64,000 nucleotides of DNA, from the NCBI RefSeq assembly GCF_017876295.1, contig NZ_JAGINT010000002.1, positions 496,001 to 560,000 of the forward strand, written 5' to 3'. Position 1 is the first letter of the stretch. Every line of letters begins with the position of its first letter. The position numbers and the translations under genes were made by a program. This DNA is from Kribbella aluminosa. GTDB taxonomy: Bacteria; Actinomycetota; Actinomycetes; Propionibacteriales; Kribbellaceae. The notes under the pieces were generated by a model. That model was not told where the DNA came from. It saw only the letters and a list, made by a program, of their open reading frames with translations, and searched no databases. Positions 1 to 64,000 of the stretch are shown here, in pieces.

Positions 1-161
1 CGACCCGCACCGACGCCCGGACGGAACGGCAGGCACGCAACGACTGGCTGATCACCGAGCTCAGCCGACTCGCGGCAACCGCCGACGATCCCCACGAGCA
101 GACCAGATACCGTCGCGCCGCCGACTCCCTCGCCCGGCTCGCGCTCGCGCACCGCCCGTGA
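1..161 (+). CDS. 3' end of a small helical protein gene (partial)
   Basis: This is the C-terminal 52 codons of a gene that begins outside the window, read from base 3 to a TGA at 159-161. The peptide is basic and probably helical, with no recognised domain. It aligns loosely with residues 25-60 of the 148-residue protein at 1402-1848 (a D-W-x-x-x-E/L-x-R-L stretch, then R-x-R-A-x-D-S-x-x-x-L). The stop overlaps the GTG start of the next gene in a GTGA arrangement, so the two are probably translationally coupled. By analogy with the second copy of the module it is the small partner of the metallopeptidase-like protein downstream. Function unknown. Confidence 0.55.
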   Translation, partial: TRTDARTERQARNDWLITELSRLAATADDPHEQTRYRRAADSLARLALAHRP

Positions 162-1099
162 GGACGCCGGCATCGGTCGCCGACCTGCTCGCGGTCAGCG
201 GCGAGATCGCCCGCGTCCTCGCCGGCGCCGACCAGTCCGCGTGGAACGGACGCGTCGTCGCGACCTCGAGCGCGATCCTCGGACTCGCCCACTGGGACGG
301 CACGCTGTACCTCGACCACGACGCAATCCTCGCCCCTCTCCAGCACCTGTACGAGCACGCCGGGGAGTACCACGCGCCGCCGACCCTCCGCGCCTACCGG
401 GAATCGCTGGCGACCATCCTGCACGAACACGCACATTTCCTCGGCCCATCGGGCGCGACCCAGGAAGCCGCCCGGGAAGGCTTCGTCAAACCCGGCAGCC
501 GTGAGCTGGAGGAAGGCGTCACCGAAGCCTGGGCCCAGGACCACCTCGACGCCTACCTCAACCGCCTGGGCGTCGACAAAGTTGCCCCCGGCATCAACTC
601 GGTCCGCTCCGGCGGCTACTACGCCGCCTTCGTTCCCGCCGTCCGCCACCTGACCGCGGACCTCGACACCCGCAACAACCAGCCACCCGGCCACACCCTC
701 CAATCCCTCAACTGCCAAACCGCCGCCGGCCAGTTCCCTCTCCTGGTCGACCACCTCTACAACTCCACCCGCCTCCCCACCCTGGAATCCCCAGCCGCCA
801 CCACCCGCTCCCACCTCGAGTCCATCCTCCGCACCGGCCTCTCCCACCTCGACGTCTATGAACTGGTCGCACCCGACCTGGCCACCAAGAAGTCCCGCCT
901 CACCGCCGAAAACCTCCTGACCCACCTCGACCACGAAATCCAGTCGGCAGAATCCGCGTACACGTTCAGCCGAGCACGCACCCCATCCCCCATCCACACA
1001 GCCATGTCAGGCGTGGCCACCCCACGCCCATCAACCATCCCCGTCACAACGCCCCGTCCCCACCGACCAGCCACCCCGATCGCGGAGCTCGCCAGATGA
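158..1099 (+). CDS. HExxH metallopeptidase-like protein, copy 1
   Basis: A 313-residue protein with a zincin-type motif H89-E-H-A-H93, followed 25 residues later by a glutamate-rich E-E-G-V-T-E segment (118-123) that could supply the third zinc ligand. The paralogue at 1864-2901 has the same motifs at exactly the same residue numbers (HENIH 89-93, EEGVTE 118-123), so these positions are under constraint. There is no signal peptide or membrane segment, so it should be cytoplasmic. The last 50 residues are rich in Pro, Thr and Ser and look disordered. The GTG start overlaps the upstream stop by 4 bp. Zinc binding and peptidase activity are inferred from the motif only. Substrate unknown. Confidence 0.7.
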   Translation: MRTPASVADLLAVSGEIARVLAGADQSAWNGRVVATSSAILGLAHWDGTLYLDHDAILAPLQHLYEHAGEYHAPPTLRAYRESLATILHEHAHFLGPSGATQEAAREGFVKPGSRELEEGVTEAWAQDHLDAYLNRLGVDKVAPGINSVRSGGYYAAFVPAVRHLTADLDTRNNQPPGHTLQSLNCQTAAGQFPLLVDHLYNSTRLPTLESPAATTRSHLESILRTGLSHLDVYELVAPDLATKKSRLTAENLLTHLDHEIQSAESAYTFSRARTPSPIHTAMSGVATPRPSTIPVTTPRPHRPATPIAELAR

Positions 1100-1137
1100 A
1101 CGCATCACCAGTCGTATCTACTCGGGAGACCGGACCC

Positions 1138-1296
1138 ATGGACTACAAGACCTTTCACGCCGAGTACTTGCACCTGCTCATTTGTGTTGACTCCCTGGAC
1201 GCAGAGAAGTTCACCGCCGAAGCCCAACGCCTACGCCGTCCACGCCGTTGCTCGCCAGCTCCCTGGAGATCTACCCCAACCGACGACCATCCCTGA
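1138..1296 (+). CDS. Short truncated relative of the 148-residue partner protein
   Basis: A 52-codon frame whose start was chosen at ATG 1138, because GGGAG lies 9 bases upstream; a longer frame from ATG 1096 overlaps the previous stop as ATGA. Its first residues (MDY, then alternating acidic and hydrophobic residues) match the start of the protein at 1402-1848, and both starts sit in a similar CCCATGGACTAC context. The last 20 residues are Arg/Pro-rich and unlike a folded protein, so this is probably a truncated or frameshifted copy of the small partner gene. Whether it is translated is uncertain. A G+C palindrome follows directly. Confidence 0.4.
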   Translation: MDYKTFHAEYLHLLICVDSLDAEKFTAEAQRLRRPRRCSPAPWRSTPTDDHP

Positions 1297-1301
1297 CTCA
1301 C

Positions 1302-1323
1302 CGGCCCGCCCCGGGGCGGGCCG
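1302..1323. terminator. 22-bp perfect G+C palindrome, likely terminator
   Basis: Bases 1302-1323 are a perfect inverted repeat of C and G, centred on CCCCGGGG and lying just after the stop at 1296. There is no T run, as is usual for actinobacterial hairpins. It would separate the first metallopeptidase module from the second. Confidence 0.5.
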
Positions 1324-1401
1324 ATAGGCCACGGCTCGCCCGGCCGCAGTCTGGCCATCACACTGCGGCGTCAGGCGCCATCGCACGGAATACTGGAGCC
1401 C

Positions 1402-1848
1402 ATGGACTACGCGGCGTATGACGAGCAGGAGCAGCGGCTGGTCGATGCGGTGATGGCCAAGTCGATCGCCGAGGAGGACTTGTGGATCGAGGTCGACCGC
1501 TTGAAGGCGCTGATCCCGACCGTGGAGCCGGCAGCAGATCGTCAGCGCGCCGAGGACAGCATGGAGTCGCTGGAGCGCGTGCTGAACCTCAAGGCCCCAC
1601 CGATGTCGGACGAGATGGCCGCCGCGATCCGGGTCCAGTCGAAGGCCTTCCTCAGCAAGGGCACCCCCGACGAACGCATCGAACTCCTCAGGGCCGCCAT
1701 GACCGAGATCGGCCGGATCGCCGCATCGATGGACGGGGCCGAGGCAAGCACCATCCGCCATCTCAACGAACCACTCGCGATGGACATCGAAGCGGTCCGC
1801 ATCCACAACGACCCCACCCACCCCGGCTACCAAGGACACGCCGAATAG
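1402..1848 (+). CDS. Small acidic helical protein, partner of the HExxH protein
   Basis: A 148-residue soluble, acidic, probably all-helical protein with no recognised domain, signal peptide or transmembrane segment. It starts at ATG 1402 with GGAG close upstream. It lies 15 bp before the second HExxH protein, and its residues 25-60 resemble the partial protein that precedes the first HExxH protein. The pairing of a small helical protein with a zincin-like protein therefore occurs twice. Possible roles are a chaperone, inhibitor or substrate of the metallopeptidase-like protein, but nothing in the sequence decides among them. Confidence 0.6.
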   Translation: MDYAAYDEQEQRLVDAVMAKSIAEEDLWIEVDRLKALIPTVEPAADRQRAEDSMESLERVLNLKAPPMSDEMAAAIRVQSKAFLSKGTPDERIELLRAAMTEIGRIAASMDGAEASTIRHLNEPLAMDIEAVRIHNDPTHPGYQGHAE

Positions 1849-1863
1849 CAAGGACCGAAGAGC

Positions 1864-2901
1864 ATGGTCGCGAGTCCCGCCGAACTGATGCAGGTCCAGG
1901 CGGATGTCGCTGTGGCGACGCTGCGCGCGCACCACTCGTCCTGGAACAAGCGGTACGAAGTACTCCCGCGGAGCGACGAGCTAGCGTCCGGTGTGACGTG
2001 GGACGGCACCATCCAGTACAACCCCATCGATGTCACCGAGCCTCTGCAGGAGATGTTCGATCGTGCCGAGCGGCAGCACGACGACGAGACACTGATGAGC
2101 TTCCGCGAAGCCCTGCGGATCGTCTTGCACGAGAACATCCACCTGATGGCCGGTCCAGGTACGTCGTTGACTTTCCCGCTCGACGCGTACGAAGGAAAAG
2201 CCCACAAAGTCTTCGAAGAGGGAGTCACCGAGCGAGCGACGCGGAACGAACTCACCAACTACATCGACGCACTCGAACTGGAACGGATCGCTCCCGGCAT
2301 CAGAACGGCACCGACCCAGGGAGCGTACGCGGCCTATATTCCTGCCGTCGACGAGTTCGCTGCGGCCGTTGGCAAGAACGTCGGTCTGGAGCCTGCCGAG
2401 GTCGTGCATCGAATGGCGGTGGTGAACGCGACAGAGAAGTTCCCGGTCGCCGCGGAGCTGCTGTACGCGAAACATTTGAGCCAGCTGGTTCCCGAGGCGG
2501 CGAAGGCGGACGCTGTCGGCCGCATCGCCGAGGCCATGCATGGGCCGTTCGCCGCCATCCACGACTGCAACCCGAAGGACCCCTCCGACATTCGCATGTC
2601 CGGTATGGCGGGACGCGCCGCCTTCCGGAACGCGAGTGCGGAAGTCCGGCAGATCGCCGCGCATTGGTCGGGGAATCAGGAGCTTCGGCGGGCGCTTGAC
2701 GCAGGTCTTGGAGCGAACGCGCCGCTTCATAAGCCGCAGCAGGATGGTCGGGCCGGCGATGGTTCGCGTGCCGAGGGTGGAGAGCCGGGGCAGCGGCCGA
2801 GTTGGAATGCTCAGTCTGTTGATCATCGACCGTCGGCCCCGGGGCCCTCGGGAACGTCCGCGGCCCGCGCAGATCGTCCGCGCAGGTTGTCGCGGGACTG
2901 A
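1864..2901 (+). CDS. HExxH metallopeptidase-like protein, copy 2
   Basis: A 345-residue paralogue of the protein at 158-1099. The H89-E-N-I-H93 zinc motif and E118-E-G-V-T-E123 are conserved, as are a W-D-G-T segment at 46-49, an R-I-A-P-G-I segment at about 141 and a G-A-Y-A-A-Y-I-P block at about 153. The C-terminal 75 residues or so are Gly-, Arg- and Pro-rich and probably disordered, and they are not shared with copy 1. The ATG has an AAGGA-type site upstream and follows the small partner gene by 15 bp, suggesting one operon. There is no secretion signal. A cytoplasmic zincin is the best guess; activity and target are unknown. Confidence 0.7.
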   Translation: MVASPAELMQVQADVAVATLRAHHSSWNKRYEVLPRSDELASGVTWDGTIQYNPIDVTEPLQEMFDRAERQHDDETLMSFREALRIVLHENIHLMAGPGTSLTFPLDAYEGKAHKVFEEGVTERATRNELTNYIDALELERIAPGIRTAPTQGAYAAYIPAVDEFAAAVGKNVGLEPAEVVHRMAVVNATEKFPVAAELLYAKHLSQLVPEAAKADAVGRIAEAMHGPFAAIHDCNPKDPSDIRMSGMAGRAAFRNASAEVRQIAAHWSGNQELRRALDAGLGANAPLHKPQQDGRAGDGSRAEGGEPGQRPSWNAQSVDHRPSAPGPSGTSAARADRPRRLSRD

Positions 2902-2978
2902 CAGCAGCCGAGTGAGGGGCGCGGTTGGTGTGGGTACGGTGGCGGGCAGGTTGGTGTGGATGGGGACTGGAGGTTGTT

Positions 2979-4166
2979 GTGGAGTTTGTTGCTGAGGGCG
3001 TGGGGATTGCGGGCGGGTTGGTGGAGTTGCGGCGGGTGTTGCATCGGGAGCCTGAGGTGGGGCTGGTGTTGCCGCGGACTCAGCAGGTGGTGATGGATGC
3101 GTTGGCGGGGTTGCCGTTGGAGGTCAGCACCGGGCGTGAGGTCACGTCTGTCGTCGGAGTGCTGCGGGGTGGTTCGCCGGGGCCGACCGTGTTGTTGCGT
3201 GGGGACATGGACGCGTTGCCGGTGGTCGAAGAGACAGGGCTCGGGTATGCGGCGGAGAACGGCAACATGCATGCCTGCGGCCACGATCTGCACACGGCAG
3301 GGCTGGTTGGTGCGGCGCGGCTGCTGAGTGCCCATCGGGAAGAGCTGCACGGGAACGTGATCTTCATGTTCCAGCCCGGTGAGGAAGGGCTCGGCGGGGC
3401 CGGGTACATGCTGCGCGAAGGTCTGCTGGATGCGACCGGTGACAAGCCGATCGCGGCGTACGCACTGCATGTCTGGGCGCAGGCCGCGAAGGGGGTCTTC
3501 CAGTTCAGGCCGGGGACGATGATGGCGAGCTCGAACCAGTTGCACATCACCGTGTACGGCAAGGGCGGGCACGGGTCGATGCCGGCGACGACGGTCGACC
3601 CGGTGCCGGTGGTGGCGGAGATCGTGCTGGCGTTGCAGGCATACGTGACGCGGCGGGTCGATGTGTTCGACCCTGTGGTGGTCACCGTGACGCAACTCGA
3701 GGCGGGTGTCGCGATCAACGTCATCCCGAACTCGGCCCGCCTCGGTGCGACGGTACGGACGCTGTCCGACGCGATGCTCGAGCAGCTGACCCGCGACCTG
3801 CCCGCCCTCGCGGAACGGATCGCGGCCGCGCACGGCTGCACCGTCGACGCGCGGCTGAACCCGCAGTACCCGGTGACGGTGAACGATGCCGGGCGTACGG
3901 CGGAGACGACCGAGGTACTGACCGGGTTGTTCGGCGCGGAGCGGGTGGAGCGGTTGCGGAACCCGTTGATGGGCGCCGAGGACTTCTCGATGGTGCTGCG
4001 CGAGGTGCCGGGGACGTTCGCGATGATGGGTGCGCGGCCGGACGATGTGGCTGCGGGCGAGGCGCCGTCCAACCACTCGAGTGTCGTGCGGTTCGACGAC
4101 GCGGTCCTCGGCGACAACGCTGCAGCGTTGGCTGAGCTGGCCGCCCGCCACTTGATACAAGCCTGA
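2979..4166 (+). CDS. M20 family amidohydrolase (hippurate hydrolase/N-acyl-amino acid amidohydrolase type)
   Basis: A 395-residue metal-dependent amidohydrolase of the M20D group, which cleaves N-acyl amino acids or related amides. Metal and catalytic motifs are intact: GDMDALP (75-81), MHACGHDLHTA (97-107), PGEEG (133-137) and a late MGAEDFS that supplies the distal metal ligand. The start was placed at GTG 2979 because GGAGG lies 5 bases upstream and the protein then begins at the normal family N-terminus; an upstream GTG at 2925 would add an atypical Trp-rich leader. The length is normal. It is convergent with the MarR gene, 9 bp away. The natural substrate cannot be read from the sequence. 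Confidence 0.88.
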   Translation: MEFVAEGVGIAGGLVELRRVLHREPEVGLVLPRTQQVVMDALAGLPLEVSTGREVTSVVGVLRGGSPGPTVLLRGDMDALPVVEETGLGYAAENGNMHACGHDLHTAGLVGAARLLSAHREELHGNVIFMFQPGEEGLGGAGYMLREGLLDATGDKPIAAYALHVWAQAAKGVFQFRPGTMMASSNQLHITVYGKGGHGSMPATTVDPVPVVAEIVLALQAYVTRRVDVFDPVVVTVTQLEAGVAINVIPNSARLGATVRTLSDAMLEQLTRDLPALAERIAAAHGCTVDARLNPQYPVTVNDAGRTAETTEVLTGLFGAERVERLRNPLMGAEDFSMVLREVPGTFAMMGARPDDVAAGEAPSNHSSVVRFDDAVLGDNAAALAELAARHLIQA

Positions 4167-4175
4167 GCCCGCAAG

Positions 4176-4655
4176 TCACGGCAGGTTGGGGGAACGCGCG
4201 AGGTGGTCGTTGACTCGGGTCAGGAGGGTGAAGAGCTGAGCTCGTTCGTCCGCGGTCAGAGGCGCCGTGAGGTGGTTGTTGACCGCAGACAGGATGCGGT
4301 CGAGCTCAGCTAGCCGGGCTTCGCCGGCGGGGGTGATCGTTATGACGTTGCGGCGTTTGTCGGTCGGGTCCGGAGCGCGGTGGATCCAGCCGCCGTCCGA
4401 CAGTTCGTTGAGTACGGCGACCAGGTCGCTCTTGTAGACGCGTGCCCGGCCGGCGACCGCTGCCTGGCTGGCCGGACCGAACTCGGCGAGTGCCGCGAGC
4501 ACGACGAAGTGGTCCTTGTGGGCACCGATGGCGCGGAGTGCCTCGCTGGAAACGCGCTGCGTCTGGGCCGCGGTCATCCCGACGAGGCGGGACAGCTGCG
4601 CCTTCACCCGCTCGGGCGTCCGGTCACCGTGATCGAACCGCAGGTCGTCGTCCAT
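4176..4655 (-). CDS. MarR family transcriptional regulator
   Basis: A 159-residue winged-helix regulator. The recognition helix lies at about residues 71-87 and the wing carries the typical D-P-T-D-K-R-R-N sequence (96-103). Flanking helices would form the dimer interface. It is divergent from the NTF2-like gene at 4751. The 95-bp gap holds two GTTAG-centred palindromes, one next to each gene, so autorepression together with control of the neighbour is likely. The ligand is unknown; MarR proteins often respond to phenolic or oxidising compounds. Confidence 0.88.
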   Translation of the reverse strand: MDDDLRFDHGDRTPERVKAQLSRLVGMTAAQTQRVSSEALRAIGAHKDHFVVLAALAEFGPASQAAVAGRARVYKSDLVAVLNELSDGGWIHRAPDPTDKRRNVITITPAGEARLAELDRILSAVNNHLTAPLTADERAQLFTLLTRVNDHLARSPNLP

Positions 4656-4677
4656 GGACGCAGCGTACGCCTATTGC

Positions 4678-4733
4678 GTTAGTCGGACTAACGATCTACA
4701 TTCATTGGAGGCGCCAATGTTAGTCCGCCTAAC
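4678..4733. promoter_or_regulatory. Paired MarR operators
   Basis: Two copies of an inverted repeat lie in the divergent region. GTTAGTC-G-GACTAAC at 4678-4692 is perfect, and GTTAGTC-C-GCCTAAC at 4719-4733 has one mismatch. The centres are 41 bp (about four helical turns) apart, so two dimers would sit on the same face. The first is 22 bp from the marR start and the second 17 bp from the start at 4751. The assignment to the adjacent MarR protein is inferred from position and symmetry. Confidence 0.75.
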
Positions 4734-4750
4734 CATTAAGGAGTCCGACC

Positions 4751-5173
4751 ATGACCGACCTCCGCGAACTCATCGACCGCAGCGAGCTCGCCGAGCTGGT
4801 CGCCCGGCACAGCCTGTGGATCGACGAACTGCGGTACGACGAGAGCGAGCAACTGTTCACCGACGACATCGCCGTGACGTCGCTCCGGGGCGAGGCCACC
4901 GGCGTCGAGGCGCTCGTCCAGCTCGCCCGCAAGGGCCACGACACCTACGTCGGTACCCTGCACAACAAGTCCAACCTGATGATCGCGATCGACGGCGACA
5001 CCGCGACCGTGCGGGCGAACGACATCGCGGTGCTCGTCCGCCACGACATGACCGAGGAGATCGCTGCCGCGATTCACTACTACCGGGCGCGGCGTACGTC
5101 CGAAGGCTGGCGCTTCGACCGGCTGGAGATCGTTCCGCAGTCGCTCACTGCCCCGCTGGAGCGCGCCATCTAG
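4751..5173 (+). CDS. NTF2-like (SnoaL family) protein
   Basis: A 140-residue protein with the cone-shaped NTF2/SnoaL fold. It has N-terminal helices with the family pattern L-I-D-R-S-E-L-A-E-L-V, a Y-D-E-S-E-Q-L-F-T-D-D turn, then alternating strands ending in a W-R-F-D-R-L-E-I strand. Members are small cytoplasmic enzymes (dehydratases, isomerases, cyclases) or binding proteins acting on hydrophobic ligands. An AAGGAG site lies 8 bases before the ATG. It is probably repressed by the divergent MarR protein. The exact reaction cannot be assigned. Confidence 0.8.
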   Translation: MTDLRELIDRSELAELVARHSLWIDELRYDESEQLFTDDIAVTSLRGEATGVEALVQLARKGHDTYVGTLHNKSNLMIAIDGDTATVRANDIAVLVRHDMTEEIAAAIHYYRARRTSEGWRFDRLEIVPQSLTAPLERAI

Positions 5174-5181
5174 AACGAGGA

Positions 5182-5222
5182 CCTGTGGCTGGTCGATCCG
5201 CCAGAAAGCGACCAGCCACAGG
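5182..5222. terminator. Bidirectional hairpin with a 14-bp perfect stem
   Basis: CCTGTGGCTGGTCG at 5182-5195 pairs perfectly with 5209-5222 around a 13-base loop. It lies between the convergent NTF2-like gene (stop 5173) and the protease gene (stop 5226), as expected of a shared terminator. There is no U tract. Confidence 0.75.
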
Positions 5223-5225
5223 GAT

Positions 5226-6680
5226 TCAGGACGACGAGATGCCGACCGTGTAGGCGCCGCGGCTGCCGTAGGTGGAGTACCCCGTGTTCAGCGGGTCGCC
5301 GTACCCGACGTTGTCGATCCGCAGGTAGTACGTACCCGGCTGGAGGGCGCCGCTAACACTCGCGCCGAGGCCCGTCGGCGTCCCGGCGTCGCTCTGGCCG
5401 GAGGCCGGGTCGTTGGAGGCAACGACTGCTCCGGAACCGTCCAGCAGGTCCAGCTTGATGTCCAGGTTGCCGCCGACCGCGGCGGGGCTCGCCGTCGCGG
5501 AGTAGTTGCCCGCAGCACTCACATCGACGCGGTAGACGTCGGTGTCGTCCTCGGCCGCGATGATCCCGGACACCGGTGTACCGACCGTCAGCGCGGCCGC
5601 GTCGGCGGTCGTGTCGCCTGCCTCGTCGGCGCGGAGTGCGAGGCCGTGGGTGCCGACGACCGCGAAGTCGTCTTCCTTGTTGTTCGCGTCGGCGTACTCG
5701 CCCTTGCTCCACTGGCTGATCCCGCGGTAGTACCCGACGCCCATGATCGGCGCCCAAGCGCCGTGGCCCTGGTAGTACCCGACCGTCGACGTCCCGTCGT
5801 GGGACAGCCCGACGTTGTGCCCGGCCTCGTGCGACGCCGCCTCGGCCAGGTTCTTCGCACCGGTGCCGACGCCCTTCGTGAACACCAGCGCCGGCTGGTA
5901 GTACGCGTGTTGCGAGGAGTTGTCGTACACGCCGACGTACGCCACGCCGCCGCAACCGCAGCCGGACTGGTACCAGGTGTCCGGGTCGATCAGCACCCGC
6001 GTGCCGTACTGCTGGTCCGACGCGCTCGACCGCTCGATCGCCGCCGGATCCGGCTCCTGCGTCGTCACGTCCACGTCGAACGGCGCGTAGTCCTCGGCCA
6101 CCCTGGCCCAGACCTCGTGTACGACGTCCTGCTCCGCCGTACTGAAGCTGCTCGGATCGCCGTCCGTGTCGTACGCCGACACGTTGACCGGGTCGACACC
6201 CTTCGACGCGTTCCACGCCGTACCGGTGATCGTGTGTCCGGTGAAGTCGAGGTAGATGACCCGGTTCGAGCCGGGCTTGCTGTGCAGCTCGAACGCCGGA
6301 CCGGTGGCAGCAGCGACCGCGGTCTTCGCCCAGCGCGGGGAGGCGACCGCGTCGGCCGTCCGCTCGGTGGTCGTGGCGACCGGCTCGCGGTAGAACAGCC
6401 GGCCGGCGTGGTCCAGCCAGGCCGTCTTGTCGCTGGCCAGGATCTGCCGGAGGTGGTCGGTGGTCAGCTTGTTCTGCGCGGCCACCTCGTCGAGCCGGGA
6501 CTGGACGCGGCCGAGCGCGGTCCGGCCCGGCAACTCCTGGCCGAGGAGCTGGTCGATGGGAGGCGCGGGCTGCTTGGCGTCGGCCTGGTTACCCAGCGCG
6601 ACGGCCACGGCTCCGAAGACGACGGTGCCGGCGACAGCGAGTGCACCGATCCGGCGGCGATGCAGGGGGCGGGTTGGCAT
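5226..6680 (-). CDS. Secreted metzincin-type zinc metalloprotease with C-terminal PPC domain
   Basis: A 484-residue exported protein. Residues 1-35 form a signal peptide (basic start, hydrophobic core, A-D-A cleavage region). A propeptide-like region follows. The catalytic domain carries H284-E-A-G-H288-x-x-G-x-x-H294-D, the metzincin zinc motif, with a likely Met-turn in P-I-M-G (M313). Residues 370-484 look like a bacterial pre-peptidase C-terminal (PPC) beta domain with G-T-Y-Y-L-R-I, which is normally removed or used in secretion and binding. Cys 241 and Cys 243 could form a disulfide. It probably digests extracellular protein. The gene is divergent from 6829. Confidence 0.85.
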   Translation of the reverse strand: MPTRPLHRRRIGALAVAGTVVFGAVAVALGNQADAKQPAPPIDQLLGQELPGRTALGRVQSRLDEVAAQNKLTTDHLRQILASDKTAWLDHAGRLFYREPVATTTERTADAVASPRWAKTAVAAATGPAFELHSKPGSNRVIYLDFTGHTITGTAWNASKGVDPVNVSAYDTDGDPSSFSTAEQDVVHEVWARVAEDYAPFDVDVTTQEPDPAAIERSSASDQQYGTRVLIDPDTWYQSGCGCGGVAYVGVYDNSSQHAYYQPALVFTKGVGTGAKNLAEAASHEAGHNVGLSHDGTSTVGYYQGHGAWAPIMGVGYYRGISQWSKGEYADANNKEDDFAVVGTHGLALRADEAGDTTADAAALTVGTPVSGIIAAEDDTDVYRVDVSAAGNYSATASPAAVGGNLDIKLDLLDGSGAVVASNDPASGQSDAGTPTGLGASVSGALQPGTYYLRIDNVGYGDPLNTGYSTYGSRGAYTVGISSS

Positions 6681-6828
6681 GGGGCGGGAACTCCTCAGGT
6701 ACTCCGGCGTGCCTCACTTGACATCCTCACGAGCGGTGTACGCGAACGCACTGTGCGTAGCCTGCCCGAAGGTCCCTGCCGCTGTATAGATTCGTCTCGG
6801 GATTTAACGCCGACTTGGGAGGCTCTCG

Positions 6829-7290
6829 ATGCGTTTCATGATGATCTTCAAGGCCAATCCGGAATCCGAGGCTGGGCAGCCGCCGACCGAGGCCGCGCTG
6901 ACCGCGATGGGCCTGGTGATGGCCGAGATGGCGGAGAAGGGCGTGCTGCTGGCGGGGGACGGGCTGTTGCCGAGCTCGCACGGCTTCCGGTTGCAGCTCG
7001 ACGAGGGGAACCGCCGCGTGGTCGACGGTCCGTTCGCCGAGACCAAGGAACTGATCGCCGGGTTCTGCCTGATCGAGGTGGCCTCCCGGGCGGAGGCGGA
7101 GGAATGGGGCTGGCGGTGTATCGCCGCGGACGCCCTCGGCGCCGGCGATCCGCGGAGCTCCGGCCAGCTGGAGATCCGGCCGATCCCGCCGGCCGACTAC
7201 TTCGGCGACAACTACACCGAGGAGGCCCAGCACCGGAACGTGGAAACCTTCCAGAAGGCCGCGGAGAACCTTCAGAAGAGCAGCACCTGA
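6829..7290 (+). CDS. YCII-related (DGPF domain) protein
   Basis: A 153-residue protein of the YCII/DGPF family. Diagnostic features are the M-R-F-M-M-I-F-K start, the V-V-D-G-P-F-A-E-T-K-E-L block around residues 60-71 and the following ferredoxin-like half. GGGAGG lies 6 bases before the ATG. Members are small cytoplasmic proteins of unclear biochemical role, often next to ECF sigma factors; here no sigma gene is adjacent (an ECF42 locus lies 21 kb away). Its 3' end overlaps the converging alcohol dehydrogenase gene by 19 bp. A TATAGA element at 6785 could be the -10 box. Confidence 0.85.
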   Translation: MRFMMIFKANPESEAGQPPTEAALTAMGLVMAEMAEKGVLLAGDGLLPSSHGFRLQLDEGNRRVVDGPFAETKELIAGFCLIEVASRAEAEEWGWRCIAADALGAGDPRSSGQLEIRPIPPADYFGDNYTEEAQHRNVETFQKAAENLQKSST

Positions 7291-8393
7291 CGGATCGACG
7301 TACCGGCGGCGAGGTCGTCGAACGCCTCGTTGAGGTCGTCGAGTCCGACGGTGGCGGTGAGCAGCCGGTCGACCGGTAGCCGGCCGGCTTGGTAGAGCGC
7401 AACGTACCGGGGGATGTCGCGGGACGGGACCGACGAGCCGAGGTAGGAGCCTTTCACGGTGCGTTCCTCGGCGACGAGGCTGACCGCCGGCACGCTGAAG
7501 GACTGCGACGGGTGCGGGAGACCGACTGTGATCGTGGTCCCGCCGCGGCGGGTTGCGGCGTACGCCTGCTCCAGGACCTTGGCGCTGCCGACTGTCTCGA
7601 AGGCGTACTCCGCGCCGCCGGATGTTGCTTCCCGGACCTGGTCGACGGCGTCCGGGGCGCGGGCGTCGATCGCTGCCGTTGCGCCGAGCTCGCGGGCCAG
7701 TTGGAGTTTGGCGGGTACGACGTCGACGGCGACGATCGGGTGGGCGCCGACGAGCACCGCGCCGAGGAGGGCAGAGAGACCGACGCCGCCAAGGCCGAAG
7801 ACTGCTGTACTGCGGCCTGCACGCAGTCGCGCTGTGTTCACTACCGCGCCGACGCCGGTGAGGACTGCGCAGCCGAAGAGTGCGGCGATCTGTGGCGGGA
7901 GGGTCGGGTCGATCTTCACCGCCGAACGTGCCGAGATCACGGCATGATCCGCAAACCCGGAGATGCCCAGATGGTGGTGGATGACATCCGCCTTCTGGTC
8001 GGTCAGGCGGTGAGATCCGGTGAGGAGGGTGCCGCTGGTGTTGGCGGTGGCGCCTGGTTCGCAGAGGGCGGGGCGTCCGGAGGTGCACGGGCCGCAGGTG
8101 CCACACGCGGGGACGAAGGCGCAGGCGACCACGTCACCGGGGGTGAAACCGGGGGCCTCGGAATGGATCACCTCGCCGGTGGCCTCGTGGCCGAGCAGCA
8201 TCGGCATCACGCGTGGGCGCGAACCGTCGATCACCGACAGGTCCGAGTGGCACAGCCCGGCGGCCCGGATCCGGACCAGCAACTCCCCCGGCCCCGGCGG
8301 CGCGAGCTCGACCTCCTCCACCCGCAACGGCCGCGACTCGGCGTACGGCGCCGCCAACCCCATCTCCCGCAGAACCGCACCTTTCACGATCAT
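7272..8393 (-). CDS. Zinc-dependent alcohol dehydrogenase (MDR family)
   Basis: A 373-residue medium-chain NAD(P)-dependent alcohol dehydrogenase. The catalytic zinc ligands fit C48 and H69 (GHE), and the structural zinc site has C97, C100, C103 and C111. A Rossmann domain with F-G-L-G-G-V-G-L begins near residue 195. The start was taken at 8393 because a GGAAGGG site precedes it and the protein then begins normally; the frame stays open further upstream but reads antisense to the thioesterase gene. The ATG overlaps the thioesterase stop by 4 bp (ATGA), so the two form an operon. Substrate unknown. Confidence 0.88.
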   Translation of the reverse strand: MIVKGAVLREMGLAAPYAESRPLRVEEVELAPPGPGELLVRIRAAGLCHSDLSVIDGSRPRVMPMLLGHEATGEVIHSEAPGFTPGDVVACAFVPACGTCGPCTSGRPALCEPGATANTSGTLLTGSHRLTDQKADVIHHHLGISGFADHAVISARSAVKIDPTLPPQIAALFGCAVLTGVGAVVNTARLRAGRSTAVFGLGGVGLSALLGAVLVGAHPIVAVDVVPAKLQLARELGATAAIDARAPDAVDQVREATSGGAEYAFETVGSAKVLEQAYAATRRGGTTITVGLPHPSQSFSVPAVSLVAEERTVKGSYLGSSVPSRDIPRYVALYQAGRLPVDRLLTATVGLDDLNEAFDDLAAGTSIRQVLLF

Positions 8394-8818
8394 GGGGTGA
8401 TCCCTTCCAGGGCGGTGCGGATGAGGGCCGGGACTGGGACCGGGCGGCGGTTGGTGCGGTCCACGAAGACGTGGACGAAGCGGCCGGTGGCGGCGGGATG
8501 GCTGGAGTCCTCGCGGAACAGCGCGATCTCGTAGCGCACGCTGGAGTTGCCGAGTTGGGCGCAGCGAAGCCCGGCGTCGACCACCCCCGGGAAATCCAGC
8601 GGCTGCTTGAACGTGCACTGCGAGTCCACGCACAACCCGATCACCTCGCCGCCGTGGATGTCGAGCCCGCCGGAGCGGATCAGGAAATCGTTGATGACGG
8701 TGTCGAAGAAGCTGTAGTACTCGACGTTGTTGACGTGCCCGTAGACGTCGTTGTCCTTCCACCGCAGCGTGATCGCCAGGTGGTGCGGATACGCAGCGCG
8801 CTCGTGCGATTCAGCCAT
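8390..8818 (-). CDS. Acyl-CoA thioesterase, hotdog fold (4HBT family)
   Basis: A 142-residue thioesterase. The signature D-x-Y-G-H-V-N-N-x-x-Y (24-34), with the following Y-Y-S-F-F-D-T helix, marks the 4-hydroxybenzoyl-CoA thioesterase type of hotdog domain; Asp24 is the likely catalytic carboxylate. The start was placed at ATG 8818 behind GGGATG; an alternative ATG lies two codons upstream (8824). It is the first gene of a two-gene operon with the alcohol dehydrogenase, which suggests joint work on acyl-CoA derived alcohols or acids, though this is only contextual. Confidence 0.85.
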   Translation of the reverse strand: MAESHERAAYPHHLAITLRWKDNDVYGHVNNVEYYSFFDTVINDFLIRSGGLDIHGGEVIGLCVDSQCTFKQPLDFPGVVDAGLRCAQLGNSSVRYEIALFREDSSHPAATGRFVHVFVDRTNRRPVPVPALIRTALEGITP

Positions 8819-8906
8819 GAACATCCCATCCGCGCTGCGGCTCGGAACCGGCAACCATCGTAACTGGTGCGTCCGGCAATGGCCTTGAGAGAGGCTTGAA
8901 TTGAGC

Positions 8907-9542
8907 ATGCGCTTCGTACTGATCCCCGGTGCCGCGAGTACGTCCTGGCACTGGCATCGCGTCACTGCCGAGCTTCGTTCCCGCGGGTACGACGTGATCC
9001 CGGTCGACCTGCCCTGCGACGACCCGTCGGCGGGGTTGCCGCAGTACGTCGACACGGTGGTGAACGCCGTACCGGGCGACGAGGAGGTCGTGCTGGTGGC
9101 GCACTCGCTCGGTGGCTTCACCGGCACACTGGCGTGCGAGCGGCTGCCGGTTCGCGAGTTCGTGCTGGTCGCCGCGATGGTGCCCGCGCCCGGCGAGCGG
9201 ATCGCCGACTGGTGGGGCAACACCGGGTACGACTGGGTCGACGGTGACGTGGACGCGTTCTTTCATGATCTGCCGCCGGAGTTCGCGGCCGAGGCGCGCC
9301 GGCAGTTGCGGACGCAGTCGGACAGGCCGATGAACGACCCGTGTGCGTTTGAGGACTGGCCGGACGTGCCGACGCGAGCGGTGATCGCGCGGGACGACCT
9401 GCTGTTTCCTGCCGAATTCCTGCGGCGGGTGACGCAGGAGCGGCTCGGGTTCGCTCCGGACGAAGTACCTGGTGCGCACTTCCCGATGCTGGGCCGGCCC
9501 GCGGCCGTGGTGGACTATCTCCTCAGGGGTGCCGCGAGCTAG
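8907..9542 (+). CDS. Alpha/beta hydrolase
   Basis: A protein of about 211 residues of the compact alpha/beta hydrolase type related to salicylate esterase-like proteins. It begins M-R-F-V-L-I-P-G-A, has the nucleophile elbow A-H-S-L-G-G (a G-x-S-x-G variant with Ala first) near residue 70 and ends with the acid and His region (R-D-D-L-L-F-P, then G-A-H-F-P-M-L-G). The start at ATG 8907 gives the family N-terminus; TTG 8901, in better spacing to a GAGAGG site, is possible. No signal peptide. Substrate unknown; an ester or lactone is likely. Confidence 0.83.
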   Translation: MRFVLIPGAASTSWHWHRVTAELRSRGYDVIPVDLPCDDPSAGLPQYVDTVVNAVPGDEEVVLVAHSLGGFTGTLACERLPVREFVLVAAMVPAPGERIADWWGNTGYDWVDGDVDAFFHDLPPEFAAEARRQLRTQSDRPMNDPCAFEDWPDVPTRAVIARDDLLFPAEFLRRVTQERLGFAPDEVPGAHFPMLGRPAAVVDYLLRGAAS

Positions 9543-9612
9543 TCCTTCCAGAGTCCGACGCGGTTGGCGTAGGCCGGAGGTTCTCGACAGGCTCGGCGGT
9601 TACAGTGCAGGC

Positions 9613-10950
9613 GTGCGGTTCATCCGGGATCTGTGGACGTTGTTGCAGCGGCGTGATTTCCGGCGGTTGTTCGCGGTTCGGTTGACGTCGCAGTGCGGCG
9701 ACGGGGTGTTCCAGGTCGCGCTGGCGTCGTACGTGCTGTTCTCGCCCGAGCGGGCGCCGGACGCGGCCGCGATCGCCGGGCTGTTCGCGGTGTCGCTGCT
9801 GCCGTACTCGATCCTCGGCCCGTTCACCGGCGTACTGCTGGATCGCTGGTCGCGCCGCCAGATCCTGTTCGGCGCGAACCTGACCCGTGCGGTCCTCGTG
9901 ATCGGCGTCGGCGCACTCGTCGCGGTCGGCAACGCGGGCGTTCCGTTCTACCTCGCCGTACTGCTCACCCTCGGCGTCAACCGCTTCCTGCTCTCCGGCC
10001 TCTCCGCCGGCCTCCCGCACGTCGTCGAACGCGACGAACTGGTGATGGCCAACGCGGTCACGCCCACTTCCGGTACGGCGGCCTTCCTGGTCGGCGGCGG
10101 GATCGGCGCCGGGGTGAAGCTGCTGGTCGACTCGGACCTCACCGTGCTCGGGCTGACCGTGGTCGTCTACACCGCCGCCGCCCTCATCGCCCTCCGGCTC
10201 CGCCGCGACCAACTCGGCCCCGACCTGAGCGGCGACGAGCCCGGCATCGTCGAAGCGCTCCGTACGATCGCGACCGGCCTGGTCGACGGCGGCCGGCACC
10301 TCCGCGAACGCCGGCAGCCCGCGCTCGGTCTCGCCGCGATCGGTTCGCTGCGGTTCTTCTTCGGGCTGATGACGGTCGCAATGGTCCTGCTCTACCGCAA
10401 CTACTTCTACGGACCCGGGCAGCTCGACCAGGCGTTCGGCGCGCTCGCGATCGCGACCGGGGCCGTCGGCGCCGGTCTGTTCGTCGCCGCACTGGTCACG
10501 CCGTGGGGCACCCGGGTGATGTCGCTGCGCCGGTGGATCACCTGGCTGTTCGTCGGCGCCGCGGTCGTGAGCGCCGTACCGATCGGGTTCTACACCAGGC
10601 CCGCGCTGGTGATCGGCGGGTTCCTCACCGGATTCTGCGTGCAGGGCATCAAGATCAGCGTCGACACCCTCGTCCAGACGGGTGTCGACGATGCGTACCG
10701 CGGCCGGGTGTTCGCGCTGTACGACATGATCTTCAACGTCGGGCAGGTCTCCGCGGCCGCGCTCGGCGCGGCGATCCTGCCCGACAGCGGGAAGTCGTAC
10801 CCGGTACTCGCGCTCGTCGTGGTCGGTTACGCGCTCACCGCTTTGCTGTACTCACGTGCCTCGCAGCGCGGTGATCGGCTGGATGGCGGAGGCCTTCCAG
10901 GCGGGGTACGTACCGGCGACCAGACCGATGAACGCACCGAGCAGGGGTGA
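9613..10950 (+). CDS. MFS transporter
   Basis: A 445-residue inner-membrane transporter of the major facilitator superfamily. It has about 12 hydrophobic segments, a D-R-W-S-R-R loop between TM2 and TM3 and a second-half R-G-R-V-F-A-L-Y motif typical of the EntS/macrolide-efflux-like group. The start was chosen at GTG 9613 (M-R-F-I-R-D-L-W), where the cytoplasmic N-terminus begins. After TM12 the frame continues for about 30 hydrophilic residues, which are read antisense to the converging ABC permease gene, giving a 99-bp tail overlap. Exported substrate unknown. Confidence 0.85.
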   Translation: MRFIRDLWTLLQRRDFRRLFAVRLTSQCGDGVFQVALASYVLFSPERAPDAAAIAGLFAVSLLPYSILGPFTGVLLDRWSRRQILFGANLTRAVLVIGVGALVAVGNAGVPFYLAVLLTLGVNRFLLSGLSAGLPHVVERDELVMANAVTPTSGTAAFLVGGGIGAGVKLLVDSDLTVLGLTVVVYTAAALIALRLRRDQLGPDLSGDEPGIVEALRTIATGLVDGGRHLRERRQPALGLAAIGSLRFFFGLMTVAMVLLYRNYFYGPGQLDQAFGALAIATGAVGAGLFVAALVTPWGTRVMSLRRWITWLFVGAAVVSAVPIGFYTRPALVIGGFLTGFCVQGIKISVDTLVQTGVDDAYRGRVFALYDMIFNVGQVSAAALGAAILPDSGKSYPVLALVVVGYALTALLYSRASQRGDRLDGGGLPGGVRTGDQTDERTEQG

Positions 10951-12195
10951 ACCGAACGCCAGCCGGTTGTCGAGGATCGGGGTCCAGTCGCGGATCCAGG
11001 ACACGCTGACGGTCAGGATCACGCCGACCGCCGTACCGAGCAGTCCGCCGAGGAAACCTACGATCACGCTCTCGACCAGGAACTGCACGGCGATGTGTCT
11101 TCGCGCGGCGCCGAGGGCTCGGCGGAGGCCGATCTCCGAGACGCGTTCCAGTACCGACAGCAGGGTCACGTTGGCGATGCCGAGGCCGCCGACCAGGAGC
11201 GCGACCGCGCCCAGCAACAGGAACAGGGCGTTCAGGTCGGACTCGACGCCTTTCCGTACGGCGCCCTGCTTGGGCGGAGCGTCGACGCTCAGGGTGCTCG
11301 GGTCGTTCGGCTGGATCGCGATCGGGGCCTGCTCGGCGATCAGTTGCGCGGCACCGACGGCGGTGCGGATCTCTACCGCGTCGGGTGACTGGAGGTTGTA
11401 GGCCTCGCGTGCGGTGCCGTTCGGCATGATCACCGCGTCGCTCAGCTCGGCGCGGCCGCTGACCGAGTCGAGGATGCCGATCACGGTGTACGGCACGGCG
11501 CCGATGAACACTGCCGGTTGTGAGTCGACGCGGTTGATGCCGAGGCGTTCGGCGGCATGCTTGCCGAGGACAACCACTTTGTCGGCGCGCCGGTCGTGGC
11601 CGTCGTCGAAGAACCTGCCGGTCTTGAGCACCGCGCGTACGGCGTCCCAGAGGCCGGCGGATCCGGCCATCACCGGGAGCGCCTTGCCGGCACCGCTGTC
11701 CAGGCCGGTCACGTTCTGCACCAGGTCGTCCCCGATCTGCAGGTTGCTGACCGTGCCGACCGCGTCGACGCCGTTCAGCCGTTGGATCCGGTCCGGCGCA
11801 TCCCACGGCAGTTGCGTCGCCGCCTCCCCCTGCTGCCCGCCTTTGTCATCCGGCGACACCACCACCCGCGTCGCCGCCGCCAGGTCGAACCGCTGCGTGA
11901 TCTGCCCGGCCGCAGTCTGTCCCAACCCCACAGTCCCCACCAGGGCAGCAACCCCAAGCACGGTGCCGAGCGTGGTGAGAATCAACCGCGTAGGACGAGC
12001 AGCTACACCCGCGAGCGCCTCGTCGAGCAGATCCCGCACGGCGGGACGAGACCTCCGCGGAGACCGCCCTGGCTCTGACGGGTTGGGCGACCCACGCCGG
12101 ACGAGCCGCGCGAGGGCGACCCGCGGCCGCCTCCGGCGCCGCTGCGACGTGGACGGCCCGCCGGTCGGGTCCGGGGGGCCTGATTGGGTTACCAC
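10852..12195 (-). CDS. ABC transporter permease, MacB/FtsX type
   Basis: A 447-residue permease. About 70 basic, disordered residues precede TM1 (L-T-T-L-G-T-V-L-G-V-A-A-L). A large extracytoplasmic MacB-like domain follows, then three TM helices in the C-terminal FtsX-like domain with the V-G-G-L-G-I-A-N and E-I-G-L-R-R-A-L-G-A motifs that couple to the ATPase. It overlaps the ATPase gene by 7 bp and is the last gene of the lipoprotein-adaptor-ATPase-permease operon. MacB-type systems move substrates between the extracytoplasmic space and the outside by mechanotransmission. The 3' end overlaps the MFS gene. Confidence 0.88.
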   Translation of the reverse strand: MVTQSGPPDPTGGPSTSQRRRRRPRVALARLVRRGSPNPSEPGRSPRRSRPAVRDLLDEALAGVAARPTRLILTTLGTVLGVAALVGTVGLGQTAAGQITQRFDLAAATRVVVSPDDKGGQQGEAATQLPWDAPDRIQRLNGVDAVGTVSNLQIGDDLVQNVTGLDSGAGKALPVMAGSAGLWDAVRAVLKTGRFFDDGHDRRADKVVVLGKHAAERLGINRVDSQPAVFIGAVPYTVIGILDSVSGRAELSDAVIMPNGTAREAYNLQSPDAVEIRTAVGAAQLIAEQAPIAIQPNDPSTLSVDAPPKQGAVRKGVESDLNALFLLLGAVALLVGGLGIANVTLLSVLERVSEIGLRRALGAARRHIAVQFLVESVIVGFLGGLLGTAVGVILTVSVSWIRDWTPILDNRLAFGSPLLGAFIGLVAGTYPAWKASAIQPITALRGT

Positions 12196-12866
12196 TGGAG
12201 GGTTCCGTCGACGATGCGGACCTGGCGTTGGGAGCGGCGGCTGACGTAGTCGTCGTGGGTGATCACCGCGAGCGTCATCCCCTCGCCGTGCAGTTCGTCG
12301 AACACCTGAAGGATCGCCTCCGCGTTCTTGCTGTCCAGGTTGCCGGTCGGCTCGTCCGCCAGCAGCAGGCTCGGTTCCGCGACCAGCGCCCGGGCGATCG
12401 CCACCCGCTGCCGTTCACCACCCGAGAGCGTGGTCGGCGCGAACTCCATCCGGTGCGCCAGCCCGACCCGCTCCAGCGCGACCCGGGCCCGGGCGAGCCG
12501 CTCCCGCCGCGGCACCCCGACGTACACCATCGAGAGCGCGACGTTCTCCAGCACGGTCCGATGGTCGAGCAGATGGAACGACTGGAACACGAACCCGATC
12601 CGCTGCCCGCGCAGTACGGCCCGCCGCCGCTCCCGCAGGCTCATCGTGTCGACGCCGTCCAGCCGGTACACCCCATCCGTTGGGTTGTCCAACAACCCGA
12701 GCAGGTGCAGCAACGTCGACTTCCCGGACCCGGACGGCCCCACGATCGACAGGTACTCCCCCTGCCCGATGGTCAGGTCGATCCCCGTGATCGCCCGTAC
12801 TTCGGGCGGCCCCGGGAAGAACCGCCGTACCCCGATCATCTCGACCACCGGCGCCGCGGTACTCAC
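12189..12866 (-). CDS. ABC transporter ATPase, MacB/LolD type
   Basis: A 225-residue ATPase. Walker A is GPSGSGKST (43-51), the Q-loop Gln is at 95, the signature is LSGGERQ (147-153) and Walker B is LLLADE (167-172), followed by P-T-G-N-L-D and an H-loop T-H-D. The P-T-G-N-L-D sequence and short length are typical of the MacB/LolD/FtsE branch. ATG 12866 overlaps the adaptor stop by 4 bp (ATGA) and the permease start lies inside its end, so the three are translated together. Confidence 0.92.
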   Translation of the reverse strand: MSTAAPVVEMIGVRRFFPGPPEVRAITGIDLTIGQGEYLSIVGPSGSGKSTLLHLLGLLDNPTDGVYRLDGVDTMSLRERRRAVLRGQRIGFVFQSFHLLDHRTVLENVALSMVYVGVPRRERLARARVALERVGLAHRMEFAPTTLSGGERQRVAIARALVAEPSLLLADEPTGNLDSKNAEAILQVFDELHGEGMTLAVITHDDYVSRRSQRQVRIVDGTLQW

Positions 12867-14158
12867 TTCCCCACCACCACTTGGTCGCCCTCACTCAGCT
12901 GCGCGTCGCCCTTCGGCGTCACCTGCGCGAACCCGTCCGCGGACAGCCCGACCGATACCGGAACCAGCTCGACCTTCCCGTTCCGCAGTACCTCGACCCG
13001 CGACGCACCGTCCGACCCGGACGACAACGCAGCCACCGGAACGGCGAGCACCTTGCCGCTCGTGCTCTTCACCGGGATCGTCACCCGCACGTTCGCGTCC
13101 CGCAGCAGCGCCAACTGGCTGCCGGTCAGCGCGTTGGGCGCGACCACCACGTCGTACTGGGTCCCGTTCTTCGTCACCCGCAGGACCTTCGACGCGACCG
13201 ACGTACCGTCGCTGAGCTCGAGCGCTGCCGCCATCCCCGCCTTCAGCCGCTGCGCGGTCTCCGCGTCGACCTTGAGCGTGACGACCAGCGACGCGCCGCT
13301 CGCCGACATCACCACGCCGTTGACGGTCCCACCGCGCTCCACCTTCACGTCGTCGACCCGGCGCGGGAGTGTCTTCACGTAGACGACCTCCGACACCGGC
13401 AACGGCGTACCGGCCTTGAACTCGGCGTCGGAGCGCGCCTGCTGGGCGTCCGACAGGTTCTGCTGGGCGTCGTCGACCGCACCTTGCTGTACGGAGGTGT
13501 CTTTCGCCTTGGCATCCTTCGCCGCCTTCAGCTGCGACTGCGCCTGCCGGAGCTGCTTCTTCGCCGCGTCCACCTGTTTCTTCGCCTGGTCGACCGCCTG
13601 AGTCAGCCGATCCTCCGGCGCGGGAGCGTCGTACCCGGCGTTCGCGTAGAGCTTTTCCACCGCGGCCGACGTGGACAGCGTGTACTGGTCGTCGACGGTC
13701 CCCGGGTTGTACCCGAGCCGCTCGAGCGTCTGCTCCAGCTGCAGCACGTCCGGCCCCTTGCTCCCCGGCGACAGCGTGCGATACATCGGCAGTACGCCGG
13801 CCAGCCCGATCACCGGCCGCCCGGTGATCTCCAGCAGCGCCTTGCCCTCGGTGATCGACGAGCCGACCGTCGGGACCTTGCCCGTGACGATCGGCGGCGT
13901 GGTCAGACCGGCGGTCTCGACCCGGATGTTCACCGCCCCGTCGAACGACGCGTCACCACGCCCGACCACCTTGCTCGACAGCAGCTTCTTCGCCACCGGC
14001 ACGGTGATCTGGGACGCGGCCGGCGGGGCGGTCTTCGCGGCGGCGTCCTCCGGCGAGCTGATCCGGCTGCCCGCTGCCACCCCGATCCCGAGCGAGACCA
14101 CAGCCACCCCGGCCACGCTGACCAGCACCCGGCGGCGGGACTTGGGCGAAGCGGTCAC
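12863..14158 (-). CDS. HlyD-like membrane fusion/adaptor protein with peptidoglycan-binding domain
   Basis: A 431-residue adaptor. TM or signal anchor at about residues 10-30, lipoyl/barrel half domains, a PG_binding_1 type module (L-x-x-G-x-x-G-x-D-V-x-x-L-Q pattern near residues 125-170), a 60-residue Lys/Gln/Ala coiled coil (about 180-245) and C-terminal beta domains. Adaptors with an inserted peptidoglycan-binding domain accompany MacB-type ABC exporters in Gram-positive bacteria. The start is GTG 14158, overlapping the lipoprotein stop (GTGA); the frame stays open upstream but there it is antisense-like reading of the lipoprotein gene. Confidence 0.85.
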   Translation of the reverse strand: MTASPKSRRRVLVSVAGVAVVSLGIGVAAGSRISSPEDAAAKTAPPAASQITVPVAKKLLSSKVVGRGDASFDGAVNIRVETAGLTTPPIVTGKVPTVGSSITEGKALLEITGRPVIGLAGVLPMYRTLSPGSKGPDVLQLEQTLERLGYNPGTVDDQYTLSTSAAVEKLYANAGYDAPAPEDRLTQAVDQAKKQVDAAKKQLRQAQSQLKAAKDAKAKDTSVQQGAVDDAQQNLSDAQQARSDAEFKAGTPLPVSEVVYVKTLPRRVDDVKVERGGTVNGVVMSASGASLVVTLKVDAETAQRLKAGMAAALELSDGTSVASKVLRVTKNGTQYDVVVAPNALTGSQLALLRDANVRVTIPVKSTSGKVLAVPVAALSSGSDGASRVEVLRNGKVELVPVSVGLSADGFAQVTPKGDAQLSEGDQVVVGK

Positions 14159-15201
14159 CGGTTCGCCGTCTCGTTGCGGTACGCCTCGAGCTCGGCCTTG
14201 TGCTGGTCGACGAACTCCTTCTCCTGCTCGTACTGCACCTTCTTGTACGAGTCGTCGTACCCGTGGGCCTTGCACTTCTGGTCCGCGACCGCGAGCTCGA
14301 TCTCCCGCTTGCGGAGATCGGCCAGCTTCGCGGAGTCGACCTTGTCGAACGACGGCGGACCGGTGACCGTCTTCGCCGGGCCACCCTTGGCCGGCGGCTG
14401 GTTGCCGGTGAGCGCGTCGAGCTTCTGCTGCACCTCGTCCCGCGGGTCGGAGACCTTCTTGTACCCGGCGTGCCCGGCGTTGGCCATGCAGTCGGACCAG
14501 GCGCTCGTCGCGTCCACCACCCGCTGGTCGGAGTCGATCCGCTTCTGCAGCGCCTGGATGTCCTTGAACAGGCTGTCGAACTTCTTGAAGTCGATGTTGC
14601 CCTTGGTGTCGCCGTACACCTGCTTCACCGCCTTGCCGCGGCACCCGAGGTCCATCTGGCCGCTCGAGCTCGGCCCTCCGCCTTGGATCACGACCGTGCC
14701 GTTCCCGTTGGCGTTGGGTCCGTTCAGCGCCTTGTCGTACGCCTTCTGCGCGGTCGGCGAGAGCCCCTTGCGGATCTTCGTGTTCGGGTTGCCGCCGTCG
14801 TCCGCGGCCTTCGACCAGTCGATCGTGCTGACGCCGTACCCGTACTGTTCGGCGAACTTGTCCGGCGGCAGGTTGAACGCGTCGCTGAACTTGCCCTTCG
14901 CCTGCTGCTCCGGCGGTACGGCGACGTACTCGAAACCGGCGTCCTTCATACACGCGACGGTGGCGTCCTCGACCTTCCGCTGCTTGGCGAGATCCTCGTC
15001 GCTCGGCTGCTGCGCACCGCCCGCCCGGGTCGCGATCCGGAAGGAGCCGCCGCCCCCGGACGAGCTGACGAAGCCCTCGCCCATGTACTCCGCGAGCGGA
15101 CTCTTGCCGCTGTTCTGATCGGACGCGACCGGCGCCTTGCCGTTGCCACAGGCAGCCAACGCGAGGACCGCCACCAGGGCGAGTGCTGTTTTGCTCTTCA
15201 T
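14155..15201 (-). CDS. Lipoprotein with repeated Cys-x3-Ala-Gly motif, ABC exporter associated
   Basis: A 348-residue lipoprotein. It has a signal peptide with lipobox L-A-A-C18, so it is anchored on the outer face of the membrane. No named domain is recognised. It contains two copies of a motif of the form C-M-x-x-A-G-x-x-Y or close (84-92 and 238-247), further Cys at 187 and near 312, and long charged helices. It is the first gene of the operon with the adaptor, ATPase and permease, and is divergent from the response regulator. The sensor kinase nearby carries the same Cys-Ala-Gly-Tyr motif (residues 250-258). A role as substrate-binding or signal-sensing partner of the exporter is inferred. 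Confidence 0.75.
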   Translation of the reverse strand: MKSKTALALVAVLALAACGNGKAPVASDQNSGKSPLAEYMGEGFVSSSGGGGSFRIATRAGGAQQPSDEDLAKQRKVEDATVACMKDAGFEYVAVPPEQQAKGKFSDAFNLPPDKFAEQYGYGVSTIDWSKAADDGGNPNTKIRKGLSPTAQKAYDKALNGPNANGNGTVVIQGGGPSSSGQMDLGCRGKAVKQVYGDTKGNIDFKKFDSLFKDIQALQKRIDSDQRVVDATSAWSDCMANAGHAGYKKVSDPRDEVQQKLDALTGNQPPAKGGPAKTVTGPPSFDKVDSAKLADLRKREIELAVADQKCKAHGYDDSYKKVQYEQEKEFVDQHKAELEAYRNETANR

Positions 15202-15226
15202 GGCGGTCGAGCGTGCCGCCCGGGTG

Positions 15227-15292
15227 GTGAAGAACCTGTGAAGGACCGGTATGCACCCGATGCTCTCAGCCGATCTTCATCGGATTCTCATC
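15227..15292. promoter_or_regulatory. 11-bp spaced direct repeats, candidate response-regulator site
   Basis: Between the divergent lipoprotein operon and response regulator gene, GTGAAG occurs at 15227 and 15238, and TTCATC/CTCATC at 15276 and 15287. Both pairs have an 11-bp period, which is the usual spacing of tandem half-sites bound by OmpR/PhoB-family regulators. The assignment to the adjacent regulator is an inference. Confidence 0.45.
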
Positions 15293-15314
15293 AACTTCGG
15301 GGACATTGATCGGT

Positions 15315-16028
15315 ATGCCGGCGCGGATCCTGGTCGCGGAAGACGACCTCAAGCAGGCCGAGCTGATCCGGCGGTACCTCGAACGTGAAGGGCACCTGAC
15401 CGTCGTCGTGCACGACGGGCGGGAGGCCATCGACGAGGCCCGCCGGCGCAGCCCGGACCTGCTGGTACTCGACGTGATGATGCCGAAGGTCGACGGCCTG
15501 GACGTCTGCCGCGTACTGCGCGCGGATGGCCCAGGTGGTTCAGGGGTACCGATCATCATGCTGACCGCCCGCTCCACCGAGGACGACCTGCTGCTCGGGC
15601 TCGACCTCGGCGCGGACGACTACCTGACCAAGCCGTACAACCCGCGCGAACTGGTCGCCCGGGTCCGGACGGTGCTGCGACGTACCCGGATCCGCTCCGA
15701 GGGCGAGGTGTACCGGATCGGCGAACTGGAGGTCGACCCGTCCCGGCACGAGGTCCGGCTGGCCGGCAAGCTGATCGAGCTGACGCCGGCCGAGTTCAAG
15801 ATCCTCGCCTGCCTGGCCGCCTCGCCGGGGCGGGCGTTCTCGCGTCAGCAGCTGCTGGAGCACGCGTTCGGCTTCGACCACTACGTGTTCGACCGGACCG
15901 TCGACGTCCACGTGATGAACCTGCGGAAGAAGATCGAGCTGTCGCCGGGCGCTCCGACGTACCTGCGGACCGTGTACGGCGTGGGCTACAAGCTGTCCGA
16001 CAACCAGGAGGCGACCCATGCGTCGTAG
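15315..16028 (+). CDS. OmpR/PhoB family response regulator
   Basis: A 237-residue two-component regulator. The receiver domain has D10/D11, phospho-acceptor D53, T84 and K106. The C-terminal winged helix (about 135-230) has the D-R-T-V-D-V-H-V-M-N-L-R-K-K-I recognition helix and the Y-G-V-G-Y-K-L wing. ATG 15315 gives the normal M-P-A-R-I-L-V-A-E-D-D start; TTG 15306 is less likely. The 3' end overlaps the sensor kinase start by 11 bp. The divergent ABC exporter operon is the probable target, given the direct repeats between them. Confidence 0.92.
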   Translation: MPARILVAEDDLKQAELIRRYLEREGHLTVVVHDGREAIDEARRRSPDLLVLDVMMPKVDGLDVCRVLRADGPGGSGVPIIMLTARSTEDDLLLGLDLGADDYLTKPYNPRELVARVRTVLRRTRIRSEGEVYRIGELEVDPSRHEVRLAGKLIELTPAEFKILACLAASPGRAFSRQQLLEHAFGFDHYVFDRTVDVHVMNLRKKIELSPGAPTYLRTVYGVGYKLSDNQEATHAS

Positions 16029-17871
16029 CGTGCTGGTCCGCTTCCTCGGGTTGTCGCTCGCGGTGGCGCTCGGGGCGGTGATCGCCACGGCGCTGATCGC
16101 GACGTACAGCACGACAGAGAAGCTGCAGGGCGAGATCGACGCGAACACCGGCCAGTTGCAGGTCGACGGCGAGATCTACGGCGAGCTGTCGAAGTACGCC
16201 TCCGACCATCCGACCTGGTCGGGGGTGGACAAAGTCGTGCACGACCTGGCCGACCGGCTCGGCCGGCGGGTCGCGGTCAGCACCGAGGACGGGTCGGTGA
16301 TCGCGGACTCGGCCCGGATGCTCGGCGCCGCACCCGAACTCCCTTCGGTGCCTGCGGCAACCATCGACGCGCGCGGCGGCGGGATGGGGAAGATGGGCGG
16401 CACGATGACCGTCTATCAGGCGCGCAAGAGCGCGACGGTAGTGAGCGGATTCGCAGCCACCGCGGCGACCGGTCCGCCGTTCATCGCCTATCCGGACTGG
16501 GGCATGACCGACGACGAACTGAAGCAGCGGAACCAGCTCGCGAAGCAGGCAGTGGACTGCTACGCCACGAAGGGCAAGTCGGCGAGCGTGGCGCAGGTCG
16601 ACGGCACCGTCCCGCAGGTGATGATCGAGTCGACCCAGTCGATCGCCGGTATCCGGGTGAACGCCGGCACGCCGGCCAAGGGCGAGTGCCTGCCGCCCGG
16701 CCTGACCGCGCCGAGCGCGAAGGCGAAAATCGTCAACGACGACGAGGTACGCCGCTCCACCGGATGCCTCGACGCCGCCGGGATCAAGTACAAGATCAAC
16801 GACTACTTCGGTCTGCGAGCCGTCGAGCCGATCGCGAACACCGAGGTCACCGAGACGTTCGCGAACTGTGTCAGCCAGGCCCGCGTCCAGGCGTTGACGC
16901 CGTACGTCGCTCCGCCGGCGAAGCTGTATCTCGGGGCGAAGAGCACGTTCAACGTGTTCGCCGGCGAGGGACTGCTGCGTACGGCGGCCACCGCGCTCGG
17001 GGTACTGCTGATCGCGGCGCTGGTGATGCTGTTCGCGGGCCGACGGTTGGTGCGACCAATCGTCGCGCTGACCGGAGCGACGCAGCGGATGCGGAACGGC
17101 GACCACGCGGCGCGGGTCCCGGTCAGCGGGAAGGACGAGGTGTCGCGGCTGGGTCACGCGTTCAACGACATGGCCGAGGCGATCCAGCGCCACGACTTCC
17201 AGCGCAAGGCGATGGTCAGCGACGTCGCGCACGAACTACGGACACCGCTCGCGAACATCAAGGGCTACCTGGTCGCATCCGAGGACGGCGTCGTACCGCT
17301 CGACGGCGCGCTCGTCACCTCCCTCCTCGAGGAAACCGCACTCCTCGAACACCTGGTCGCCGACCTCCAGGATCTGGCGCTCGCCGACGCCGGCATGCTC
17401 CGCCTGCACCCGGCTTCTCGTGACCTGACCGAGCTCGCGCAGCAGGTCGTGCTGGCCCACCAACCCGAAGCCGAATCGGCCGGCGTCACCCTCATCTCCA
17501 CAACGTCTGCACCCGCACCCGCAGTCGTCGACAGCGCGCGCATTCGTCAGGCTCTGGGGAACCTGGTCTCGAATGCCATCAGGTACACACGGCCCGGCGG
17601 CCAGGTCCTGGTCGGCGTACGCTCCGTCGACGACGGCTACAACCTCACCGTCACCGACAACGGCACCGGCATCGCGCAGGAGCACCTACCGCACCTCTTC
17701 GACCGCTTCTACCGCGCCGACGTCTCCCGAACCCGCACCACCGGCGGCAGTGGCCTCGGCCTCGCCATCACCAAACACCTGACCGAAGCCCACGGCGGCC
17801 GAATCACCGTCACCAGCCGCGCAGGCGCCGGATCAACCTTCACGATCTGGCTCCCCGCAGCCTCCGGCTGA
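16018..17871 (+). CDS. Two-component sensor histidine kinase
   Basis: A 617-residue membrane kinase. TM1 at about 7-28, an extracytoplasmic sensor region of about 290 residues, TM2 at about 323-343, HAMP (R-R-L-V-R-P-I onward), HisKA with phospho-acceptor H405 in H-E-L-R-T-P, and HATPase_c with N, G1 (D-N-G-T-G-I) and G2 (G-G-S-G-L-G-L) boxes. The sensor region has several cysteines including C250-L-D-A-A-G-I-K-Y258, a motif also found twice in the lipoprotein of the adjacent exporter operon. Translationally coupled to the response regulator. The stimulus is unknown; an exporter-linked envelope or drug stress signal is plausible. Confidence 0.92.
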   Translation: MRRSVLVRFLGLSLAVALGAVIATALIATYSTTEKLQGEIDANTGQLQVDGEIYGELSKYASDHPTWSGVDKVVHDLADRLGRRVAVSTEDGSVIADSARMLGAAPELPSVPAATIDARGGGMGKMGGTMTVYQARKSATVVSGFAATAATGPPFIAYPDWGMTDDELKQRNQLAKQAVDCYATKGKSASVAQVDGTVPQVMIESTQSIAGIRVNAGTPAKGECLPPGLTAPSAKAKIVNDDEVRRSTGCLDAAGIKYKINDYFGLRAVEPIANTEVTETFANCVSQARVQALTPYVAPPAKLYLGAKSTFNVFAGEGLLRTAATALGVLLIAALVMLFAGRRLVRPIVALTGATQRMRNGDHAARVPVSGKDEVSRLGHAFNDMAEAIQRHDFQRKAMVSDVAHELRTPLANIKGYLVASEDGVVPLDGALVTSLLEETALLEHLVADLQDLALADAGMLRLHPASRDLTELAQQVVLAHQPEAESAGVTLISTTSAPAPAVVDSARIRQALGNLVSNAIRYTRPGGQVLVGVRSVDDGYNLTVTDNGTGIAQEHLPHLFDRFYRADVSRTRTTGGSGLGLAITKHLTEAHGGRITVTSRAGAGSTFTIWLPAASG

Positions 17872-17904
17872 AGCACGCTTCCGGGCAACCCTAGACTCGG
17901 AGAC

Positions 17905-18327
17905 ATGGCGGCGCGGAAGGCTCGGGTGGCGGATGTGCACGAGGTCGCCGCGGGCATGCCGCACGTCACCAAGTGGGAGCGGGACGACGGGACGGACCGC
18001 CCCGTCTACCAGGTCGGCGGCAAGTCGTTCGTCTTCTTCCGCACGCCCCGCCCCGACGCGGTCGACCCACTCACCGGCGAGAAGTACGACGACGTGATCA
18101 TGATCTGGGTCGAATCCGAGTCCGAAAAACTGGCCCTCCTCGCCGACGACACCACCCCGTTCTTCACCACCCCTCACTTCGACGGCCACCCCTCCATCCT
18201 CATCCGAGCCCGAGACCTGAGCGCCCTCACCAAACAAGAACTGACCGAACTGATCCAAGACGCCTGGCTCTCCCGAGCCTCCCCCCGCCGAGCCACCACC
18301 TGGCTCCACGAAAACCGCCTGAGCTGA
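17905..18327 (+). CDS. MmcQ/YjbR family DNA-binding protein
   Basis: A 140-residue protein of the MmcQ/YjbR family with the double-wing CyaY-like fold. Diagnostic are an early E-V-A-A-G-M-P-H-V segment, the Y-Q-V-G-G-K-S-F-V-F-F strand pair and the C-terminal helix with R-A-T-T-W-L. Family members are small cytoplasmic proteins proposed to bind DNA, without a firm physiological role. It lies 33 bp after the sensor kinase, but the link is not obvious. It is convergent with the toxin gene, with a single base between the stops. Confidence 0.8.
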   Translation: MAARKARVADVHEVAAGMPHVTKWERDDGTDRPVYQVGGKSFVFFRTPRPDAVDPLTGEKYDDVIMIWVESESEKLALLADDTTPFFTTPHFDGHPSILIRARDLSALTKQELTELIQDAWLSRASPRRATTWLHENRLS

Positions 18328-18328
18328 G

Positions 18329-18760
18329 CTAGTGCCCAACGGTGTAGAACTCAGCCAACCGCTGGACCGCCTGCGCTTTGGTCATGGCGCGCACGTCGGC
18401 CTCGGGGATGTGTGCGTCGACCACCAGCGCCCTGACAACTCCCGCCGGGATCGCCTCGGCCGGAGACTCGGGCCCCTGCCGGTCCGGGAGCACCTTGACG
18501 TCAACGCAGGCCCAGAACTCGTCGCCCGTCACGGCGAGCTGGTCCCGCAGGATGTGCGCCCAGATCGACGGGCCGTAGTCGGTGCGATCGACGGGGTGGC
18601 TGATCCGCGTGTACAGGATGCGGCCATCCGGCAACGGGAGTTCGTAGTTGACGTGGTGGCTGCCTCGTCTGCCGTCAGCGCGTCGGCGTTCGGTCCAGCC
18701 TTCGACCAGGCAGAAGCTCTGGTGGTCTGTTCGGGTTGCCGGGCGACGTTGTTCGCTCAC
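18329..18760 (-). CDS. Putative toxin of a toxin-antitoxin pair (translational repressor-like family)
   Basis: A 143-residue protein of an actinobacterial family usually annotated as a cytotoxic translational repressor of a toxin-antitoxin system. Recognisable blocks are D-H-Q-S-F-C-L-V-E-G-W, the H-H-V-N-Y-E-L-P-L-P-D-G-R-I-L-Y-T-R-I-S-H-P segment, Y-G-P-S-I-W-A-H-I-L-R-D-Q-L and D-E-F-W-A-C-V. The start was taken at GTG 18760, 8 bp after the Phd-like antitoxin stop; a longer frame runs back into the antitoxin gene. The order is antitoxin then toxin. Biochemical activity is inferred from family and pairing only. Confidence 0.72.
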   Translation of the reverse strand: MSEQRRPATRTDHQSFCLVEGWTERRRADGRRGSHHVNYELPLPDGRILYTRISHPVDRTDYGPSIWAHILRDQLAVTGDEFWACVDVKVLPDRQGPESPAEAIPAGVVRALVVDAHIPEADVRAMTKAQAVQRLAEFYTVGH

Positions 18761-18768
18761 GGTGTGCC

Positions 18769-19179
18769 TCAGGCCAGCAGCCAGGCGTGGAGTTGCTCGT
18801 CCAAAGACAGCGCAACGATCTGAACGAGTCCCCAGTTCTCGGCGTGGTTGGGTGCCAGCCGCAGGTGGTCGACCCACTCTTCGGCGTACGCACGGAGCGC
18901 GTCGACCATCTCCTCCGCCGCCTCGTCAAGGTCCGCCCCGTCGGCGGCGACCGGAAGCCCCGGGATCATGATCGACCAGCCGTCGTTCTCCGCGACCACC
19001 TGGGCGCCGGAGGGATGAACGCTGGTGAGAAAGTGCACCAGTCGATCCGCATCCACCGCCGCCACCCGCCGCGCGTCCCGCGTCACCGTCGCCGGACGCC
19101 CGTCATCGGCGGCATCCAAAATGTCCTTGAAGTGCTCGCGCGCCTCGCGAACACTCCGATAGTCAACTTGCGAACTCAT
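18769..19179 (-). CDS. Phd/YefM-like antitoxin
   Basis: A 136-residue protein whose N-terminal 50 residues fit the Phd/YefM antitoxin fold (S-V-R-E-A-R-E-H-F-K-D-I-L-D-A-A, then G-R-P-A-T-V-T-R-D). That part binds operator DNA. The longer C-terminal part is acidic and probably wraps the toxin. ATG 19179 has GGAGGG 4-5 bases upstream; a longer frame would read through the operator. A 21-bp inverted repeat begins 13 bp upstream, so autorepression by the antitoxin or complex is likely. Confidence 0.78.
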   Translation of the reverse strand: MSSQVDYRSVREAREHFKDILDAADDGRPATVTRDARRVAAVDADRLVHFLTSVHPSGAQVVAENDGWSIMIPGLPVAADGADLDEAAEEMVDALRAYAEEWVDHLRLAPNHAENWGLVQIVALSLDEQLHAWLLA

Positions 19180-19192
19180 CGCACCCTCCATC

Positions 19193-19213
19193 CCGTGTAC
19201 ACAGCGTACACGG
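19193..19213. promoter_or_regulatory. Toxin-antitoxin operator
   Basis: CCGTGTAC, a 5-base spacer and GTACACGG form a perfect 8-bp inverted repeat (19193-19213), and a further GTGCACAC lies just right of it. The position, 13 bp before the antitoxin ATG, and the symmetry fit an autoregulatory operator for the Phd-like protein. Confidence 0.72.
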
Positions 19214-19271
19214 TGCACACATCATCCCCAACCGACAGTCCACAGCACAAGAAGCCGCCGCCACCGTCCGG

Positions 19272-20219
19272 TCAGTGAGGAGACAGGGAGCGGGCGGTTT
19301 CTAGGAGGCTGGTGCCGGTGGGGAGGGTGGCGATTATGGGGGTGTCGAGGCCGTTTTCGAGGTAGCGGTTGATGTGGGTGCGGCATTCGGCGGGAGTGCC
19401 GTGGACTATCAGGGCGTCGATGAGGGATTCGGGGATCGCGGCCATGGCGGCGTTGCGGTCGCCGGCGGACCAGGCTTCGCGCATTGGTTGCATGGCGTCG
19501 GCGCGGCCGAGCCAATCGTGGAAGGCGGCGTAGCCGGGGACGGTGAGGTAGGTCGCGATCAGGTAGCGGCCGATGTTGCGGGCCATCTCGGCGTCCTCGG
19601 TGACGCAGACGAAGATCCGGGCGGCGAGTTCCTTGTCGGGGCCGAGTTCCGCGCGGACCCGGCGTACGTCGTCCGCCGACAGCCAGTTGGTGATCGCGCC
19701 GTCGGCCTCCCGGGCAGCGAGCCGCAGCATCTGTGGACGCAGCGCGGCGAGCATGATCGACGGCGGTACGTCGGGCGCCTTCTCCAGCCGGAACCGGTTG
19801 ATCGTGAAGCTGTCGAACTCCCCGTCGACCTTCTCCCCCGCGAACGCCTGCCGCAGGAACCGCAGTACGTCGCGGGTCCGCGCCAGCGGCGGGTCGTACG
19901 CGATCCCGTTCCACCCGGTCACGATCGTCTCCGAGGACGCCCCGATCCCGAGCACGAACCGCCCGGGCGCGAGGTCCGCCAGCGCCGCGGCACTCATCGC
20001 GAGCGCAGCCGGTCCGCGCGTGTGCACCGGTACGACGGCCGTCCCCAACCGCAGCGACGAGTCCCACTCGGATGCGAGCACCAGCGGCGTGAACGCGTCC
20101 GCGCCCGCCACCTCCGCGGACCACAGGTCCGTGTACCCCAACGAGTACAGCTCCGAGATCAGCGCCCGATGGTCACGCAGCGGTACGCCGGTCAGCGGAA
20201 CGGTCAGTCCCCACCGCAT
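19272..20219 (-). CDS. LLM class F420-dependent oxidoreductase
   Basis: A 315-residue TIM-barrel enzyme of the luciferase-like monooxygenase family, F420-dependent branch. It starts with the M-R-W-G-L-T-V-P strand and has a G-Y-T-D-L-W-S-A-E strand near residue 33, G-T-A-V-V-P-V near 79, R-F-V-L-G-I-G-A-S-S near 109 and a late G-T-P-A-E-C-R block. These match F420-using actinobacterial members more than FMN luciferases. It is the last gene of the acyl-CoA dehydrogenase operon and its start abuts the SDR stop. The substrate is unknown; oxidation of a lipid or alcohol intermediate is suggested by context. Confidence 0.87.
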   Translation of the reverse strand: MRWGLTVPLTGVPLRDHRALISELYSLGYTDLWSAEVAGADAFTPLVLASEWDSSLRLGTAVVPVHTRGPAALAMSAAALADLAPGRFVLGIGASSETIVTGWNGIAYDPPLARTRDVLRFLRQAFAGEKVDGEFDSFTINRFRLEKAPDVPPSIMLAALRPQMLRLAAREADGAITNWLSADDVRRVRAELGPDKELAARIFVCVTEDAEMARNIGRYLIATYLTVPGYAAFHDWLGRADAMQPMREAWSAGDRNAAMAAIPESLIDALIVHGTPAECRTHINRYLENGLDTPIIATLPTGTSLLETARSLSPH

Positions 20220-20963
20220 TCAGATCAGCCTCTTCAGCAACGGCAGCGGCGCCACCCGCATCACCTGGGCCAACGGCCACCACGGCCGCGCCGGCACGCA
20301 CGCCTTCGCCTTCTCCGCCTCGATCGCGGCCACCATCGCCCGCACGCCCGGCTCGGTGTCGACGATGAACGGCGCGTGTTCGACCCGGTCGTTCATCTCC
20401 GACCGGATGTACCCGGGGTAGATCGTGCTGACCTTGATCGGCTTGCCGAGCAGCTCCAGCCGCAGGCCCTCACCCAGCGAGGCGAGCCCGGCCTTCGTCG
20501 CGGCGTACGTCGTGACCGTCTTCGGGAAGCCGCGCAGCGCGGAGATCGAGGCAATCAGTACGAGGTGCCCGGCGTTCCGCGCCCGGAACAGCTCGAGCGC
20601 CGCCTCCGCCTGGGCGAGCGCACCGACGAAGTTCGTGAGCGCGGTCTCCCGGTTCGCGTCGAACCGTCCGGTGCCGAGCGGCGCGCCCTTGCCGAGGCCG
20701 GCGTTCACCACGATCCGGTCCAGCGGCAGCTCGGCGTCGATCGCGCGGAACACCTCGAACACCTGGTCGTGGTCAGTCACATCCAGGCTGTGGATAACCA
20801 CCTTTGCCTGTGGATAACTCTCGGCGAGCTCGTCCCGGAGCGCTTCCAGGCGATCCGTACGCCGGGCGGTCAGCGCGAGCCCGTGGCCCTTCGCGGCGAA
20901 CTGCCGCGCCATCTCCGCACCGAGGCCGGAACTGGCGCCGGTGATCAGGAGGTTCCGTCGCAT
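20220..20963 (-). CDS. Short-chain dehydrogenase/reductase (SDR)
   Basis: A 247-residue classical SDR. The cofactor motif T-G-A-S-S-G-L-G is at 8-15, N-A-G-L-G at about 89-93 and the catalytic Ser plus Y-x-x-x-K (Y-A-A-T-K) at about 140-160. The start is at ATG 20963; the frame runs further upstream but without homology. Within the acyl-CoA dehydrogenase operon. Two TTATCCACA boxes fall in its codons near residues 50-58, where they encode V-I-H-S and S-Y-P-Q. Confidence 0.88.
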   Translation of the reverse strand: MRRNLLITGASSGLGAEMARQFAAKGHGLALTARRTDRLEALRDELAESYPQAKVVIHSLDVTDHDQVFEVFRAIDAELPLDRIVVNAGLGKGAPLGTGRFDANRETALTNFVGALAQAEAALELFRARNAGHLVLIASISALRGFPKTVTTYAATKAGLASLGEGLRLELLGKPIKVSTIYPGYIRSEMNDRVEHAPFIVDTEPGVRAMVAAIEAEKAKACVPARPWWPLAQVMRVAPLPLLKRLI

Positions 20964-22075
20964 CGAGGGAGTCCTATCTGTGAGTGAGCAGGTCCGCACC
21001 GAGGTGGACGTGCTCGTTGTAGCTCACCACAGTCAGCCCGCCGCGCCCGGACACGACCTTCGTGATCCCGGTGTTGATCGTCACCGGGTTCAGCTTTGTC
21101 CACAGGTCGTCACCGCCGGACAGCAGCCGGCTCACCACGGCCGCGATCGGCCCGCCGGACGTGAAGACGAGCGCCGTCTCGCCCTTGCCGAGCCGCCCGG
21201 CAGTACGCCGTACCGCCGCCTCCGACCGGTCGCAGAACGCCTGGAACGGCTCGGTGTACCCGTCGCCGCCGTCGATCCAGCGCTGGGTCGCGGCCGTGAA
21301 CATCTCCTGGAACGCCCGCTTCGGGTTCCCGCTGCGCGCCAGGTCGGCCACCATCACCGTGTGCCGTTTGTACGCCGGCTTGTGGGCGACGAGCAACTCC
21401 TGGAAATCGAACTCGTCGTACCCCGGATCCACCTCCGGGATGAATCCGGCGAGCGTCGCCGTCTGCTGATGCCGGCGCATCGAACCCGAGACGACAACGT
21501 CCGCCCGGACATCACTCAACGTCGACGCAAGCCGGGCGGCCTGCTGCTCGCCGAGCGGTGACAGCTTGTCGTAGTCACGGGCACCGAACGACGCCTGCGC
21601 GTGCCGGATCAGGTAGATGACCGACATCTACGCCTGCCGGACGATTCGGCGGCAGCGCCGCTCGAGCAGGTTGACCGGGAGCCAGAAGTTCCTGAACCGC
21701 GGGTTCCGGGTCTGCTTGTGGTGGTAGCGGTAGTAGATCTGCTGCGCGATCACCGCCAGCCGGAACAGCCCGAACACCTCGTAGAACGCCCAGTTGTCCA
21801 CAGGCAGCCCCGACTGCTTCACGTAGTACTGCACGATCTCGTCGCGGGTCAGCATGCCCGGGACGTCGGACGGTTGCAGCCTGAACCGGCGGAACGCCCA
21901 GTCGTCGTCGGCCTGCACCCAGTACGCGAGCGCGCTGCCGAGATCCATCAACGGATCGCCGAGCGTGGCGAGCTCCCAGTCCAGTACGCCGACCACCCGC
22001 AGCGGGTCGTCCGGTGCCAGCACGACGTTGTCCAGCCGGAAGTCGTTGTGGATAACGCAGGTCCGGATATCCACA
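20789..22075. other. Cluster of DnaA-box sequences inside coding DNA
   Basis: TGTGGATAA occurs at 20789-20797, 20809-20817 and 22047-22055, TTGTCCACA at 21794-21802 and ATATCCACA at 22067-22075. The first three match the classical box TTATCCACA exactly on the minus strand. All lie in genes of the acyl-CoA operon, about 38-40 kb from oriC. Function is uncertain: it may be a DnaA titration or regulatory site, or partly a by-product of codons such as V-I-H. Confidence 0.45.
20974..21627 (-). CDS. Histidine phosphatase family protein
   Basis: A 217-residue protein of the phosphoglycerate mutase-like histidine phosphatase superfamily. The phospho-acceptor motif is R8-H9-A; further catalytic residues include the R of V-V-S-G-S-M-R-R and the E of E-F-D-F-Q-E, with a late F-T-S-G-G-P-I block replacing the second His motif. 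It is cytoplasmic. It lies between the phosphotransferase and SDR genes in the same operon with almost no spacing. The substrate may be a phosphorylated intermediate made by the neighbouring kinase-like protein, but this is unproven. Confidence 0.85.
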   Translation of the reverse strand: MSVIYLIRHAQASFGARDYDKLSPLGEQQAARLASTLSDVRADVVVSGSMRRHQQTATLAGFIPEVDPGYDEFDFQELLVAHKPAYKRHTVMVADLARSGNPKRAFQEMFTAATQRWIDGGDGYTEPFQAFCDRSEAAVRRTAGRLGKGETALVFTSGGPIAAVVSRLLSGGDDLWTKLNPVTINTGITKVVSGRGGLTVVSYNEHVHLGADLLTHR

Positions 22076-22677
22076 GGCTGGTTCGCGGCCAGCCAGGCCG
22101 TCACGCGCTCGTAGCTCGGCACGTTCCACGTCTTCGCCTTGCGGTAGCGCTCCGTCCAGCCGCTGACCTGACGCTCGACGTACCCGGCGCCGCGGCCGAG
22201 ATCCGCCAGACCGGCGGCCGCCGGATCGACCGCGTGCAGCTCCGCGAGCGTGTCGATCAAGGTGAACCCGAGCTGCCGGGTCTGCGCCGCGGTCAGGTCG
22301 ACGCCCAGCGAGTGGTGCCCGGGGATCGTCCCGGCGACCCGCTCCATCAGGTAGAACTCGGAGCCGATCACCGACTCGTCGTTGCAGTGAGCAACCATCT
22401 CGGGCACGTACCGGAAGACCGGTTTGAGCCCTTTCTGGATGCGGAACTCGCGGCCCATGTCGTGCGCGCCCTTCGCCTTCGTACCGGCCGGCGGGCGGCG
22501 CAGGATGAGGTCATGACCCGGATAGCTCAACAGATAGGTGAGGTTCGACGCGCCCCCGGAGAACTGCTTCACCTCCGGCAGGCCGTCCGGTACCGCGGTC
22601 TGCTCCCGCAGCCAGGCGTCGACCGCCGGTACGTCGAACGCGTCCTCGTCGCGGACGGCCCGCGCGCCATCACCCAT
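21628..22677 (-). CDS. Phosphotransferase family protein (APH fold, acyl-CoA dehydrogenase associated)
   Basis: A 349-residue aminoglycoside phosphotransferase-fold protein. Key motifs are F-S-G-G-A-S-N-L-T-Y (nucleotide loop), L-I-L-R-R-P-P (ATP lysine position replaced by Arg, as in this subfamily), V-I-H-N-D-F-R-L-D-N (catalytic loop) and V-L-D-W-E-L-A-T-L-G-D-P (metal motif). It matches the type that accompanies acyl-CoA dehydrogenases and is fused to them in ACAD10/11, where hydroxyacyl substrates are phosphorylated before elimination. That role fits this operon, which contains an acyl-CoA dehydrogenase and SDRs. Overlaps the downstream-reading SDR gene end by 8 bp. Confidence 0.87.
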   Translation of the reverse strand: MGDGARAVRDEDAFDVPAVDAWLREQTAVPDGLPEVKQFSGGASNLTYLLSYPGHDLILRRPPAGTKAKGAHDMGREFRIQKGLKPVFRYVPEMVAHCNDESVIGSEFYLMERVAGTIPGHHSLGVDLTAAQTRQLGFTLIDTLAELHAVDPAAAGLADLGRGAGYVERQVSGWTERYRKAKTWNVPSYERVTAWLAANQPVDIRTCVIHNDFRLDNVVLAPDDPLRVVGVLDWELATLGDPLMDLGSALAYWVQADDDWAFRRFRLQPSDVPGMLTRDEIVQYYVKQSGLPVDNWAFYEVFGLFRLAVIAQQIYYRYHHKQTRNPRFRNFWLPVNLLERRCRRIVRQA

Positions 22678-23446
22678 CCTTGGCCTCGGCCCGCTGCCGG
22701 GCCCGTTCCGCGACCTTGCGCATCTGCCGGTCGTACAGCGGCCGCGCGAACCGCTTGCTCAGGTAGGCCATCCGGGCCGGCCGGTCCGGGATGATCAGGT
22801 GCCGCTTCTTCTTGATGCCGGCAACGACCACGGCCGCGATGTCGTCCGCGGACCGGGGCGACTTCTCGATCAGCTGTCGCGCGGTCGCGCCCATCGCGCT
22901 GTCGGCACCCTGGATCGAGTCGGCCAGGTTCGTCCGGAAGAACGACGGGCAGACCACCGACACGTCGACACCGTACGGACGCAGCTCGTGCGACAGGGTC
23001 TCGGAGAGCGCGACCACGCCCGCCTTCACGGTGTTGTACGAGCTCATCATCGGCGGATGCACCAGCCCGGCCGCGGACGCGGTGTTCACGATGTACCCGG
23101 ACCGCTGCCGCTTGAACAGCGGGACGAACGCCCGGCACCCGCGGACCACGCCCATCAGGTTGATGTCGACGACCCGGTCCCACTCGTCGAGCGTCTCGAC
23201 GTCGATCCGGCCGCCGGTCGCGATGCCCGCGTTGTTCACCAGGATGTCCAGGCCGCCCCAGTTGTCCTCGCACCACGCGACCGCCGCGTCCCAGTCCGCC
23301 GGGCTCCGGACGTCGAGCTTCAGGTACGACGTACCGCCGTCCTCGGCCACGTCGGTACCGAGCACTTGGTGGCCGTCGGCAACGAAGCGGGCGACCAGCG
23401 CCGCGCCGAGTCCACTCGCGGCACCGGTGACGAGGACGCGGCTCAC
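22670..23446 (-). CDS. SDR family oxidoreductase
   Basis: A 258-residue classical short-chain dehydrogenase. T-G-A-A-S-G-L-G at 7-14 binds NAD(P), N-N-A-G-I follows near residue 81, and Y-N-T-V-K is the catalytic Tyr/Lys pair. GTG 23446 overlaps the acyl-CoA dehydrogenase stop (GTGA), which fixes the start. The C-terminal helix is basic. It is the second gene of the operon and may oxidise the hydroxyacyl product of the pathway. Confidence 0.88.
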   Translation of the reverse strand: MSRVLVTGAASGLGAALVARFVADGHQVLGTDVAEDGGTSYLKLDVRSPADWDAAVAWCEDNWGGLDILVNNAGIATGGRIDVETLDEWDRVVDINLMGVVRGCRAFVPLFKRQRSGYIVNTASAAGLVHPPMMSSYNTVKAGVVALSETLSHELRPYGVDVSVVCPSFFRTNLADSIQGADSAMGATARQLIEKSPRSADDIAAVVVAGIKKKRHLIIPDRPARMAYLSKRFARPLYDRQMRKVAERARQRAEAKDG

Positions 23447-24690
23447 TTGGTCTCCTGAGCGACAGCTGCGGACAGGTACGACGCCAGCTCGATCCTGGCG
23501 ACCACCCCACGATGCACCTCGTCCGGCCCGTCGGCCAGCCGCAACGCGCGGGCACTCGTCCACGCGGCCGCGAGCGGGAAGTCGTCGGACAGCCCACCGC
23601 CGCCGTGCAGCTGGATCGCCATGTCGACGACGTCCTGCGCCATCCGCGGCACCGCGACCTTGATCTGGCTGACCTCGCTCAACGCCCCGGCCAGCCCTTG
23701 GGTGTCCAGCAGGTACGCCGTTTGCAGCACCAGCAATCGCGCCTGGTTGATCGCGATCCGCGCCTCGGCGATCCGCTCGCGGTTGCCGCCCAGGTTGACG
23801 AGCGGCTTGCCGAACGCGGTCCGGCTGGTACCGCGCTGCAGGGCGAGCTCGAGCGCCTTCTCCGCCAGGCCGATCAGCCGCATGCAGTGGTGCACGCGTC
23901 CCGGACCGAGGCGACCCTGGGCGATCTCGAACGCCCTGCCCGGTCCGACCAGGATGTTCGCGGTCGGTACCCGAACCTCGGTGAACGACACCTCGCCGTG
24001 GCCGTACGGTTCGTCGTACCTGCTCATCGTCGGCAGCAGGCGCTCCACCTTCACGCCCGGGGCGTCACGCGGTACGAGCACCATGGTGTGCCGCGCGTAC
24101 CGGTGGGCTTCGGGGTCGGTGAGGCCCATGAAGATCAGCAGTCGGCAGTCCGGGTGGCCGACGCCGGTGCTCCACCACTTGCGGCCGTTCAGCACGACGT
24201 CGTCGCCGTCGACGACCGCGGTCGCCTCCATGTTGGTGGCGTCGGAGGACGCGACGTCCGGCTCGGTCATGCAGAACGCGGACCGGATAGTGCCGTCCAG
24301 CAACGGTTCCAGCCAGCGCTTCCGCTGCTCGTCGTTGCCGTACCGGAGCAGCACCTCCATGTTGCCGGTGTCGGGAGCGTTGCAGTTGAAGACGTACGGC
24401 GCGATGAAGGAACGGCCGGTGAGCTCCGCGATCGGGGCGTAGTCGAGGTTGCTCAGGCCCTCGCCGTACTGCTCGTTGCCCGGCTCGGCGAGCGGCAGGA
24501 ACAGGTTCCACAGGCCGGCCTCGCGGGCCTTCGCCTGCAGGTCCTTCATGATCGGCTGCGGCTGCCAGGGGTCTCCGGAGGCGCGGATCGCGCTGTGCAG
24601 CTCTGGCTCGGCCGGCTCGATCTCGGTGCGCAGGAAGGACTGCACGCGCCCGATCAGGTCCTGAGCCCGGTCCGAAGGTTCGAACCCCAT
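23443..24690 (-). CDS. Acyl-CoA dehydrogenase
   Basis: A 415-residue flavoprotein that introduces a 2,3-double bond into an acyl-CoA. Family blocks seen are C-M-T-E-P-D-V-A-S-S-D-A (FAD/substrate loop), W-W-S-T-G-V, G-P-G-R-V-H-H-C-M-R and the C-terminal Q-L-H-G-G-G-G-L. The length and the H-C-M-R-L-I-G block match the ACAD10/11-like group. ATG 24690 has GAGGAG 7 bases upstream. It is the first gene of a six-gene minus-strand operon (dehydrogenase, SDR, kinase-like, phosphatase, SDR, LLM) and is divergent from a TetR gene 56 bp away that probably controls it. Confidence 0.9.
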   Translation of the reverse strand: MGFEPSDRAQDLIGRVQSFLRTEIEPAEPELHSAIRASGDPWQPQPIMKDLQAKAREAGLWNLFLPLAEPGNEQYGEGLSNLDYAPIAELTGRSFIAPYVFNCNAPDTGNMEVLLRYGNDEQRKRWLEPLLDGTIRSAFCMTEPDVASSDATNMEATAVVDGDDVVLNGRKWWSTGVGHPDCRLLIFMGLTDPEAHRYARHTMVLVPRDAPGVKVERLLPTMSRYDEPYGHGEVSFTEVRVPTANILVGPGRAFEIAQGRLGPGRVHHCMRLIGLAEKALELALQRGTSRTAFGKPLVNLGGNRERIAEARIAINQARLLVLQTAYLLDTQGLAGALSEVSQIKVAVPRMAQDVVDMAIQLHGGGGLSDDFPLAAAWTSARALRLADGPDEVHRGVVARIELASYLSAAVAQETK

Positions 24691-24746
24691 CAAGACTCCT
24701 CTCCCTCAGCTTGACCGTAGCTCAGCGTCTAAGCAATGCTCAAGAG

Positions 24747-25334
24747 ATGGAACACCGTCTGACAGCGGACGAGCGCAGGAAGCAACTGGTCAAGCTCGGC
24801 CTGATGATGCTTCGCACCAAGCCGATCCACGAGCTGTCGATCGACGAGATCGCGAGCGCCGCGGGCATCTCCCGCGGGCTGCTGTTCCATTACTTCCCGA
24901 GCAAGCGCGACTACTACGTCGCGGTCATCTCCGCGGCCGGCCGCCGGCTGCTCCGCGTCACCAAGCCCGACGACGCGCTCGCCCCCGAGCAGCAGCTCCG
25001 CGAGATGCTGACCCAGTTCGTCGCGTTCATCGAGCGCCGCCGTACGGCGTACATCTCGTTCGTCCGCGGCGCCGCCGGCGGTGACGACTTCGCGGTCGAG
25101 GTGTACGACGAGACCCGGGCGGGCCTGACCAAGCGGATCCTCACGTACCTCGGCACCCCCGAGGTGGCCGACGACCCGACGTCCGCCGACTACCTCCGGA
25201 TCCACGCCTGGCTCTCCTACACCGAGGACCTGGCCATCGAATGGTCCGGCCTCCCGGAGGAAGACCGGCCGTACTCCGCGACGCATCTCGTGAAGCACAG
25301 CATCGAGGCCCTCCACACCCTCCGGAAGCTGTAG
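24747..25334 (+). CDS. TetR/AcrR family transcriptional regulator
   Basis: A 195-residue regulator. The helix-turn-helix occupies about residues 31-50 (S-I-D-E-I-A-S-A-A-G-I-S-R-G-L-L-F-H-Y-F), followed by the F-P-S-K-R-D-Y-Y TetR signature. The remaining helices form the ligand pocket and dimer face. ATG 24747 was preferred over an upstream TTG at 24711, which lacks a ribosome site. Being divergent from the acyl-CoA dehydrogenase operon, it most likely represses that operon and itself, perhaps with an acyl-CoA as ligand. Confidence 0.9.
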   Translation: MEHRLTADERRKQLVKLGLMMLRTKPIHELSIDEIASAAGISRGLLFHYFPSKRDYYVAVISAAGRRLLRVTKPDDALAPEQQLREMLTQFVAFIERRRTAYISFVRGAAGGDDFAVEVYDETRAGLTKRILTYLGTPEVADDPTSADYLRIHAWLSYTEDLAIEWSGLPEEDRPYSATHLVKHSIEALHTLRKL

Positions 25335-25383
25335 CTCCACCGCTTGTTCGCCGGCGGCAAAAGCACGTGCGCCGAGTGGTGGG

Positions 25384-26286
25384 ATGGGCTTTGATCAGCA
25401 CATGCCGATCACGCTGCAGACCGCGACCCCGGACTCGCTGGACGAGGTCGTCGAGGCGGTGGCGCTCTGGCAGCAGCCTGGCGGGCCGGTCCAGCTGCAC
25501 CCGGGTGACCTGGGGTGGAACTGGTGCGACGGCACCGAGACGCTGGCCGCGGCCGTTCGGGCCTGGCGTCGCGACGGGCAGATCGTTGCCGCCGGCATGG
25601 TGGACGACGACAGCGGGCTGATCCGGATGGCGATCGCACCGAGCGTCGACGCCGACGAGGCGTTCGCCGCCCGGTTGCTGGCCGACCTGTCGGATCCCGC
25701 GCAGGGCGTGCTGCCTGCCGATGCCGGGTTCGTCGAGGCCCGGGCCGGCGCCGCCTTTCGGGAGCTGCTGCACCGCAGCGGCTGGGTGGCCGATGAGCCG
25801 TGGACGCCGCTGACGCGTGAGCTGACCACTCCGGTGGAGGACTGCGGCCTCACCATCGAGTACGTCGACGCGCAGCACGTTCGCGATCGGATCCTCGAGG
25901 ACCGGATCGCGGTGCATCGGGCAGCCTTCCCCAACGCCAAGCTGACCTTGGAGCGCTGGCAGGCGATGGCGGCCGGAGCACCGTACCGCCGGGGTCGGTG
26001 TCTGGTCGGGTACGACGACGCGGGCAATGCCGTCGCCGCGACGACGGTGTGGTCAGCCGGCGACGGGCGACCGGGTCTGATCGAGCCGCTCGGCGCCCAT
26101 CGGGACTACCGCGGTCGCGGACACGGCCGCGCGATCACCGTCGCGGCCGCGGCAGCCTTGCAGGAGCTGGGGTCGTCCAGTGCGACCGTGTGTACGCCGA
26201 GCAGCAACGTCGGCGGGGTCGCGGCGTACGTGTCGGCCGGCTTCGAGAAGCAGCCGGCCGTCACGGATTTCTGCCGCAAGAGCTGA
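25384..26286 (+). CDS. GNAT family N-acetyltransferase, two-domain
   Basis: A 300-residue protein with two tandem GNAT-like halves. The C-terminal half carries the acetyl-CoA loop R-G-R-G-H-G-R-A-I (Q/R-x-x-G-x-G/A type) near residue 242 and ends with N-V-G-G-V-A-A-Y-V-S-A-G-F; the N-terminal half lacks the full loop. ATG 25384 and ATG 25402 (M-P-I-T-L-Q) are both possible starts and neither has a strong ribosome site. The stop is 3 bp from that of the converging M81 gene. Substrate unknown. Confidence 0.8.
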   Translation: MGFDQHMPITLQTATPDSLDEVVEAVALWQQPGGPVQLHPGDLGWNWCDGTETLAAAVRAWRRDGQIVAAGMVDDDSGLIRMAIAPSVDADEAFAARLLADLSDPAQGVLPADAGFVEARAGAAFRELLHRSGWVADEPWTPLTRELTTPVEDCGLTIEYVDAQHVRDRILEDRIAVHRAAFPNAKLTLERWQAMAAGAPYRRGRCLVGYDDAGNAVAATTVWSAGDGRPGLIEPLGAHRDYRGRGHGRAITVAAAAALQELGSSSATVCTPSSNVGGVAAYVSAGFEKQPAVTDFCRKS

Positions 26287-26289
26287 ACC

Positions 26290-27747
26290 CTAGGGCAGGA
26301 GCTCCGGGGTCAGGTCGGGGTCGGCCATCTCCGGGTCGAACGGGAAGAGCGGCCGGAGTACGCCGTGGTGCCCGAGGCGCAGGAGGTCCTGGTCGACGCC
26401 GCCGGGGGTCAGGGCGAGCAGCCAGTCGGCGGCGAGGTTGTAGAGCTCCGGCTCCAGGTATCCGATCTTGACGATGACCAGGTCGGTGGACGCCGGGTCC
26501 AGGCCGAGGAGCGTGAAGTCGGCGAGGTGGTGGTACGGCTTGCGGCGGCTGGTGAGGATCGAGTGCAGGCCTCCTGCCTTGACGACCGCTACGGTGCCGC
26601 CGACCGGGTCCTCGGAGATCGAGAAGACGGTGCCGGAGAGCGCGACCGGTCCGGACGGGCCGGGGTCGACCTTGCCGCCCGCGGTGACCTCGACCGGGTT
26701 GCCGACGCCGGCTGTCACGCAGGCGGCGACCGCGTCCGGGTCGGTGATGCTGGCGTGGATCGCGGTCGCCTTGCCGGAGGTCAGGTCTTCGACCTTGAGC
26801 AGCTCGCCGAGCGTCCAGGACACGTCGCCGGCGCCGCCCGCGGTCGGGTTGTCGCCGGAGTCGCTGATCAGGAACGGACGCGCGCTGCTGGCGAGACCGG
26901 CCGTGACGCACTCGTCCAGCGTTCCGGTCGGCGCCACGAACGCGAACCCGTCCCGGGCGTCCCAGTACGCCTGCGCCAGCTCGGTCGCCCGCGCGGTGAT
27001 CAGCTCGGTGTCGTCGCCGGTGACCACGACGGCGGCCCGGCAGCGCGGCTCGTCCGCCCAGGCGTACCCGACCCAGACGGCCGCATCCAGTACGCCGGGC
27101 TCGTCCGCGATCTCGGCGACCCGGTGATAGATCGACTTCGCCGGCTCCAGTCGCGTCGACGTCTTCTCGCCGGGCAGCAGCACCGGTACCTGGATCCACG
27201 CCTTCCCGGGCTTCCCGCCGCCGGACCGCAGCCGTTCGACGAGGTTCCGCAGCGCGCGCTCGCGACTCTCCATCGCGTCCTCGTGCGGCGCCATCCGGTA
27301 ACAGGTGATCAGATCGACCGCCGTACCGAGCTCGCGGGAGACGTTGCCGTGCAGGTCCATCGAGGCAGACACGAGGACGTCGGGACCGAGCACGTCCCGG
27401 ATCCGGGTGGCCAGATCAGCCTCGGCGTCCTGCCGTCCGACGACGCTCATCGCGCCGTGGATGTCGAAGAAGAACCCGTCCAGCTCGCCGGCGTCCTGGA
27501 GCCGGGTGATGATCTCCGCGGACAGGTCGTCGTACACCTCCGGCAGCACCGCGCCACCGGGCAGTGAGCGCGCGTGCACCAGCGGCACCCACTCGATCCC
27601 CTGCGCCCAGTCCTTGCCGAGAAAGTCGGTGTACCGCTCCAGCAGGTGGTCTCCACGCCGTACGTCGAAGTCCGCGAGCCCGGCCCGGTGCGGCGAGAAC
27701 GTACTGGACTCGATGGCGATCCCGGCAATGCCGATCCGAAGGTTCAT
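26290..27747 (-). CDS. M81 family metallopeptidase (MlrC-like)
   Basis: A 485-residue protein of the M81/MlrC family named after microcystin degradation. Recognisable are the N-terminal R-I-G-I-A-G-I-A-I-E-S-S-T-F-S-P block, F-F-F-D-I-H-G-A-M, S-M-D-L-H-G-N-V-S and Y-R-M-A-P-H-E-D, which hold the metal-binding His/Asp residues, then a C-terminal D-S-G-D-N-P-T-A-G-G-A-G-D block. ATG 27747 fits the family start although no strong ribosome site is seen; upstream in-frame sequence is antisense to the next operon. Most members act on small peptides or amides other than microcystin. Confidence 0.87.
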   Translation of the reverse strand: MNLRIGIAGIAIESSTFSPHRAGLADFDVRRGDHLLERYTDFLGKDWAQGIEWVPLVHARSLPGGAVLPEVYDDLSAEIITRLQDAGELDGFFFDIHGAMSVVGRQDAEADLATRIRDVLGPDVLVSASMDLHGNVSRELGTAVDLITCYRMAPHEDAMESRERALRNLVERLRSGGGKPGKAWIQVPVLLPGEKTSTRLEPAKSIYHRVAEIADEPGVLDAAVWVGYAWADEPRCRAAVVVTGDDTELITARATELAQAYWDARDGFAFVAPTGTLDECVTAGLASSARPFLISDSGDNPTAGGAGDVSWTLGELLKVEDLTSGKATAIHASITDPDAVAACVTAGVGNPVEVTAGGKVDPGPSGPVALSGTVFSISEDPVGGTVAVVKAGGLHSILTSRRKPYHHLADFTLLGLDPASTDLVIVKIGYLEPELYNLAADWLLALTPGGVDQDLLRLGHHGVLRPLFPFDPEMADPDLTPELLP

Positions 27748-27815
27748 GCCCAAAACTTGCCACATCCGAGCCGTTTCGCGCACTGCCAACCGTCCAGATT
27801 TGAACACCTCGAACC

Positions 27816-27841
27816 TGTCGAAAGCCGCCGCCCGGCTTCGA
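27816..27841 (+). promoter_or_regulatory. Candidate ECF42 promoter
   Basis: TGTCGA (27816-27821) is followed after 17 bases by CGA (27839-27841), 33 bp before the first gene of the ECF42 operon. ECF42-group promoters are reported, to my recollection, to have TGTCGA at -35 and a CGA-containing -10, so this would be an autoregulatory site. The call rests on the motif and position. Confidence 0.5.
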
Positions 27842-27873
27842 GGTAGCAGCAACCGATCGAAAAGGACACGGAC

Positions 27874-28287
27874 ATGACGAACGAACTGCAGCAGCTCGGC
27901 CGCCTCGTCGGCAGCTGGGACATCACCGGCGGCGCGACCGGTACGACGACCTTCGACTGGATGGACGGCGGCCACTTCCTGGTCCAGCATGGCCTCCTCG
28001 ACCACGACGGTCACGAGGTACGGATGACCGAGATCATCGGCTACGAGCACCCGTTCGGCGGCGAACAGGGAACGGAGGTGAAGTCGCGGGTGTACGACGC
28101 CGACGGCAACACGCTCGACTACGTCTACGAGCTGGCCGGGGACGAGCTCACGATCTGGGGCGGCTTCAAGGGCTCGCCCGGCTACTTCAAGGGAGTCTTC
28201 ACCGAGGGCGGCGACCGCCTCACTGGAGACTGGGTGTACCCAGGTGGCGGCTACCACGCCACGATGGTTCGAAGGAGTGACCGATGA
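27874..28287 (+). CDS. DUF1579-like beta-barrel protein
   Basis: A 137-residue soluble protein with the L-G-R-L-V-G-S-W-D-I-T-G-G start and repeated beta strands (F-D-W-M-D-G-G-H-F-L, I-I-G-Y-E-H-P-F, W-G-G-F) that resemble DUF1579 or lipocalin-like barrels. There is no signal peptide. An AAAAGGAC site lies upstream of ATG 27874. It is the first gene of a three-gene operon with a DGPF protein and an ECF42 sigma factor, overlapping the next start by 4 bp. It may be a target or partner of the sigma factor. Ligand unknown. Confidence 0.7.
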   Translation: MTNELQQLGRLVGSWDITGGATGTTTFDWMDGGHFLVQHGLLDHDGHEVRMTEIIGYEHPFGGEQGTEVKSRVYDADGNTLDYVYELAGDELTIWGGFKGSPGYFKGVFTEGGDRLTGDWVYPGGGYHATMVRRSDR

Positions 28288-28658
28288 AGTACCTGCTTCT
28301 CGCGTACGGCGACCAGAGCGGTTGGGACACGGTCGACGTGACGAGCCCCGAGTTCATCGCGATGTGCAAGTTCTACGAGGACCTGGCGGCAGAGCTGACG
28401 GCCAGCGGCGAACTGCTCGGGACAGAGGGCCTCTCGCACCCGGCGCTCGCTCGGACGGTACGGCGTACCGACGGCGGGCCGGTCGCCAGTGAGGGACCGT
28501 TCGCGGAGTCCAAGGAGGTGCTCGCCAGCTTCGCGATCGTGGACTGCGACAGCCACGACCGGGCGATGGCGATCGCGGCCCGGATCGTCGACGCGGTGGG
28601 CGACACCGTCGAAGTACGCCCGATCATGGCCGGCCCCGAGGACATCCGGCCGGACTGA
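28284..28658 (+). CDS. YCII-related (DGPF domain) protein, ECF42 partner
   Basis: A 124-residue DGPF-family protein: M-K-Y-L-L-L-A-Y-G start, V-A-S-E-G-P-F-A-E-S-K-E-V-L block (residues about 67-80; E-G-P-F replaces D-G-P-F) and an S-F-A-I-V-D-C half. DGPF genes are the standard neighbours of ECF42 sigma factors, and here the stop TGA overlaps the sigma ATG by one base. It overlaps the upstream DUF1579-like gene by 4 bp. The molecular role of such proteins is not established. Confidence 0.87.
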   Translation: MKYLLLAYGDQSGWDTVDVTSPEFIAMCKFYEDLAAELTASGELLGTEGLSHPALARTVRRTDGGPVASEGPFAESKEVLASFAIVDCDSHDRAMAIAARIVDAVGDTVEVRPIMAGPEDIRPD

Positions 28659-29884
28659 TGGAGCACTTGTTGCGCGGTCTCACCCCTCAGGTGCTCGGCG
28701 CGCTGGTACGCCGGTACGGGCATTTCGAGACGTGCGAGGACGCGGTCCAGGAGGCACTCCTGGTCGCAGCGCGGCAGTGGCCCGCACAAGGAGTCCCGGA
28801 TGAGCCCCGCACCTGGCTCATCCGGGTCGCCTCCCGGCGGCTGATCGACCTGTTACGAAACGAGGAGGCTCGACGGCGGCGCGAGGACACCGTCCGTGCA
28901 CCGGACGTGGCACCCACTCCGGTCAGCGACGTCGACGACTCGCTGACTGTGCTGTTCCTGTGCTGCCACCCGGTACTGCCGGTCGCGTCGCAGCTCCCGT
29001 TGACTTTGCGGGCCGTCGGCGGTCTCACCACCACTGAGATCGCTGCGGCGCTGCTGACGCCGGAGGCGACGATCGGCCAGCGGATCAGCCGGGCCAAGCA
29101 GAAGCTCCGCGGTCAGCCGTTCCGGCGGCCGGACGAGTACGACGAGCGGTTGGCCGCCGTACTGCAGGTGCTCTATCTGATCTTCAACGAGGGCTACACG
29201 AGTACGGCGGGTGACGAGCTCGGGCGGGTCGAGCTGGCGCGGGAGGCGATCCGGCTCGCGCGGATGCTGCGCGAGCTGCTGCCCGACGACGGCGAGGTGG
29301 CTGGGCTGCTCGCCTTGATGCTGCTGACCGACGCCCGGCGAACGGCGCGTACGTCAGCTGACGGTGCGCTCGTCCCGCTCGACGAGCAGGACCGGTCTCA
29401 ATGGGATCACGCGGCGATTGCCGAGGGCACCGAGTTGATCACCTGGGCGATGCGTACGACGACCCTCGGCCCGTACCAGTTGCAGGCCGCGATCGCCGCG
29501 GTCCACAGCGAGGCGACAACGGCCGCCGACACCGACTGGCGGCAGATCCTTGCCCTGTACAACTTGCTCGAACCGCTGCTGGAGGGACCTGTCGTTCGGC
29601 TGAACCGCGCGGTGGCGACTGCGATGGTGCACGGCCCCGACGCAGGGCTGGCGTTGCTCGACAGCCTGACCGCGGACCCACGGGCGACTCGCGGCCACCG
29701 GTACGACGCCGTACGCGCGCATCTGCTCGAGTTGCGGGGTGATCACCCGGCGGCCGCCGATGCGTACCTGACCGCGGCCAAACTCACCACCAACACGTCC
29801 GAGCAGCGCTACCTCCGGGCCCGGGCGAAGCATCTACGCACGCACTTGGGCGGTGGAGGCGCGGGGGATGAGGGTGGTGGCTAG
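28658..29884 (+). CDS. ECF42-group RNA polymerase sigma factor with C-terminal extension
   Basis: A 408-residue ECF sigma factor. Region 2 (about 12-75) has E-D-A-V-Q-E-A-L and W-L-I-R-V-A-S-R-R-L-I-D. Region 4 (about 95-150) has L-T-T-T-E-I-A-A-A-L-L and I-G-Q-R-I-S-R-A-K. A helical C-terminal extension of about 250 residues, predicted TPR-like in this group (Y-L-I-F-N-E-G-Y and L-N-R-A-V-A blocks), replaces an anti-sigma factor as regulatory module. The linked DGPF gene supports the ECF42 assignment. The last 17 codons, Gly-rich, overlap the converging LacI gene by 51 bp. Confidence 0.92.
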   Translation: MEHLLRGLTPQVLGALVRRYGHFETCEDAVQEALLVAARQWPAQGVPDEPRTWLIRVASRRLIDLLRNEEARRRREDTVRAPDVAPTPVSDVDDSLTVLFLCCHPVLPVASQLPLTLRAVGGLTTTEIAAALLTPEATIGQRISRAKQKLRGQPFRRPDEYDERLAAVLQVLYLIFNEGYTSTAGDELGRVELAREAIRLARMLRELLPDDGEVAGLLALMLLTDARRTARTSADGALVPLDEQDRSQWDHAAIAEGTELITWAMRTTTLGPYQLQAAIAAVHSEATTAADTDWRQILALYNLLEPLLEGPVVRLNRAVATAMVHGPDAGLALLDSLTADPRATRGHRYDAVRAHLLELRGDHPAAADAYLTAAKLTTNTSEQRYLRARAKHLRTHLGGGGAGDEGGG

Positions 29885-30850
29885 TTCTATGTGGAGGGCT
29901 TCCAGGGGTTGGCGGTCCAGGAGGCGGGTCAGGAGGCTTACCGCCATTCGGCCCATCTCTTGCAACGGCTGTCGGACCGTCGTGAGTTGAGGGGTGGTCG
30001 CGCGGCTGAGGTCGAGGTCGTCGAAGCCGGCGATGGACAGGTCACCGGGGACGTCGAGGCCACGGTCGGTGGCGGCTTGGAGAGCGCCGACGGCGGCCTT
30101 GTCGTTGAAGGCGACCAGCGCGGTGGGGCGCGGGGTCAGGTTGAGCAAGGCAAGAGCGGCGCGGTAACCGTGCGCCGTGGTGGGCTGAACGTGGCGCACC
30201 AGGGCCGGGTCGGGGAGGATGCCGGCGTCGGCGAGCGCGGCGGCGTGACCGCTCAATCGCGCGTCGGCGGCCAGCCATTCGCGCGGACCGGCGATGACGC
30301 CGATGCGGGTATGGCCGAGGGCCGTCAGGTGAGCGGTCAGTTGGCGGGCGCCGGAATGGTGGGCGGCGGAGACGGACGGGATGTCGGGCGGGAGGGCGGT
30401 GCGCGGGTCGACAACCACGAACGGGAAGCGGCGGGAGCTCAGGCGGACCAGGTCCGCGCTCGGCTCCGGCGGAAGGATGAGGACGGCGCCGCCGACGTCC
30501 CGGCGCGATGCCAGATACTGCAGTACGGGATCGTCCTGCGCGGCCTCGCCGGCGTTGAGGATCACCTGCCGGCCATGCCGATCCAGGGCCTCGGCGATCG
30601 ACGACACGATCAGGCCGAAGTAGTCGGTGAGCACGTACGGGCAGCGCACGTAGACGGCGCCGTCGACCGGTTTCGCCGTACCGCCGCGAGGTACGGGAGC
30701 CGGTACGCCAAGCTCCTCGATCGCTTGCTCCACCAGCCTCCGCGTCTCCGGCGCCACACCGGGCATCTGGTTGACCACGCGGGACACGGTCGCGAGCGAC
30801 ACCCCGGCCGCCGCCGCGACGTCGCGCATCGTCGCCCTAGCGCGCGGCAT
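29834..30850 (-). CDS. LacI family transcriptional regulator
   Basis: A 338-residue regulator. The N-terminal helix-turn-helix is T-M-R-D-V-A-A-A-A-G-V-S-L-A-T-V-S-R-V-V-N (about 7-27), followed by the hinge and a periplasmic-binding-protein-like domain that would bind a sugar. It is divergent from a secreted GH30 glycosidase gene, and three short direct repeats lie between the two. It probably represses that gene until a product of the glycosidase enters the cell. The C-terminal end overlaps the ECF42 gene tail. Confidence 0.9.
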   Translation of the reverse strand: MPRARATMRDVAAAAGVSLATVSRVVNQMPGVAPETRRLVEQAIEELGVPAPVPRGGTAKPVDGAVYVRCPYVLTDYFGLIVSSIAEALDRHGRQVILNAGEAAQDDPVLQYLASRRDVGGAVLILPPEPSADLVRLSSRRFPFVVVDPRTALPPDIPSVSAAHHSGARQLTAHLTALGHTRIGVIAGPREWLAADARLSGHAAALADAGILPDPALVRHVQPTTAHGYRAALALLNLTPRPTALVAFNDKAAVGALQAATDRGLDVPGDLSIAGFDDLDLSRATTPQLTTVRQPLQEMGRMAVSLLTRLLDRQPLEALHIELATTLIPRASTAQVRA

Positions 30851-30950
30851 TTGTTACATCGCCTTGTTTCACGCTCTGCACTCTAGATCAACGCTCCCAG
30901 GTCTTGACAGTGGTCGATCGTGAGCGTGTTCTGAGGCCGTTTGTTTCATC
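30850..30950. promoter_or_regulatory. GH30 promoter region with three TTGTTWCAY repeats
   Basis: TTGTTACAT (30851-30859), TTGTTTCAC (30864-30872) and TTGTTTCAT (30941-30949) are near-identical direct repeats in the lacI-GH30 gap. A perfect -35 hexamer TTGACA lies at 30904-30909, with only a weak -10 (TGTTCT) 17 bp later. The last repeat sits downstream of that promoter, as a repressor site might. Binding by the LacI protein is inferred; LacI proteins normally use inverted repeats. Confidence 0.45.
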
Positions 30951-30963
30951 CCTGAGGAGTGCG

Positions 30964-32859
30964 ATGAGAACAACCGCCTTCGGCGTCGCCCTTGCTCTCG
31001 CGGTGGCGTCACTCACCGGTCCCGCCCAGGCCCATCCCCCGACGACCCCGGTCAGCGTCTGGGTCACCACGCCGGACCGCGCCGAACTGCTGCACGAGCG
31101 CGCGCCAGTCTCGTTCCACGACGGCGCGAGCGACCGGACCACGATCACGGTCGACCCACGGACGACGTACCAGACCATGGACGGCTTCGGCGCCTCGATC
31201 ACCGACTCGTCCGCGAGCGTGCTGTACAGGCTCAGCCCGGCCGACCGCGAGCAGACGATGCGGAAGCTGTTCGACCCGAAGCAGGGCATCGGCGTCAGCT
31301 TCCTGCGTCAGCCCGTCGGCTCGTCCGACTTCACCGCGGCGAGCGCGCACTACACGTTCGACGACGTACCCGCCGGGCAGACCGACTTCGGCCTGGAGCA
31401 CTTCAGCATCGCGCACGACGAGCAGCAGGTGCTGCCGCTGCTCCGCCGTGCCAAGCAGCTCAATCCCCAGCTCAAGGTGATGGCGACGCCGTGGAGCCCG
31501 CCGGCCTGGATGAAGACCGGCGGCTCCCTCGTCGGCGGCCGGCTGCAGGACGACCCGAAGGTGTACGACGCGTACGCGCGCTACCTGGTGAAGTTCGTGC
31601 AGGCGTACGCGAAGGCCGGCGTACCGGTCGACTACCTCTCGATCCAGAACGAGCCGCAGAACCGCAAGCCCAGCGCGTACCCGGGCACCGACGTACCGGT
31701 CCGCCAGGAGGCCGCGGTCATCACCGCCCTCGGGCCGATTCTGCAGAAGGCCAGCCCGCGGACCAAGATCCTCGGCTACGACCACAACTGGACGACCCAT
31801 CCCGGCGACGTCGCCTCCACCCCGCCCGGCGAGGACCCGGAGACCGACTACCCGTACAAGCTGCTCCGGACGCCGGCGGCGAAGTGGATCGCGGGTACGG
31901 CGTACCACTGCTACTCCGGCGATCCGTCCAAGCAGGCCGACCTGCACAACGCGTTCCCGTCGAAGGGGATCTGGTTCACCGAGTGCTCCGGCTCGCACGG
32001 GCCGAACGACACCCCGCCGCAGATCTTCCGCGGCACGCTCACCTGGCACGCCCGGACGCTGATGATCGGTACGACGCGGAACTGGGCGAAGTCGGTCGTC
32101 AACTGGAACCTCGCCCTCGACTCGACCGGCGGCCCGCACCTGGGCGGCTGCGACACGTGCACCGGGCTGGTCACGCTGCAGCCGGACGGAACCGTCACGA
32201 CCGACGCGGAGTACTACACGATCGGGCACCTGTCGAAGTTCGTGCAGCCGGGTGCGGTGCGGATCGGGAGTACGTCGTACGGGACGACCGGATGGAACGG
32301 GCAGTTGATGTCCGCGGCGTTCCGCAACCCGGACGGTACGACGGCGCTCGTTGTGCACAACGAGAACGACGATCCTCGGACGTTCGCCGTTGCGGTGGGT
32401 GATCAGTCCTTCGAGTACGAGCTGCCTGGTGGGGCGATCGCGACGTACACGTGGGGGCGGGTGCGTACCGACGTACCGCAGGAGCTGATGGCGCGTGCGG
32501 CGACGGCGAGTGTGAATGCGGCCGATGCGGGCTTGCTTGTCGACGGTGACGGGTCGACGGTGTGGCAGAGCAAGGCGGCGCAGGCGCCCGGGCAGTGGGT
32601 GCAGGTGGATCTCGGGAAGGCGCAGACGTTCCGTCAGGTGGCGCTCGACAGTGGTGGGAACGTCGGGGACTTCGCGCCGGGGTTTGACGTTGCTGTGAGC
32701 AACGACGGGAGTAGCTGGCGGACAGTCGCGAGCGGTACGTCGAACAGCCAGCTGACGACGGTCGCGCTGCGGCCGACGCGTGCGCGTTATGTCCGGGTCA
32801 CGCAGACCGGGAGTGCGGGCAACTGGTGGAGTCTGGCGGATCTGCGGATCTACCGGTGA
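30964..32859 (+). CDS. Secreted GH30 family glycoside hydrolase with C-terminal F5/8-type (CBM32-like) domain
   Basis: A 631-residue exported glycosidase. Signal peptide 1-23 (A-Q-A cleavage). The GH30 barrel has Q-T-M-D-G-F-G-A-S-I-T-D-S near residue 70, acid/base E230 in S-I-Q-N-E-P and nucleophile E340 in W-F-T-E-C. A beta domain follows, then a discoidin/F5-F8 type C domain from about 500 to the end that would bind carbohydrate. GH30 enzymes include glucosylceramidases and beta-1,6-glucanases, and the latter would suit degradation of fungal walls. ATG 30964 has GAGGAG upstream. Probably controlled by the divergent LacI protein. Confidence 0.9.
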   Translation: MRTTAFGVALALAVASLTGPAQAHPPTTPVSVWVTTPDRAELLHERAPVSFHDGASDRTTITVDPRTTYQTMDGFGASITDSSASVLYRLSPADREQTMRKLFDPKQGIGVSFLRQPVGSSDFTAASAHYTFDDVPAGQTDFGLEHFSIAHDEQQVLPLLRRAKQLNPQLKVMATPWSPPAWMKTGGSLVGGRLQDDPKVYDAYARYLVKFVQAYAKAGVPVDYLSIQNEPQNRKPSAYPGTDVPVRQEAAVITALGPILQKASPRTKILGYDHNWTTHPGDVASTPPGEDPETDYPYKLLRTPAAKWIAGTAYHCYSGDPSKQADLHNAFPSKGIWFTECSGSHGPNDTPPQIFRGTLTWHARTLMIGTTRNWAKSVVNWNLALDSTGGPHLGGCDTCTGLVTLQPDGTVTTDAEYYTIGHLSKFVQPGAVRIGSTSYGTTGWNGQLMSAAFRNPDGTTALVVHNENDDPRTFAVAVGDQSFEYELPGGAIATYTWGRVRTDVPQELMARAATASVNAADAGLLVDGDGSTVWQSKAAQAPGQWVQVDLGKAQTFRQVALDSGGNVGDFAPGFDVAVSNDGSSWRTVASGTSNSQLTTVALRPTRARYVRVTQTGSAGNWWSLADLRIYR

Positions 32860-32915
32860 GCCCGAGCTGGGGATACCGTCCAACGAGCCGCCACCGCGCC
32901 TATTGAAGGGTCGTC

Positions 32916-33599
32916 ATGAAGTTCCTGCTCACGTCCTCCGGCATCCGCAACCCGAGCATCTCCGACGCACTCGTCGAGCTGCTGGGCAAGCCGATCTCGG
33001 AGTGCGACGCGCTGTTCGTCCCGACCGCGATCTACCCGTTCCCCGGCGGCGCCGGCCAGGCGTGGAAGGCGATCTCCGGGAACGCCCGCAGTCCGTTGTG
33101 CGAGCTGGGCTGGAAGTCCTTGGGCGTGCTGGAGCTCACGGCGTTGCCGACCATCCGGGAGGAGAGCTGGGTCCCCGCCGTTCAGGAGGCTGACGCGCTG
33201 CTCGTGTGGGGTGGCGACGTCCTGTACCTGACTCACTGGATGCGGCAGTCGGGCCTGGCGGACCTCTTGCCGTCGCTGACCTCGGTGTACGTCGGGGTCA
33301 GCGCGGGGAGCATCGCCGTGACGCCGTACAACTGTGACGCCGAGTTCGACCTGGACTTCGTGCCGCCGGGCAGCGACATGGGGCAGGGCGCCGAACGTGC
33401 GCTCGGGCTGGTGGATTTCACCCTGTACCCGCACCTCGGGCACCCGGACATGGAGGACACCTCGCTGGAGAACATCGGGAAGTGGGCGTCCGGGATCCCG
33501 GTTCCGACGTACGCGATCGACGACGACACGGCGATCAAGGTCGTCGACGGTGCGGTCGAGGTGATCAGCGAAGGCGACTGGAAGCTGTTCGGCGCCTGA
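32916..33599 (+). CDS. Peptidase E / S51 family peptidase
   Basis: A 227-residue protein of the class I glutamine amidotransferase-like S51 family (alpha-aspartyl dipeptidase type). The nucleophile is S129 in G-V-S-A-G-S, and L-L-V-W-G-G-D-V-L-Y-L lies upstream at about 95-105, as in peptidase E. The catalytic His is likely in Y-P-H-L-G-H. No signal peptide; cytoplasmic. The enzyme would cleave N-terminal Asp dipeptides. It stands alone downstream of the GH30 gene. Confidence 0.85.
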   Translation: MKFLLTSSGIRNPSISDALVELLGKPISECDALFVPTAIYPFPGGAGQAWKAISGNARSPLCELGWKSLGVLELTALPTIREESWVPAVQEADALLVWGGDVLYLTHWMRQSGLADLLPSLTSVYVGVSAGSIAVTPYNCDAEFDLDFVPPGSDMGQGAERALGLVDFTLYPHLGHPDMEDTSLENIGKWASGIPVPTYAIDDDTAIKVVDGAVEVISEGDWKLFGA

Positions 33600-33674
33600 T
33601 CCTCACGCCCGTTCGGCACCAGGGAGAGGAAACGGAAACAGCAGCGTCATGCCAGGTTGGTACCGTCCGGCGGC

Positions 33675-34124
33675 ATGGTGATCGAGGGAGTGGAACTACG
33701 CGCGGCGGCGCCGACGGATCCCGAGGTGCTTGCGCTGACGGCCGCTCAGCAGGCCGAACTGGCGGGGATGTACGGCGAGGACCAGCCGCTCGTCGAGCTG
33801 CATCCCGACATCTCGTTCACGGTGCTGAGCCTGGACGGGACCGCGGCGGGCTGCGTCGGCCTGCAACCGGTCGCCGCGGAGCTCGGGGAGATCAAACGAA
33901 TGTACGTCGCGCCGTCCGCGCGCGGCTGGGGACTGTCGCGGCTGCTGCTGGACGCGGTCGAATCACAGGCCAGGTCCGGCGGTCTCACCACGCTCCGGCT
34001 GGAGACCGGGCAGAAGCAGGTCGAGGCGATCGCGCTCTACACGAACCACGGGTACCGTCCGACGCCGCCGTACCCGCCGTTCGAGAACTCCGCCGCCTCG
34101 ACCTGCTTCGCGAAGGATCTCTAG
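33675..34124 (+). CDS. GNAT family N-acetyltransferase
   Basis: A 149-residue single-domain acetyltransferase with the central M-Y-V-A-P-S-A-R-G-W-G-L-S-R-L-L-L acetyl-CoA loop (R-G-W-G-L replaces R-G-x-G-x) and the late A-I-A-L-Y-T-N-H-G-Y motif. ATG 33675 was preferred to a TTG six codons upstream. Its stop overlaps the converging membrane protein gene by 4 bp. Substrate unknown. Confidence 0.83.
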   Translation: MVIEGVELRAAAPTDPEVLALTAAQQAELAGMYGEDQPLVELHPDISFTVLSLDGTAAGCVGLQPVAAELGEIKRMYVAPSARGWGLSRLLLDAVESQARSGGLTTLRLETGQKQVEAIALYTNHGYRPTPPYPPFENSAASTCFAKDL

Positions 34125-34732
34125 AGGTTCAGCACGAGTTCGTCGCCCTCGCGGTGGAAGCCGAGGTTCTTCAGGTACGTCGTGGAGTCGCGCATCCGCG
34201 GCGGCGCGATCACCTGCCGGAACCCCTGCTCCGTGAACACGTCACTGCGTCGGTACACGAACTCGCCCGGCGTGAAGTCGCGGTACTTCGGCACCACGTA
34301 GTCGAGGTCGATCTGCGCGCGCCCGGCGCCGGCATCATGCGCGAGGACCACGCCGACAGTCCGGTCGCCGTGCTGCACCAGGAACGCGTACGGGCTCGAC
34401 CCGACCGTGAACCCCGGGTTGAACCGGCTGATGTCCTTCTGATGCCGCTCGAGGACGAACCCGAGGTACGCGTCCCCGTCGTTCACCTGCAGCACCTGGT
34501 ACTCGGCCTCGTCGTGCCGGTGCCGGAGCAGCCGCCACAGGTGCACGACGTTGATGACCGCGAGTACGGCGTTCATCCCGACCATCGGCCAGACGCCGAC
34601 CACCGCGTTGAACGCGACCAGGATCACGCAGCCGACCAGGTTCAGCAGCCGTAGCCGCAGGATCCGGGTCTGCAGCAACGACAGCACGACGAGCGCCGAC
34701 CCGCCCCACCCGATGACACTCCACACATCCAC
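34121..34732 (-). CDS. YgjV-like membrane protein with soluble C-terminal domain
   Basis: A 203-residue protein. Three hydrophobic segments in the first 70 residues (V-I-G-W-G-G-S-A-L-V-V-L-S-L-L, L-L-N-L-V-G-C-V-I-L-V and M-N-A-V-L-A-V-I-N-V-V) fit the YgjV inner-membrane family, where they form an N-terminal membrane domain. The remaining 130 residues are soluble and resemble a degenerate acetyltransferase-like fold (Y-A-F-L-V, Y-V-V-P-K-Y-R-D-F, Y-L-K-N-L-G-F-H). Function unknown. Confidence 0.72.
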   Translation of the reverse strand: MDVWSVIGWGGSALVVLSLLQTRILRLRLLNLVGCVILVAFNAVVGVWPMVGMNAVLAVINVVHLWRLLRHRHDEAEYQVLQVNDGDAYLGFVLERHQKDISRFNPGFTVGSSPYAFLVQHGDRTVGVVLAHDAGAGRAQIDLDYVVPKYRDFTPGEFVYRRSDVFTEQGFRQVIAPPRMRDSTTYLKNLGFHREGDELVLNL

Positions 34733-34833
34733 AGCGCGAGACTAATGGCGTGAACGAGCTTCTTCTGCTGATCTGACCTCGGTCAGCTCTCCAGGTCCTC
34801 GCGCGCCGACTCCTCGGCCTTGAGCGACCGACG

Positions 34834-34995
34834 TCAGGTCGAGGACGACGATCTCGACCGCGCGACAATGACGTCCGGAACGAGCAGGCGTCCAGTGCTC
34901 AACTGCAGACTGGTCGCCTCCACAACGTCGGCTCCATCCGGCGCTGACTCGCGGAGGAACACGGCGATGCGGCCACTCGCCTGTGGAAAGCCCAG
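34834..34995 (-). pseudogene. Remnant of a Uma2-like nuclease gene
   Basis: On the minus strand, upstream of the pcnA 3' end region, about 50 codons read as a fragment like the middle of Uma2-family proteins, ending in L-S-T-G-R-L-L-V-P-D-V-I-V-A-R, which matches the conserved L-P-D-G-R-V-L-V-P-D-L-V-V-A strand. There is no start codon, no N-terminal domain and no catalytic C-terminal part; the frame breaks at once into Ser repeats and a stop. A further short coding-like tail, K-A-E-E-S-A-R-E-D-L-E-S, lies in another frame near 34800. The identification rests on one short motif. Confidence 0.4.
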
Positions 34996-34996
34996 G

Positions 34997-36457
34997 TCAG
35001 GAACGCTCGGACCACCACTGGAGGAGTTTTTCGCGGGCGCGCTCCTCGCCCAGAGGGCCTTCGTCGAGGCGGAGGTCCATGAGGAACTTGTAGGCCTCGC
35101 CGACCTCGCGGCCCGGGGGGATGTCGAGGATCTGCATGATCTGGTTGCCGTCGAGGTCGGGGCGGAGGGCGTCGAGCTCCTCCTGCTCCTTGAGGCGGTC
35201 GATGCGGGCCTCGAGGTCGTCGTACGCGGCCCGCAGGGACTCGGCCTTGCGGCGGTTGCGGGTCGTGCAGTCGGCGCGGGTGAGCACGTGCAGGCGCTCG
35301 AGCTGGTCGCCGGCGTCGCGGACATAGCGGCGTACGGCGGAATCGGTCCACTCGCCCTCGCCGTACCCGTGGAAGCGCAGGTGCAGCTCGATCAGCTTGC
35401 TGACCTGGTCGATCTGCTCGTTGCTGAACCGCAGCGCCTTCATCCGCTTCCGGGCCATCTTCGCGCCCTTGACGTCGTGGTGGTGGAACGTCACCTTTCC
35501 GCCGTCCTCGAACCTGCGGGTCTTCGGTTTCCCGATGTCGTGGATCAACGCGGCGAACCGAACGACGAAATCCGGCGTCGGAACAGACAGACGGGGTTCC
35601 AGATCGATGGCCTGATCGAGGACGGTGAGCGAGTGCTGGTACACATCCTTGTGCCGCTGATGCTCGTCGGCCGTCTCCAGCAGCGCCGGCAGCTCGGGCA
35701 GCACGTGCTTGGCCAGCCCGGTGGAGACCAGCAGGTCGAGCCCGATCCGCGGGTGGTCGGCGCAGATCAGCTTCTCCAGCTCGTCGCGGACCCGCTCCGC
35801 GGACACGATCGTGATCCGGTCGGCCATCGCGGTCATCGCGGTCACCACGGCCGGGTCCGGTGTGAAGCCGAGCTGGGCCGCGAACCGGGCGGCCCGCATC
35901 ATCCGCAGCGGGTCGTCACTGAACGAGTCCTCCGGCGTACCGGGCGTGCGGATCCGCTTGTTGGCGACGTCCTCGATCCCGCCGTACGGATCGACGAACT
36001 GGCGCGACGGCAGCCGGACCGCCATCGCGTTCATCGCGAAGTCCCGGCGGGCCAGGTCGCCCTCCAGGCTGTCGCCGTAGGCCACCTCCGGTTTGCGCGA
36101 GGTGGGATCGTAGGTCTCGGACCTGTACGTCGTGACTTCGAGGACCCAATCGCCCTTGCGAGAGCCGATGGTGCCGAACGCCTTGCCGATGTCCCACACG
36201 TGGTCCGCCCAGCCGGACAGCAACCGCTCGATCACGTCGGGGTGCGCTGACGTGGTGAAGTCGAGATCCTTGCTCCCCCGGCCGAGGAGAATGTCCCGGA
36301 CAGGACCGCCGACCAGGGCGATCTCGTGGCCGGCATCGGCGAACCGGGAGCCCAGTTGGTCGACGACGGGAGCGAGTTCCAGCAGGGCCTGGACGGCGCG
36401 CCGCTGGACGCCGGACAACGATCCGGCGGAGGCTGACTGGTCGGCAAAGGGTGACAC
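34997..36457 (-). CDS. pcnA: CCA tRNA nucleotidyltransferase
   Basis: A 486-residue class II CCA-adding enzyme, which builds or repairs the tRNA 3' CCA end. The nucleotidyltransferase head has G-G-P-V-R-D (50-55) and the metal carboxylates D-L-D (64-66), then R-R-D-F-A-M-N-A (137-144) and R-M-M-R-A-A-R-F (185-192). An HD domain follows with H306-D307. The GTG start at 36457 lies 24 bp from the divergent DUF6049 start. The position next to the DUF6049 and murJ genes matches Rv3907c in Mycobacterium. No NUDIX (mutT4) gene lies between, unlike Mycobacterium. Confidence 0.93.
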   Translation of the reverse strand: MSPFADQSASAGSLSGVQRRAVQALLELAPVVDQLGSRFADAGHEIALVGGPVRDILLGRGSKDLDFTTSAHPDVIERLLSGWADHVWDIGKAFGTIGSRKGDWVLEVTTYRSETYDPTSRKPEVAYGDSLEGDLARRDFAMNAMAVRLPSRQFVDPYGGIEDVANKRIRTPGTPEDSFSDDPLRMMRAARFAAQLGFTPDPAVVTAMTAMADRITIVSAERVRDELEKLICADHPRIGLDLLVSTGLAKHVLPELPALLETADEHQRHKDVYQHSLTVLDQAIDLEPRLSVPTPDFVVRFAALIHDIGKPKTRRFEDGGKVTFHHHDVKGAKMARKRMKALRFSNEQIDQVSKLIELHLRFHGYGEGEWTDSAVRRYVRDAGDQLERLHVLTRADCTTRNRRKAESLRAAYDDLEARIDRLKEQEELDALRPDLDGNQIMQILDIPPGREVGEAYKFLMDLRLDEGPLGEERAREKLLQWWSERS

Positions 36458-36481
36458 GGGGAACTAGGTTACGGTGACGGC

Positions 36482-38782
36482 GTGTTCAGACGGCGACTGA
36501 GGCTCCCAGCGGTGCTGGGTGCCTGCCTGCTGGTTGCTGCTTCGGCAGCGACTCTGAGTGCTCCGGCCGCTGCGGAGCCGGTCGACGAGCCGGCCGTTCA
36601 GGTCAGCATCGACACGTTCGGCCCGGTCGCGCCGAAGGCCGGTGAGCAGGTGGTGATCAAGGGCCGGGTGACGAACACCAGCTCGGTCACCTTCGACGCC
36701 CCGCAGGCCCTGGCCTGTATCGACCGCACCCGGCTGGCCAGCACCTCCGCGCTGGACGCCATCTCGACCGAGCAGAACGTCCCGATGGACAAGCGGGACA
36801 GCTGCAGCAACCTGACCACCGACAGCCAGACGTTCCAGCCGTTCGACCAGCCGCTGGCGCCGAAACAGACCGTCCAGTTCTCGCTGAAGGTGCCGTGGAA
36901 GGAATGGCGGATCAACGGGGACACCGGCGTCTACGTCGTCGGCGTGACGTTCCGCGGGGAGACGCCGAACGACGGGCGGGTGATGGCCGGCCGGGCGCGA
37001 CTGCTGATGCCGGTGATCGGCAGGCAGCCGTTGCAGCGCACCGTCAGCACCGCCCTGGTCGTACCGCTGCGCTTCCGGCCGACCCAGCTCGGCGGCCGCA
37101 ACTTCGCGAACGAGGCGCTCGCCAAGGCCCTCGCCCCGACCGGTTCGCTCGGCCGGCTGCTGGCCCTGGGCAGACAACGCAAGGTCACCTGGCTGGTCGA
37201 CCCAGCGATGCTCGACGAGATCCGGCAGCTGGGGAAGGGGTACGTGATCCTCGGCCAGAACGGCCAGACCACCTCCGGCACCGGACAGGCCACCGCGGCC
37301 GTCTGGCTGAAGGAGTTCGACGCCACGACCGCCAGGGGCAATCAGGTCGTCCTGCTGCCGTACGGCGACCCGGACGTCGCCGGACTGCTGGACTCGGGCG
37401 GCCCGTTGAAGGACCTCGTCGGGCGGGCCCGGACCAAGACCGAGCACTCGGGCGGCGAGCTGGCCCCGACCTTCACCAACGGCCTCTGGCTCGAGGGCGG
37501 CGCGGCCGCGAGCCGCTACCTGGGCGCAGCGTCCGGCGGATTCGCCGGCGCCACCCCCGACGACCTGAACCTGGTCAGCAGCTCCTCCTGGACCGCCCGC
37601 ACCCGCCCGGTTCTGACCAGCACCCCGGTGTACGACGTACTCACGCCGGAAAGCCCTGACCACGCGGTCCGGACCGTGATCGCGGACTCCGCGCTCACCG
37701 AGGGCGGCCCCGACCCGGAGACCGCGAACAACCCGCTCCAGGTGCGGCAGCGGTTCGCGGCGGTGACCGCCCTGATCGCGGCTGCCGGAAAGAGCGCTGC
37801 CTCAGTGGTCGCCCTACCGCCCCGTGGCTGGGACCCGAACGGCACCGCCACCGCTGCGCTCGCGGGCAGCCTGTCGCTGCCGTGGATCAAGACCACCGAC
37901 CTCGGCACGATCGTGGCGACCAGCCCGAAGCCGCAGCCCGTCAAGGCGCCGACCGCGCCGCGGACCAACGGCGTACTGTCCGAGGCCCAGCTGCAGAGCG
38001 TCTCCCAGCTCGACGCCGCGACCAGCACGATGCAGAACCTGCTCGTCGACGGGAGCCAGCTGCCCGACGTGATGACGCAGGCGCTGCTGCGGTCCGCCTC
38101 GACCAGTTGGAACGGGTACCCGGAGGAGGCGCAGTACTTCAGCTCGATCGAGCGCGGCTCCGCGAACCAGCAGCTCGGCAAGGTGCACCTGGTGAACGCG
38201 AGCGTGGACCGCGGGTTGCGCAAGGAGATCAAGGTCAACCTGGCGGGCAGCAAGGGCACGTTCCCGCTGACGATCACCAACGAGACCGACTGGTCGGTCC
38301 GGGTCGGCATCGTCGTCACGCCCGTCAACCGGACCGACCTCAAGATCAAGACGCCGCAGACCGTCGTCCTCGGCCCGGGCCAGAAGTGGACCCCGAGGAT
38401 CAACGCGAGCGCCGAGCAGAACGGTCTGATCCGCGCGAACGCCCAGGTCACGAACGCGGCCGGCAAGCCGGTCGGCAAGTCCCAGGAGATGCTGATCCAG
38501 GCCAGCCAGTACGGCAGCGTCGGCTGGATCCTGGTCGCCGCCGCCTGCGCGCTGCTGTTCGGTACGTCGTTCGTCCGGATCTATCGCCGGATCCGGATCG
38601 AGCGCCGCAACCCGGCCGCGGTCACCACGACGACCGAGCCGGCCGACTCCGCCGAGTCCGAGGAACCCGGTGAGGCCGCCGAAACCCCTGATCCCGCCCA
38701 CGGCCGCCATGCGGCGAACGGCGTACCCGAGGAGACTCCGGGGACGTCGCTGAAAGAAGGAGTCGGTTCGAAGGATGGCTGA
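36482..38782 (+). CDS. DUF6049 family secreted membrane-anchored protein
   Basis: A 766-residue protein equivalent by position and architecture to Mycobacterium Rv3909. Signal peptide about 1-33 (L-L-V-A-A-S-A-A-T-L-S-A-P-A-A-A), a large extracytoplasmic region with beta-rich domains, one TM helix at about 678-698 and a disordered acidic cytoplasmic tail of about 65 residues. GTG 36482 starts the frame. It overlaps murJ by 8 bp, so it is co-translated with the lipid II flippase; a function in cell wall assembly is inferred from this conserved linkage. No enzyme motif is seen. Confidence 0.85.
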   Translation: MFRRRLRLPAVLGACLLVAASAATLSAPAAAEPVDEPAVQVSIDTFGPVAPKAGEQVVIKGRVTNTSSVTFDAPQALACIDRTRLASTSALDAISTEQNVPMDKRDSCSNLTTDSQTFQPFDQPLAPKQTVQFSLKVPWKEWRINGDTGVYVVGVTFRGETPNDGRVMAGRARLLMPVIGRQPLQRTVSTALVVPLRFRPTQLGGRNFANEALAKALAPTGSLGRLLALGRQRKVTWLVDPAMLDEIRQLGKGYVILGQNGQTTSGTGQATAAVWLKEFDATTARGNQVVLLPYGDPDVAGLLDSGGPLKDLVGRARTKTEHSGGELAPTFTNGLWLEGGAAASRYLGAASGGFAGATPDDLNLVSSSSWTARTRPVLTSTPVYDVLTPESPDHAVRTVIADSALTEGGPDPETANNPLQVRQRFAAVTALIAAAGKSAASVVALPPRGWDPNGTATAALAGSLSLPWIKTTDLGTIVATSPKPQPVKAPTAPRTNGVLSEAQLQSVSQLDAATSTMQNLLVDGSQLPDVMTQALLRSASTSWNGYPEEAQYFSSIERGSANQQLGKVHLVNASVDRGLRKEIKVNLAGSKGTFPLTITNETDWSVRVGIVVTPVNRTDLKIKTPQTVVLGPGQKWTPRINASAEQNGLIRANAQVTNAAGKPVGKSQEMLIQASQYGSVGWILVAAACALLFGTSFVRIYRRIRIERRNPAAVTTTTEPADSAESEEPGEAAETPDPAHGRHAANGVPEETPGTSLKEGVGSKDG

Positions 38783-40421
38783 CCGCACCCTGCGATCCGC
38801 GGCGGTGATGGCAGCCGGAACGGTGCTGTCCCGCCTGCTCGGATTCATCCGGATCGCCCTGCTCGCGGCCGCCATCGGCACCGCGCTGCGGGGCGACATC
38901 TTCACCGCCGCGAACACGATCCCGAACAGTCTGTACATCCTGCTGGCCGGCGGGGTGTTCAACACCGTGCTGGTCCCGCAACTGGTGCGCGCGATCAAGA
39001 ACCACGACGACGGCGGCCAGGACTTCACCAACCGGATCCTCACCTTCGGCTTCGTCGTACTCGCCGTCGTCACGGTGGCCTGCGTCCTGCTGGCTCCGGC
39101 GATCGCCGAGCTGTACCTGCCGAAGGAGCTGCACGACCCGTCCCGGGCGTCCGAGCGGGAGTCGATGGTGATGTTCGTCCGGCTCTGCCTGCCGCAGATC
39201 TTCTTCTACGGCGCGTTCGTCCTGGTCGGTCAGGTGCTGAACGCGCGCCGCCGGTTCGGTCCGATGATGTGGGCGCCGATCGCGAACAACATCGTCGCCT
39301 GCGCCTCGATCGTGCTCTTCCTGTTCATCTACCGAGTCGGCGACACTCCCCCGACGTACAGCCACGGCGAGGAGCTGCTGCTCGGGCTCGGGCACACACT
39401 CGGGATCGCGGTCCAGCTGCTCGTGCTGCTGCCGTACCTGCGGGCCAGCGGGCACCTGTACCGGGTCAAGTTCGGCCTCCGCGGAACCGGTCTGGGCCAC
39501 ACCGCCCGGCTGGGCCTCTGGACGGTGCTGTTCGTCGCCGTGAACCAGGTGACCCTGGTGGTCGTCACCCAGCTCGCGATCGCCGGCAGCGCCTCGAACG
39601 ATCCGGGCGCGAAGGCCGGCCTGTTCGCGTACAGCACCGCGATGCTGATCATCCTGGTGCCGCACGGCATCGTCACGGTCTCGCTCGCGACGGCGGCGCT
39701 GCCGCAGATGTCCACGCTGGCGGCCGACGGCGACACGGCCGCAGTGGGCCGGATGTCGGCCCGGTCGATCCGTCAGACGCTGGCGATCGTGGTCCCGGCG
39801 GCGGCCGCGATGATCGCGTTCGCGTACCCGATCGTGACGCTGATCGCGGGCTACGGCTCCGGTAAGAACAACCTGACGCTGATGTCGTACACGCTGATGA
39901 CGCTCGCGCTCGGCATCGTCCCGTTCACCATCCAGTACTTCCAGCTGCGCACCTTCTACGCCTTCGAGGACACCCGTACGCCGTTCTTCCTGCAGTGCGT
40001 GATCGCGGCGACGAACATCGCGGCCGCGGTGATCGGGGTCCGGGTGCTGCTGAACCAGGAGGACCTGCGGTTCAGCGGCGTCGTGCTGGGCGCGGCGTAT
40101 GCCGTGGCTTACCTGGTCGCCGTACTGATCTCGCGGCCCGTGCTGCGCCGCCGGGTGCCGCGGGTTCCGGGCGCCGGAATCGGGCTGCCGCTGCTCGCGA
40201 TGGTGATCGCAGCGGTCGCTGGGGCCGGTGCGGGCAAGATCGTGCTGTGGATACTGGACCTGGCGATCGACTGGTCCGGGCCGCTCGGCGCGATCCTCCA
40301 GCTCGCGGTGGCGGCGCTCGTGATGCTGCCGGTGTACGCCGCCGTGTCGCGGGTACTGCGGATCCACGAGGTGAACGATGTGGTGTCCATGGTCACATCG
40401 AAGCTGCCGATCGGGCGCTGA
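38775..40421 (+). CDS. murJ: Lipid II flippase MurJ (MviN family)
   Basis: A 548-residue integral membrane protein with about 14 hydrophobic segments. The MurJ start (S-A-A-V-M-A-A-G-T-V-L-S-R-L-L-G-F-I-R), the P-N-S-L-Y-I-L-L-A-G-G loop and Y-F-Q-L-R-T-F-Y-A-F-E-D-T-R-T-P near residue 400 are diagnostic. It moves lipid II to the outer leaflet for peptidoglycan synthesis. In mycobacteria MviN carries a C-terminal pseudokinase; here the protein stops after the membrane domain and a separate kinase-like gene follows 103 bp downstream. Confidence 0.93.
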   Translation: MADRTLRSAAVMAAGTVLSRLLGFIRIALLAAAIGTALRGDIFTAANTIPNSLYILLAGGVFNTVLVPQLVRAIKNHDDGGQDFTNRILTFGFVVLAVVTVACVLLAPAIAELYLPKELHDPSRASERESMVMFVRLCLPQIFFYGAFVLVGQVLNARRRFGPMMWAPIANNIVACASIVLFLFIYRVGDTPPTYSHGEELLLGLGHTLGIAVQLLVLLPYLRASGHLYRVKFGLRGTGLGHTARLGLWTVLFVAVNQVTLVVVTQLAIAGSASNDPGAKAGLFAYSTAMLIILVPHGIVTVSLATAALPQMSTLAADGDTAAVGRMSARSIRQTLAIVVPAAAAMIAFAYPIVTLIAGYGSGKNNLTLMSYTLMTLALGIVPFTIQYFQLRTFYAFEDTRTPFFLQCVIAATNIAAAVIGVRVLLNQEDLRFSGVVLGAAYAVAYLVAVLISRPVLRRRVPRVPGAGIGLPLLAMVIAAVAGAGAGKIVLWILDLAIDWSGPLGAILQLAVAALVMLPVYAAVSRVLRIHEVNDVVSMVTSKLPIGR

Positions 40422-40437
40422 TCCGAACCGCTTGTGC

Positions 40438-40474
40438 GTTAGTGCACCACCTGTCGGGTCAGCGGGGCACTAAC
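40438..40474. promoter_or_regulatory. Inverted repeat in the murJ-pseudokinase gap
   Basis: GTTAGTGC at 40438-40445 and GCACTAAC at 40467-40474 form a perfect 8-bp inverted repeat with a 21-base spacer. The right arm overlaps a possible -10 box TAACAT (40471-40476), 49 bp before the next start. It could be an operator or a weak attenuator between the two genes. Confidence 0.4.
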
Positions 40475-40524
40475 ATAGGCCCTGCGATCAGGCCGCTGGC
40501 GCTTCTAGGAGGGCGAGAGACACC

Positions 40525-42195
40525 GTGTCGAACCAGACCGTGAGTCCTGGTGCCCTGCTGGCCGGGCGGTACCGGATCGCCGAGTTGCTCGCGGAGATCG
40601 ACGGCGCCCGGGTGTGGCGCGCCGTGGACGAGGTGCTCAGCCGCGCGGTCGTCGTCGACGTACTGCCGGTCGGGGACCCGCGGACCAACCTGCTCTTCGA
40701 CGCCGCCCGCCGGGCCGCCGCGGCGAACGACCCGCGGTTCCTCCGGGTGCTCGACTGCGACATGCACGACGGCGTGACGTACTGCGTCCGCGAATGGGCC
40801 GGCGGCCGCTCGCTGGAGCGGATGCTCGGCAGCGGCCCGCTCACCGGGCAGCAGGCCGGCTGGCTGGCCCGTGAGGTGTCCGAGGCCCTCGAGAACCTGC
40901 ACCGCACCGGCTACGCGCACGGTGCGATCAACCCGGCGACCGTGGTGGTCACGGACGCCGGTGCGATCAAGGTCGTCGGCGTCGCCACCGAGGCGGCGCT
41001 GCGCTCGTCCGGCGCCGGTTCGCCGGAAGAGGACGTGCACTCGCTCGGCCAACTGCTCTTCGCGTCGCTCACCGGCCGTTGGCCCGGCCCGGCGCCTGCC
41101 TGGGGCCTGCAGCCGGCTCCGGTCGAGCACGGCCGGCTGCTGAGCCCGCGCCAGGTGCGGGCCGGCGTACCGCGCTCGCTGGACGACATCAGCGACCGGC
41201 TGCTCGGCGACCCGCCGCGGCACCACGCGCCGCCGATCACCAGCGCGGCCGGCCTGTCCGCCGCGCTCTCCGGTGTCGTCGGCAGCTCGCACGAGCCGCC
41301 GAACCAGATGGACGAGACCGTCCAGGTCGCGCGCCAGAACGGCAGCGTCGACGACGCCACCCAGGTGGTGCCGCAGTCCCCGCCGCCGGCCCTCGACCCG
41401 ACGTACACCTCCGAGCCGAACGGGTACCGCCCGCCGATACCAGCGTACGAAGCTGCGCACAATCCTGGGACCGACACCCGCCCGGTCCGCCGTCAGCCCG
41501 CGTCGGCGAACGGGAACGGCCGCCGCCGGGACGAGCCGAAGCAGAAGCAGAAGGGCTCGTGGGGCGGCCGGATCCTGATCCTGCTCGCGATCCTGGCCCT
41601 GCTGTCGGTGATCCTGCTCGCGCAGTTCCTGCTCAAGGGCGCGATGAACCACGACAACGGCAACGCCAACAACGGCTCCGGCGGCACCGCGACGAGTGCC
41701 CCGCCGAAGACCAGCACCACCCCGTCGACGACCGGTGGGAAGGCGACGATCGCCGGTGCCCAGGACTTCGACCCGCCGCCGGGCAACGGCGAGGAGCACC
41801 ACAAGGACGTCCCGAACACGTACGACGGCGACCCGAGCACGACCTGGAAGACGCAGTCGTACAAGGGGAACCCGAACCTCGGCGGCCTGAAGACCGGCGT
41901 CGGCATCATCTACGACCTCGGCGCGAAGACCCCGGTGTCGAGTGTCGCTGTCCTCCTGCAGGGCAACGACACGAGCATCCAGCTGATGGTCCCGAAGGGT
42001 GACACCAGCACGTCACCGACGGCGATCAGCGGTTGGACGGCCGTCGCGACCAAGGCGGACCAGCCCGAGGGTACGGTGACTCTGACCCCCTCGGCGCCGA
42101 CCGAGACACGGTACGTACTGGTCTGGCTGACCAAGCTGCCGAAGGTGTCGGACGGTTACCAGGGCACCATCTCGGAGGTCACGATCCAGAAATGA
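40525..42195 (+). CDS. Membrane-anchored pseudokinase with extracytoplasmic C-terminal domain
   Basis: A 556-residue protein. Residues 14-270 have a Ser/Thr kinase-like fold (L-L-A-G-R-Y-R-I-A-E-L-L start, Y-A-H-G-A-I-N-P-A-T-V-V-V in place of the HRD loop) but lack the ATP lysine (V-V-V-D-V-L), the catalytic HRD Asp and DFG (V-V-G-V). A Pro-rich linker, one TM helix (about 349-370), a Thr/Ser-rich stalk and a C-terminal beta domain of about 150 residues follow. This corresponds to the C-terminal part of mycobacterial MviN, whose pseudokinase recruits FhaA when phosphorylated. Here it is a separate gene after murJ and overlaps sigM by 4 bp. Confidence 0.85.
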   Translation: MSNQTVSPGALLAGRYRIAELLAEIDGARVWRAVDEVLSRAVVVDVLPVGDPRTNLLFDAARRAAAANDPRFLRVLDCDMHDGVTYCVREWAGGRSLERMLGSGPLTGQQAGWLAREVSEALENLHRTGYAHGAINPATVVVTDAGAIKVVGVATEAALRSSGAGSPEEDVHSLGQLLFASLTGRWPGPAPAWGLQPAPVEHGRLLSPRQVRAGVPRSLDDISDRLLGDPPRHHAPPITSAAGLSAALSGVVGSSHEPPNQMDETVQVARQNGSVDDATQVVPQSPPPALDPTYTSEPNGYRPPIPAYEAAHNPGTDTRPVRRQPASANGNGRRRDEPKQKQKGSWGGRILILLAILALLSVILLAQFLLKGAMNHDNGNANNGSGGTATSAPPKTSTTPSTTGGKATIAGAQDFDPPPGNGEEHHKDVPNTYDGDPSTTWKTQSYKGNPNLGGLKTGVGIIYDLGAKTPVSSVAVLLQGNDTSIQLMVPKGDTSTSPTAISGWTAVATKADQPEGTVTLTPSAPTETRYVLVWLTKLPKVSDGYQGTISEVTIQK

Positions 42196-42908
42196 CCGCG
42201 CATGTCGACTCGGGCAATCCGCCGCCCCGTCGTCCGGACGTTCCGCGCATCGGCGCGGAGGAGCCGGTCGCCCAGGGTGGCGCGCAGCCTGCCCGGCCGA
42301 GCGGGCCGGCCGGCCTCGACGAGCTGGACGACCACGAGCTGCTCCGGATGCACGTAGCCGGGAACCCGGACTCGTTCGGGTTCCTGGTCAAGCGGCACCG
42401 GGACCGGATGTGGGCGGTCGCGATCCGGACCCTCGGCGAGCCCGAGGAGGCCGCCGACGCGCTCCAGGAGGCGTTCATCTCGGCGTTCCGCCGGGCCGAC
42501 TCGTTCCGCGGCGACGCGAAGGTGACCACCTGGCTGCACCGGATCGTGGTGAACGCCTGTCTGGACCGGATCCGCCGCCGCCAGGTGCGCGCCGCCGACC
42601 CGCTGCCGGAGGACGAGGACCGCGCCGCCGAGCTGGCCGGCCCGGCCGAGGACGACCCGGCCGAGGTCCGCGAGCGCCGGATCGACGTACTGAACGCCCT
42701 GAAGCAGATCAACGAGGACCAGCGCGCGGCGCTGGTCCTGGTCGACATGGAGGGGTACTCGATCGAGGAGGCGGCGGCGATCCTGGACTGCGCGCCCGGC
42801 ACGGTGAAGTCCCGGTGCGCGCGTGGTCGCGCCAAGCTGCTGCCGCTGCTGCGGCACTGGCAGACGTCCAGAGAGAAGTCCGCCGCGGAAGCGGTGGGAA
42901 CCGAATGA
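42192..42908 (+). CDS. sigM: ECF RNA polymerase sigma factor SigM
   Basis: A 238-residue ECF sigma factor. Region 2 (about 50-115) has H-R-D-R-M-W-A-V-A-I-R-T and E-E-A-A-D-A-L-Q-E-A-F-I-S-A-F-R-R. Region 4 (about 165-220) has G-Y-S-I-E-E-A-A-A-I-L-D-C and G-T-V-K-S-R-C-A-R-G-R. ATG 42192 overlaps the pseudokinase stop (ATGA). The position between murJ/pseudokinase and an anti-sigma gene plus trxBA matches SigM of mycobacteria. About 45 residues of disordered, Pro-rich sequence precede region 2. Confidence 0.92.
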   Translation: MTAHVDSGNPPPRRPDVPRIGAEEPVAQGGAQPARPSGPAGLDELDDHELLRMHVAGNPDSFGFLVKRHRDRMWAVAIRTLGEPEEAADALQEAFISAFRRADSFRGDAKVTTWLHRIVVNACLDRIRRRQVRAADPLPEDEDRAAELAGPAEDDPAEVRERRIDVLNALKQINEDQRAALVLVDMEGYSIEEAAAILDCAPGTVKSRCARGRAKLLPLLRHWQTSREKSAAEAVGTE

Positions 42909-43032
42909 GTGGGTACACCGTCGAAGCGAAGTCGCCTGCCTCTGGCGACCGAACGCCTGAAGCCTTCGACCGGAGTTTTTCTATGACCATGTCGCCTAGG
43001 CCGCGCACCTCCCGTGAGGAGGCGAGCCCACG

Positions 43033-43794
43033 ATGACCGATCCCGGTCTGCCGACCAGTGAGCATCTCGAGCACCTGGACACGGACACGATCGCCGACCT
43101 GATCGAGAACCTGCTGCCTGCCCCCGAGGCACACAGCGCTCGTGAGCATGTGAAGGCATGCCCGGAGTGCCAGCAGACGTACGACGCCCTGCTGCAACTG
43201 ACGGAGGACCTCGCCGAGGAGGGCCGTAGCGACATCCCGATTCCGGCCGACGTCGCCGAGCACCTGGACGCGGTGATCGTGTCCGAGTCGGTGCTGCGTG
43301 CGTCCACGGTCGGCGTGCACTCGCTGGCCCAGCTCCGCGAGGAGCCGCGCCGGCACCTGCCGAAGCTGCTCGGTGCGGCCGCCGGTGTGGTGCTGATCGC
43401 CGCGCTCGGCGTCGGTGTCGTGTTCGCCACCAAGGACCAGGCGAACGACGGTGCCGCCGCCACCGATGCGAACTCGCCGCCGGCCGACACCGTCACGATC
43501 GCCAGCAAGGACATCAGCTCGGCCACGAAGCGCTGGCTGGACAACACCCCGAACGCGATCCTGCACGGCTCGAACGACGAGCAGGCCTGCGCCCGGGCGT
43601 TCGCCGCCGGCCGCTCGAACTCGAACGTCCGGCTCGTCCAGCCCGCCAAGGTGGACGGCAAGCGGGCCACGATCATCGGTCTGCAGGGCGCGACGGTGAG
43701 CCAGATCCAGATCTTCGCGGTCACCGGATGTAGCTCCCCCGGCGGCGTCGGTACGTCGTTCTACGACAACACGGTGACGCTCCGCAGCCGCTGA
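43033..43794 (+). CDS. Membrane anti-sigma factor with ZAS-type motif
   Basis: A 253-residue membrane protein. The cytoplasmic N-terminus has H39-x3-C43-x2-C46, the zinc-associated anti-sigma motif that would hold SigM. One TM helix (about 113-131) and an extracytoplasmic domain with two Cys follow. It lies 124 bp after sigM; the gap contains a 6-bp stem hairpin (42931-42949) and a T5 run near 42976. By synteny it matches Rv3912 (RsmA). Confidence 0.85.
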   Translation: MTDPGLPTSEHLEHLDTDTIADLIENLLPAPEAHSAREHVKACPECQQTYDALLQLTEDLAEEGRSDIPIPADVAEHLDAVIVSESVLRASTVGVHSLAQLREEPRRHLPKLLGAAAGVVLIAALGVGVVFATKDQANDGAAATDANSPPADTVTIASKDISSATKRWLDNTPNAILHGSNDEQACARAFAAGRSNSNVRLVQPAKVDGKRATIIGLQGATVSQIQIFAVTGCSSPGGVGTSFYDNTVTLRSR

Positions 43795-43868
43795 TCCGGA
43801 CGATGCGGTACCGGCGGCTGTCGATGGGTACCGTATTCACACGGTCCCACCCCACCACCCGGCTCTGG

Positions 43869-43894
43869 GGAATGGTCGGCCTCTAGGATCCGTT
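43869..43894 (+). promoter_or_regulatory. SigR/SigH-type promoter of trxBA
   Basis: GGAAT (43869-43873), an 18-base spacer and GTT (43892-43894) match exactly the actinobacterial SigR/SigH disulfide-stress consensus GGAAT-N18-GTT, 41 bp before trxB. The trxBA operon is a classical target of this sigma factor in Streptomyces. Recognition here is inferred from the motif; the sigma gene is not in the window. Confidence 0.8.
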
Positions 43895-43935
43895 GAGTAC
43901 GACGTCACTGTCTCGACGACACGAGGAACGCCTGC

Positions 43936-44916
43936 ATGAGCGAGTCCACAGTCCGCAACGTCATCATCGTCGGCTCCGGCCCGGCCGGTTACACCGCCGC
44001 CGTGTACGCCGCCCGCGCGGCGCTGGAGCCGCTGGTGTTCGAGGGCTCCGTCACCGCCGGCGGCGCGCTGATGAACACCACCGAGGTGGAGAACTTCCCC
44101 GGCTTCTCGCAGGGCATCATGGGCCCGGCGCTGATGGACGAGATGCGTACCCAGGCCGAGCGGTTCGGCGCCGAGCTGGTCCCGGACGACGTGATCAAGG
44201 TCGACCTGACCGGCGACATCAAGGTGGTCACCGACTCGGCCGGCACCGAGCACCGCGCGAAGGCCGTCATCCTGGCGATGGGCTCCGGCTACCGCAAGCT
44301 CGGCCTGGCCGACGAGGACCGGATGTCCGGGCACGGTGTGTCCTGGTGTGCGACCTGTGACGGCTTCTTCTTCCGCGACCAGGAGATCGCAGTCGTCGGC
44401 GGTGGCGACTCCGCCGTCGAGGAGGCCACGTTCCTGACCAAGTTCGCCAAGAAGGTGCACCTGGTGCACCGCCGCGACGAGCTGCGCGCGTCGAAGATCA
44501 TGGCCGACCGGGCGTTCGCCAACGACAAGCTCGAGTTCCAGTGGAACTCCGCGGTCGACAAGATCCACGGCGAGGACAAGCTCAGTCACCTGACGCTGAA
44601 GGACACCGTCACCGGCGAGACCCGCGAGCTGCCTGCCACCGGCCTGTTCATCGCGATCGGCCACGACCCGCGCTCGGAGCTGGTCAAGGGCCAGGTCGAC
44701 CTGGACGAGGAGGGGTACGTGCTGGTCAAGCCCGACAGCACCGAGACCAACCTGCGCGGCGTGTTCGCGGCCGGCGACCTGGTGGACCACACCTACCGGC
44801 AGGCGATCACCGCCGCCGGCACGGGCTGTGCGGCCGCGCTGGACGCCGAGCGCTTCCTGGCCACCCTGGAGGACGCGGAGCACGCCGCGGCCGCCACCGA
44901 GCCTGTCTCCGTCTGA
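43936..44916 (+). CDS. trxB: Thioredoxin-disulfide reductase
   Basis: A 326-residue flavoenzyme that passes electrons from NADPH to thioredoxin. FAD motif G-S-G-P-A-G (13-18), NADPH motif G-G-G-D-S-A (155-160) and the redox pair C138-A-T-C141-D. Length and domain order are normal for the low-molecular-weight type. GAGGAACG precedes the ATG. It is followed 33 bp later by trxA and preceded by a SigR-type promoter, so it is induced most likely by thiol oxidation. Confidence 0.95.
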
Positions 44917-44949
44917 AACCTCACACATCACCTGAAGGAGTTATCCGCC

Positions 44950-45279
44950 GTGGGCGAGAAGATGAACGCTGTCACCGACGCCGAGTTCGACCAGACCGTG
45001 CTGAAGAGCGACAAGCCGGTCCTGGTGGACTTCTGGGCCGAGTGGTGTGGACCGTGCCGCCAGGTGTCGCCGATCCTGGAGGAGCTGAACCAGGACCACG
45101 GCGACAAGATCACGTTCCTGAAGATGAACGTCGACGAGAACCCGGTCACCCCGAGCAACTACAGGGTCACCGGTATCCCTACTATCAACGTCTACGTGAA
45201 CGGTGAGCTGGCGAAGTCCATCGTCGGCGCCAAGCCGAAGGCAGCGCTGCTGAAGGAGCTCGCAGACTTCACCGCCTGA
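44950..45279 (+). CDS. trxA: Thioredoxin
   Basis: A 109-residue thioredoxin with the active site W-C-G-P-C (32-36), the cis-Pro T-G-I-P-T and the standard fold. GTG 44950 is preferred because AAGGAG lies 9 bases upstream; ATG 44962 is internal. It is co-transcribed with trxB and reduces cytoplasmic disulfides. Confidence 0.95.
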   Translation: MGEKMNAVTDAEFDQTVLKSDKPVLVDFWAEWCGPCRQVSPILEELNQDHGDKITFLKMNVDENPVTPSNYRVTGIPTINVYVNGELAKSIVGAKPKAALLKELADFTA

Positions 45280-45330
45280 TACAGAACCGCCTGAGTTGTA
45301 CCCCGCCACACCGGCAAGGAGCTTTACCTG

Positions 45331-46456
45331 ATGGAATCCCCGCACGGCGTGTACCGGATCGGCGACAGCGGTGAGGCGGTCGCGGAGATCGTCGGCAAGC
45401 TGCAGAGACTCGGGCTGCTGACCGGCGGTCATGACGTCTACGACGAAGCGACCGCACACGCTGTCCGGGGGTTCCAGCAACAACGCGGGCTGATGATCGA
45501 CGGGATCGTCGGCCCGCAGACGTACCGCGCGATCGACGACGCCCGCTGGCGGCTGGGCGACCGGCTGCTGACGTTCGTCCCGACGCATCCGCTGAGCGGT
45601 GACGACGTACAGAGTCTGCAGGCGAAGCTGCAGGAGCTCGGGTTCGCGGTCGCGCGGATCGACGGGATCTTCGGCGCCGACACGCAGCGCGCGGTGACCG
45701 AGTTCCAGCGGAACATGGGCCTCCCGGCCGACGGGACCTGCGGGCCGTCCACCTTCAAGGCGCTGCAGCGGATCCGTCCGATGGCCACCGGCGGGCGGCC
45801 GGACGCTTTGCGCGCGCGGGAAGCCGTGCGCGCCGCCGGACCGCGGCTGTCCGGGAAGACGGTCGTGATCGACGCGGGGCACGGCGGCTTCGACTACGGC
45901 TGGGAGGGCTACGGCCTGCGCGAGTCCGACATCGCGTACGACCTGGCCTCCCGGATCGAGGGGCCGCCTCGGCGCTACCGGCGTCCGGGCGTACCTCTCG
46001 CGTGGCCGCGACCAGGGGCCGGACGAGCTGGCCCGGGCCGCGTTCGCGAACGAGACCGACGCGAACCTGTGCGTCTCCCTCCACACCGACGGTTCGATGA
46101 ACCCGGACGCGCAGGGCGTCGCGACGTACTACTACGGCAACGACCTGCACGGCGCCTCGTCGAGCGTCGGTGAGCAGTTCGCCGGTCTGGTGCAGCGCGA
46201 GATCGTCGCCCGGACGGATCTGCTGGACTGCCGTACGCACGCCAAGACCTGGGACCTGCTGCGCCGTACGAAGATGCCGGCGGTCCGCCTGGAGATCGGG
46301 TACGTGACCAATCCGCACGACTCGGCGCGGCTGGCCGATCCGGCGTTCCGCGACGTGATCGCCGAGTCGATCGTGGTCGCGATCCAGCGCGTCTACCTGC
46401 CGCCGGAGCAGGACGCCGCCACCGGAATGCTCCGCCTCGGCCAGCTGACGGTGTAG
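45331..46456 (+). CDS. cwlM: CwlM-like N-acetylmuramoyl-L-alanine amidase, frameshifted
   Basis: The gene should encode about 374 residues: two PG_binding_1 modules (about 10-75 and 88-150) and an amidase_3 domain. It is split by one extra G in the run at 45960-45963. The first frame stays correct to E210; after that the protein continues in the +1 frame to the TAG at 46454. Zinc ligands fit H184 (D-A-G-H-G-G), E198 and H251 (S-L-H-T-D, corrected numbering), with a late L-E-I-G-Y block. In mycobacteria CwlM lies inside the cell and activates MurA rather than cutting peptidoglycan. Since it is essential there, a sequence error is the likely explanation of the break. Confidence 0.88.
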
Positions 46457-46464
46457 TTGCTTCG

Positions 46465-46950
46465 CTACGAGTGATCCTCGAGTTTGATCCTCGGCAGCAC
46501 CCGGTCCAGACTCCGCGGTAGCCACCACGCCCGCTCACCGAACAACCGCAGTACGGCGGGCACGATACCGAGTCCCAACGCCAGCAGGCCGAGCAGCGCG
46601 ATCACCACCGTGCAAGTCGTGTACGCCGGCACCTTGAACAGGTGCGACGCGAGCATCAGCAACCCGCCCGTACTGCCGACGGCGCTCCGCGCCAGGTCTC
46701 CCCCGACCTCCACCGGGAATCCCGGCCGGGCGAGGTCCTGCGCCCGGTGGATGATCGTCCGTACGCCGTCCACCGGCATGTCCGCGGCCGCGACGTCGAG
46801 GCTCACGGTCGCGTACGCCGTACATCGATCTGTCGACAAATCGCCGTGTCCACTGAACGGGTCGGCGACCGAGGAGACGTGCGGGAGCCGGGTCGGATCG
46901 CTTGCCGGATCGGGCTGTCCACGGGCATCGGTGATCCTCGATGAGTAGAA
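46465..46950 (-). pseudogene. Remnant of an MMPL family transporter
   Basis: An open stretch without a proper start after a TAG near 46950. Its upstream part reads like the first extracytoplasmic domain of MMPL transporters (V-A-D-P-F-S, T-A-Y-A-T-V-S-L-D-V, V-E-V-G-G-D). It then jumps directly to the last TM helices and the characteristic W-W-L-P-R-S-L-D-R-V-L-P-R end. At least ten TM segments are missing, so the gene has lost its 5' part and its middle. A translated product of 124 residues from ATG 46839 is possible but would not transport. Confidence 0.65.
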
Positions 46951-47004
46951 CGGCTACATGTTGCATCTCGAAGGCAACAGACATATGAGTAGACTGGCTA
47001 CATG
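46941..47004 (+). promoter_or_regulatory. padR promoter with duplicated operator
   Basis: Two 20-bp direct repeats (46941-46960 and 46985-47004; 18 identities) each contain GTAG-N5-CTAC. The second ends at the padR ATG and includes TAGACT at 46990-46995, six bases before the start, as expected for the -10 of a leaderless transcript. Autorepression by PadR is inferred. Confidence 0.55.
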
Positions 47005-47328
47005 AAGGCGGATGCGTTGCGTGGGCACCTGGACCCGATGATCCTGGCGGTCGTCGAGGCCGAACCGCTGCACGGTTACGCGATCATGGAGGCGCTGCTG
47101 CAGCGCAGCGGCGGCGAGCTCGACCTGCCGACCGGGACGCTCTACCCGGCGCTGCGGCGCCTCGAGCGAGCGGGGTACCTGGCCAGCGAGTGGAGCACGG
47201 TCAGCGGGCGGAAGCGGCGTACGTACCAGCTCACCAGCTCCGGCGTGAAGATGCTCGCGTCCGGGAAGCAGGAATGGTTGACGTTCCGGGCCGTGGTGGA
47301 AGGGGTGCTACGCCCGGGCCAGGCGTAG
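47002..47328 (+). CDS. PadR family transcriptional regulator
   Basis: A 108-residue winged-helix regulator with the PadR core: L-D-P-M-I-L-A-V-V-E-A-E-P-L-H-G-Y-A-I-M, then G-T-L-Y-P-A-L-R-R-L-E (recognition helix, about 46-56) and the K-R-R-T-Y-Q-L-T wing. It is short and lacks a long C-terminal domain. Probably leaderless. The last 21 bp overlap the converging permease-prefix gene, which often partners PadR proteins but is normally in the same direction. Confidence 0.9.
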   Translation: MKADALRGHLDPMILAVVEAEPLHGYAIMEALLQRSGGELDLPTGTLYPALRRLERAGYLASEWSTVSGRKRRTYQLTSSGVKMLASGKQEWLTFRAVVEGVLRPGQA

Positions 47329-47946
47329 ACCGCGCGCAGCCTGGACGCTGACCAGCGCCAGCGGCAGGACGACGAACGTCCCGACCACGCCGAAGGCGGG
47401 CACGCCCGGAGCATGGGAGCTGGTTGCCGCCATCAGTACGCCGGTCCCGGCGACCAGCGCGGATCCCACCAGCGCGAAGTGGGCCGTCACGCGGCTGAGG
47501 TGCTCACGCACCACGGGATAGCGGACGCCGATCCCGGTCGCCAGTACGGCGAGCAGCGCGCCGGCGATCACCACACCGCCGACCGTGCGGACGACCGTTT
47601 GCAGCAGGTCGTTGAGGGCACCCGCCGATTCCGGCTCCTGGGTCCAGATCCACGCGCCGCCCTGCCACACGATCGGCTGGATCATCAGCGCGAACAGCAG
47701 CATCATCGCGGTCCGGCGACTCTGGCTGATCGCCAGCTCGGCACGGTAGCCCGGCACCACGTCGGACAGCTCACCGAAGTCGGCGACCGCCTCCCGCTCC
47801 GCGTCGTACCGCTCGTGTCCGTCCGCCTCGAACGCCTCGGTCGCGTCGGTCAGGTGGTCGCGGGCCTCGGCCAGCAGGTCCGCCTTCCGGCGCCGCGGCC
47901 CGCTGAGCGCCCTGCTCAGCGCAGCGAGGTAGTCGTCGATCGGCAC
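47308..47946 (-). CDS. Permease prefix domain 1-containing membrane protein
   Basis: A 212-residue protein. Residues 1-70 form the helical permease prefix domain 1 (Y-L-A-A-L-S-R-A-L-S-G, A-R-D-H-L-T-D-A, A-V-A-D-F-G). Four TM helices follow (about 78-98, 112-133, 149-169, 184-204). Such proteins accompany PadR regulators and are thought to be membrane sensors or permease fragments. Function unknown. Confidence 0.8.
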   Translation of the reverse strand: MPIDDYLAALSRALSGPRRRKADLLAEARDHLTDATEAFEADGHERYDAEREAVADFGELSDVVPGYRAELAISQSRRTAMMLLFALMIQPIVWQGGAWIWTQEPESAGALNDLLQTVVRTVGGVVIAGALLAVLATGIGVRYPVVREHLSRVTAHFALVGSALVAGTGVLMAATSSHAPGVPAFGVVGTFVVLPLALVSVQAARGLRLARA

Positions 47947-47975
47947 CCTTCAAGTATGCGGAGCCGGATCCCGGC

Positions 47976-48368
47976 TCACGTCCGGGGTCCCACTGAGTCA
48001 CCCCTGACCTTCGCCTTCTGCCGATGCCGTACGACGAAGAACCCGACATAGGCGATCACGACGACGGCGAAGCCGACTTGTGTGACGAGGGGCGTCGCGC
48101 CCACCGGCCACAGATGGCCTTCGAAGTAGTGCCGAACGAAGCCGCCCCGGTACCTGCTCTCGCCGCCCAGGCGCCGGAAGTACTGCTCGGTCGCGGTCAC
48201 CGGGCAGGTGAAGCTCACCAGGGTGATGACGACGTTCCACACGACGATGGCGAGGTGGAACCAGATCAGCCGCGGCCACCGCCAGGCGAGGAAGCCACCG
48301 GCGAGGAAGAACAGCAGGAGAGCGCCGTGCACGACCGCCACCAGGTCGGCCAGCGCACGCCACGTCAT
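47976..48368 (-). CDS. DUF2784 family membrane protein
   Basis: A 130-residue protein with about four TM helices and the DUF2784 signature: A-L-A-D-L-V-A-V-V-H-G-A-L-L-L-F-F-L-A-G-G-F, T-C-P-V-T-A-T-E-Q-Y-F-R and G-G-F-V-R-H-Y. GGAGG is 5 bases from ATG 48368. Its leader shares 22 of 24 bases with that of rsmG. Role unknown. Confidence 0.83.
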   Translation of the reverse strand: MTWRALADLVAVVHGALLLFFLAGGFLAWRWPRLIWFHLAIVVWNVVITLVSFTCPVTATEQYFRRLGGESRYRGGFVRHYFEGHLWPVGATPLVTQVGFAVVVIAYVGFFVVRHRQKAKVRGDSVGPRT

Positions 48369-48393
48369 GGGGCCTCCCGTCCTGGACTGAGGG

Positions 48394-49047
48394 CTACTCC
48401 GGGCCTGACCGGAGCGCATCCCGGACGGTCACCGGCGCCGACGGCGACTTCTCCGGCCGGATCGCGCCCATCAGCCGCTCCACCGCCGCCTCCATCTCGC
48501 TCCGCCAGGTGATCGCGGACCGCAGGTCCAGCCTCAGCCGCGGAGTGCGCGGATGTTCCCGGACCACCCCGAAGCCGACCGCCCGCAGGAACTCCGTCGG
48601 CCACACGCAGCTCGGCCCGTCCCAGCGCGAGTCCCCGAACGCCTCCACGGCCCGGAACCCGCGCTTCAGCACGTCCTTCGCGATCGCCTGCACGAGGATC
48701 TTGCCGAGCCCGAGCCCCAGGTACCGCGGCAGGATCCGCCCCGTCGCCAGTACGACGGCGTCCGGGCTGACCGGCGCGGTCGGGAACGCCTGAATCCGCG
48801 GCAGGTACTTCGCCGGCGCGTACACGGCGAACCCGGCCGGCTCGTCGTCGACGTACAGCACGATCCCGGCGGTCCCCCAGTCGAGCAGCAACTGGGACAG
48901 CCAGGCTTCCTTCTCGAGCGCGGTGTCGCCGTTGCGGACCGCCTGCCGGGCAGTGACCGGGTCGAGCTCCCAGAACACACAGTCACGGCACGGCACCGGT
49001 AGCTCGTCGAGATTGGCGAGCGTCAGCGGTTCGAGCCGTCGGGCCAT
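48394..49047 (-). CDS. GNAT family N-acetyltransferase (Rv3916c-like position)
   Basis: A 217-residue acetyltransferase. The CoA loop is Y-L-G-L-G-L-G-K-I-L-V-Q (about 111-122), preceded by V-V-L-A-T-G-R-I-L-P. A C-R-D-C pair near residue 20 and the W-P-T-E-F-L-R-A-V-G-F block recall the actinobacterial family that lies between cwlM and parB, as Rv3916c does. Substrate unknown. Confidence 0.8.
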   Translation of the reverse strand: MARRLEPLTLANLDELPVPCRDCVFWELDPVTARQAVRNGDTALEKEAWLSQLLLDWGTAGIVLYVDDEPAGFAVYAPAKYLPRIQAFPTAPVSPDAVVLATGRILPRYLGLGLGKILVQAIAKDVLKRGFRAVEAFGDSRWDGPSCVWPTEFLRAVGFGVVREHPRTPRLRLDLRSAITWRSEMEAAVERLMGAIRPEKSPSAPVTVRDALRSGPE

Positions 49048-49094
49048 CAGCGCATCCGATCAGCGGTACGGGCTGTTAGTTTGCTCACGGTGCG

Positions 49095-49295
49095 TCAGTG
49101 CGCCGCTGGTTCGGCCGCCGGCTCCGGTACGGCGGACGGGGTCCGCGCGTCCGGCGTACGGGTCGCCTCCGGGGCGACGTACCGCTGCTGCACCTTGGCG
49201 GCCGGTTGCCGCCTGAACAGCTCGCCGGCGAACCCGGCCAGCACGCCCAGCAGCAGACCACCGAGCGTCCAGCCGGCTGTCCTGCCCACGCTCAT
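49095..49295 (-). CDS. Small single-pass membrane protein
   Basis: A 66-residue protein: one TM helix ([19 protein letters not shown], about residues 5-24) and a Pro/Ala-rich tail with basic residues. ATG 49295 has AAGGA at good spacing; a longer frame starts at 49316. No recognised family. Confidence 0.6.
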   Translation of the reverse strand: MSVGRTAGWTLGGLLLGVLAGFAGELFRRQPAAKVQQRYVAPEATRTPDARTPSAVPEPAAEPAAH

Positions 49296-49484
49296 CCTGA
49301 ATCCTTCCGGTTCCACCTCTCAGGCCGCACCGCACCGCCGGCTGTCTCAACAGCCAGATTCCGGCATGGTCGAACCTGCCCCTATAAGGCATGGTAGTGA
49401 GAGGTCACGCCGATCCCCAGCCCCGACTGAGGTCTGTCGTCGTAACCTGGTGACTTCCCCCTCGATCACCGTTGGAGTGCCCTC

Positions 49485-50795
49485 GTGAGTGCTGACGTGC
49501 CCGATGTCCGGCAGACCCGTCTCGACAACTACGTCGAGGCGTACGCAGCCCGGACCAAGGGCATGACCGCATCGGAGATCCGCGCCCTGTTCTCGGTCGC
49601 CAGCCGGCCCGAGGTGGTCTCGCTGGCCGGCGGCATGCCGAACATCGCCGGCCTGCCGCTCGACGTGGTCGGCGGCGCGGTTCGCGACCTGGTGATCGAC
49701 AACGGCGCCGTCGCGATGCAGTACGGCTCCGGTCAGGGCGATCCGACGCTGCGCGACCAGATCTGCGACATCATGCGGCTCGAGGGCATCGAGGCGCACC
49801 CCGACGACGTCGTGGTCACCGTCGGCAGCCAGCAGGCTGTCGACCTGGTGACGCGGGTGTTCTGCGACCCGGGCGACGTCGTGATCTGCGAGGCGCCTTC
49901 GTACGTCGGCGCGCTCGGGGTCTTCCGTGCGTACCAGTGCGAGGTCGTGCACGTCGCGATGGACGACGACGGCGTCGTACCGGAGGCGCTCGAGCAGGCG
50001 ATCGCGTCGGTGCGGGCGGCCGGCAAGCGGATCAAGTTCTTCTACACGATCCCGAACTTCCACAACCCGGCCGGGGTCTCGCTGTCCGACGAGCGGCGCG
50101 CGCGGGTGCTGGAGATCTGCCAGCGGGCGAAACTGCTGGTGCTGGAGGACAACCCGTACGGCTTGCTCGGCTTCGAAGGTGAGCCGCAGCAGGCGTTGCG
50201 GGCCGCGGATCGCGAAGGCGTCATCTACCTCGGCTCGTTCTCGAAGACGTTCGCGCCCGGGTTCCGGGTCGGGTGGGCGGTCGCGCCGCACGCCGTCCGG
50301 GAGAAACTCGTGCTGGCACAGGAGTCCGCGACCCTGTGCCCGCCGACCTTCAGTCAGCTCGCCATCTCGTCGTACCTGATCCGGCACGACTGGATGGGGC
50401 AGGTGAAACAGTTCCGCGAGATGTACCGCGAGCGCCGGGACGCGATGCTCGCGGCGCTGACCGAGAAGATGCCAGCGGCAACGACCTGGACGCGGCCGCG
50501 GGGCGGCTTCTACGTCTGGCTGACCCTGCCGGAAGGGCTGGACGCGAAGGCGATGCTCCCGCGGGCGGTCACGGCACGGGTCGCGTACGTGCCCGGGACC
50601 GCCTTCTTCGCCGACGGTTTCGGCTCCCAGTGCATGCGGTTGTCGTACTGTCATCCGACGCCGGAGCGGATCACCGAGGGTGTCGGCAGGCTGGCCGCGG
50701 TGATCAACGAGGAGCTCGAGCTCCGGGAGACCTTCGGCCCGCTGCCCCCGGGCGCCGGGCGCGACTACGACGCTCCGGGGCCGGAGCTGACTTAG
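49485..50795 (+). CDS. PLP-dependent aminotransferase (class I/II, 2-aminoadipate transaminase-like)
   Basis: A 436-residue fold-type I aminotransferase. The PLP lysine lies in G-S-F-S-K-T-F-A-P-G-F-R-V-G-W near residue 255, and N-P-A-G, D-N-P-Y-G-L-L and the C-terminal R-L-S-Y-C-H-P block hold the other cofactor contacts. It has no GntR DNA-binding domain, so it is the enzyme alone. GTG 49485 follows GGAGTG. The amino donor and acceptor are not determinable; family members act on aromatic or 2-aminoadipate substrates. Confidence 0.88.
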   Translation: MSADVPDVRQTRLDNYVEAYAARTKGMTASEIRALFSVASRPEVVSLAGGMPNIAGLPLDVVGGAVRDLVIDNGAVAMQYGSGQGDPTLRDQICDIMRLEGIEAHPDDVVVTVGSQQAVDLVTRVFCDPGDVVICEAPSYVGALGVFRAYQCEVVHVAMDDDGVVPEALEQAIASVRAAGKRIKFFYTIPNFHNPAGVSLSDERRARVLEICQRAKLLVLEDNPYGLLGFEGEPQQALRAADREGVIYLGSFSKTFAPGFRVGWAVAPHAVREKLVLAQESATLCPPTFSQLAISSYLIRHDWMGQVKQFREMYRERRDAMLAALTEKMPAATTWTRPRGGFYVWLTLPEGLDAKAMLPRAVTARVAYVPGTAFFADGFGSQCMRLSYCHPTPERITEGVGRLAAVINEELELRETFGPLPPGAGRDYDAPGPELT

Positions 50796-50927
50796 GTACC
50801 TCCGCAAAGGTTGCGCAAGGGACCAACGGGTGGCCGGGGGTCCGTGTTGCGGTAGGGGTACCGTTCCAGTGGGCCTCGGGGCCGGCGACCGCGCCGGAGA
50901 CGCCCACGAGTGATCGGGATATTTGTG

Positions 50928-51875
50928 ATGAGTGATCTGGGTCGAGTGCTGGTTCTGGCCGGCGGTCTGTCGCACGAGCGCGACGTCTCGCTGCGCTCCG
51001 GCCGCCGCGTGGCGGACGCTCTGCGCAGCGTCGGCGTCGAGGTCGAGCAACGCGACGTCGATGCCTCCCTCGTCGATCGGTTGCGCGAGGATCCACCGGA
51101 CGCGGTCTTCCCCGTCCTGCACGGCGTCACCGGCGAGGACGGCGCCCTCCGCCAGGTCCTCGACCTGTACGGCGTTCCGTACGTCGGTGCCGACGCGGCC
51201 GCATGCCGTACGGCGTTCGACAAGCCGGTCGCGTCGACAGTCGTCGGCAATGCGGGGCTGCACGCTCCGGCGTCGGTGGTTCTCGGGCACGACACGTTCC
51301 GGGAGCTCGGTGCGGCCGCGCTGATGGCGGCCGTCGTCGAGCAGATCGGGCTGCCGCTGGTGGTGAAGCCGGCGCGCGGTGGTTCGGCGCTCGGCGCTTC
51401 GATCGTGCGGTCGGCCGACGAGCTGCCCTCGGCGATGGTGAACTGCTACGCGTACGGACCGGTCGCGCTGATCGAGCAGTACGTCGATGGCACCGAGGTG
51501 GCCGTGACGGTCGTCGACACGGGCGACGGGCCGCGGGCGCTGCCTGCGGTGGAGATCCGCCCGGACTCCGGGTTCTACGACTACGAGGCGCGGTACACGG
51601 CCGGCGCGACGCAGTTCGTCGTACCCGCGCGGCTGGATCCGGAGGCAGCCGGTGCGTGCGCCGCAGCGGCCGTCCAGGCGCATCAGGCGCTCGGTCTGCG
51701 GGACTTGTCGCGGACGGACCTGGTCGTCGACGCAGCCGGCGTTCCGTGGTTCCTGGAGGTCAACGTGGCGCCGGGCATGACGGAGACATCGCTCGTCCCG
51801 CTCGCCGCGGAGGCTGCCGGGATCGAGCTCGGTGTGCTTTGCCGCGACCTGCTGGCCACGGCCGCCGCCCGCTGA
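50928..51875 (+). CDS. D-alanine--D-alanine ligase family protein
   Basis: A 315-residue ATP-grasp ligase. Family blocks are G-G-L-S-H-E-R-D-V-S-L-R-S-G near the start, P-V-L-H-G-V-T-G-E-D-G-A-L-R-Q, G-V-P-Y-V-G-A, V-V-K-P-A-R-G-G-S-A-L-G (nucleotide loop) and L-E-V-N-V-A-P-G-M-T-E-T-S at the metal site. It would form D-Ala-D-Ala or a related dipeptide for the cell wall. ATG 50928 was preferred to GTG 50910. It may be a second Ddl of the genome, since ddl usually lies elsewhere. Confidence 0.88.
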   Translation: MSDLGRVLVLAGGLSHERDVSLRSGRRVADALRSVGVEVEQRDVDASLVDRLREDPPDAVFPVLHGVTGEDGALRQVLDLYGVPYVGADAAACRTAFDKPVASTVVGNAGLHAPASVVLGHDTFRELGAAALMAAVVEQIGLPLVVKPARGGSALGASIVRSADELPSAMVNCYAYGPVALIEQYVDGTEVAVTVVDTGDGPRALPAVEIRPDSGFYDYEARYTAGATQFVVPARLDPEAAGACAAAAVQAHQALGLRDLSRTDLVVDAAGVPWFLEVNVAPGMTETSLVPLAAEAAGIELGVLCRDLLATAAAR

Positions 51876-51880
51876 CGCTG

Positions 51881-52699
51881 ATGTCCGACCCTGCGCCCCA
51901 ACCCCTCTGGCGGACGGCTGTTCAGGCACGGTGGCTCGGGATCCTCGCTCTCGCGCTGGCGATCGCTGCGGTGATGACTGCGATGGGGGTCTGGCAGCTC
52001 GGCGTGTACAGGTCGAAGACCGCGACCGCGACGGCGGAGCGTGCGGCGGCTGCGCCGGTTCCGTTGCAGTCGCTGTTCTCGATCGACGACGGTCTGCCCT
52101 CGAAGGCGGTCGGGCGACAGGTCACGATCAGCGGCACCTGGGGACCTTCCGCCGATCAGGTGTTCATGTCGGATCGCCTGCAGGACGGAAAGTACGGGTT
52201 CTGGGTCGTCTCCCCGCTGAAGCTCTCAGACACCGAGGCGGTGATGATCGTCCGCGGCTGGGTCCCGTCCGTGTCCGACCCGGCCGTCAAGGCTCCCAGT
52301 GGCCCGGTGACGCTGACCGGCGCGGTGGTCGCCTCGGAGGCCGAGGACTCGTCGGACGACGCCGCGAAGGGACGGGTGCTGTCGTCGCTGCGAATCCCGA
52401 CGATCGTGCACCTGGTGAAGTACCGGGTGTACGACGCGTTCGTCGTACAGACCTCCGCGGCCGGTACGTCGCCCGCGCCGGCCGCCGTCGTACCGCCTCC
52501 GCCGCCGACCGATCACGCCGGCCTGCGGAACGTGGCGTACGCCTTCCAGTGGTGGATCTTCGCCGCATTCACGCTGTGGATGTGGGGCCGGATGGTGCTG
52601 GACGCCCACCGCTCCCCCGACGACGACAGCGATGCTGATTCGGCCGAGGGCGACCGGGGCGAAGCGCCAGTGGAGCCAAGCGGTACCGTTTCAACGTGA
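51881..52699 (+). CDS. SURF1 family cytochrome oxidase assembly protein
   Basis: A 272-residue membrane protein. TM1 (W-L-G-I-L-A-L-A-L-A-I-A-A-V-M-T-A-M-G) is followed by W-Q-L-G-V-Y-R-S-K, the SURF1 N-terminal motif. An extracytoplasmic region has V-I-V-R-G-W-V-P, and TM2 (W-W-I-F-A-A-F-T-L-W) starts with N-V-A-Y-A-F-Q-W. An acidic tail follows. ATG 51881 lies just after the ligase stop. SURF1 proteins aid heme insertion into aa3-type oxidase. Confidence 0.88.
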   Translation: MSDPAPQPLWRTAVQARWLGILALALAIAAVMTAMGVWQLGVYRSKTATATAERAAAAPVPLQSLFSIDDGLPSKAVGRQVTISGTWGPSADQVFMSDRLQDGKYGFWVVSPLKLSDTEAVMIVRGWVPSVSDPAVKAPSGPVTLTGAVVASEAEDSSDDAAKGRVLSSLRIPTIVHLVKYRVYDAFVVQTSAAGTSPAPAAVVPPPPPTDHAGLRNVAYAFQWWIFAAFTLWMWGRMVLDAHRSPDDDSDADSAEGDRGEAPVEPSGTVST

Positions 52700-53043
52700 C
52701 TTCCTCTGCCGACCCCGCCACCTCCGCGCCGCCGATCACTCCGGCCGTCCGCGGCGCGCTGACCCGGTACCGCGTGATCGCGTACGTGGTGGGCGTGATG
52801 CTGCTCCTGCTGGTGTTCCTCGCGATGCCGCTGAAGTACTTCGGCGACAACCCGGGCGCCATGAACGTCATCGGCCCGCTGCACGGCTTCCTGTACGTCG
52901 TGTACCTGCTGCTGACCTTCGACCTGTTCCGCCGGGTGCGGTGGTCGTTCCCGCGGCTCGTCCTGATGGCGCTGGCCGGCACGATCCCGTTCCTGTCGTT
53001 CTACGCCGAGCGCAAGACGTCGCACGAGCTCCTCGGTCGCTAA
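52696..53043 (+). CDS. DUF3817 family membrane protein
   Basis: A 115-residue protein with three TM helices and the DUF3817 motifs L-T-R-Y-R-V-I-A-Y-V-V-G, M-P-L-K-Y-F-G and G-P-L-H-G-F-L-Y-V-V-Y. GTG 52696 overlaps the SURF1 stop (GTGA), so the two are coupled. DUF3817 genes are common next to SURF1 in Actinobacteria, suggesting a role in respiratory membrane assembly. Confidence 0.87.
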   Translation: MTSSADPATSAPPITPAVRGALTRYRVIAYVVGVMLLLLVFLAMPLKYFGDNPGAMNVIGPLHGFLYVVYLLLTFDLFRRVRWSFPRLVLMALAGTIPFLSFYAERKTSHELLGR

Positions 53044-53085
53044 TCCCGTTGTGCTGCGGCGGTGCGCGGCCCTAGCGTCGCCTGC

Positions 53086-53865
53086 ATGCTGCACGACATC
53101 ACGGAGTCGAACCGCGCCAGCTGGAACCAGATCCACCATGCCCGCCCTGGCGAGCCCGCGTCGTACTTCGCTGCGGGTGGCTCCACCCTCACGGAAGCGG
53201 AGCTCGCCGCGGCGGGCAATGTTCGTGGCCGCCGGGTCCTGCAACTCGCCTGCTCGTGTGGCGACGAAGTCCTGTCCTGGGCACGGCTCGGGGCCTCCGT
53301 CACCGGCGTCGACATCTCCGAGGTCGCGCTCGCGATGGCGATCGAGAAGTCAGCGGCAGCAGGGATCTCGGCCGACTTCGTCCGCGCCGACATGCTGGCG
53401 CTACCCGAGTCGCTGACGGGCTTCGATCTGATCTACCTGAGCTGGGGCGCGGTCTGTTGGCTCCCGGACCTGGACGTCTTCGCCACCTCGGTCGCCGCCC
53501 GTCTTATTGCCGGCGGCTCGGTCCTGATCGCCGAACATCATCCGGCCTGGGAAACCCTCGCGGTCCGCGGGCCGAGCCAACTCGAGGTCACTGCCGACTA
53601 CTTCGGTCGCACGACCCCACTCGCCGCCGTCGAGAACTCCAAGCGACCGACCGGCGCCCGAGACAATCCGGATGCCCCCAGCTTCACGGCCTTCATCTGG
53701 CCGCCGAGCGATGTCATCACCGCCCTCCTGAAGGCCGGCCTCACCCTCACCAGGTTCGAGGAAGCTCCGGATCCTGACAGCTACCTCGGACTCGGTCCGG
53801 CGGCCTCCGCACTCCCCGCCACCTACCTGATCCGGGCGACTCGCAATGTTCCACGTGAAACATGA
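53086..53865 (+). CDS. Class I SAM-dependent methyltransferase
   Basis: A 259-residue methyltransferase. The SAM-binding motif I is V-L-Q-L-A-C-S-C-G-D-E-V-L (about 51-63), followed by V-T-G-V-D-I-S (motif II) and A-D-M-L-A-L-P. ATG 53086 gives M-L-H-D-I-T; an upstream GTG at 53062 is possible. The last five codons, V-P-R-E-T, are made by a parS site that overlaps the stop. Substrate unknown. Confidence 0.84.
   Translation: MLHDITESNRASWNQIHHARPGEPASYFAAGGSTLTEAELAAAGNVRGRRVLQLACSCGDEVLSWARLGASVTGVDISEVALAMAIEKSAAAGISADFVRADMLALPESLTGFDLIYLSWGAVCWLPDLDVFATSVAARLIAGGSVLIAEHHPAWETLAVRGPSQLEVTADYFGRTTPLAAVENSKRPTGARDNPDAPSFTAFIWPPSDVITALLKAGLTLTRFEEAPDPDSYLGLGPAASALPATYLIRATRNVPRET
53847..53862. 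other. parS site 1
   Basis: TGTTCCACGTGAAACA differs from the consensus TGTTTCACGTGAAACA at one base. It lies within the last codons of the methyltransferase gene, 161 bp beyond the parB stop. It would be bound by ParB to load the partition complex. Confidence 0.85.
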
Positions 53866-53887
53866 CTTTGTCGACAAATCACTTTGC

Positions 53888-53924
53888 CGAGATAACCCTG
53901 TAGTTTGAACAGCGAACTATCTCG
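53888..53924. terminator. Imperfect hairpin between convergent genes
   Basis: CGAGAT (53888-53893) pairs with ATCTCG (53919-53924) and an inner TAGTT pairs with AACTA, leaving a bulge. It lies in the 157-bp gap between the methyltransferase and parB stops and could end transcription from both sides. Confidence 0.4.
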
Positions 53925-54022
53925 CTGAGCGTCATCCTAAGCCGCCGCGACCGACTTACATCCCTGTGATTTCCGGCCCGGTCGCCGCAGAATCAGGGCG
54001 CTGACTCGGCGTGTCGGGCTTG

Positions 54023-54991
54023 TCAGGACCCGTTCTGCTTGTTCGGGTCCATCAGCGTGACAATCCGCTCCAGATCGTCGAGCGATGCGAACTCGACCGT
54101 GATCTTGCCCTTGGTCTTACCGAGGTCGACCTTCACCCGGGTCTCGAACCGATCCGACAGCCGATCGGCGAGATCGACGAGCCGCGGAGCGACCGGCTTG
54201 TTGCGGCGCCGCGGAGCAGCGGCCTCCTCGGCGTTCATGTCGCCGAGCGCAACGATCTCCTCGACGGTACGGACCGAGAGCCCCTCGGCGACGATGCGCT
54301 GTGCGAGCCGCTCGATCGCATCCCCACTCGGAAGGCCGAGCAGCGCCCGCGCGTGACCGGCAGACAGTACGCCGGCGGCGACGCGCCGCTGCACCGAAGC
54401 CGGCAGTTTCAGCAGCCGCAGCGTGTTGGAGATCTGTGGACGCGACCGGCCGATCCGGGTCGCGAGGACTTCCTGCGTGCAGCCGAAGTCGTCGAGCATC
54501 TGCTGGTAGGCCGCCGCCTCTTCCAGCGGGTTCAGCTGGCTACGGTGCAGGTTCTCCAGCAGTGCGTCGCGCAGCATCGCATCGTCGGACGTCTCGCGAA
54601 CGATCGCGGGGATCGTCGTCAGCCCGGCCAGCTGGGTAGCGCGCCACCGGCGCTCGCCCATGACCAGCTCGAACTTGTCGTCCTCGAGCCGCCGGACGAC
54701 GATCGGCTGCAGCAGACCGATCTCCTTGACCGAGTGGACCAACTCGTCCATCGCGTCCTCATCGAAGACGGACCGCGGCTGCTTCGGGTTCGGCGTGATC
54801 TTGTCGACGTCGATCTCGGCGAACGACGCGCCGGGGACCGCGGCGAGCTCCGGCTCCGTCGATGCCTGCGGCGCCGTCGACATCGGGGGTGCCCCCGGGA
54901 TCGAGTTCGACTTGCTGCCGAGGGTCGTGGTGCCAGGGGCCGGCGAGCTGGGGATCAGCGCACCAAGTCCGCGTCCGAGTCGGGTGTTCAT
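54023..54991 (-). CDS. parB: Chromosome partitioning protein ParB
   Basis: A 322-residue CTP-dependent DNA clamp that loads at parS and organises the origin region. The N-terminus has [10 protein letters not shown] (ParA contact), the CTP-binding ParB/Srx domain has G-E-R-R-W-R-A (112-118), the helix-turn-helix is at about 168-190 ([12 protein letters not shown]), and a C-terminal dimer domain ends the protein. Length normal. Downstream of parA with a 130-bp gap that contains parS site 2. Confidence 0.95.
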
Positions 54992-55084
54992 CGCGCTCCC
55001 TCGAGTTCGACATCCTGCTGAGCTACTGCTGGACTATCACAACGCCCAACGGGTGCCGCCACTCGCACTCTGGCCCCCGTGGTC

Positions 55085-55100
55085 CGTTTCACGTGAAACG
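55085..55100. other. parS site 2
   Basis: CGTTTCACGTGAAACG is a perfect palindrome with the 14-base parS core GTTTCACGTGAAAC. It lies in the parA-parB gap, so ParB bound here could also affect parB transcription. Confidence 0.88.
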
Positions 55101-55121
55101 CTGCCACACAACGCAAGGTAC

Positions 55122-56561
55122 TCAGGCGTTGTTCCGCATGGCGATCTCGCGCGACGCCTCCAGGTACGACAGCGCGCCGGCCGAGGCCGGGTCGTACGCG
55201 AGCACGGTCTGCCCGTGGCTCGGAGCCTCCGAGATACGCACCGAGCGCGGCACGGCGGTCCGCAGTACGGCGTCCTTGAAGTGCCCCCGTACTTCGGCCG
55301 CGACCTCGCCGGCCAGCTTCGTGCGCGCGTCGTACATGGTCAGCAGGATCGTCGACACGTCCAGGCCTGGGTTCAGGTGCGACTTCACCATGTCGATGTG
55401 GCGGAGCAGCTGGGACAGCCCCTCGAGCGCGTAGTACTCGCTCTGGATCGGGACCAGGACCTCGCGCGCCGCGGTCAGCGCGTTCACCGTCAGCAGGCCG
55501 AGCGACGGCGGGCAGTCGATGAAGACGTAGTCGTACTTCTCTCCCGCGGTCTCGGTCTCGGCCAGGAAGGCCTCGAGCACGCTCTTCAGCCGGCTCTCGC
55601 GGGCCACCAGGCTGACGAGTTCGATCTCGGCACCTGCCAGATCGATCGTCGCCGGGATCACCTGGATCCCGGGGTGCTCGGCGCAGGGCTGGATCAGCTT
55701 GCTCAGCGGCTCGCCCTCGATGACCGCCTCGTACACACCCGGCGTACCTTCGGCGTGCTCGATGCCGAGGGCCGTCGACGCGTTGCCCTGCGGGTCGAGG
55801 TCGATGACGAGGATCTTCGCGCCGTACAGCGCGAGGCCGGCCGCGACGTTCACCGTCGTGGTGGTCTTGCCGACGCCACCCTTCTGGTTGGCGACGACGA
55901 ACACTCGGGTCTCGGCGGGCAGCGGGAACTCGCGGCCCATTGTGCGTCCTTCATTCACCAGCAGGGTCCGTTCGGTCGCGGCGGCGATCGGAGTCTCGAG
56001 GAGTCGTCGCTGAAGCTCGTCCGTCGTGGCCCGCGCGGCGATCTGTGCGGCAGTCATAGCGCCCATTCCAATAGGTGCGGGACTCGGCCCGAAGAGGATG
56101 TCTGTAGGGGTCGGGGCGGGTCTACCCCCAGCTCCGTCCACAGGCTTCTGTGGACGAATTCCCGTGTGCAGGGGCAGTTTCATGCGGTGGTCATCCACAG
56201 GCGGTGGAGACTCCGAGAGGTCCGTCTCGGCGTCCACCAGTGGCGTCGACTCGGAACCGGAATCATCATCTCGCATCTCCGGCGTTTCACGTGAAACAGC
56301 ACGGGTCTCATCAGCACTTGGTACGTCGAGACCGGCAGCCGCAGCAGCCCGCAGTCCCGAAGTGTCAATCGGAGGCACGACGGCCGCGCGTTCGGTGGTG
56401 ACCGGGGGCGCCGGTGCCGGGGAGGTGTCGGGAGCGGGCTCCGGAGTCACCACACGAACGGCACGGTCCGCTTCGGTCGGCCAGCCGATGCCCTGCGATG
56501 GGCTCGGCTCACCGGTGCTCTTCTCGGGCCATCCGAGGGCACGACTCACCAACCCGCTCAC
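55122..56561 (-). CDS. parA: Chromosome partitioning ATPase ParA (Soj) with long N-terminal extension
   Basis: A 479-residue protein. The ATPase domain (about 215-479) has the deviant Walker A K-G-G-V-G-K-T-T (227-234), L-V-I-D-L-D-P-Q-G-N and F-I-D-C-P-P-S-L. About 200 Pro/Ala/Ser-rich residues precede it; typical ParA has about 260-350 residues in all. GTG 56561 overlaps the rsmG stop (GTGA), which supports the long form, but an internal start such as M208 would give a standard protein. A parS site inside the extension encodes V-S-R-E-T (89-93). Confidence 0.9.
   Translation of the reverse strand: MSGLVSRALGWPEKSTGEPSPSQGIGWPTEADRAVRVVTPEPAPDTSPAPAPPVTTERAAVVPPIDTSGLRAAAAAGLDVPSADETRAVSRETPEMRDDDSGSESTPLVDAETDLSESPPPVDDHRMKLPLHTGIRPQKPVDGAGGRPAPTPTDILFGPSPAPIGMGAMTAAQIAARATTDELQRRLLETPIAAATERTLLVNEGRTMGREFPLPAETRVFVVANQKGGVGKTTTTVNVAAGLALYGAKILVIDLDPQGNASTALGIEHAEGTPGVYEAVIEGEPLSKLIQPCAEHPGIQVIPATIDLAGAEIELVSLVARESRLKSVLEAFLAETETAGEKYDYVFIDCPPSLGLLTVNALTAAREVLVPIQSEYYALEGLSQLLRHIDMVKSHLNPGLDVSTILLTMYDARTKLAGEVAAEVRGHFKDAVLRTAVPRSVRISEAPSHGQTVLAYDPASAGALSYLEASREIAMRNNA
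56283..56298. other. parS site 3
   Basis: CGTTTCACGTGAAACA matches the 16-base consensus except for the first base. It lies inside the parA reading frame, in the region that encodes the N-terminal extension. Confidence 0.88.
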
Positions 56562-57229
56562 CTCCCGTGTCGTCCGTGCCGGGATCCCCCTGCAGCACGT
56601 CCGGCCACAATACTCACCACAGTCGTGGGGAGGGCCAGTTCATCGCCGCCGAGTTGGTGAATATGACAAACCTCTGCACCAAGCTTCATCAATTCGCGTT
56701 CTGAGGCGTCCAGTTCCTCCTCCGCGGACGCACCTTTCATCGCCAGCATCAGGCCGCCCTCGACACAGAGCGGCAGGCACCAGCGCGCCAACTTGGCCAG
56801 CGGAGCGACCGCCCGGGAGGTGACCACGTCGTACGACGCCGGCGGCAGATCCTCGGCCCGCGCCCGCACCACGCGCGCATTGTCGAGCTCCAACGCGTCC
56901 ACGGCCTCCTGGAGGAACGTCGTTCTCCGGAGCAGCGGCTCAACCAGGTCCACCTGGAGATCCGGCCGCACGATCGCGAGCACGATCCCCGGCAGCCCCG
57001 CACCGGTGCCGACATCGGCCACCGAAGACTCCTCCGGGATCAGCCGCTCGACGACCGCACAGTTCAGCAGGTGTCGGTCCCAGAGCCGCGGAACCTCGCG
57101 CGGGCCGATCAGTCCGCGCAGGGTGCCTTCGGTCGCCAGCAACCCGGCGTACGCCGAAAGCCGGACCGCCGCCCGTGGGAACAGCTTGTCCACGAGCGGC
57201 GGCGTTTCACGTGAAACGTCCTCGGTCAC
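56558..57229 (-). CDS. rsmG: 16S rRNA (guanine527-N7)-methyltransferase RsmG (GidB)
   Basis: A 223-residue SAM methyltransferase for m7G527 of 16S rRNA. The SAM motif V-A-D-V-G-T-G-A-G-L-P-G lies at 70-81, and L-W-D-R-H-L-L-N precedes it. GTG 57229 has GGAGG 5 bases upstream; the frame stays open upstream without homology. Residues 5-9, V-S-R-E-T, are encoded by a parS site. The C-terminus is basic (R-H-G-R-H-G-R). Overlaps the parA start by 4 bp. Confidence 0.93.
   Translation of the reverse strand: MTEDVSRETPPLVDKLFPRAAVRLSAYAGLLATEGTLRGLIGPREVPRLWDRHLLNCAVVERLIPEESSVADVGTGAGLPGIVLAIVRPDLQVDLVEPLLRRTTFLQEAVDALELDNARVVRARAEDLPPASYDVVTSRAVAPLAKLARWCLPLCVEGGLMLAMKGASAEEELDASERELMKLGAEVCHIHQLGGDELALPTTVVSIVAGRAAGGSRHGRHGR
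57203..57218. other. parS site 4
   Basis: CGTTTCACGTGAAACG with the full 14-base parS core lies within codons 4-9 of rsmG, 2.6 kb from the end of rpmH. It is the site nearest oriC in this window. Confidence 0.88.
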
Positions 57230-57308
57230 GGGGCCTCCCGGCCTGGACTGCGGAGCGGAGGGAGCGACGCGACCAGAGCGACGAGGGAGGGCCGGGAGCA
57301 ACAGCCCG

Positions 57309-57348
57309 ATGACCCGCCGCGCCGGAGGCGCGGCATCTGCAGGGTCAT
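57309..57348 (-). terminator. Nested hairpin between jag and rsmG
   Basis: GCCGCGCC (57316-57323) pairs with GGCGCGGC (57327-57334) over a 3-base loop, and ATGACCC (57309-57315) pairs with GGGTCAT (57342-57348) outside it. It lies in the 126-bp gap after jag, in the direction of transcription. It may terminate or slow transcription between jag and rsmG, or stabilise an mRNA end. Confidence 0.5.
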
Positions 57349-57355
57349 ACGGTCG

Positions 57356-57880
57356 TCACGGCTGGACCACCACGCGCCGGCGCGGCTCCTCACCCTCGGA
57401 CTCCGACGTCAGGCCGGCGGCCGCAACGACGTCGTGGACGACCTTGCGCTCGAACGGAGTCATCGGGTCCAGGCGCACCGGCGTACCGGTCGCCTTGGCC
57501 TCTTCGACCGCCTTGCGGCCGACCTCTTCGAGCTCAGCCTTCCGGTTCGCCCGGTAGTTCGACACGTCCAGCATGAGCCGCGAGCGCTCGCCGGTCTCCC
57601 GGTACACGGCCAGCCGGGTCAGCTCCTGGAGCGCCTCCAGGACCTTGCCGTTCTCACCGACCAGGTTGTTGAGCTCGGCGCCGACGATCGAGACCGCGGC
57701 CCGGTCACCGTCGATGTCCATGTCGATGTCGCCGTCCAGATCAGCGATGTCGAGAAGTTCCTCGAGGTAGTCGGCCGCGATGTCGCTCTCCGCCTCGAGT
57801 GCCTTCAGGCGCTCCGACGCGGAGCTCTTCGGGCTGGCGGACTCGTCAGCCGTCTCGGTGTTCTGCATGCCGTCGGTCAC
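57356..57880 (-). CDS. jag: RNA-binding protein Jag/KhpB
   Basis: A 174-residue protein with an acidic N-terminus, a KH domain (I-V-G-A-E-L-N-N-L-V-G-E-N-G-K-V-L at about 66-82) and a C-terminal R3H domain (M-T-P-F-E-R-K-V-V-H-D-V-V). It binds RNA and in Gram-positive bacteria affects cell wall synthesis and division together with KhpA. GTG 57880 was chosen for its spacing to AAGGAG; GTG 57886 overlaps that site. It follows yidC, as in Mycobacterium. Confidence 0.92.
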   Translation of the reverse strand: MTDGMQNTETADESASPKSSASERLKALEAESDIAADYLEELLDIADLDGDIDMDIDGDRAAVSIVGAELNNLVGENGKVLEALQELTRLAVYRETGERSRLMLDVSNYRANRKAELEEVGRKAVEEAKATGTPVRLDPMTPFERKVVHDVVAAAGLTSESEGEEPRRRVVVQP

Positions 57881-57957
57881 GGCCACTCCTTCATAGTGTC
57901 AAGATCCGCCCCACGGGGACCCAGGATCGTCAAAGAAAGGGATTGCGGCGCGCAGTG

Positions 57958-59178
57958 TCAGCGCGAACCGCCGGAGCGCTTCTGCGCCGCCTTCTTCTGC
58001 GCGGCCGACTTCGCCGCCGGCTGGCGCTTGGCTCCCGACCCCTTCTTGCCGGCCGGCTGCTTCTTGGCAGCACCAGCCTGAGTCTGCTTGGGTGCGTCCT
58101 GCTTCGGCGTCGCGTCCTGCACAGCCGGAGCGTCCGCGTCCTCAGCGGACGTCTGGCCGTTGCTGGACGCGGTCGTCCCCGGACCACTCTTCCGGTCGCT
58201 CCGCGACTGCCGCTTCGGCTGCTGCCGCTGCGCCGGCCGCCGGTCGGGCATCTCGGTGTCAGTCGCCGCGCCCGCGGTACCCGGGACGTTCTCGTCGGCC
58301 GGGCGGCCGTGGCGCAGGTTGTGCTCACGCTTGCGGGCCTGCATCGCGTCGTACGCCGGAGTGCCCGGAGCCGGGTTGCGGCGGATCACGTAGAACTGCT
58401 GGCCCATCGTCCACAGGTTCGAGATGAACCAGTAGATCAGCACGCCGATCGGGAAGTTGAAGCCACCGACCAGGAAGAAGATCGGGAAGACGTAGAGCAT
58501 GACCTTCTGCATCTGCGCCGCCTGGCCGGTGAGGGCCTCCTTCGGCATGTTCTTGCGCATCAGCTGCAGCTGCGTCGTGAACATCGTGGCGGTCATCAGG
58601 ATGATCAGCACGATCGCGACAACCTTGACGTTGCCGGAGCCGGAGCCGCTCGCCTTCAGGAAGGTCTGCGAGATCTCCGCACCGAAGATCTTCGCGTGCT
58701 GCAGGGAGTTGACGTACGGCTTCATGATCTCGCTGTGCCACTGGCCCTTGGCCGCGTAGTCGAGCACCCGGAACAGCGCCAGGAAGATCGGCGACTGCAG
58801 CATCAGCGGCAGGCACGAGGAGAACGGGTTGGTCCCGGTCTCCTTGTACAACTTCATCGTTTCCTGACCGAGCTTCTCCCGGTCATGGCCGTACTTCTTC
58901 TGCAACTCCTTCATCTTCGGCTGCAGCAGCTGCATGTTCCGGCTGGAACGGATCTGCCGGACGAACAGCGGGATCAGGATGGTCCGGATCACGATCGTCA
59001 GGCCGGCGATGGACAACGCCCACGCCCAACCACCGTTCGGGTCGAGCACCTGGCCGAGCAGCCAGTGCCACCCGACCAGCAGCGCCGATACGGCCCAGTA
59101 CAGCGGCGTCATGACCGTGTTGAACAGATCTACGATCCCGTCCCACACCGCGAGCCCGGGGATGGCCAGAAGAGTCAC
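57958..59178 (-). CDS. yidC: Membrane protein insertase YidC
   Basis: A 406-residue insertase. Five TM helices in the first 275 residues, with the cytoplasmic Q-P-K-M-K-E-L-Q-K-K-Y hairpin after TM2 and the conserved groove Arg in I-V-I-R-T-I-L-I-P. A basic, Lys/Gln/Ala-rich tail of about 130 residues follows and could bind ribosomes. GTG 59178 has GAGG upstream. It lies directly after yidD. Confidence 0.93.
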   Translation of the reverse strand: MTLLAIPGLAVWDGIVDLFNTVMTPLYWAVSALLVGWHWLLGQVLDPNGGWAWALSIAGLTIVIRTILIPLFVRQIRSSRNMQLLQPKMKELQKKYGHDREKLGQETMKLYKETGTNPFSSCLPLMLQSPIFLALFRVLDYAAKGQWHSEIMKPYVNSLQHAKIFGAEISQTFLKASGSGSGNVKVVAIVLIILMTATMFTTQLQLMRKNMPKEALTGQAAQMQKVMLYVFPIFFLVGGFNFPIGVLIYWFISNLWTMGQQFYVIRRNPAPGTPAYDAMQARKREHNLRHGRPADENVPGTAGAATDTEMPDRRPAQRQQPKRQSRSDRKSGPGTTASSNGQTSAEDADAPAVQDATPKQDAPKQTQAGAAKKQPAGKKGSGAKRQPAAKSAAQKKAAQKRSGGSR

Positions 59179-59493
59179 TCACACACCTCGCTGCACAGGC
59201 CCGGCGTCGGCTGACGATCCGGGCTGGTTGGCGGAGACAGACTCTCCGCGCTGGTCGACATCTTTGGGGGGAACGGGGTCGTAGCCTCCGGGGTTCCACG
59301 GGTGGCAGCGGAGAAGTCGCCTCACCGCCAGCCAGCTACCGCGCACCGCACCGTGGCGCTCGACCGCTTCCAGGGCATACGCCGAACAACTTGGGTAGAA
59401 CCTGCAGACCTGCCCGTACATCGGGCTGATCAGCAGGCGGTACAGCTTCAGAAAACCTATGATCCCGCTGCGCACGGGATTGAACCGCATCAT
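59179..59493 (-). CDS. yidD: Membrane protein insertion efficiency factor YidD
   Basis: A 104-residue protein with the YidD core [18 protein letters not shown] and [13 protein letters not shown]. The amphipathic N-terminus binds the membrane. It assists YidC-dependent insertion. The start overlaps the rnpA stop by 4 bp and the stop abuts the yidC GTG. Confidence 0.93.
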
Positions 59494-59831
59494 GACTTCG
59501 ACAATCGACGGAACGCCTCGTCGACGTCGGCGACCAGCTCGTCGTACGACGCCGCGGCGGACGACGGCAGTGCGCGGACCACCGTCAGACTGCCGGCCGG
59601 CAGCTCCGGGATCCGCGCTGCCATGACAGCACGCAGACGGCGGTGGACCCGGTTCCGCTGAACCGCGTTGCCCACCGCCTTGTTCACAACGAATCCGACG
59701 CGCGGGGGGCCGGTGTGACCGGCCTCGAACAGCACATGCAGGACCACCGCGCGTCGCGCCGCGCGCCGTCCGGACCGGACGGCGCGACGGAAGTCGTCGG
59801 ACCGGACGAGCCGGTTCGACGCGGGCAACAC
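59490..59831 (-). CDS. rnpA: Ribonuclease P protein component
   Basis: A 113-residue basic protein with the RNR motif [15 protein letters not shown] (51-65). It binds the catalytic RNA and helps cut 5' leaders from pre-tRNA. GTG 59831 gives the family start M-L-P-A-S-N-R-L; no good ribosome site is seen, so coupling to rpmH is possible. The RNA subunit gene is not in the window. Confidence 0.93.
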
Positions 59832-59857
59832 GAGGTGGACACCGTCAGACGGGTCGC

Positions 59858-59995
59858 TCAGGCCGCGAGGCGCTGACGACCCTTGCCACGGCGGGCGGCG
59901 ATGATGGCGCGACCCGCACGGGTACGCATCCGAAGACGGAAGCCGTGCTTCTTGTGCCGGCGACGGTTGTTCGGCTGGAACGTCCGCTTGCTCAC
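59858..59995 (-). CDS. rpmH: 50S ribosomal protein L34
   Basis: A 45-residue, very basic protein with the invariant L34 start ([12 protein letters not shown]), then [15 protein letters not shown] and R-R-G-K-G-R. It starts at GTG 59995, with GGAG 9 bases upstream, and stops at TGA 59858. First gene of the rpmH-rnpA-yidD-yidC-jag operon leading away from oriC. Confidence 0.96.
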
Positions 59996-60576
59996 TGGAA
60001 TGACTCCGGTTACTCGAGATCACAATTTGTCGACAAATCCACTGATTGGATCTGCCCGGGTGCCTGTCCTGCACACCGTCGGAGAACCAGACGAGGGTTC
60101 CGCAGCGAGCGCAGCACGAAAGGGCCGGCTCAACACCGACCGATCCACGGTACGTGGCTCCCTGTGGACAGGTCAAACCAGGTATCCCCAGAGTTTTCCA
60201 CAGGCTTGTGGACAGCATAGTGGGTAACTGGTTGCCGGACGGCTCGTCACTGTCCGGACCGGGTGGCGACACAGAGCGATCGCGAACCATGACTACGCTC
60301 CGGCGTCTACCCGACACGCCGCAGGTTGCCCCCAATTTCCTGTTCATAGCCTGTGGATGACGGCTTGTAGGTGGCTGGTCAGACTTGTTAGCGTCACTCC
60401 CTCACAGCAGAGGTCCCACACCCCGCAATCGGTAACCAACCTGTCCCGGCAGTCGTTCACAACTGTGGACAACCGTGTGGACAGAGCGGAGGCACGGTGT
60501 CGGGTCGAACGGTCGCGCAGCCCGGATTCCTCCGGATCGCGCCGGCCACCGCAGCGATGGATTCGGGGAGCAACGC
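59996..60576. other. Replication origin region oriC
   Basis: This 581-bp stretch between rpmH and dnaA has no gene. DnaA boxes of the type TTGTCCACA or its complement occur at 60163-60171, 60207-60215, 60464-60472 and 60476-60484, with weaker ones TTTTCCACA (60194-60202), GTATCCCCA (60182-60190) and TGTGGATGA (60352-60360). A 14-bp palindrome ATTTGTCGACAAAT lies at 60025-60038 and is one base from a DnaA box on both strands. Divergent promoters for rpmH and dnaA must also be here. Confidence 0.88.
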
Positions 60577-63500
60577 GTGGTCGAGGACCATTCCGCCAGT
60601 GCGGAATTCACACCGGCGGAATTCACGGCAAGCGAGTACCGGACGGATTACCACGCCGCCCGCCGGCAGGATCTGCGGCCCGAGCCCGACGCCGACATCC
60701 GTCCCGAACCCGAAGCGAACTTCCGTACCGAGGTCCCGCCCGCTCCGGAGCCCCGGCCGCGCACCGAAGCCCTACCCCGCAGCGAGCCGACACCCCGCAC
60801 AGAGCCAGCACCCCGACCGGAGCCGACACTCCGTACAGAGCCCACACCCCGAGCGGAGCCCGCACCTCGTACAGAGCCGACGCTCCGTACGGAGCCGGCA
60901 CCTCGAGCGGAGCCCACACCCCGTCCGGAGCCCGCGCCTCGTCCGGAGCCCGCGCCTCGAGCGGAAACGCGGCGCCGTACCGACTCGATGCCGCAGGCCG
61001 AGACCCTGCCGATCACGCTGCCGGAGCCTGGGCCGCGGATGGATCCTGGTGACTACCTGAGCCCGTCGCTCCCGATCCCGATGCCCGAGCCGTCGGCCTT
61101 CGGGTACCGTCCCGCGCCGCCACCGGCGCCGTACGGCTACCGGTCCGAGCTCGAACGTGCGGCCACCGATCTCCCGGCCGGCCCACCCATGCCCACCGCA
61201 GGTACGACGTACTTCGGCGCGGCCCCAGCCGTCGGCAACTACCGCCACCCCGACCCGGGCACTGCCTGGGGAACGGCGGATTGGGGTACCGGCAGCGTCA
61301 ATGCAGCTGGCTCGGCACCGAACGAGGGCGAGGCACGTGTGGACAACGTATCCACCAACCAGTGGTCATCCGACGACAACCCCCCGCAGCCCCAGCCCGC
61401 TGCCGACCGGACCGAGGCTCCAGAACACGCCACACCTGGACAGCCGCCGTCCGACCAGCACCCCGTCGCCGTCGACCAGCACCCGGTCGACCAGCAGCAG
61501 ATCGGGCAGCAGCAGGTCGGCCAGCAGCAACCGCAGCACCAGGTCAATCCGCAGCCGACCGAGCAGCACGCGACGCACCAGGCGCACGAGCAGGCCCAGC
61601 ACGAGCACCAGCCCAACCTCCAGCAGCAACCGCCGGAGGAGCACACCACGCTGGACCCGCAGTCCCACCAGCACGCTCCACACCAGCCTGCTCGACAACA
61701 ACCGGCCCCACAGCCGGTCTCCCACCAGCCCCCACCTGAGCAGCACCAGCTGCACCACCAGGGCCACATCCCACAGCAGCAGATCCCCGGGCAGCAGGCC
61801 CCGGACCAGCAGACCCACGTGCAGCAGGTTCCCGAGCAGCAGGTCCCGGAGCAGCAGGTTCCCGAGCACCAGGTCCCGGAGCAGCACGCCCCGGAGCAGC
61901 ACGCCCACGGGCAGCAGGCCCCGGAGCAGCAGCAAGTCGCACAGCAGCCACACCAGCAGACCCAGCAACCGCACCAGCAGCCGCTGCAACAGGCCGCACA
62001 TGAGCCCGCGACACACCCGCAGCAGACCCAGCCCACCACGCAGCAGCAAGCTGAGCAGCAGCCCGTCGTGCAGCCGCGCGCCCAACAGGCACAGCAACCT
62101 CCTGCGCAGCAGCCCGTCGTGCAGCAGCACGCTCACCAGGCACAGCAACCGCCTGCTCAGCAGCAGATGACGCAGCAGATGCAGCAACAGGTCCAGCAAC
62201 CTGCCACTCAGCAACAGATGCAGCAGCAGGTGCAGCATCCCGGCGCTCAGCAACAGATGGCTCAGCAGCCGACTCCGCAGCAGCACCTGCAGCAGCAGCA
62301 GCCGCAGCTGCATCAGCCGCGTGTCACCGAGGTCGCGCCAGCAGTCACAGACCTAGGTGAAGCCTGGGCCCGCGTACTCGCCGGCCTGCCGCCGAACCAG
62401 CGTGCCTGGCTGACCAACTCGCGCCCGGTCACCCTCCACGAGAGCACGGCGATCGTCGCGGTCCCCGACGACTTCACCCGCGGCCAGTTAGAGACCCGCC
62501 TCCGACCGGACCTCGAGCGGATTCTCACCGAGAGCTTCGGCCGCGACATCCGGATCGCCGTCACCGTCGACCCGTCCCTGGACCCCGAGCAGCAGGCCCC
62601 CCAACACCAGCAGCCGCAACACCAGCAGCCCCAGCACACGCTGCAACAGAACCCCCTGCAACAACCGCAGGCCCCGCAGCAGCAGTACACGCAACAGCCG
62701 GCCCAGCAGCCCGTACAGCAACCCCCTGCCATACGCGAGCCACTCCGCACCGACGGCGCGTACCAGCCGACCATCCAGTCCGCGCTGACCGATCCGGACA
62801 ACAGCCCGCACTACAACCAACCGCCCGCGCAGCAGCACTACCAGCAGCAGGCCCAACAACAGCAGAACCCGTTCGGCCAGCCGCTGGGCTCGGTCGCTCC
62901 GCCGCCGAACGGTTCCAGCCAGCCGGCCACGGAGGCGCAGGGCGAGGCACGCCTGAACCCGAAGTACACCTTCGAGACCTTCGTCATCGGCAGCTCGAAC
63001 CGGTTCGCGCACGCGGCCGCCGTCGCGGTCGCCGAGGCACCGGGCAAGGCGTACAACCCGCAACTGATCTACGGCGACTCCGGTCTGGGCAAGACCCATC
63101 TCCTGCACGCGATCGGCCACTACGTCCGCAGCCTCTACACCGGGGGCCCCGCGTGCGGTACGTCTCCAGCGAAGAGTTCACCAACGACTTCATCAACGCG
63201 ATCCGCGACGACAAGGCGTCCCAGTTCCAGCGCCGGTACCGCGATGTCGACGTACTGCTGATCGACGACATCCAGTTCCTGGAAGGCAAGATCCAGACCC
63301 AGGAAGAGTTCTTCCACACCTTCAACACGCTGCACAACGCGAACAAGCAGATCGTGATCAGCTCCGACCGGGCACCGAAACGCCTGGAGGCCCTGGAGGA
63401 TCGGCTGCGGAACCGGTTCGAGTGGGGTCTGATCACCGACATCCAGCCGCCGGACCTGGAGACCCGGATCGCCATCCTCCGGAAGAAGGCGGCCACCGAG

Positions 63501-63983
63501 CGGCTGACCGCGCCGCCGGAGGTGCTGGAGTTCATCGCGTCCAAGGTGCAGACCAACATCCGTGAACTCGAAGGTGCGCTGATCCGCGTCACCGCGTTCG
63601 CCAGCCTGAACCGGCAGCCGGTCGACCTGAGCCTCGCCGAGATCGTGCTCAAGGACCTGATCCCCGAAGGCAGCAAGCCCGAGGTGACGGCCAGCATGAT
63701 CATGGGCCAGACGGCGTCGTACTTCGGGCTCTCGATCGACGACCTGTGCGGTTCGAGCCGCAGCCGCGTCCTCGTGACGGCCCGCCAGATCGCGATGTAC
63801 CTGTGCCGCGAGCTGACGGATCTCTCGCTGCCGAAGATCGGTCAGCAGTTCGGCGGCCGCGACCACACGACCGTGATGCACGCGGAGCGGAAGATCCGGC
63901 AGCTGATGTCCGAGCGACGCAGCGTTTTCAACCAGGTGACCGAGCTGACGAACCGCATCAAACACCAGGCGAAGCAGCAGTAG
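60577..63983 (+). CDS. dnaA: Chromosomal replication initiator DnaA with giant N-terminal extension, frameshifted
   Basis: The replication initiator. GTG 60577 has GGGGAG 6 bases upstream. Residues 1-582 are low complexity (Pro/Glu/Arg hexads, then Gln-rich). Domain I follows at about 590-665 ([18 protein letters not shown]), a Gln-rich domain II to about 800, then AAA+ domain III with Walker A G-D-S-G-L-G-K-T (833-840) and L-L-I-D-D-I-Q-F, and domain IV with [10 protein letters not shown]. The frame is lost after T855: the run at 63142-63150 is two bases too long and the rest lies in the frame from 63150 on. Corrected length is about 1,134 residues against 450-650 normally. Confidence 0.88.
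60757..60966 (+). repeat. 18-bp tandem repeats encoding P-R-x-E-P hexads
   Basis: About 12 imperfect 18-bp units, each encoding (T/A)-P/L-R-(T/P/A)-E-P, lie in the dnaA N-terminal extension. Units vary at third positions and at one variable codon, which suggests an expanded coding repeat that is kept in frame. Confidence 0.8.
61486..62310 (+). repeat. Glutamine-rich CAG-type coding repeats in dnaA
   Basis: A long stretch of mostly CAG/CAA codons, with local 15-bp units encoding E-Q-Q-V-P (about 61830-61890) and units [14 protein letters not shown]. About half of the residues are Gln. It ends just before the DnaA domain I. A second Gln-rich block follows domain I (62590-62870). Confidence 0.85.
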
Positions 63984-64000
63984 CGGCACCACACAGGCTG

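Follow-up and report, generated by a model that had tools for sequence, protein, structure and literature searches.

Gene pairs in which an HExxH protease is encoded with a cognate non-enzymatic protein are exemplified by the M78/COG2856–Xre systems, such as ImmA–ImmR and IrrE–DdrO, which are reported to respond to DNA damage or stress (PMC2701414, PMC8072749). The pair described below, from the genus Kribbella, shares this composition, i.e. an HExxH protein (H) accompanied by a small helical partner (s). Unlike the M78 systems, however, some of its copies have a DnaA-box-like promoter element, s is all-helical and encoded upstream, and H is longer and ends in a tail of low model confidence. 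Moreover, in Pfam searches up to E 0.1, none of 32 H proteins matched M78 and none of 22 s proteins matched an HTH family. In its predicted fold, H resembles the gluzincins of clan MA(E) (LTA4 hydrolase/M1, M61, DPP III, thermolysin), with which it would share three short strands before the HExxH helix and a glutamate on the helix that follows. It differs from them in the 25 residues between the second histidine and this glutamate, in having no relative among PDB sequences (best E 0.48), in the signal peptide, of which none was seen by eye in the H proteins of the window, and in being found in one genus in the samples searched. The organisation of the genes, finally, is reminiscent of type II toxin–antitoxin systems: the small gene comes first, its stop overlaps the start of H, suggesting coupling, and there are several paralogous copies. 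Yet the core slot of the Kribbella pair is conserved, no mobility was seen, no toxin or antitoxin family was matched, and a minority of members are without partner or without HExxH.

The window, i.e. the whole stretch of 64,000 nucleotides that was analysed, comes from Kribbella aluminosa (contig NZ_JAGINT010000002.1, positions 496,001 to 560,000) and opens with two H genes on the forward strand. The first, referred to here as the core copy (158..1099), has a GTG start and encodes 313 amino acids with the motif HEHAH; its predicted zinc site consists of H89, E90 and H93, encoded at 422-436, and E119, encoded at 512-514. The second (1864..2901; 345 amino acids) reads HENIH, with H89, E90 and H93 at 2128-2142 and E119 at 2218-2220. 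As a preliminary description of this DNA had claimed, the two are paralogues that carry HExxH at residues 89-93 and EEGVTE at residues 118-123; compared directly with each other, they are 30% identical across 199 residues (E 1e-29). The residue numbers of the two motifs coincide because the alignment is gap-free there, meaning that they represent one homology and not two coincidences. After about residue 273, the tail of the first H is modelled with low confidence and is probably disordered.

Each of the two H genes is preceded by a small gene, again in line with that description. The short s gene of the core copy (60 amino acids; forward strand, window positions -21 to 161, C2:495979-496161) starts 22 bases before the window, and its stop codon shares bases with the GTG start of H; in the extended locus (L002) it is the ORF at 9979-10161, and a counterpart is found at the core slot across the genus. 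Reading the sequence before base 1, a check that had been proposed at the outset, recovered the rest of this gene together with the DnaA-box-like element of the core pair, which the earlier reader could not see because it sits before base 1. The second H is preceded by a full-length s gene (1402..1848, forward strand) of 148 amino acids, for which an AF2 model (pLDDT 85.9, pTM 0.57) predicts an all-helical protein made of helical bundles, and between the pairs lies the remnant of a second s gene (1138..1296, forward strand). In a comparison with a profile built from full-length small proteins only, the 60-residue protein matches positions 87-129, and the remnant, through 1138-1239, only the first 34 positions, i.e. 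1-34. When only frames from the first 3,100 bases are scored, each has an independent E of 1.2e-4; scored against 12,135 frames, the remnant has an E of 0.016. The small proteins of the window, which had been said to resemble one another with a truncated third between them, are thus homologous as judged from this profile, and the 60-residue protein is, on the same grounds, a form that retains only the C-terminal helical part of the full-length s proteins. At the corresponding place in another genome (G010, locus L107), two s genes lie between two H genes.

Several apparent relatives of s were set aside. Its C-terminal half aligns with MIT domains (e.g. 2crb, Z 7.8), but unrelated helical proteins score alike (5bt1, Z 8.6), which points to no more than an arrangement that three-helix and other helical bundles have in common. 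Helical chance is also how we regard the matches of the 148-residue protein to Hen1 and aspartate-tRNA ligase (E 0.014-0.09), those of s to a C-type lectin chain (E 0.00041) and to coiled coils or designed helices (E 0.04 and worse) among PDB sequences, and those to two Cas11e models of PADLOC (E 0.00058 and 0.00068), each matched by a single protein among the 22 s proteins searched. DUF7902, matched by at most two of the 22 (best E 0.0018), was not taken as the family of s.

Across Kribbella, s and H are found together time and again. In a survey of 116 loci picked from similarity searches, with gene starts assigned by rule, an s gene lies within 200 bp upstream of 103 of the 121 HExxH members, the spacing of 48 of the 121 falling into the -20 to -1 bin, and the loci read hold between 1 and 8 HExxH members per genome. 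The two-component unit suggested in the preliminary description is therefore recurrent, albeit with a minority of exceptions: no s lies within 200 bp of 18 of these HExxH proteins, and HExxH is missing from 26 family members covering at least 150 profile positions. Homologues without the His/Glu residues and homologues without the small partner, which that description had held to speak against its proposal, thus do occur, each as a minority. Solitary s genes exist as well: in 9/9 loci from nine genomes, the roughly 5 kb read on each side (at L239, 2.4 kb on one side) revealed no H, and s stands alone at locus L100, too. Among the 44 short s copies, 19 escape the full-length profile even when E is allowed to reach 10, and these entered via iteration and position. 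The counts leave out the weak tail match G008:C1:1054642, and the members that a later profile search brought up (e.g. G002:C4, G017:C1:1.38 Mb and G013:C70), five loci of which were read (L243-L247; L247 overlaps L103). A single fusion of s and H (L170:4019-4963) was seen; since it carries HQQSH and adjoins a truncated copy, it is given little weight as proof of an s–H interaction.

The residues of the predicted zinc site go together throughout the family. HExxH is present in 124 of the 153 ungapped aligned H-family frames, and, with 13 gapped rows set aside, a glutamate occupies column 119 in all 124 of these HExxH rows versus 4 of the 29 ungapped rows without HExxH; column 123 of the 124 rows is Glu in 118 and Asp in 6. 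In an alignment of 32 diverse members, E119 is the only fully invariant residue besides H, E and H, the invariance of the latter being by construction because the members were chosen for HExxH. The AF2 model of the first H (pLDDT 89.4, pTM 0.83) places HExxH on a helix spanning residues 74-94, preceded by the three short strands, and E119 on a helix spanning residues 114-137. Searching with this model, Foldseek returned no significant match (best E 0.92). In a second-look structural alignment, 20 of the 23 rows at Z of at least 5.0 are, by title, what we take to be gluzincins, including 12 of LTA4 hydrolase (best Z 7.1), DPP III (Z 7.0) and aminopeptidases as well as thermolysin, elastase and MATCAP (Z 5.2 each). 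All of these Z values are at most 7.1, and a Z below 8 can reflect a common arrangement; in addition, AF2 may know the HExxH motif from training. PprI (8sln) is in the same list at Z 3.8, making a fold-level relation to M78 possible. The zincin-type site that had been proposed from the motif is in this way supported by the confident model and by the gluzincins at the head of the second-look list. Given the pairing counts, the co-occurrence of Glu119 with HExxH, the confident fold and these top-ranking gluzincins, H is probably a gluzincin that acts in the cytosol and has s as its dedicated partner.

In the genomes sampled, the H family is restricted to Kribbella, where it is present in 38/38 genomes, and only weak matches are found outside. 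A sample of the order (117 genomes) yielded, besides the 38 Kribbella genomes, matches at E 0.004-0.005 in two of the 79 remaining genomes, both of them without HExxH in a re-search that included ten more genomes and scored all candidates. A sample of the class (296 genomes) gave the own genome and two weak matches (E 5.5e-4 and 7.7e-4) covering residues 257-312 and 204-296, and in a sample of the phylum (396 genomes, five candidates scored per genome) the own genome alone matched. A scan of a genome contig collection found 21 loci, all but one titled Kribbella, and s had one match outside the genus (G712, E 7.1e-5). Viral contigs, phages and plasmids held no relative of the queries used. Pfam, PHROGs and NCBIfam, the latter two covering the window proteins only, contain no family for the window proteins; in Pfam, no family was matched by more than one of the 32 H proteins and two long ones, and neither H nor s had an LXG or WXG100 match up to E 0.1. 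PADLOC, searched up to E 0.01, produced one stray match among the 32 H proteins (SIR2, E 0.0032), and no match to a described anti-phage defence family was taken for H or s. That the earlier reader could not place the pair in a named system agrees with Pfam, PHROGs, NCBIfam, PADLOC and PDB sequences, in all of which this family of predicted proteases is without a name. By contrast, the link to conflict systems that had been considered found no backing in PADLOC or in the viral, phage and plasmid collections, results which, together with a slot kept in 36 of 38 genomes, favour a vertically inherited function over a mobile conflict module.

This slot is that of the core copy, which adjoins an inositol-phosphate synthase gene in 36/38 genomes, while the other H copies differ in number between genomes; a second group of copies with a DnaA-box-like element lies near ffh (ffh/SRP54). 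Sorting the neighbourhoods by single linkage gives 17 classes, of which class 0 surely merges two slots. Apart from s and H, only four gene clusters are shared by between two and four of these classes, and none of them looks like a secretion gene; Pfam assigns one to MFS, and the others were judged by reading. Neighbours confirmed by Pfam comprise inositol-phosphate synthase, M20, DUF72, carboxyl transferase, TatD, an ABC transporter, DUF2332 and MFS; apart from ffh/SRP54, the remaining neighbours were named by reading.

Core H evolves fast: in the 14 species compared, it is 45-72% identical to the window copy, against 94-99% for the neighbouring inositol-phosphate synthase. In the six closest species pairs, core H has a dN/dS of 0.15-0.37 and core s one of 0.12-0.44; the medians over all pairs are 0.48 for core H, 0.23 for core s, 0.34 for the second H and 0.62 for the second s. 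Distances of s and H correlate (Spearman 0.586, 72 pairs with full-length s, 0/199 permutations as high), and they do so within genomes (0.395, 4/499 shuffles as high). Of four patterns tried on the H tails, three are enriched, among them G.[AST]P, which 62 of 119 HExxH tails contain versus a shuffled mean of 26.9 (largest 36) and which shows no excess in members without HExxH (5/21 versus a mean of 4.4). G.{1,2}P.[SAG] is not enriched (53/119 HExxH tails versus a shuffled mean of 47.2). Its presence in all Kribbella genomes and in several slots, mostly with partner and under purifying selection, indicates that the H family should have a definite job.

Upstream of s, in 36/36 core loci, the DnaA-box-like 9-mer TTNTCCACA is found exactly 38 nt before a TANNNT hexamer, in the form of TTATCCACA in 28 loci and of TTTTCCACA and TTGTCCACA in 4 each. 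In the ffh slot, the box is inverted and lies 27 nt from the hexamer at 17 of the 18 sites having the box. TTATCCACA is the consensus DnaA box according to PMC8203912; TTTTCCACA and TTGTCCACA, which replace it in other species, are by their letters DnaA-box-like as well, and TTTTCCACA occurs twice in the gap after dnaA. Of the 46 exact copies of TTATCCACA present in the 1,033,207 bp of loci, 42 precede an s gene by no more than 200 bp, TTGTCCACA being unspecific (7/45 near an s gene). The exact box is absent upstream of the second pair of the window and in 42/42 s upstream windows of other neighbourhood classes, and it is missing from 51/77 windows of class 0 and 11/26 of class 2. As the box is inherited, the number of independent placements could be as low as two.

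Our main reading, to which we assign a probability of roughly 0.45, is that s and H constitute one unit, namely a partner-controlled cytosolic gluzincin that is partly under DnaA-box promoters. H would be a gluzincin-type zinc protease that binds zinc and acts in the cytosol, made together with its dedicated helical s, and s would form a complex with H through the conserved C-terminal helical part and control it, either keeping it latent or steering it to a target. In two groups, the core and the ffh slot, the DnaA-box 9-mer at a fixed distance before a putative -10 hexamer probably ties expression to DnaA and, hence, to replication state or stress. Homology, pairing, the conserved site, the confidently predicted fold, the promoter geometry and the restriction to Kribbella among the sampled genomes are computed features on which this reading builds; counted against it are the Foldseek result, the Z values below 8, the unpaired H, the members without HExxH, the solitary s, the all-pairs dN/dS and the classes without box.

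Other roles for the pair have to be weighed against this. A toxin–antitoxin-like module, with H as a toxic protease and s as an antitoxin that is encoded first and translationally coupled, would suit the gene order with its short overlaps, the several copies per genome with extra and solitary s genes, and the fast evolution of core H. We consider it unlikely, given a core slot that is kept in nearly all genomes, the single stray PADLOC match, collections of phages, plasmids and viruses that hold no relative, and the HExxH members without s upstream. In type VII secretion, LXG toxins come with small helical partners, and s, which is likewise small and helical and is encoded ahead of an enzyme whose tail is modelled with low confidence, could similarly be the chaperone or targeting partner of a delivered effector H. 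The three enriched tail patterns agree with such export or injection, but the fourth is not enriched, no recurrent neighbour in the 17 classes reads as a secretion gene and LXG or WXG100 matches are missing from Pfam up to E 0.1, leaving this very improbable. H might also cleave s upon a signal, the loss of s being the output, as in ImmA–ImmR or IrrE–DdrO. One protease usually sits beside one non-enzymatic protein here, too, the two have co-diversified, and the damage or stress responses reported for M78 pairs have a possible parallel in the DnaA-like box of some promoters. Nonetheless, such a protease with its cognate substrate appears distinctly unlikely, as s lacks an HTH and H an M78 match in Pfam, and core s aligns solely to the last helical part of full-length s.

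As for the box, that DnaA is its reader is suggested by its letters. In the strongest form of the idea, which strikes us as rather doubtful, the pair would be a lineage-specific proteolytic response in which DnaA, bound at a helically phased box, drives gluzincin and partner with an output that follows replication state; the inverted box at 27 nt and the direct one at 38 nt would then be one helical turn apart, and a handful of further genes in the genome may have box and -10 arranged likewise. If DnaA does read the boxes, this would directly link the initiation of replication in an actinomycete with regulated proteolysis. That another regulator with the same site reads the 9-mer, which is compatible with any of the other roles, is quite plausible, if short of probable. 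Exact box sites are spread over the own genome (74 versus 3 for a control pattern), and 15 of 30 contig 1 sites show the -10 geometry versus 1 of 26 other sites read, both of which would fit such a regulator; the identity of TTATCCACA with the consensus of PMC8203912, the DnaA-box-like variants and the two TTTTCCACA copies after dnaA speak for DnaA instead. The difference between the two sets of sites also implies that such a promoter takes more than the box. At the first 30 own-genome sites, distances cluster at 38-41 nt for the direct box and at 27 nt for the inverted one, and 6 of the 15 contig 1 sites with the geometry are called coding. These coding sites and the single case among the later 26 sites leave a genome-wide DnaA-box regulon in doubt and make the strongest form of the idea less probable. 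Separately, a group of 5 sites was observed at offset 55 after an inverted box.

The stretch opens with two gene pairs in which a small helical protein (s) is encoded upstream of a member of a family of predicted zinc proteases with an HExxH motif (H). The first H (158-1099, 313 aa from a GTG start) belongs to the core copy beside an inositol-phosphate synthase gene; the second spans 1864-2901 and has 345 aa. Their pairwise identity of 30% marks them as paralogues. In the second pair, a 148-aa s (1402-1848) ends 15 bases before its H. The preliminary description had also placed a small gene before the first H, and such a gene exists, but it encodes only 60 aa, begins 22 bases before the window and overlaps the GTG start of H with its stop codon. 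The claim of two paralogous HExxH proteins and a truncated third small gene is borne out by the identity between the two H and by a copy at 1138-1296 whose match to the s profile covers positions 1-34. The window lies on contig 2 (C2:496001-560000) of an 8.94-Mb assembly in two contigs, and a dnaA profile match at 62401-63959, near its end, puts the core copy about 60 kb from the probable replication origin.

Predicted fold and motif agree in suggesting that H is a gluzincin, an assignment to which we give a probability of about 0.8. When all aligned frames are counted and 13 gapped rows excluded, Glu119 is present in 124 of 124 ungapped rows with HExxH versus four of 29 ungapped rows lacking the motif, the latter being less certainly aligned; in a 32-row alignment selected for HExxH, this residue is thus the sole independent invariant. 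The AlphaFold2 (AF2) model of the first H, built from 26 sequences, reaches a pLDDT of 89.4 (pTM 0.83), falling to 60 or less after about residue 270. A Foldseek search with this model returned nothing significant (best E 0.92 in the PDB and 0.11 in BFVD). A second look at Foldseek's own candidates with VIA-align 2 was led by LTA4 hydrolase (Z 7.1, rmsd 4.3, 168 aligned) and DPP III (Z 7.0, rmsd 5.2, 180 aligned), with aminopeptidase N and M1 peptidases at Z 5.0-5.5, thermolysin at 5.2 (rmsd 4.7, 170 aligned) and both elastase and MATCAP at 5.2, all values in a range (Z <8) that may reflect a common arrangement only. At Z ≥5.0, 20 of 23 rows are gluzincins by title, 12 of them LTA4 hydrolase, and two of the remaining three are plainly unrelated helical proteins. 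Since HExxH and Glu119 point the same way as this ranking, we take the assignment as likely.

Full-length s proteins mostly measure 131-152 aa, and the AF2 model of the 148-aa s is all-helical (pLDDT 85.9, pTM 0.57); core s retains the C-terminal part only. With a profile of 22 full-length members, 17 of the 44 short copies score E <1e-3 and 25 score E <1; 19 are missed. Three of 11,990 other frames score <10, one being the truncated s of the window.

The H family is present in all 38 Kribbella genomes searched. Open frames of at least 45 aa from 116 stretches, fetched around matches to the family or to s (one weak tail match omitted), were searched with iterated profiles; the per-genome counts are lower bounds, as a later profile search revealed extra members beyond these stretches. 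Among members covering at least 150 profile positions, 121 carry HExxH and 26 do not; 103 and 13 of them, respectively, are preceded by a same-strand s no more than 200 bp away. The recurrent pairing proposed earlier holds. The homologues named beforehand as evidence against the proposal occur as a minority (the 26 lacking HExxH, and 18 of the 121 lacking s within 200 bp). With starts assigned by rule, 48 of the 103 pairs overlap (bin of -20 to -1). Conversely, nine of ten loci reached via s alone have an H-profile match beside it (four with HExxH, four without, one fragment), and none was found beside the s of the tenth, L100. Across 72 pairs, s distances correlate with those of the partner H, as expected if the units diversify together. 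Tandem rows exist, with up to four units in locus L245, where the last frame is broken.

Several loci show other arrangements. Nine of nine further loci read contain a solitary s with no family H nearby (L236:5013-5462; similarly L237-L242, L248 and L249), which in L236 is preceded by a gene of a different HExxH family (PF04228, Zn_peptidase). Locus L083 (G002:C1:808884-817462) has an H without s, and a 209-aa gene of a different kind ends 11 bases before it. A further s-H copy in the K. aluminosa genome (C2:1509423-1510853; L243:5024-6454) has a DnaA box, its H match being divided between two frames, one with the HExxH part and one with the C-terminal part.

H would act as a cytosolic protease under the control of s, which might inhibit H, guide it or be cut by it. 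Overlapping genes, frequent pairing and co-divergence suggest that the two form a complex, and the conserved site, as judged from sequence, that H is catalytic. In six loci (L110, L127, L148, L153, L157 and L163), an H with HETDH is followed by a very short s and then by a member lacking HExxH, and such members beside an intact H may be regulatory pseudo-enzymes. Pairs of an M78 protease and a repressor (ImmA-ImmR, IrrE-DdrO; PMC2701414, PMC8072749) are analogues in their way of working, although at the sequence level neither H nor s fits this type. The pairs could also be read as toxin-antitoxin units, which we consider unlikely; control of a protease by its small partner is the reading that we prefer.

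No convincing relative of H was found outside the genus in class, phylum and order samples or among viral contigs, phages and plasmids. Matches occur in three of 296 genomes of the class sample, including K. aluminosa itself (the other two weak and C-terminal), and in one of 396 of the phylum sample, again K. aluminosa, where few candidates were scored; in the order sample, all 38 Kribbella genomes match versus two of 79 others, at E 0.004-0.005 and both without HExxH. The s profile has one match outside the genus (genome G712, E 7.1e-5), and a diverged relative elsewhere is possible. The openly accessible part of the literature, to which the search was confined, yielded no publication on the Kribbella H family or on DUF222 combined with a DnaA box.

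Within the genus, 36 of 38 genomes have the core copy in the vicinity of the inositol-1-phosphate synthase gene (PF01658); in G031 (locus L170) the slot holds truncated and extra copies, and in G001, an assembly of 590 contigs, it was not found. A single minus-strand frame at L170:4019-4963 fuses the C-terminal part of s to an H domain with HQQSH. Identity to the window genome is 94-99% for the synthase and, across 14 species compared, 45-72% for core H. In the six closest species pairs, dN/dS ranges from 0.15 to 0.37 for core H and from 0.12 to 0.44 for core s. When all usable pairs are taken, the medians are 0.48 (core H) and 0.23 (core s), with 0.34 for the H and 0.62 for the s of the second pair. 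Single linkage sorts the fetched loci into 17 neighbourhood classes, between which just four further gene clusters are shared; neighbours include SRP54, TatD, carboxyl transferase and ABC transporter genes, and a non-systematic look around the loci noticed no signs of mobile elements.

Sixteen aligned regions upstream of core s share two conserved blocks, TTATCCACA (TTTTCCACA in three), whose surroundings have diverged, and TATGTTCTCCG. According to PMC8203912, TTATCCACA is the consensus DnaA box; the exact copy of the K. aluminosa core locus lies at window -107 to -99 (C2:495893-495901). Exact boxes number 46 in 1,033,207 bp of loci, and 42 of these precede an s by no more than 200 bp, as do four of six TTTTCCACA, seven of 45 TTGTCCACA and none of four TTCTCCACA variants. 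Among 145 upstream windows, each 120 bp long, 41 include TTATCCACA, versus a mean of 0.01 and a maximum of 2 for 300 permuted 9-mers. In all 36 core loci, the spacing from TTNTCCACA to a following TANNNT hexamer is exactly 38 nt. A second boxed group near ffh has the exact box, inverted, in 15 of 26 windows, and 17 of its 18 TGTGGANAA sites lie 27 nt before TANNNT. No exact box was found in the 42 upstream windows of other neighbourhood classes or upstream of the second pair of the window. Because the loci share descent, the box counts are not independent; the independent evidence is that there are at least two placements, oriented oppositely, and that both the box and its spacing are conserved throughout the genus.

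In the whole K. aluminosa genome, the exact box is strongly over-represented (74 versus three for the reversed pattern). Of the first 30 boxes, all on contig 1, 15 are followed by TANNNT at 36-41 nt, or at 25-27 nt where the box is inverted; just one of 26 boxes examined subsequently, 23 from contig 2 and three from the window, has this geometry. As the distance ranges were set after seeing the first set, a genome-wide box-plus-hexamer promoter class is a lead only. Twenty proteins near contig-1 boxes include five with DUF222 (three also with HNH), and other Pfam names are a DEAD-type helicase, UPF0102, Uma2, SRP54 and unrelated enzymes, with a RelA/SpoT-like domain below the Pfam cut-off. A box with this geometry precedes the helicase gene (L268) and the RelA/SpoT-like gene (L258), but none of the DUF222 genes. 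For the DUF222 proteins (L251, L262, L271, L273 and L276, contig 1), the distance between the start and an exact DnaA box is 51-77 bases. Two TTTTCCACA occur in the gap after dnaA, and three exact boxes (window 20789-20817 and 22047-22055), two of them 11 bases apart, lie inside coding-looking frames.
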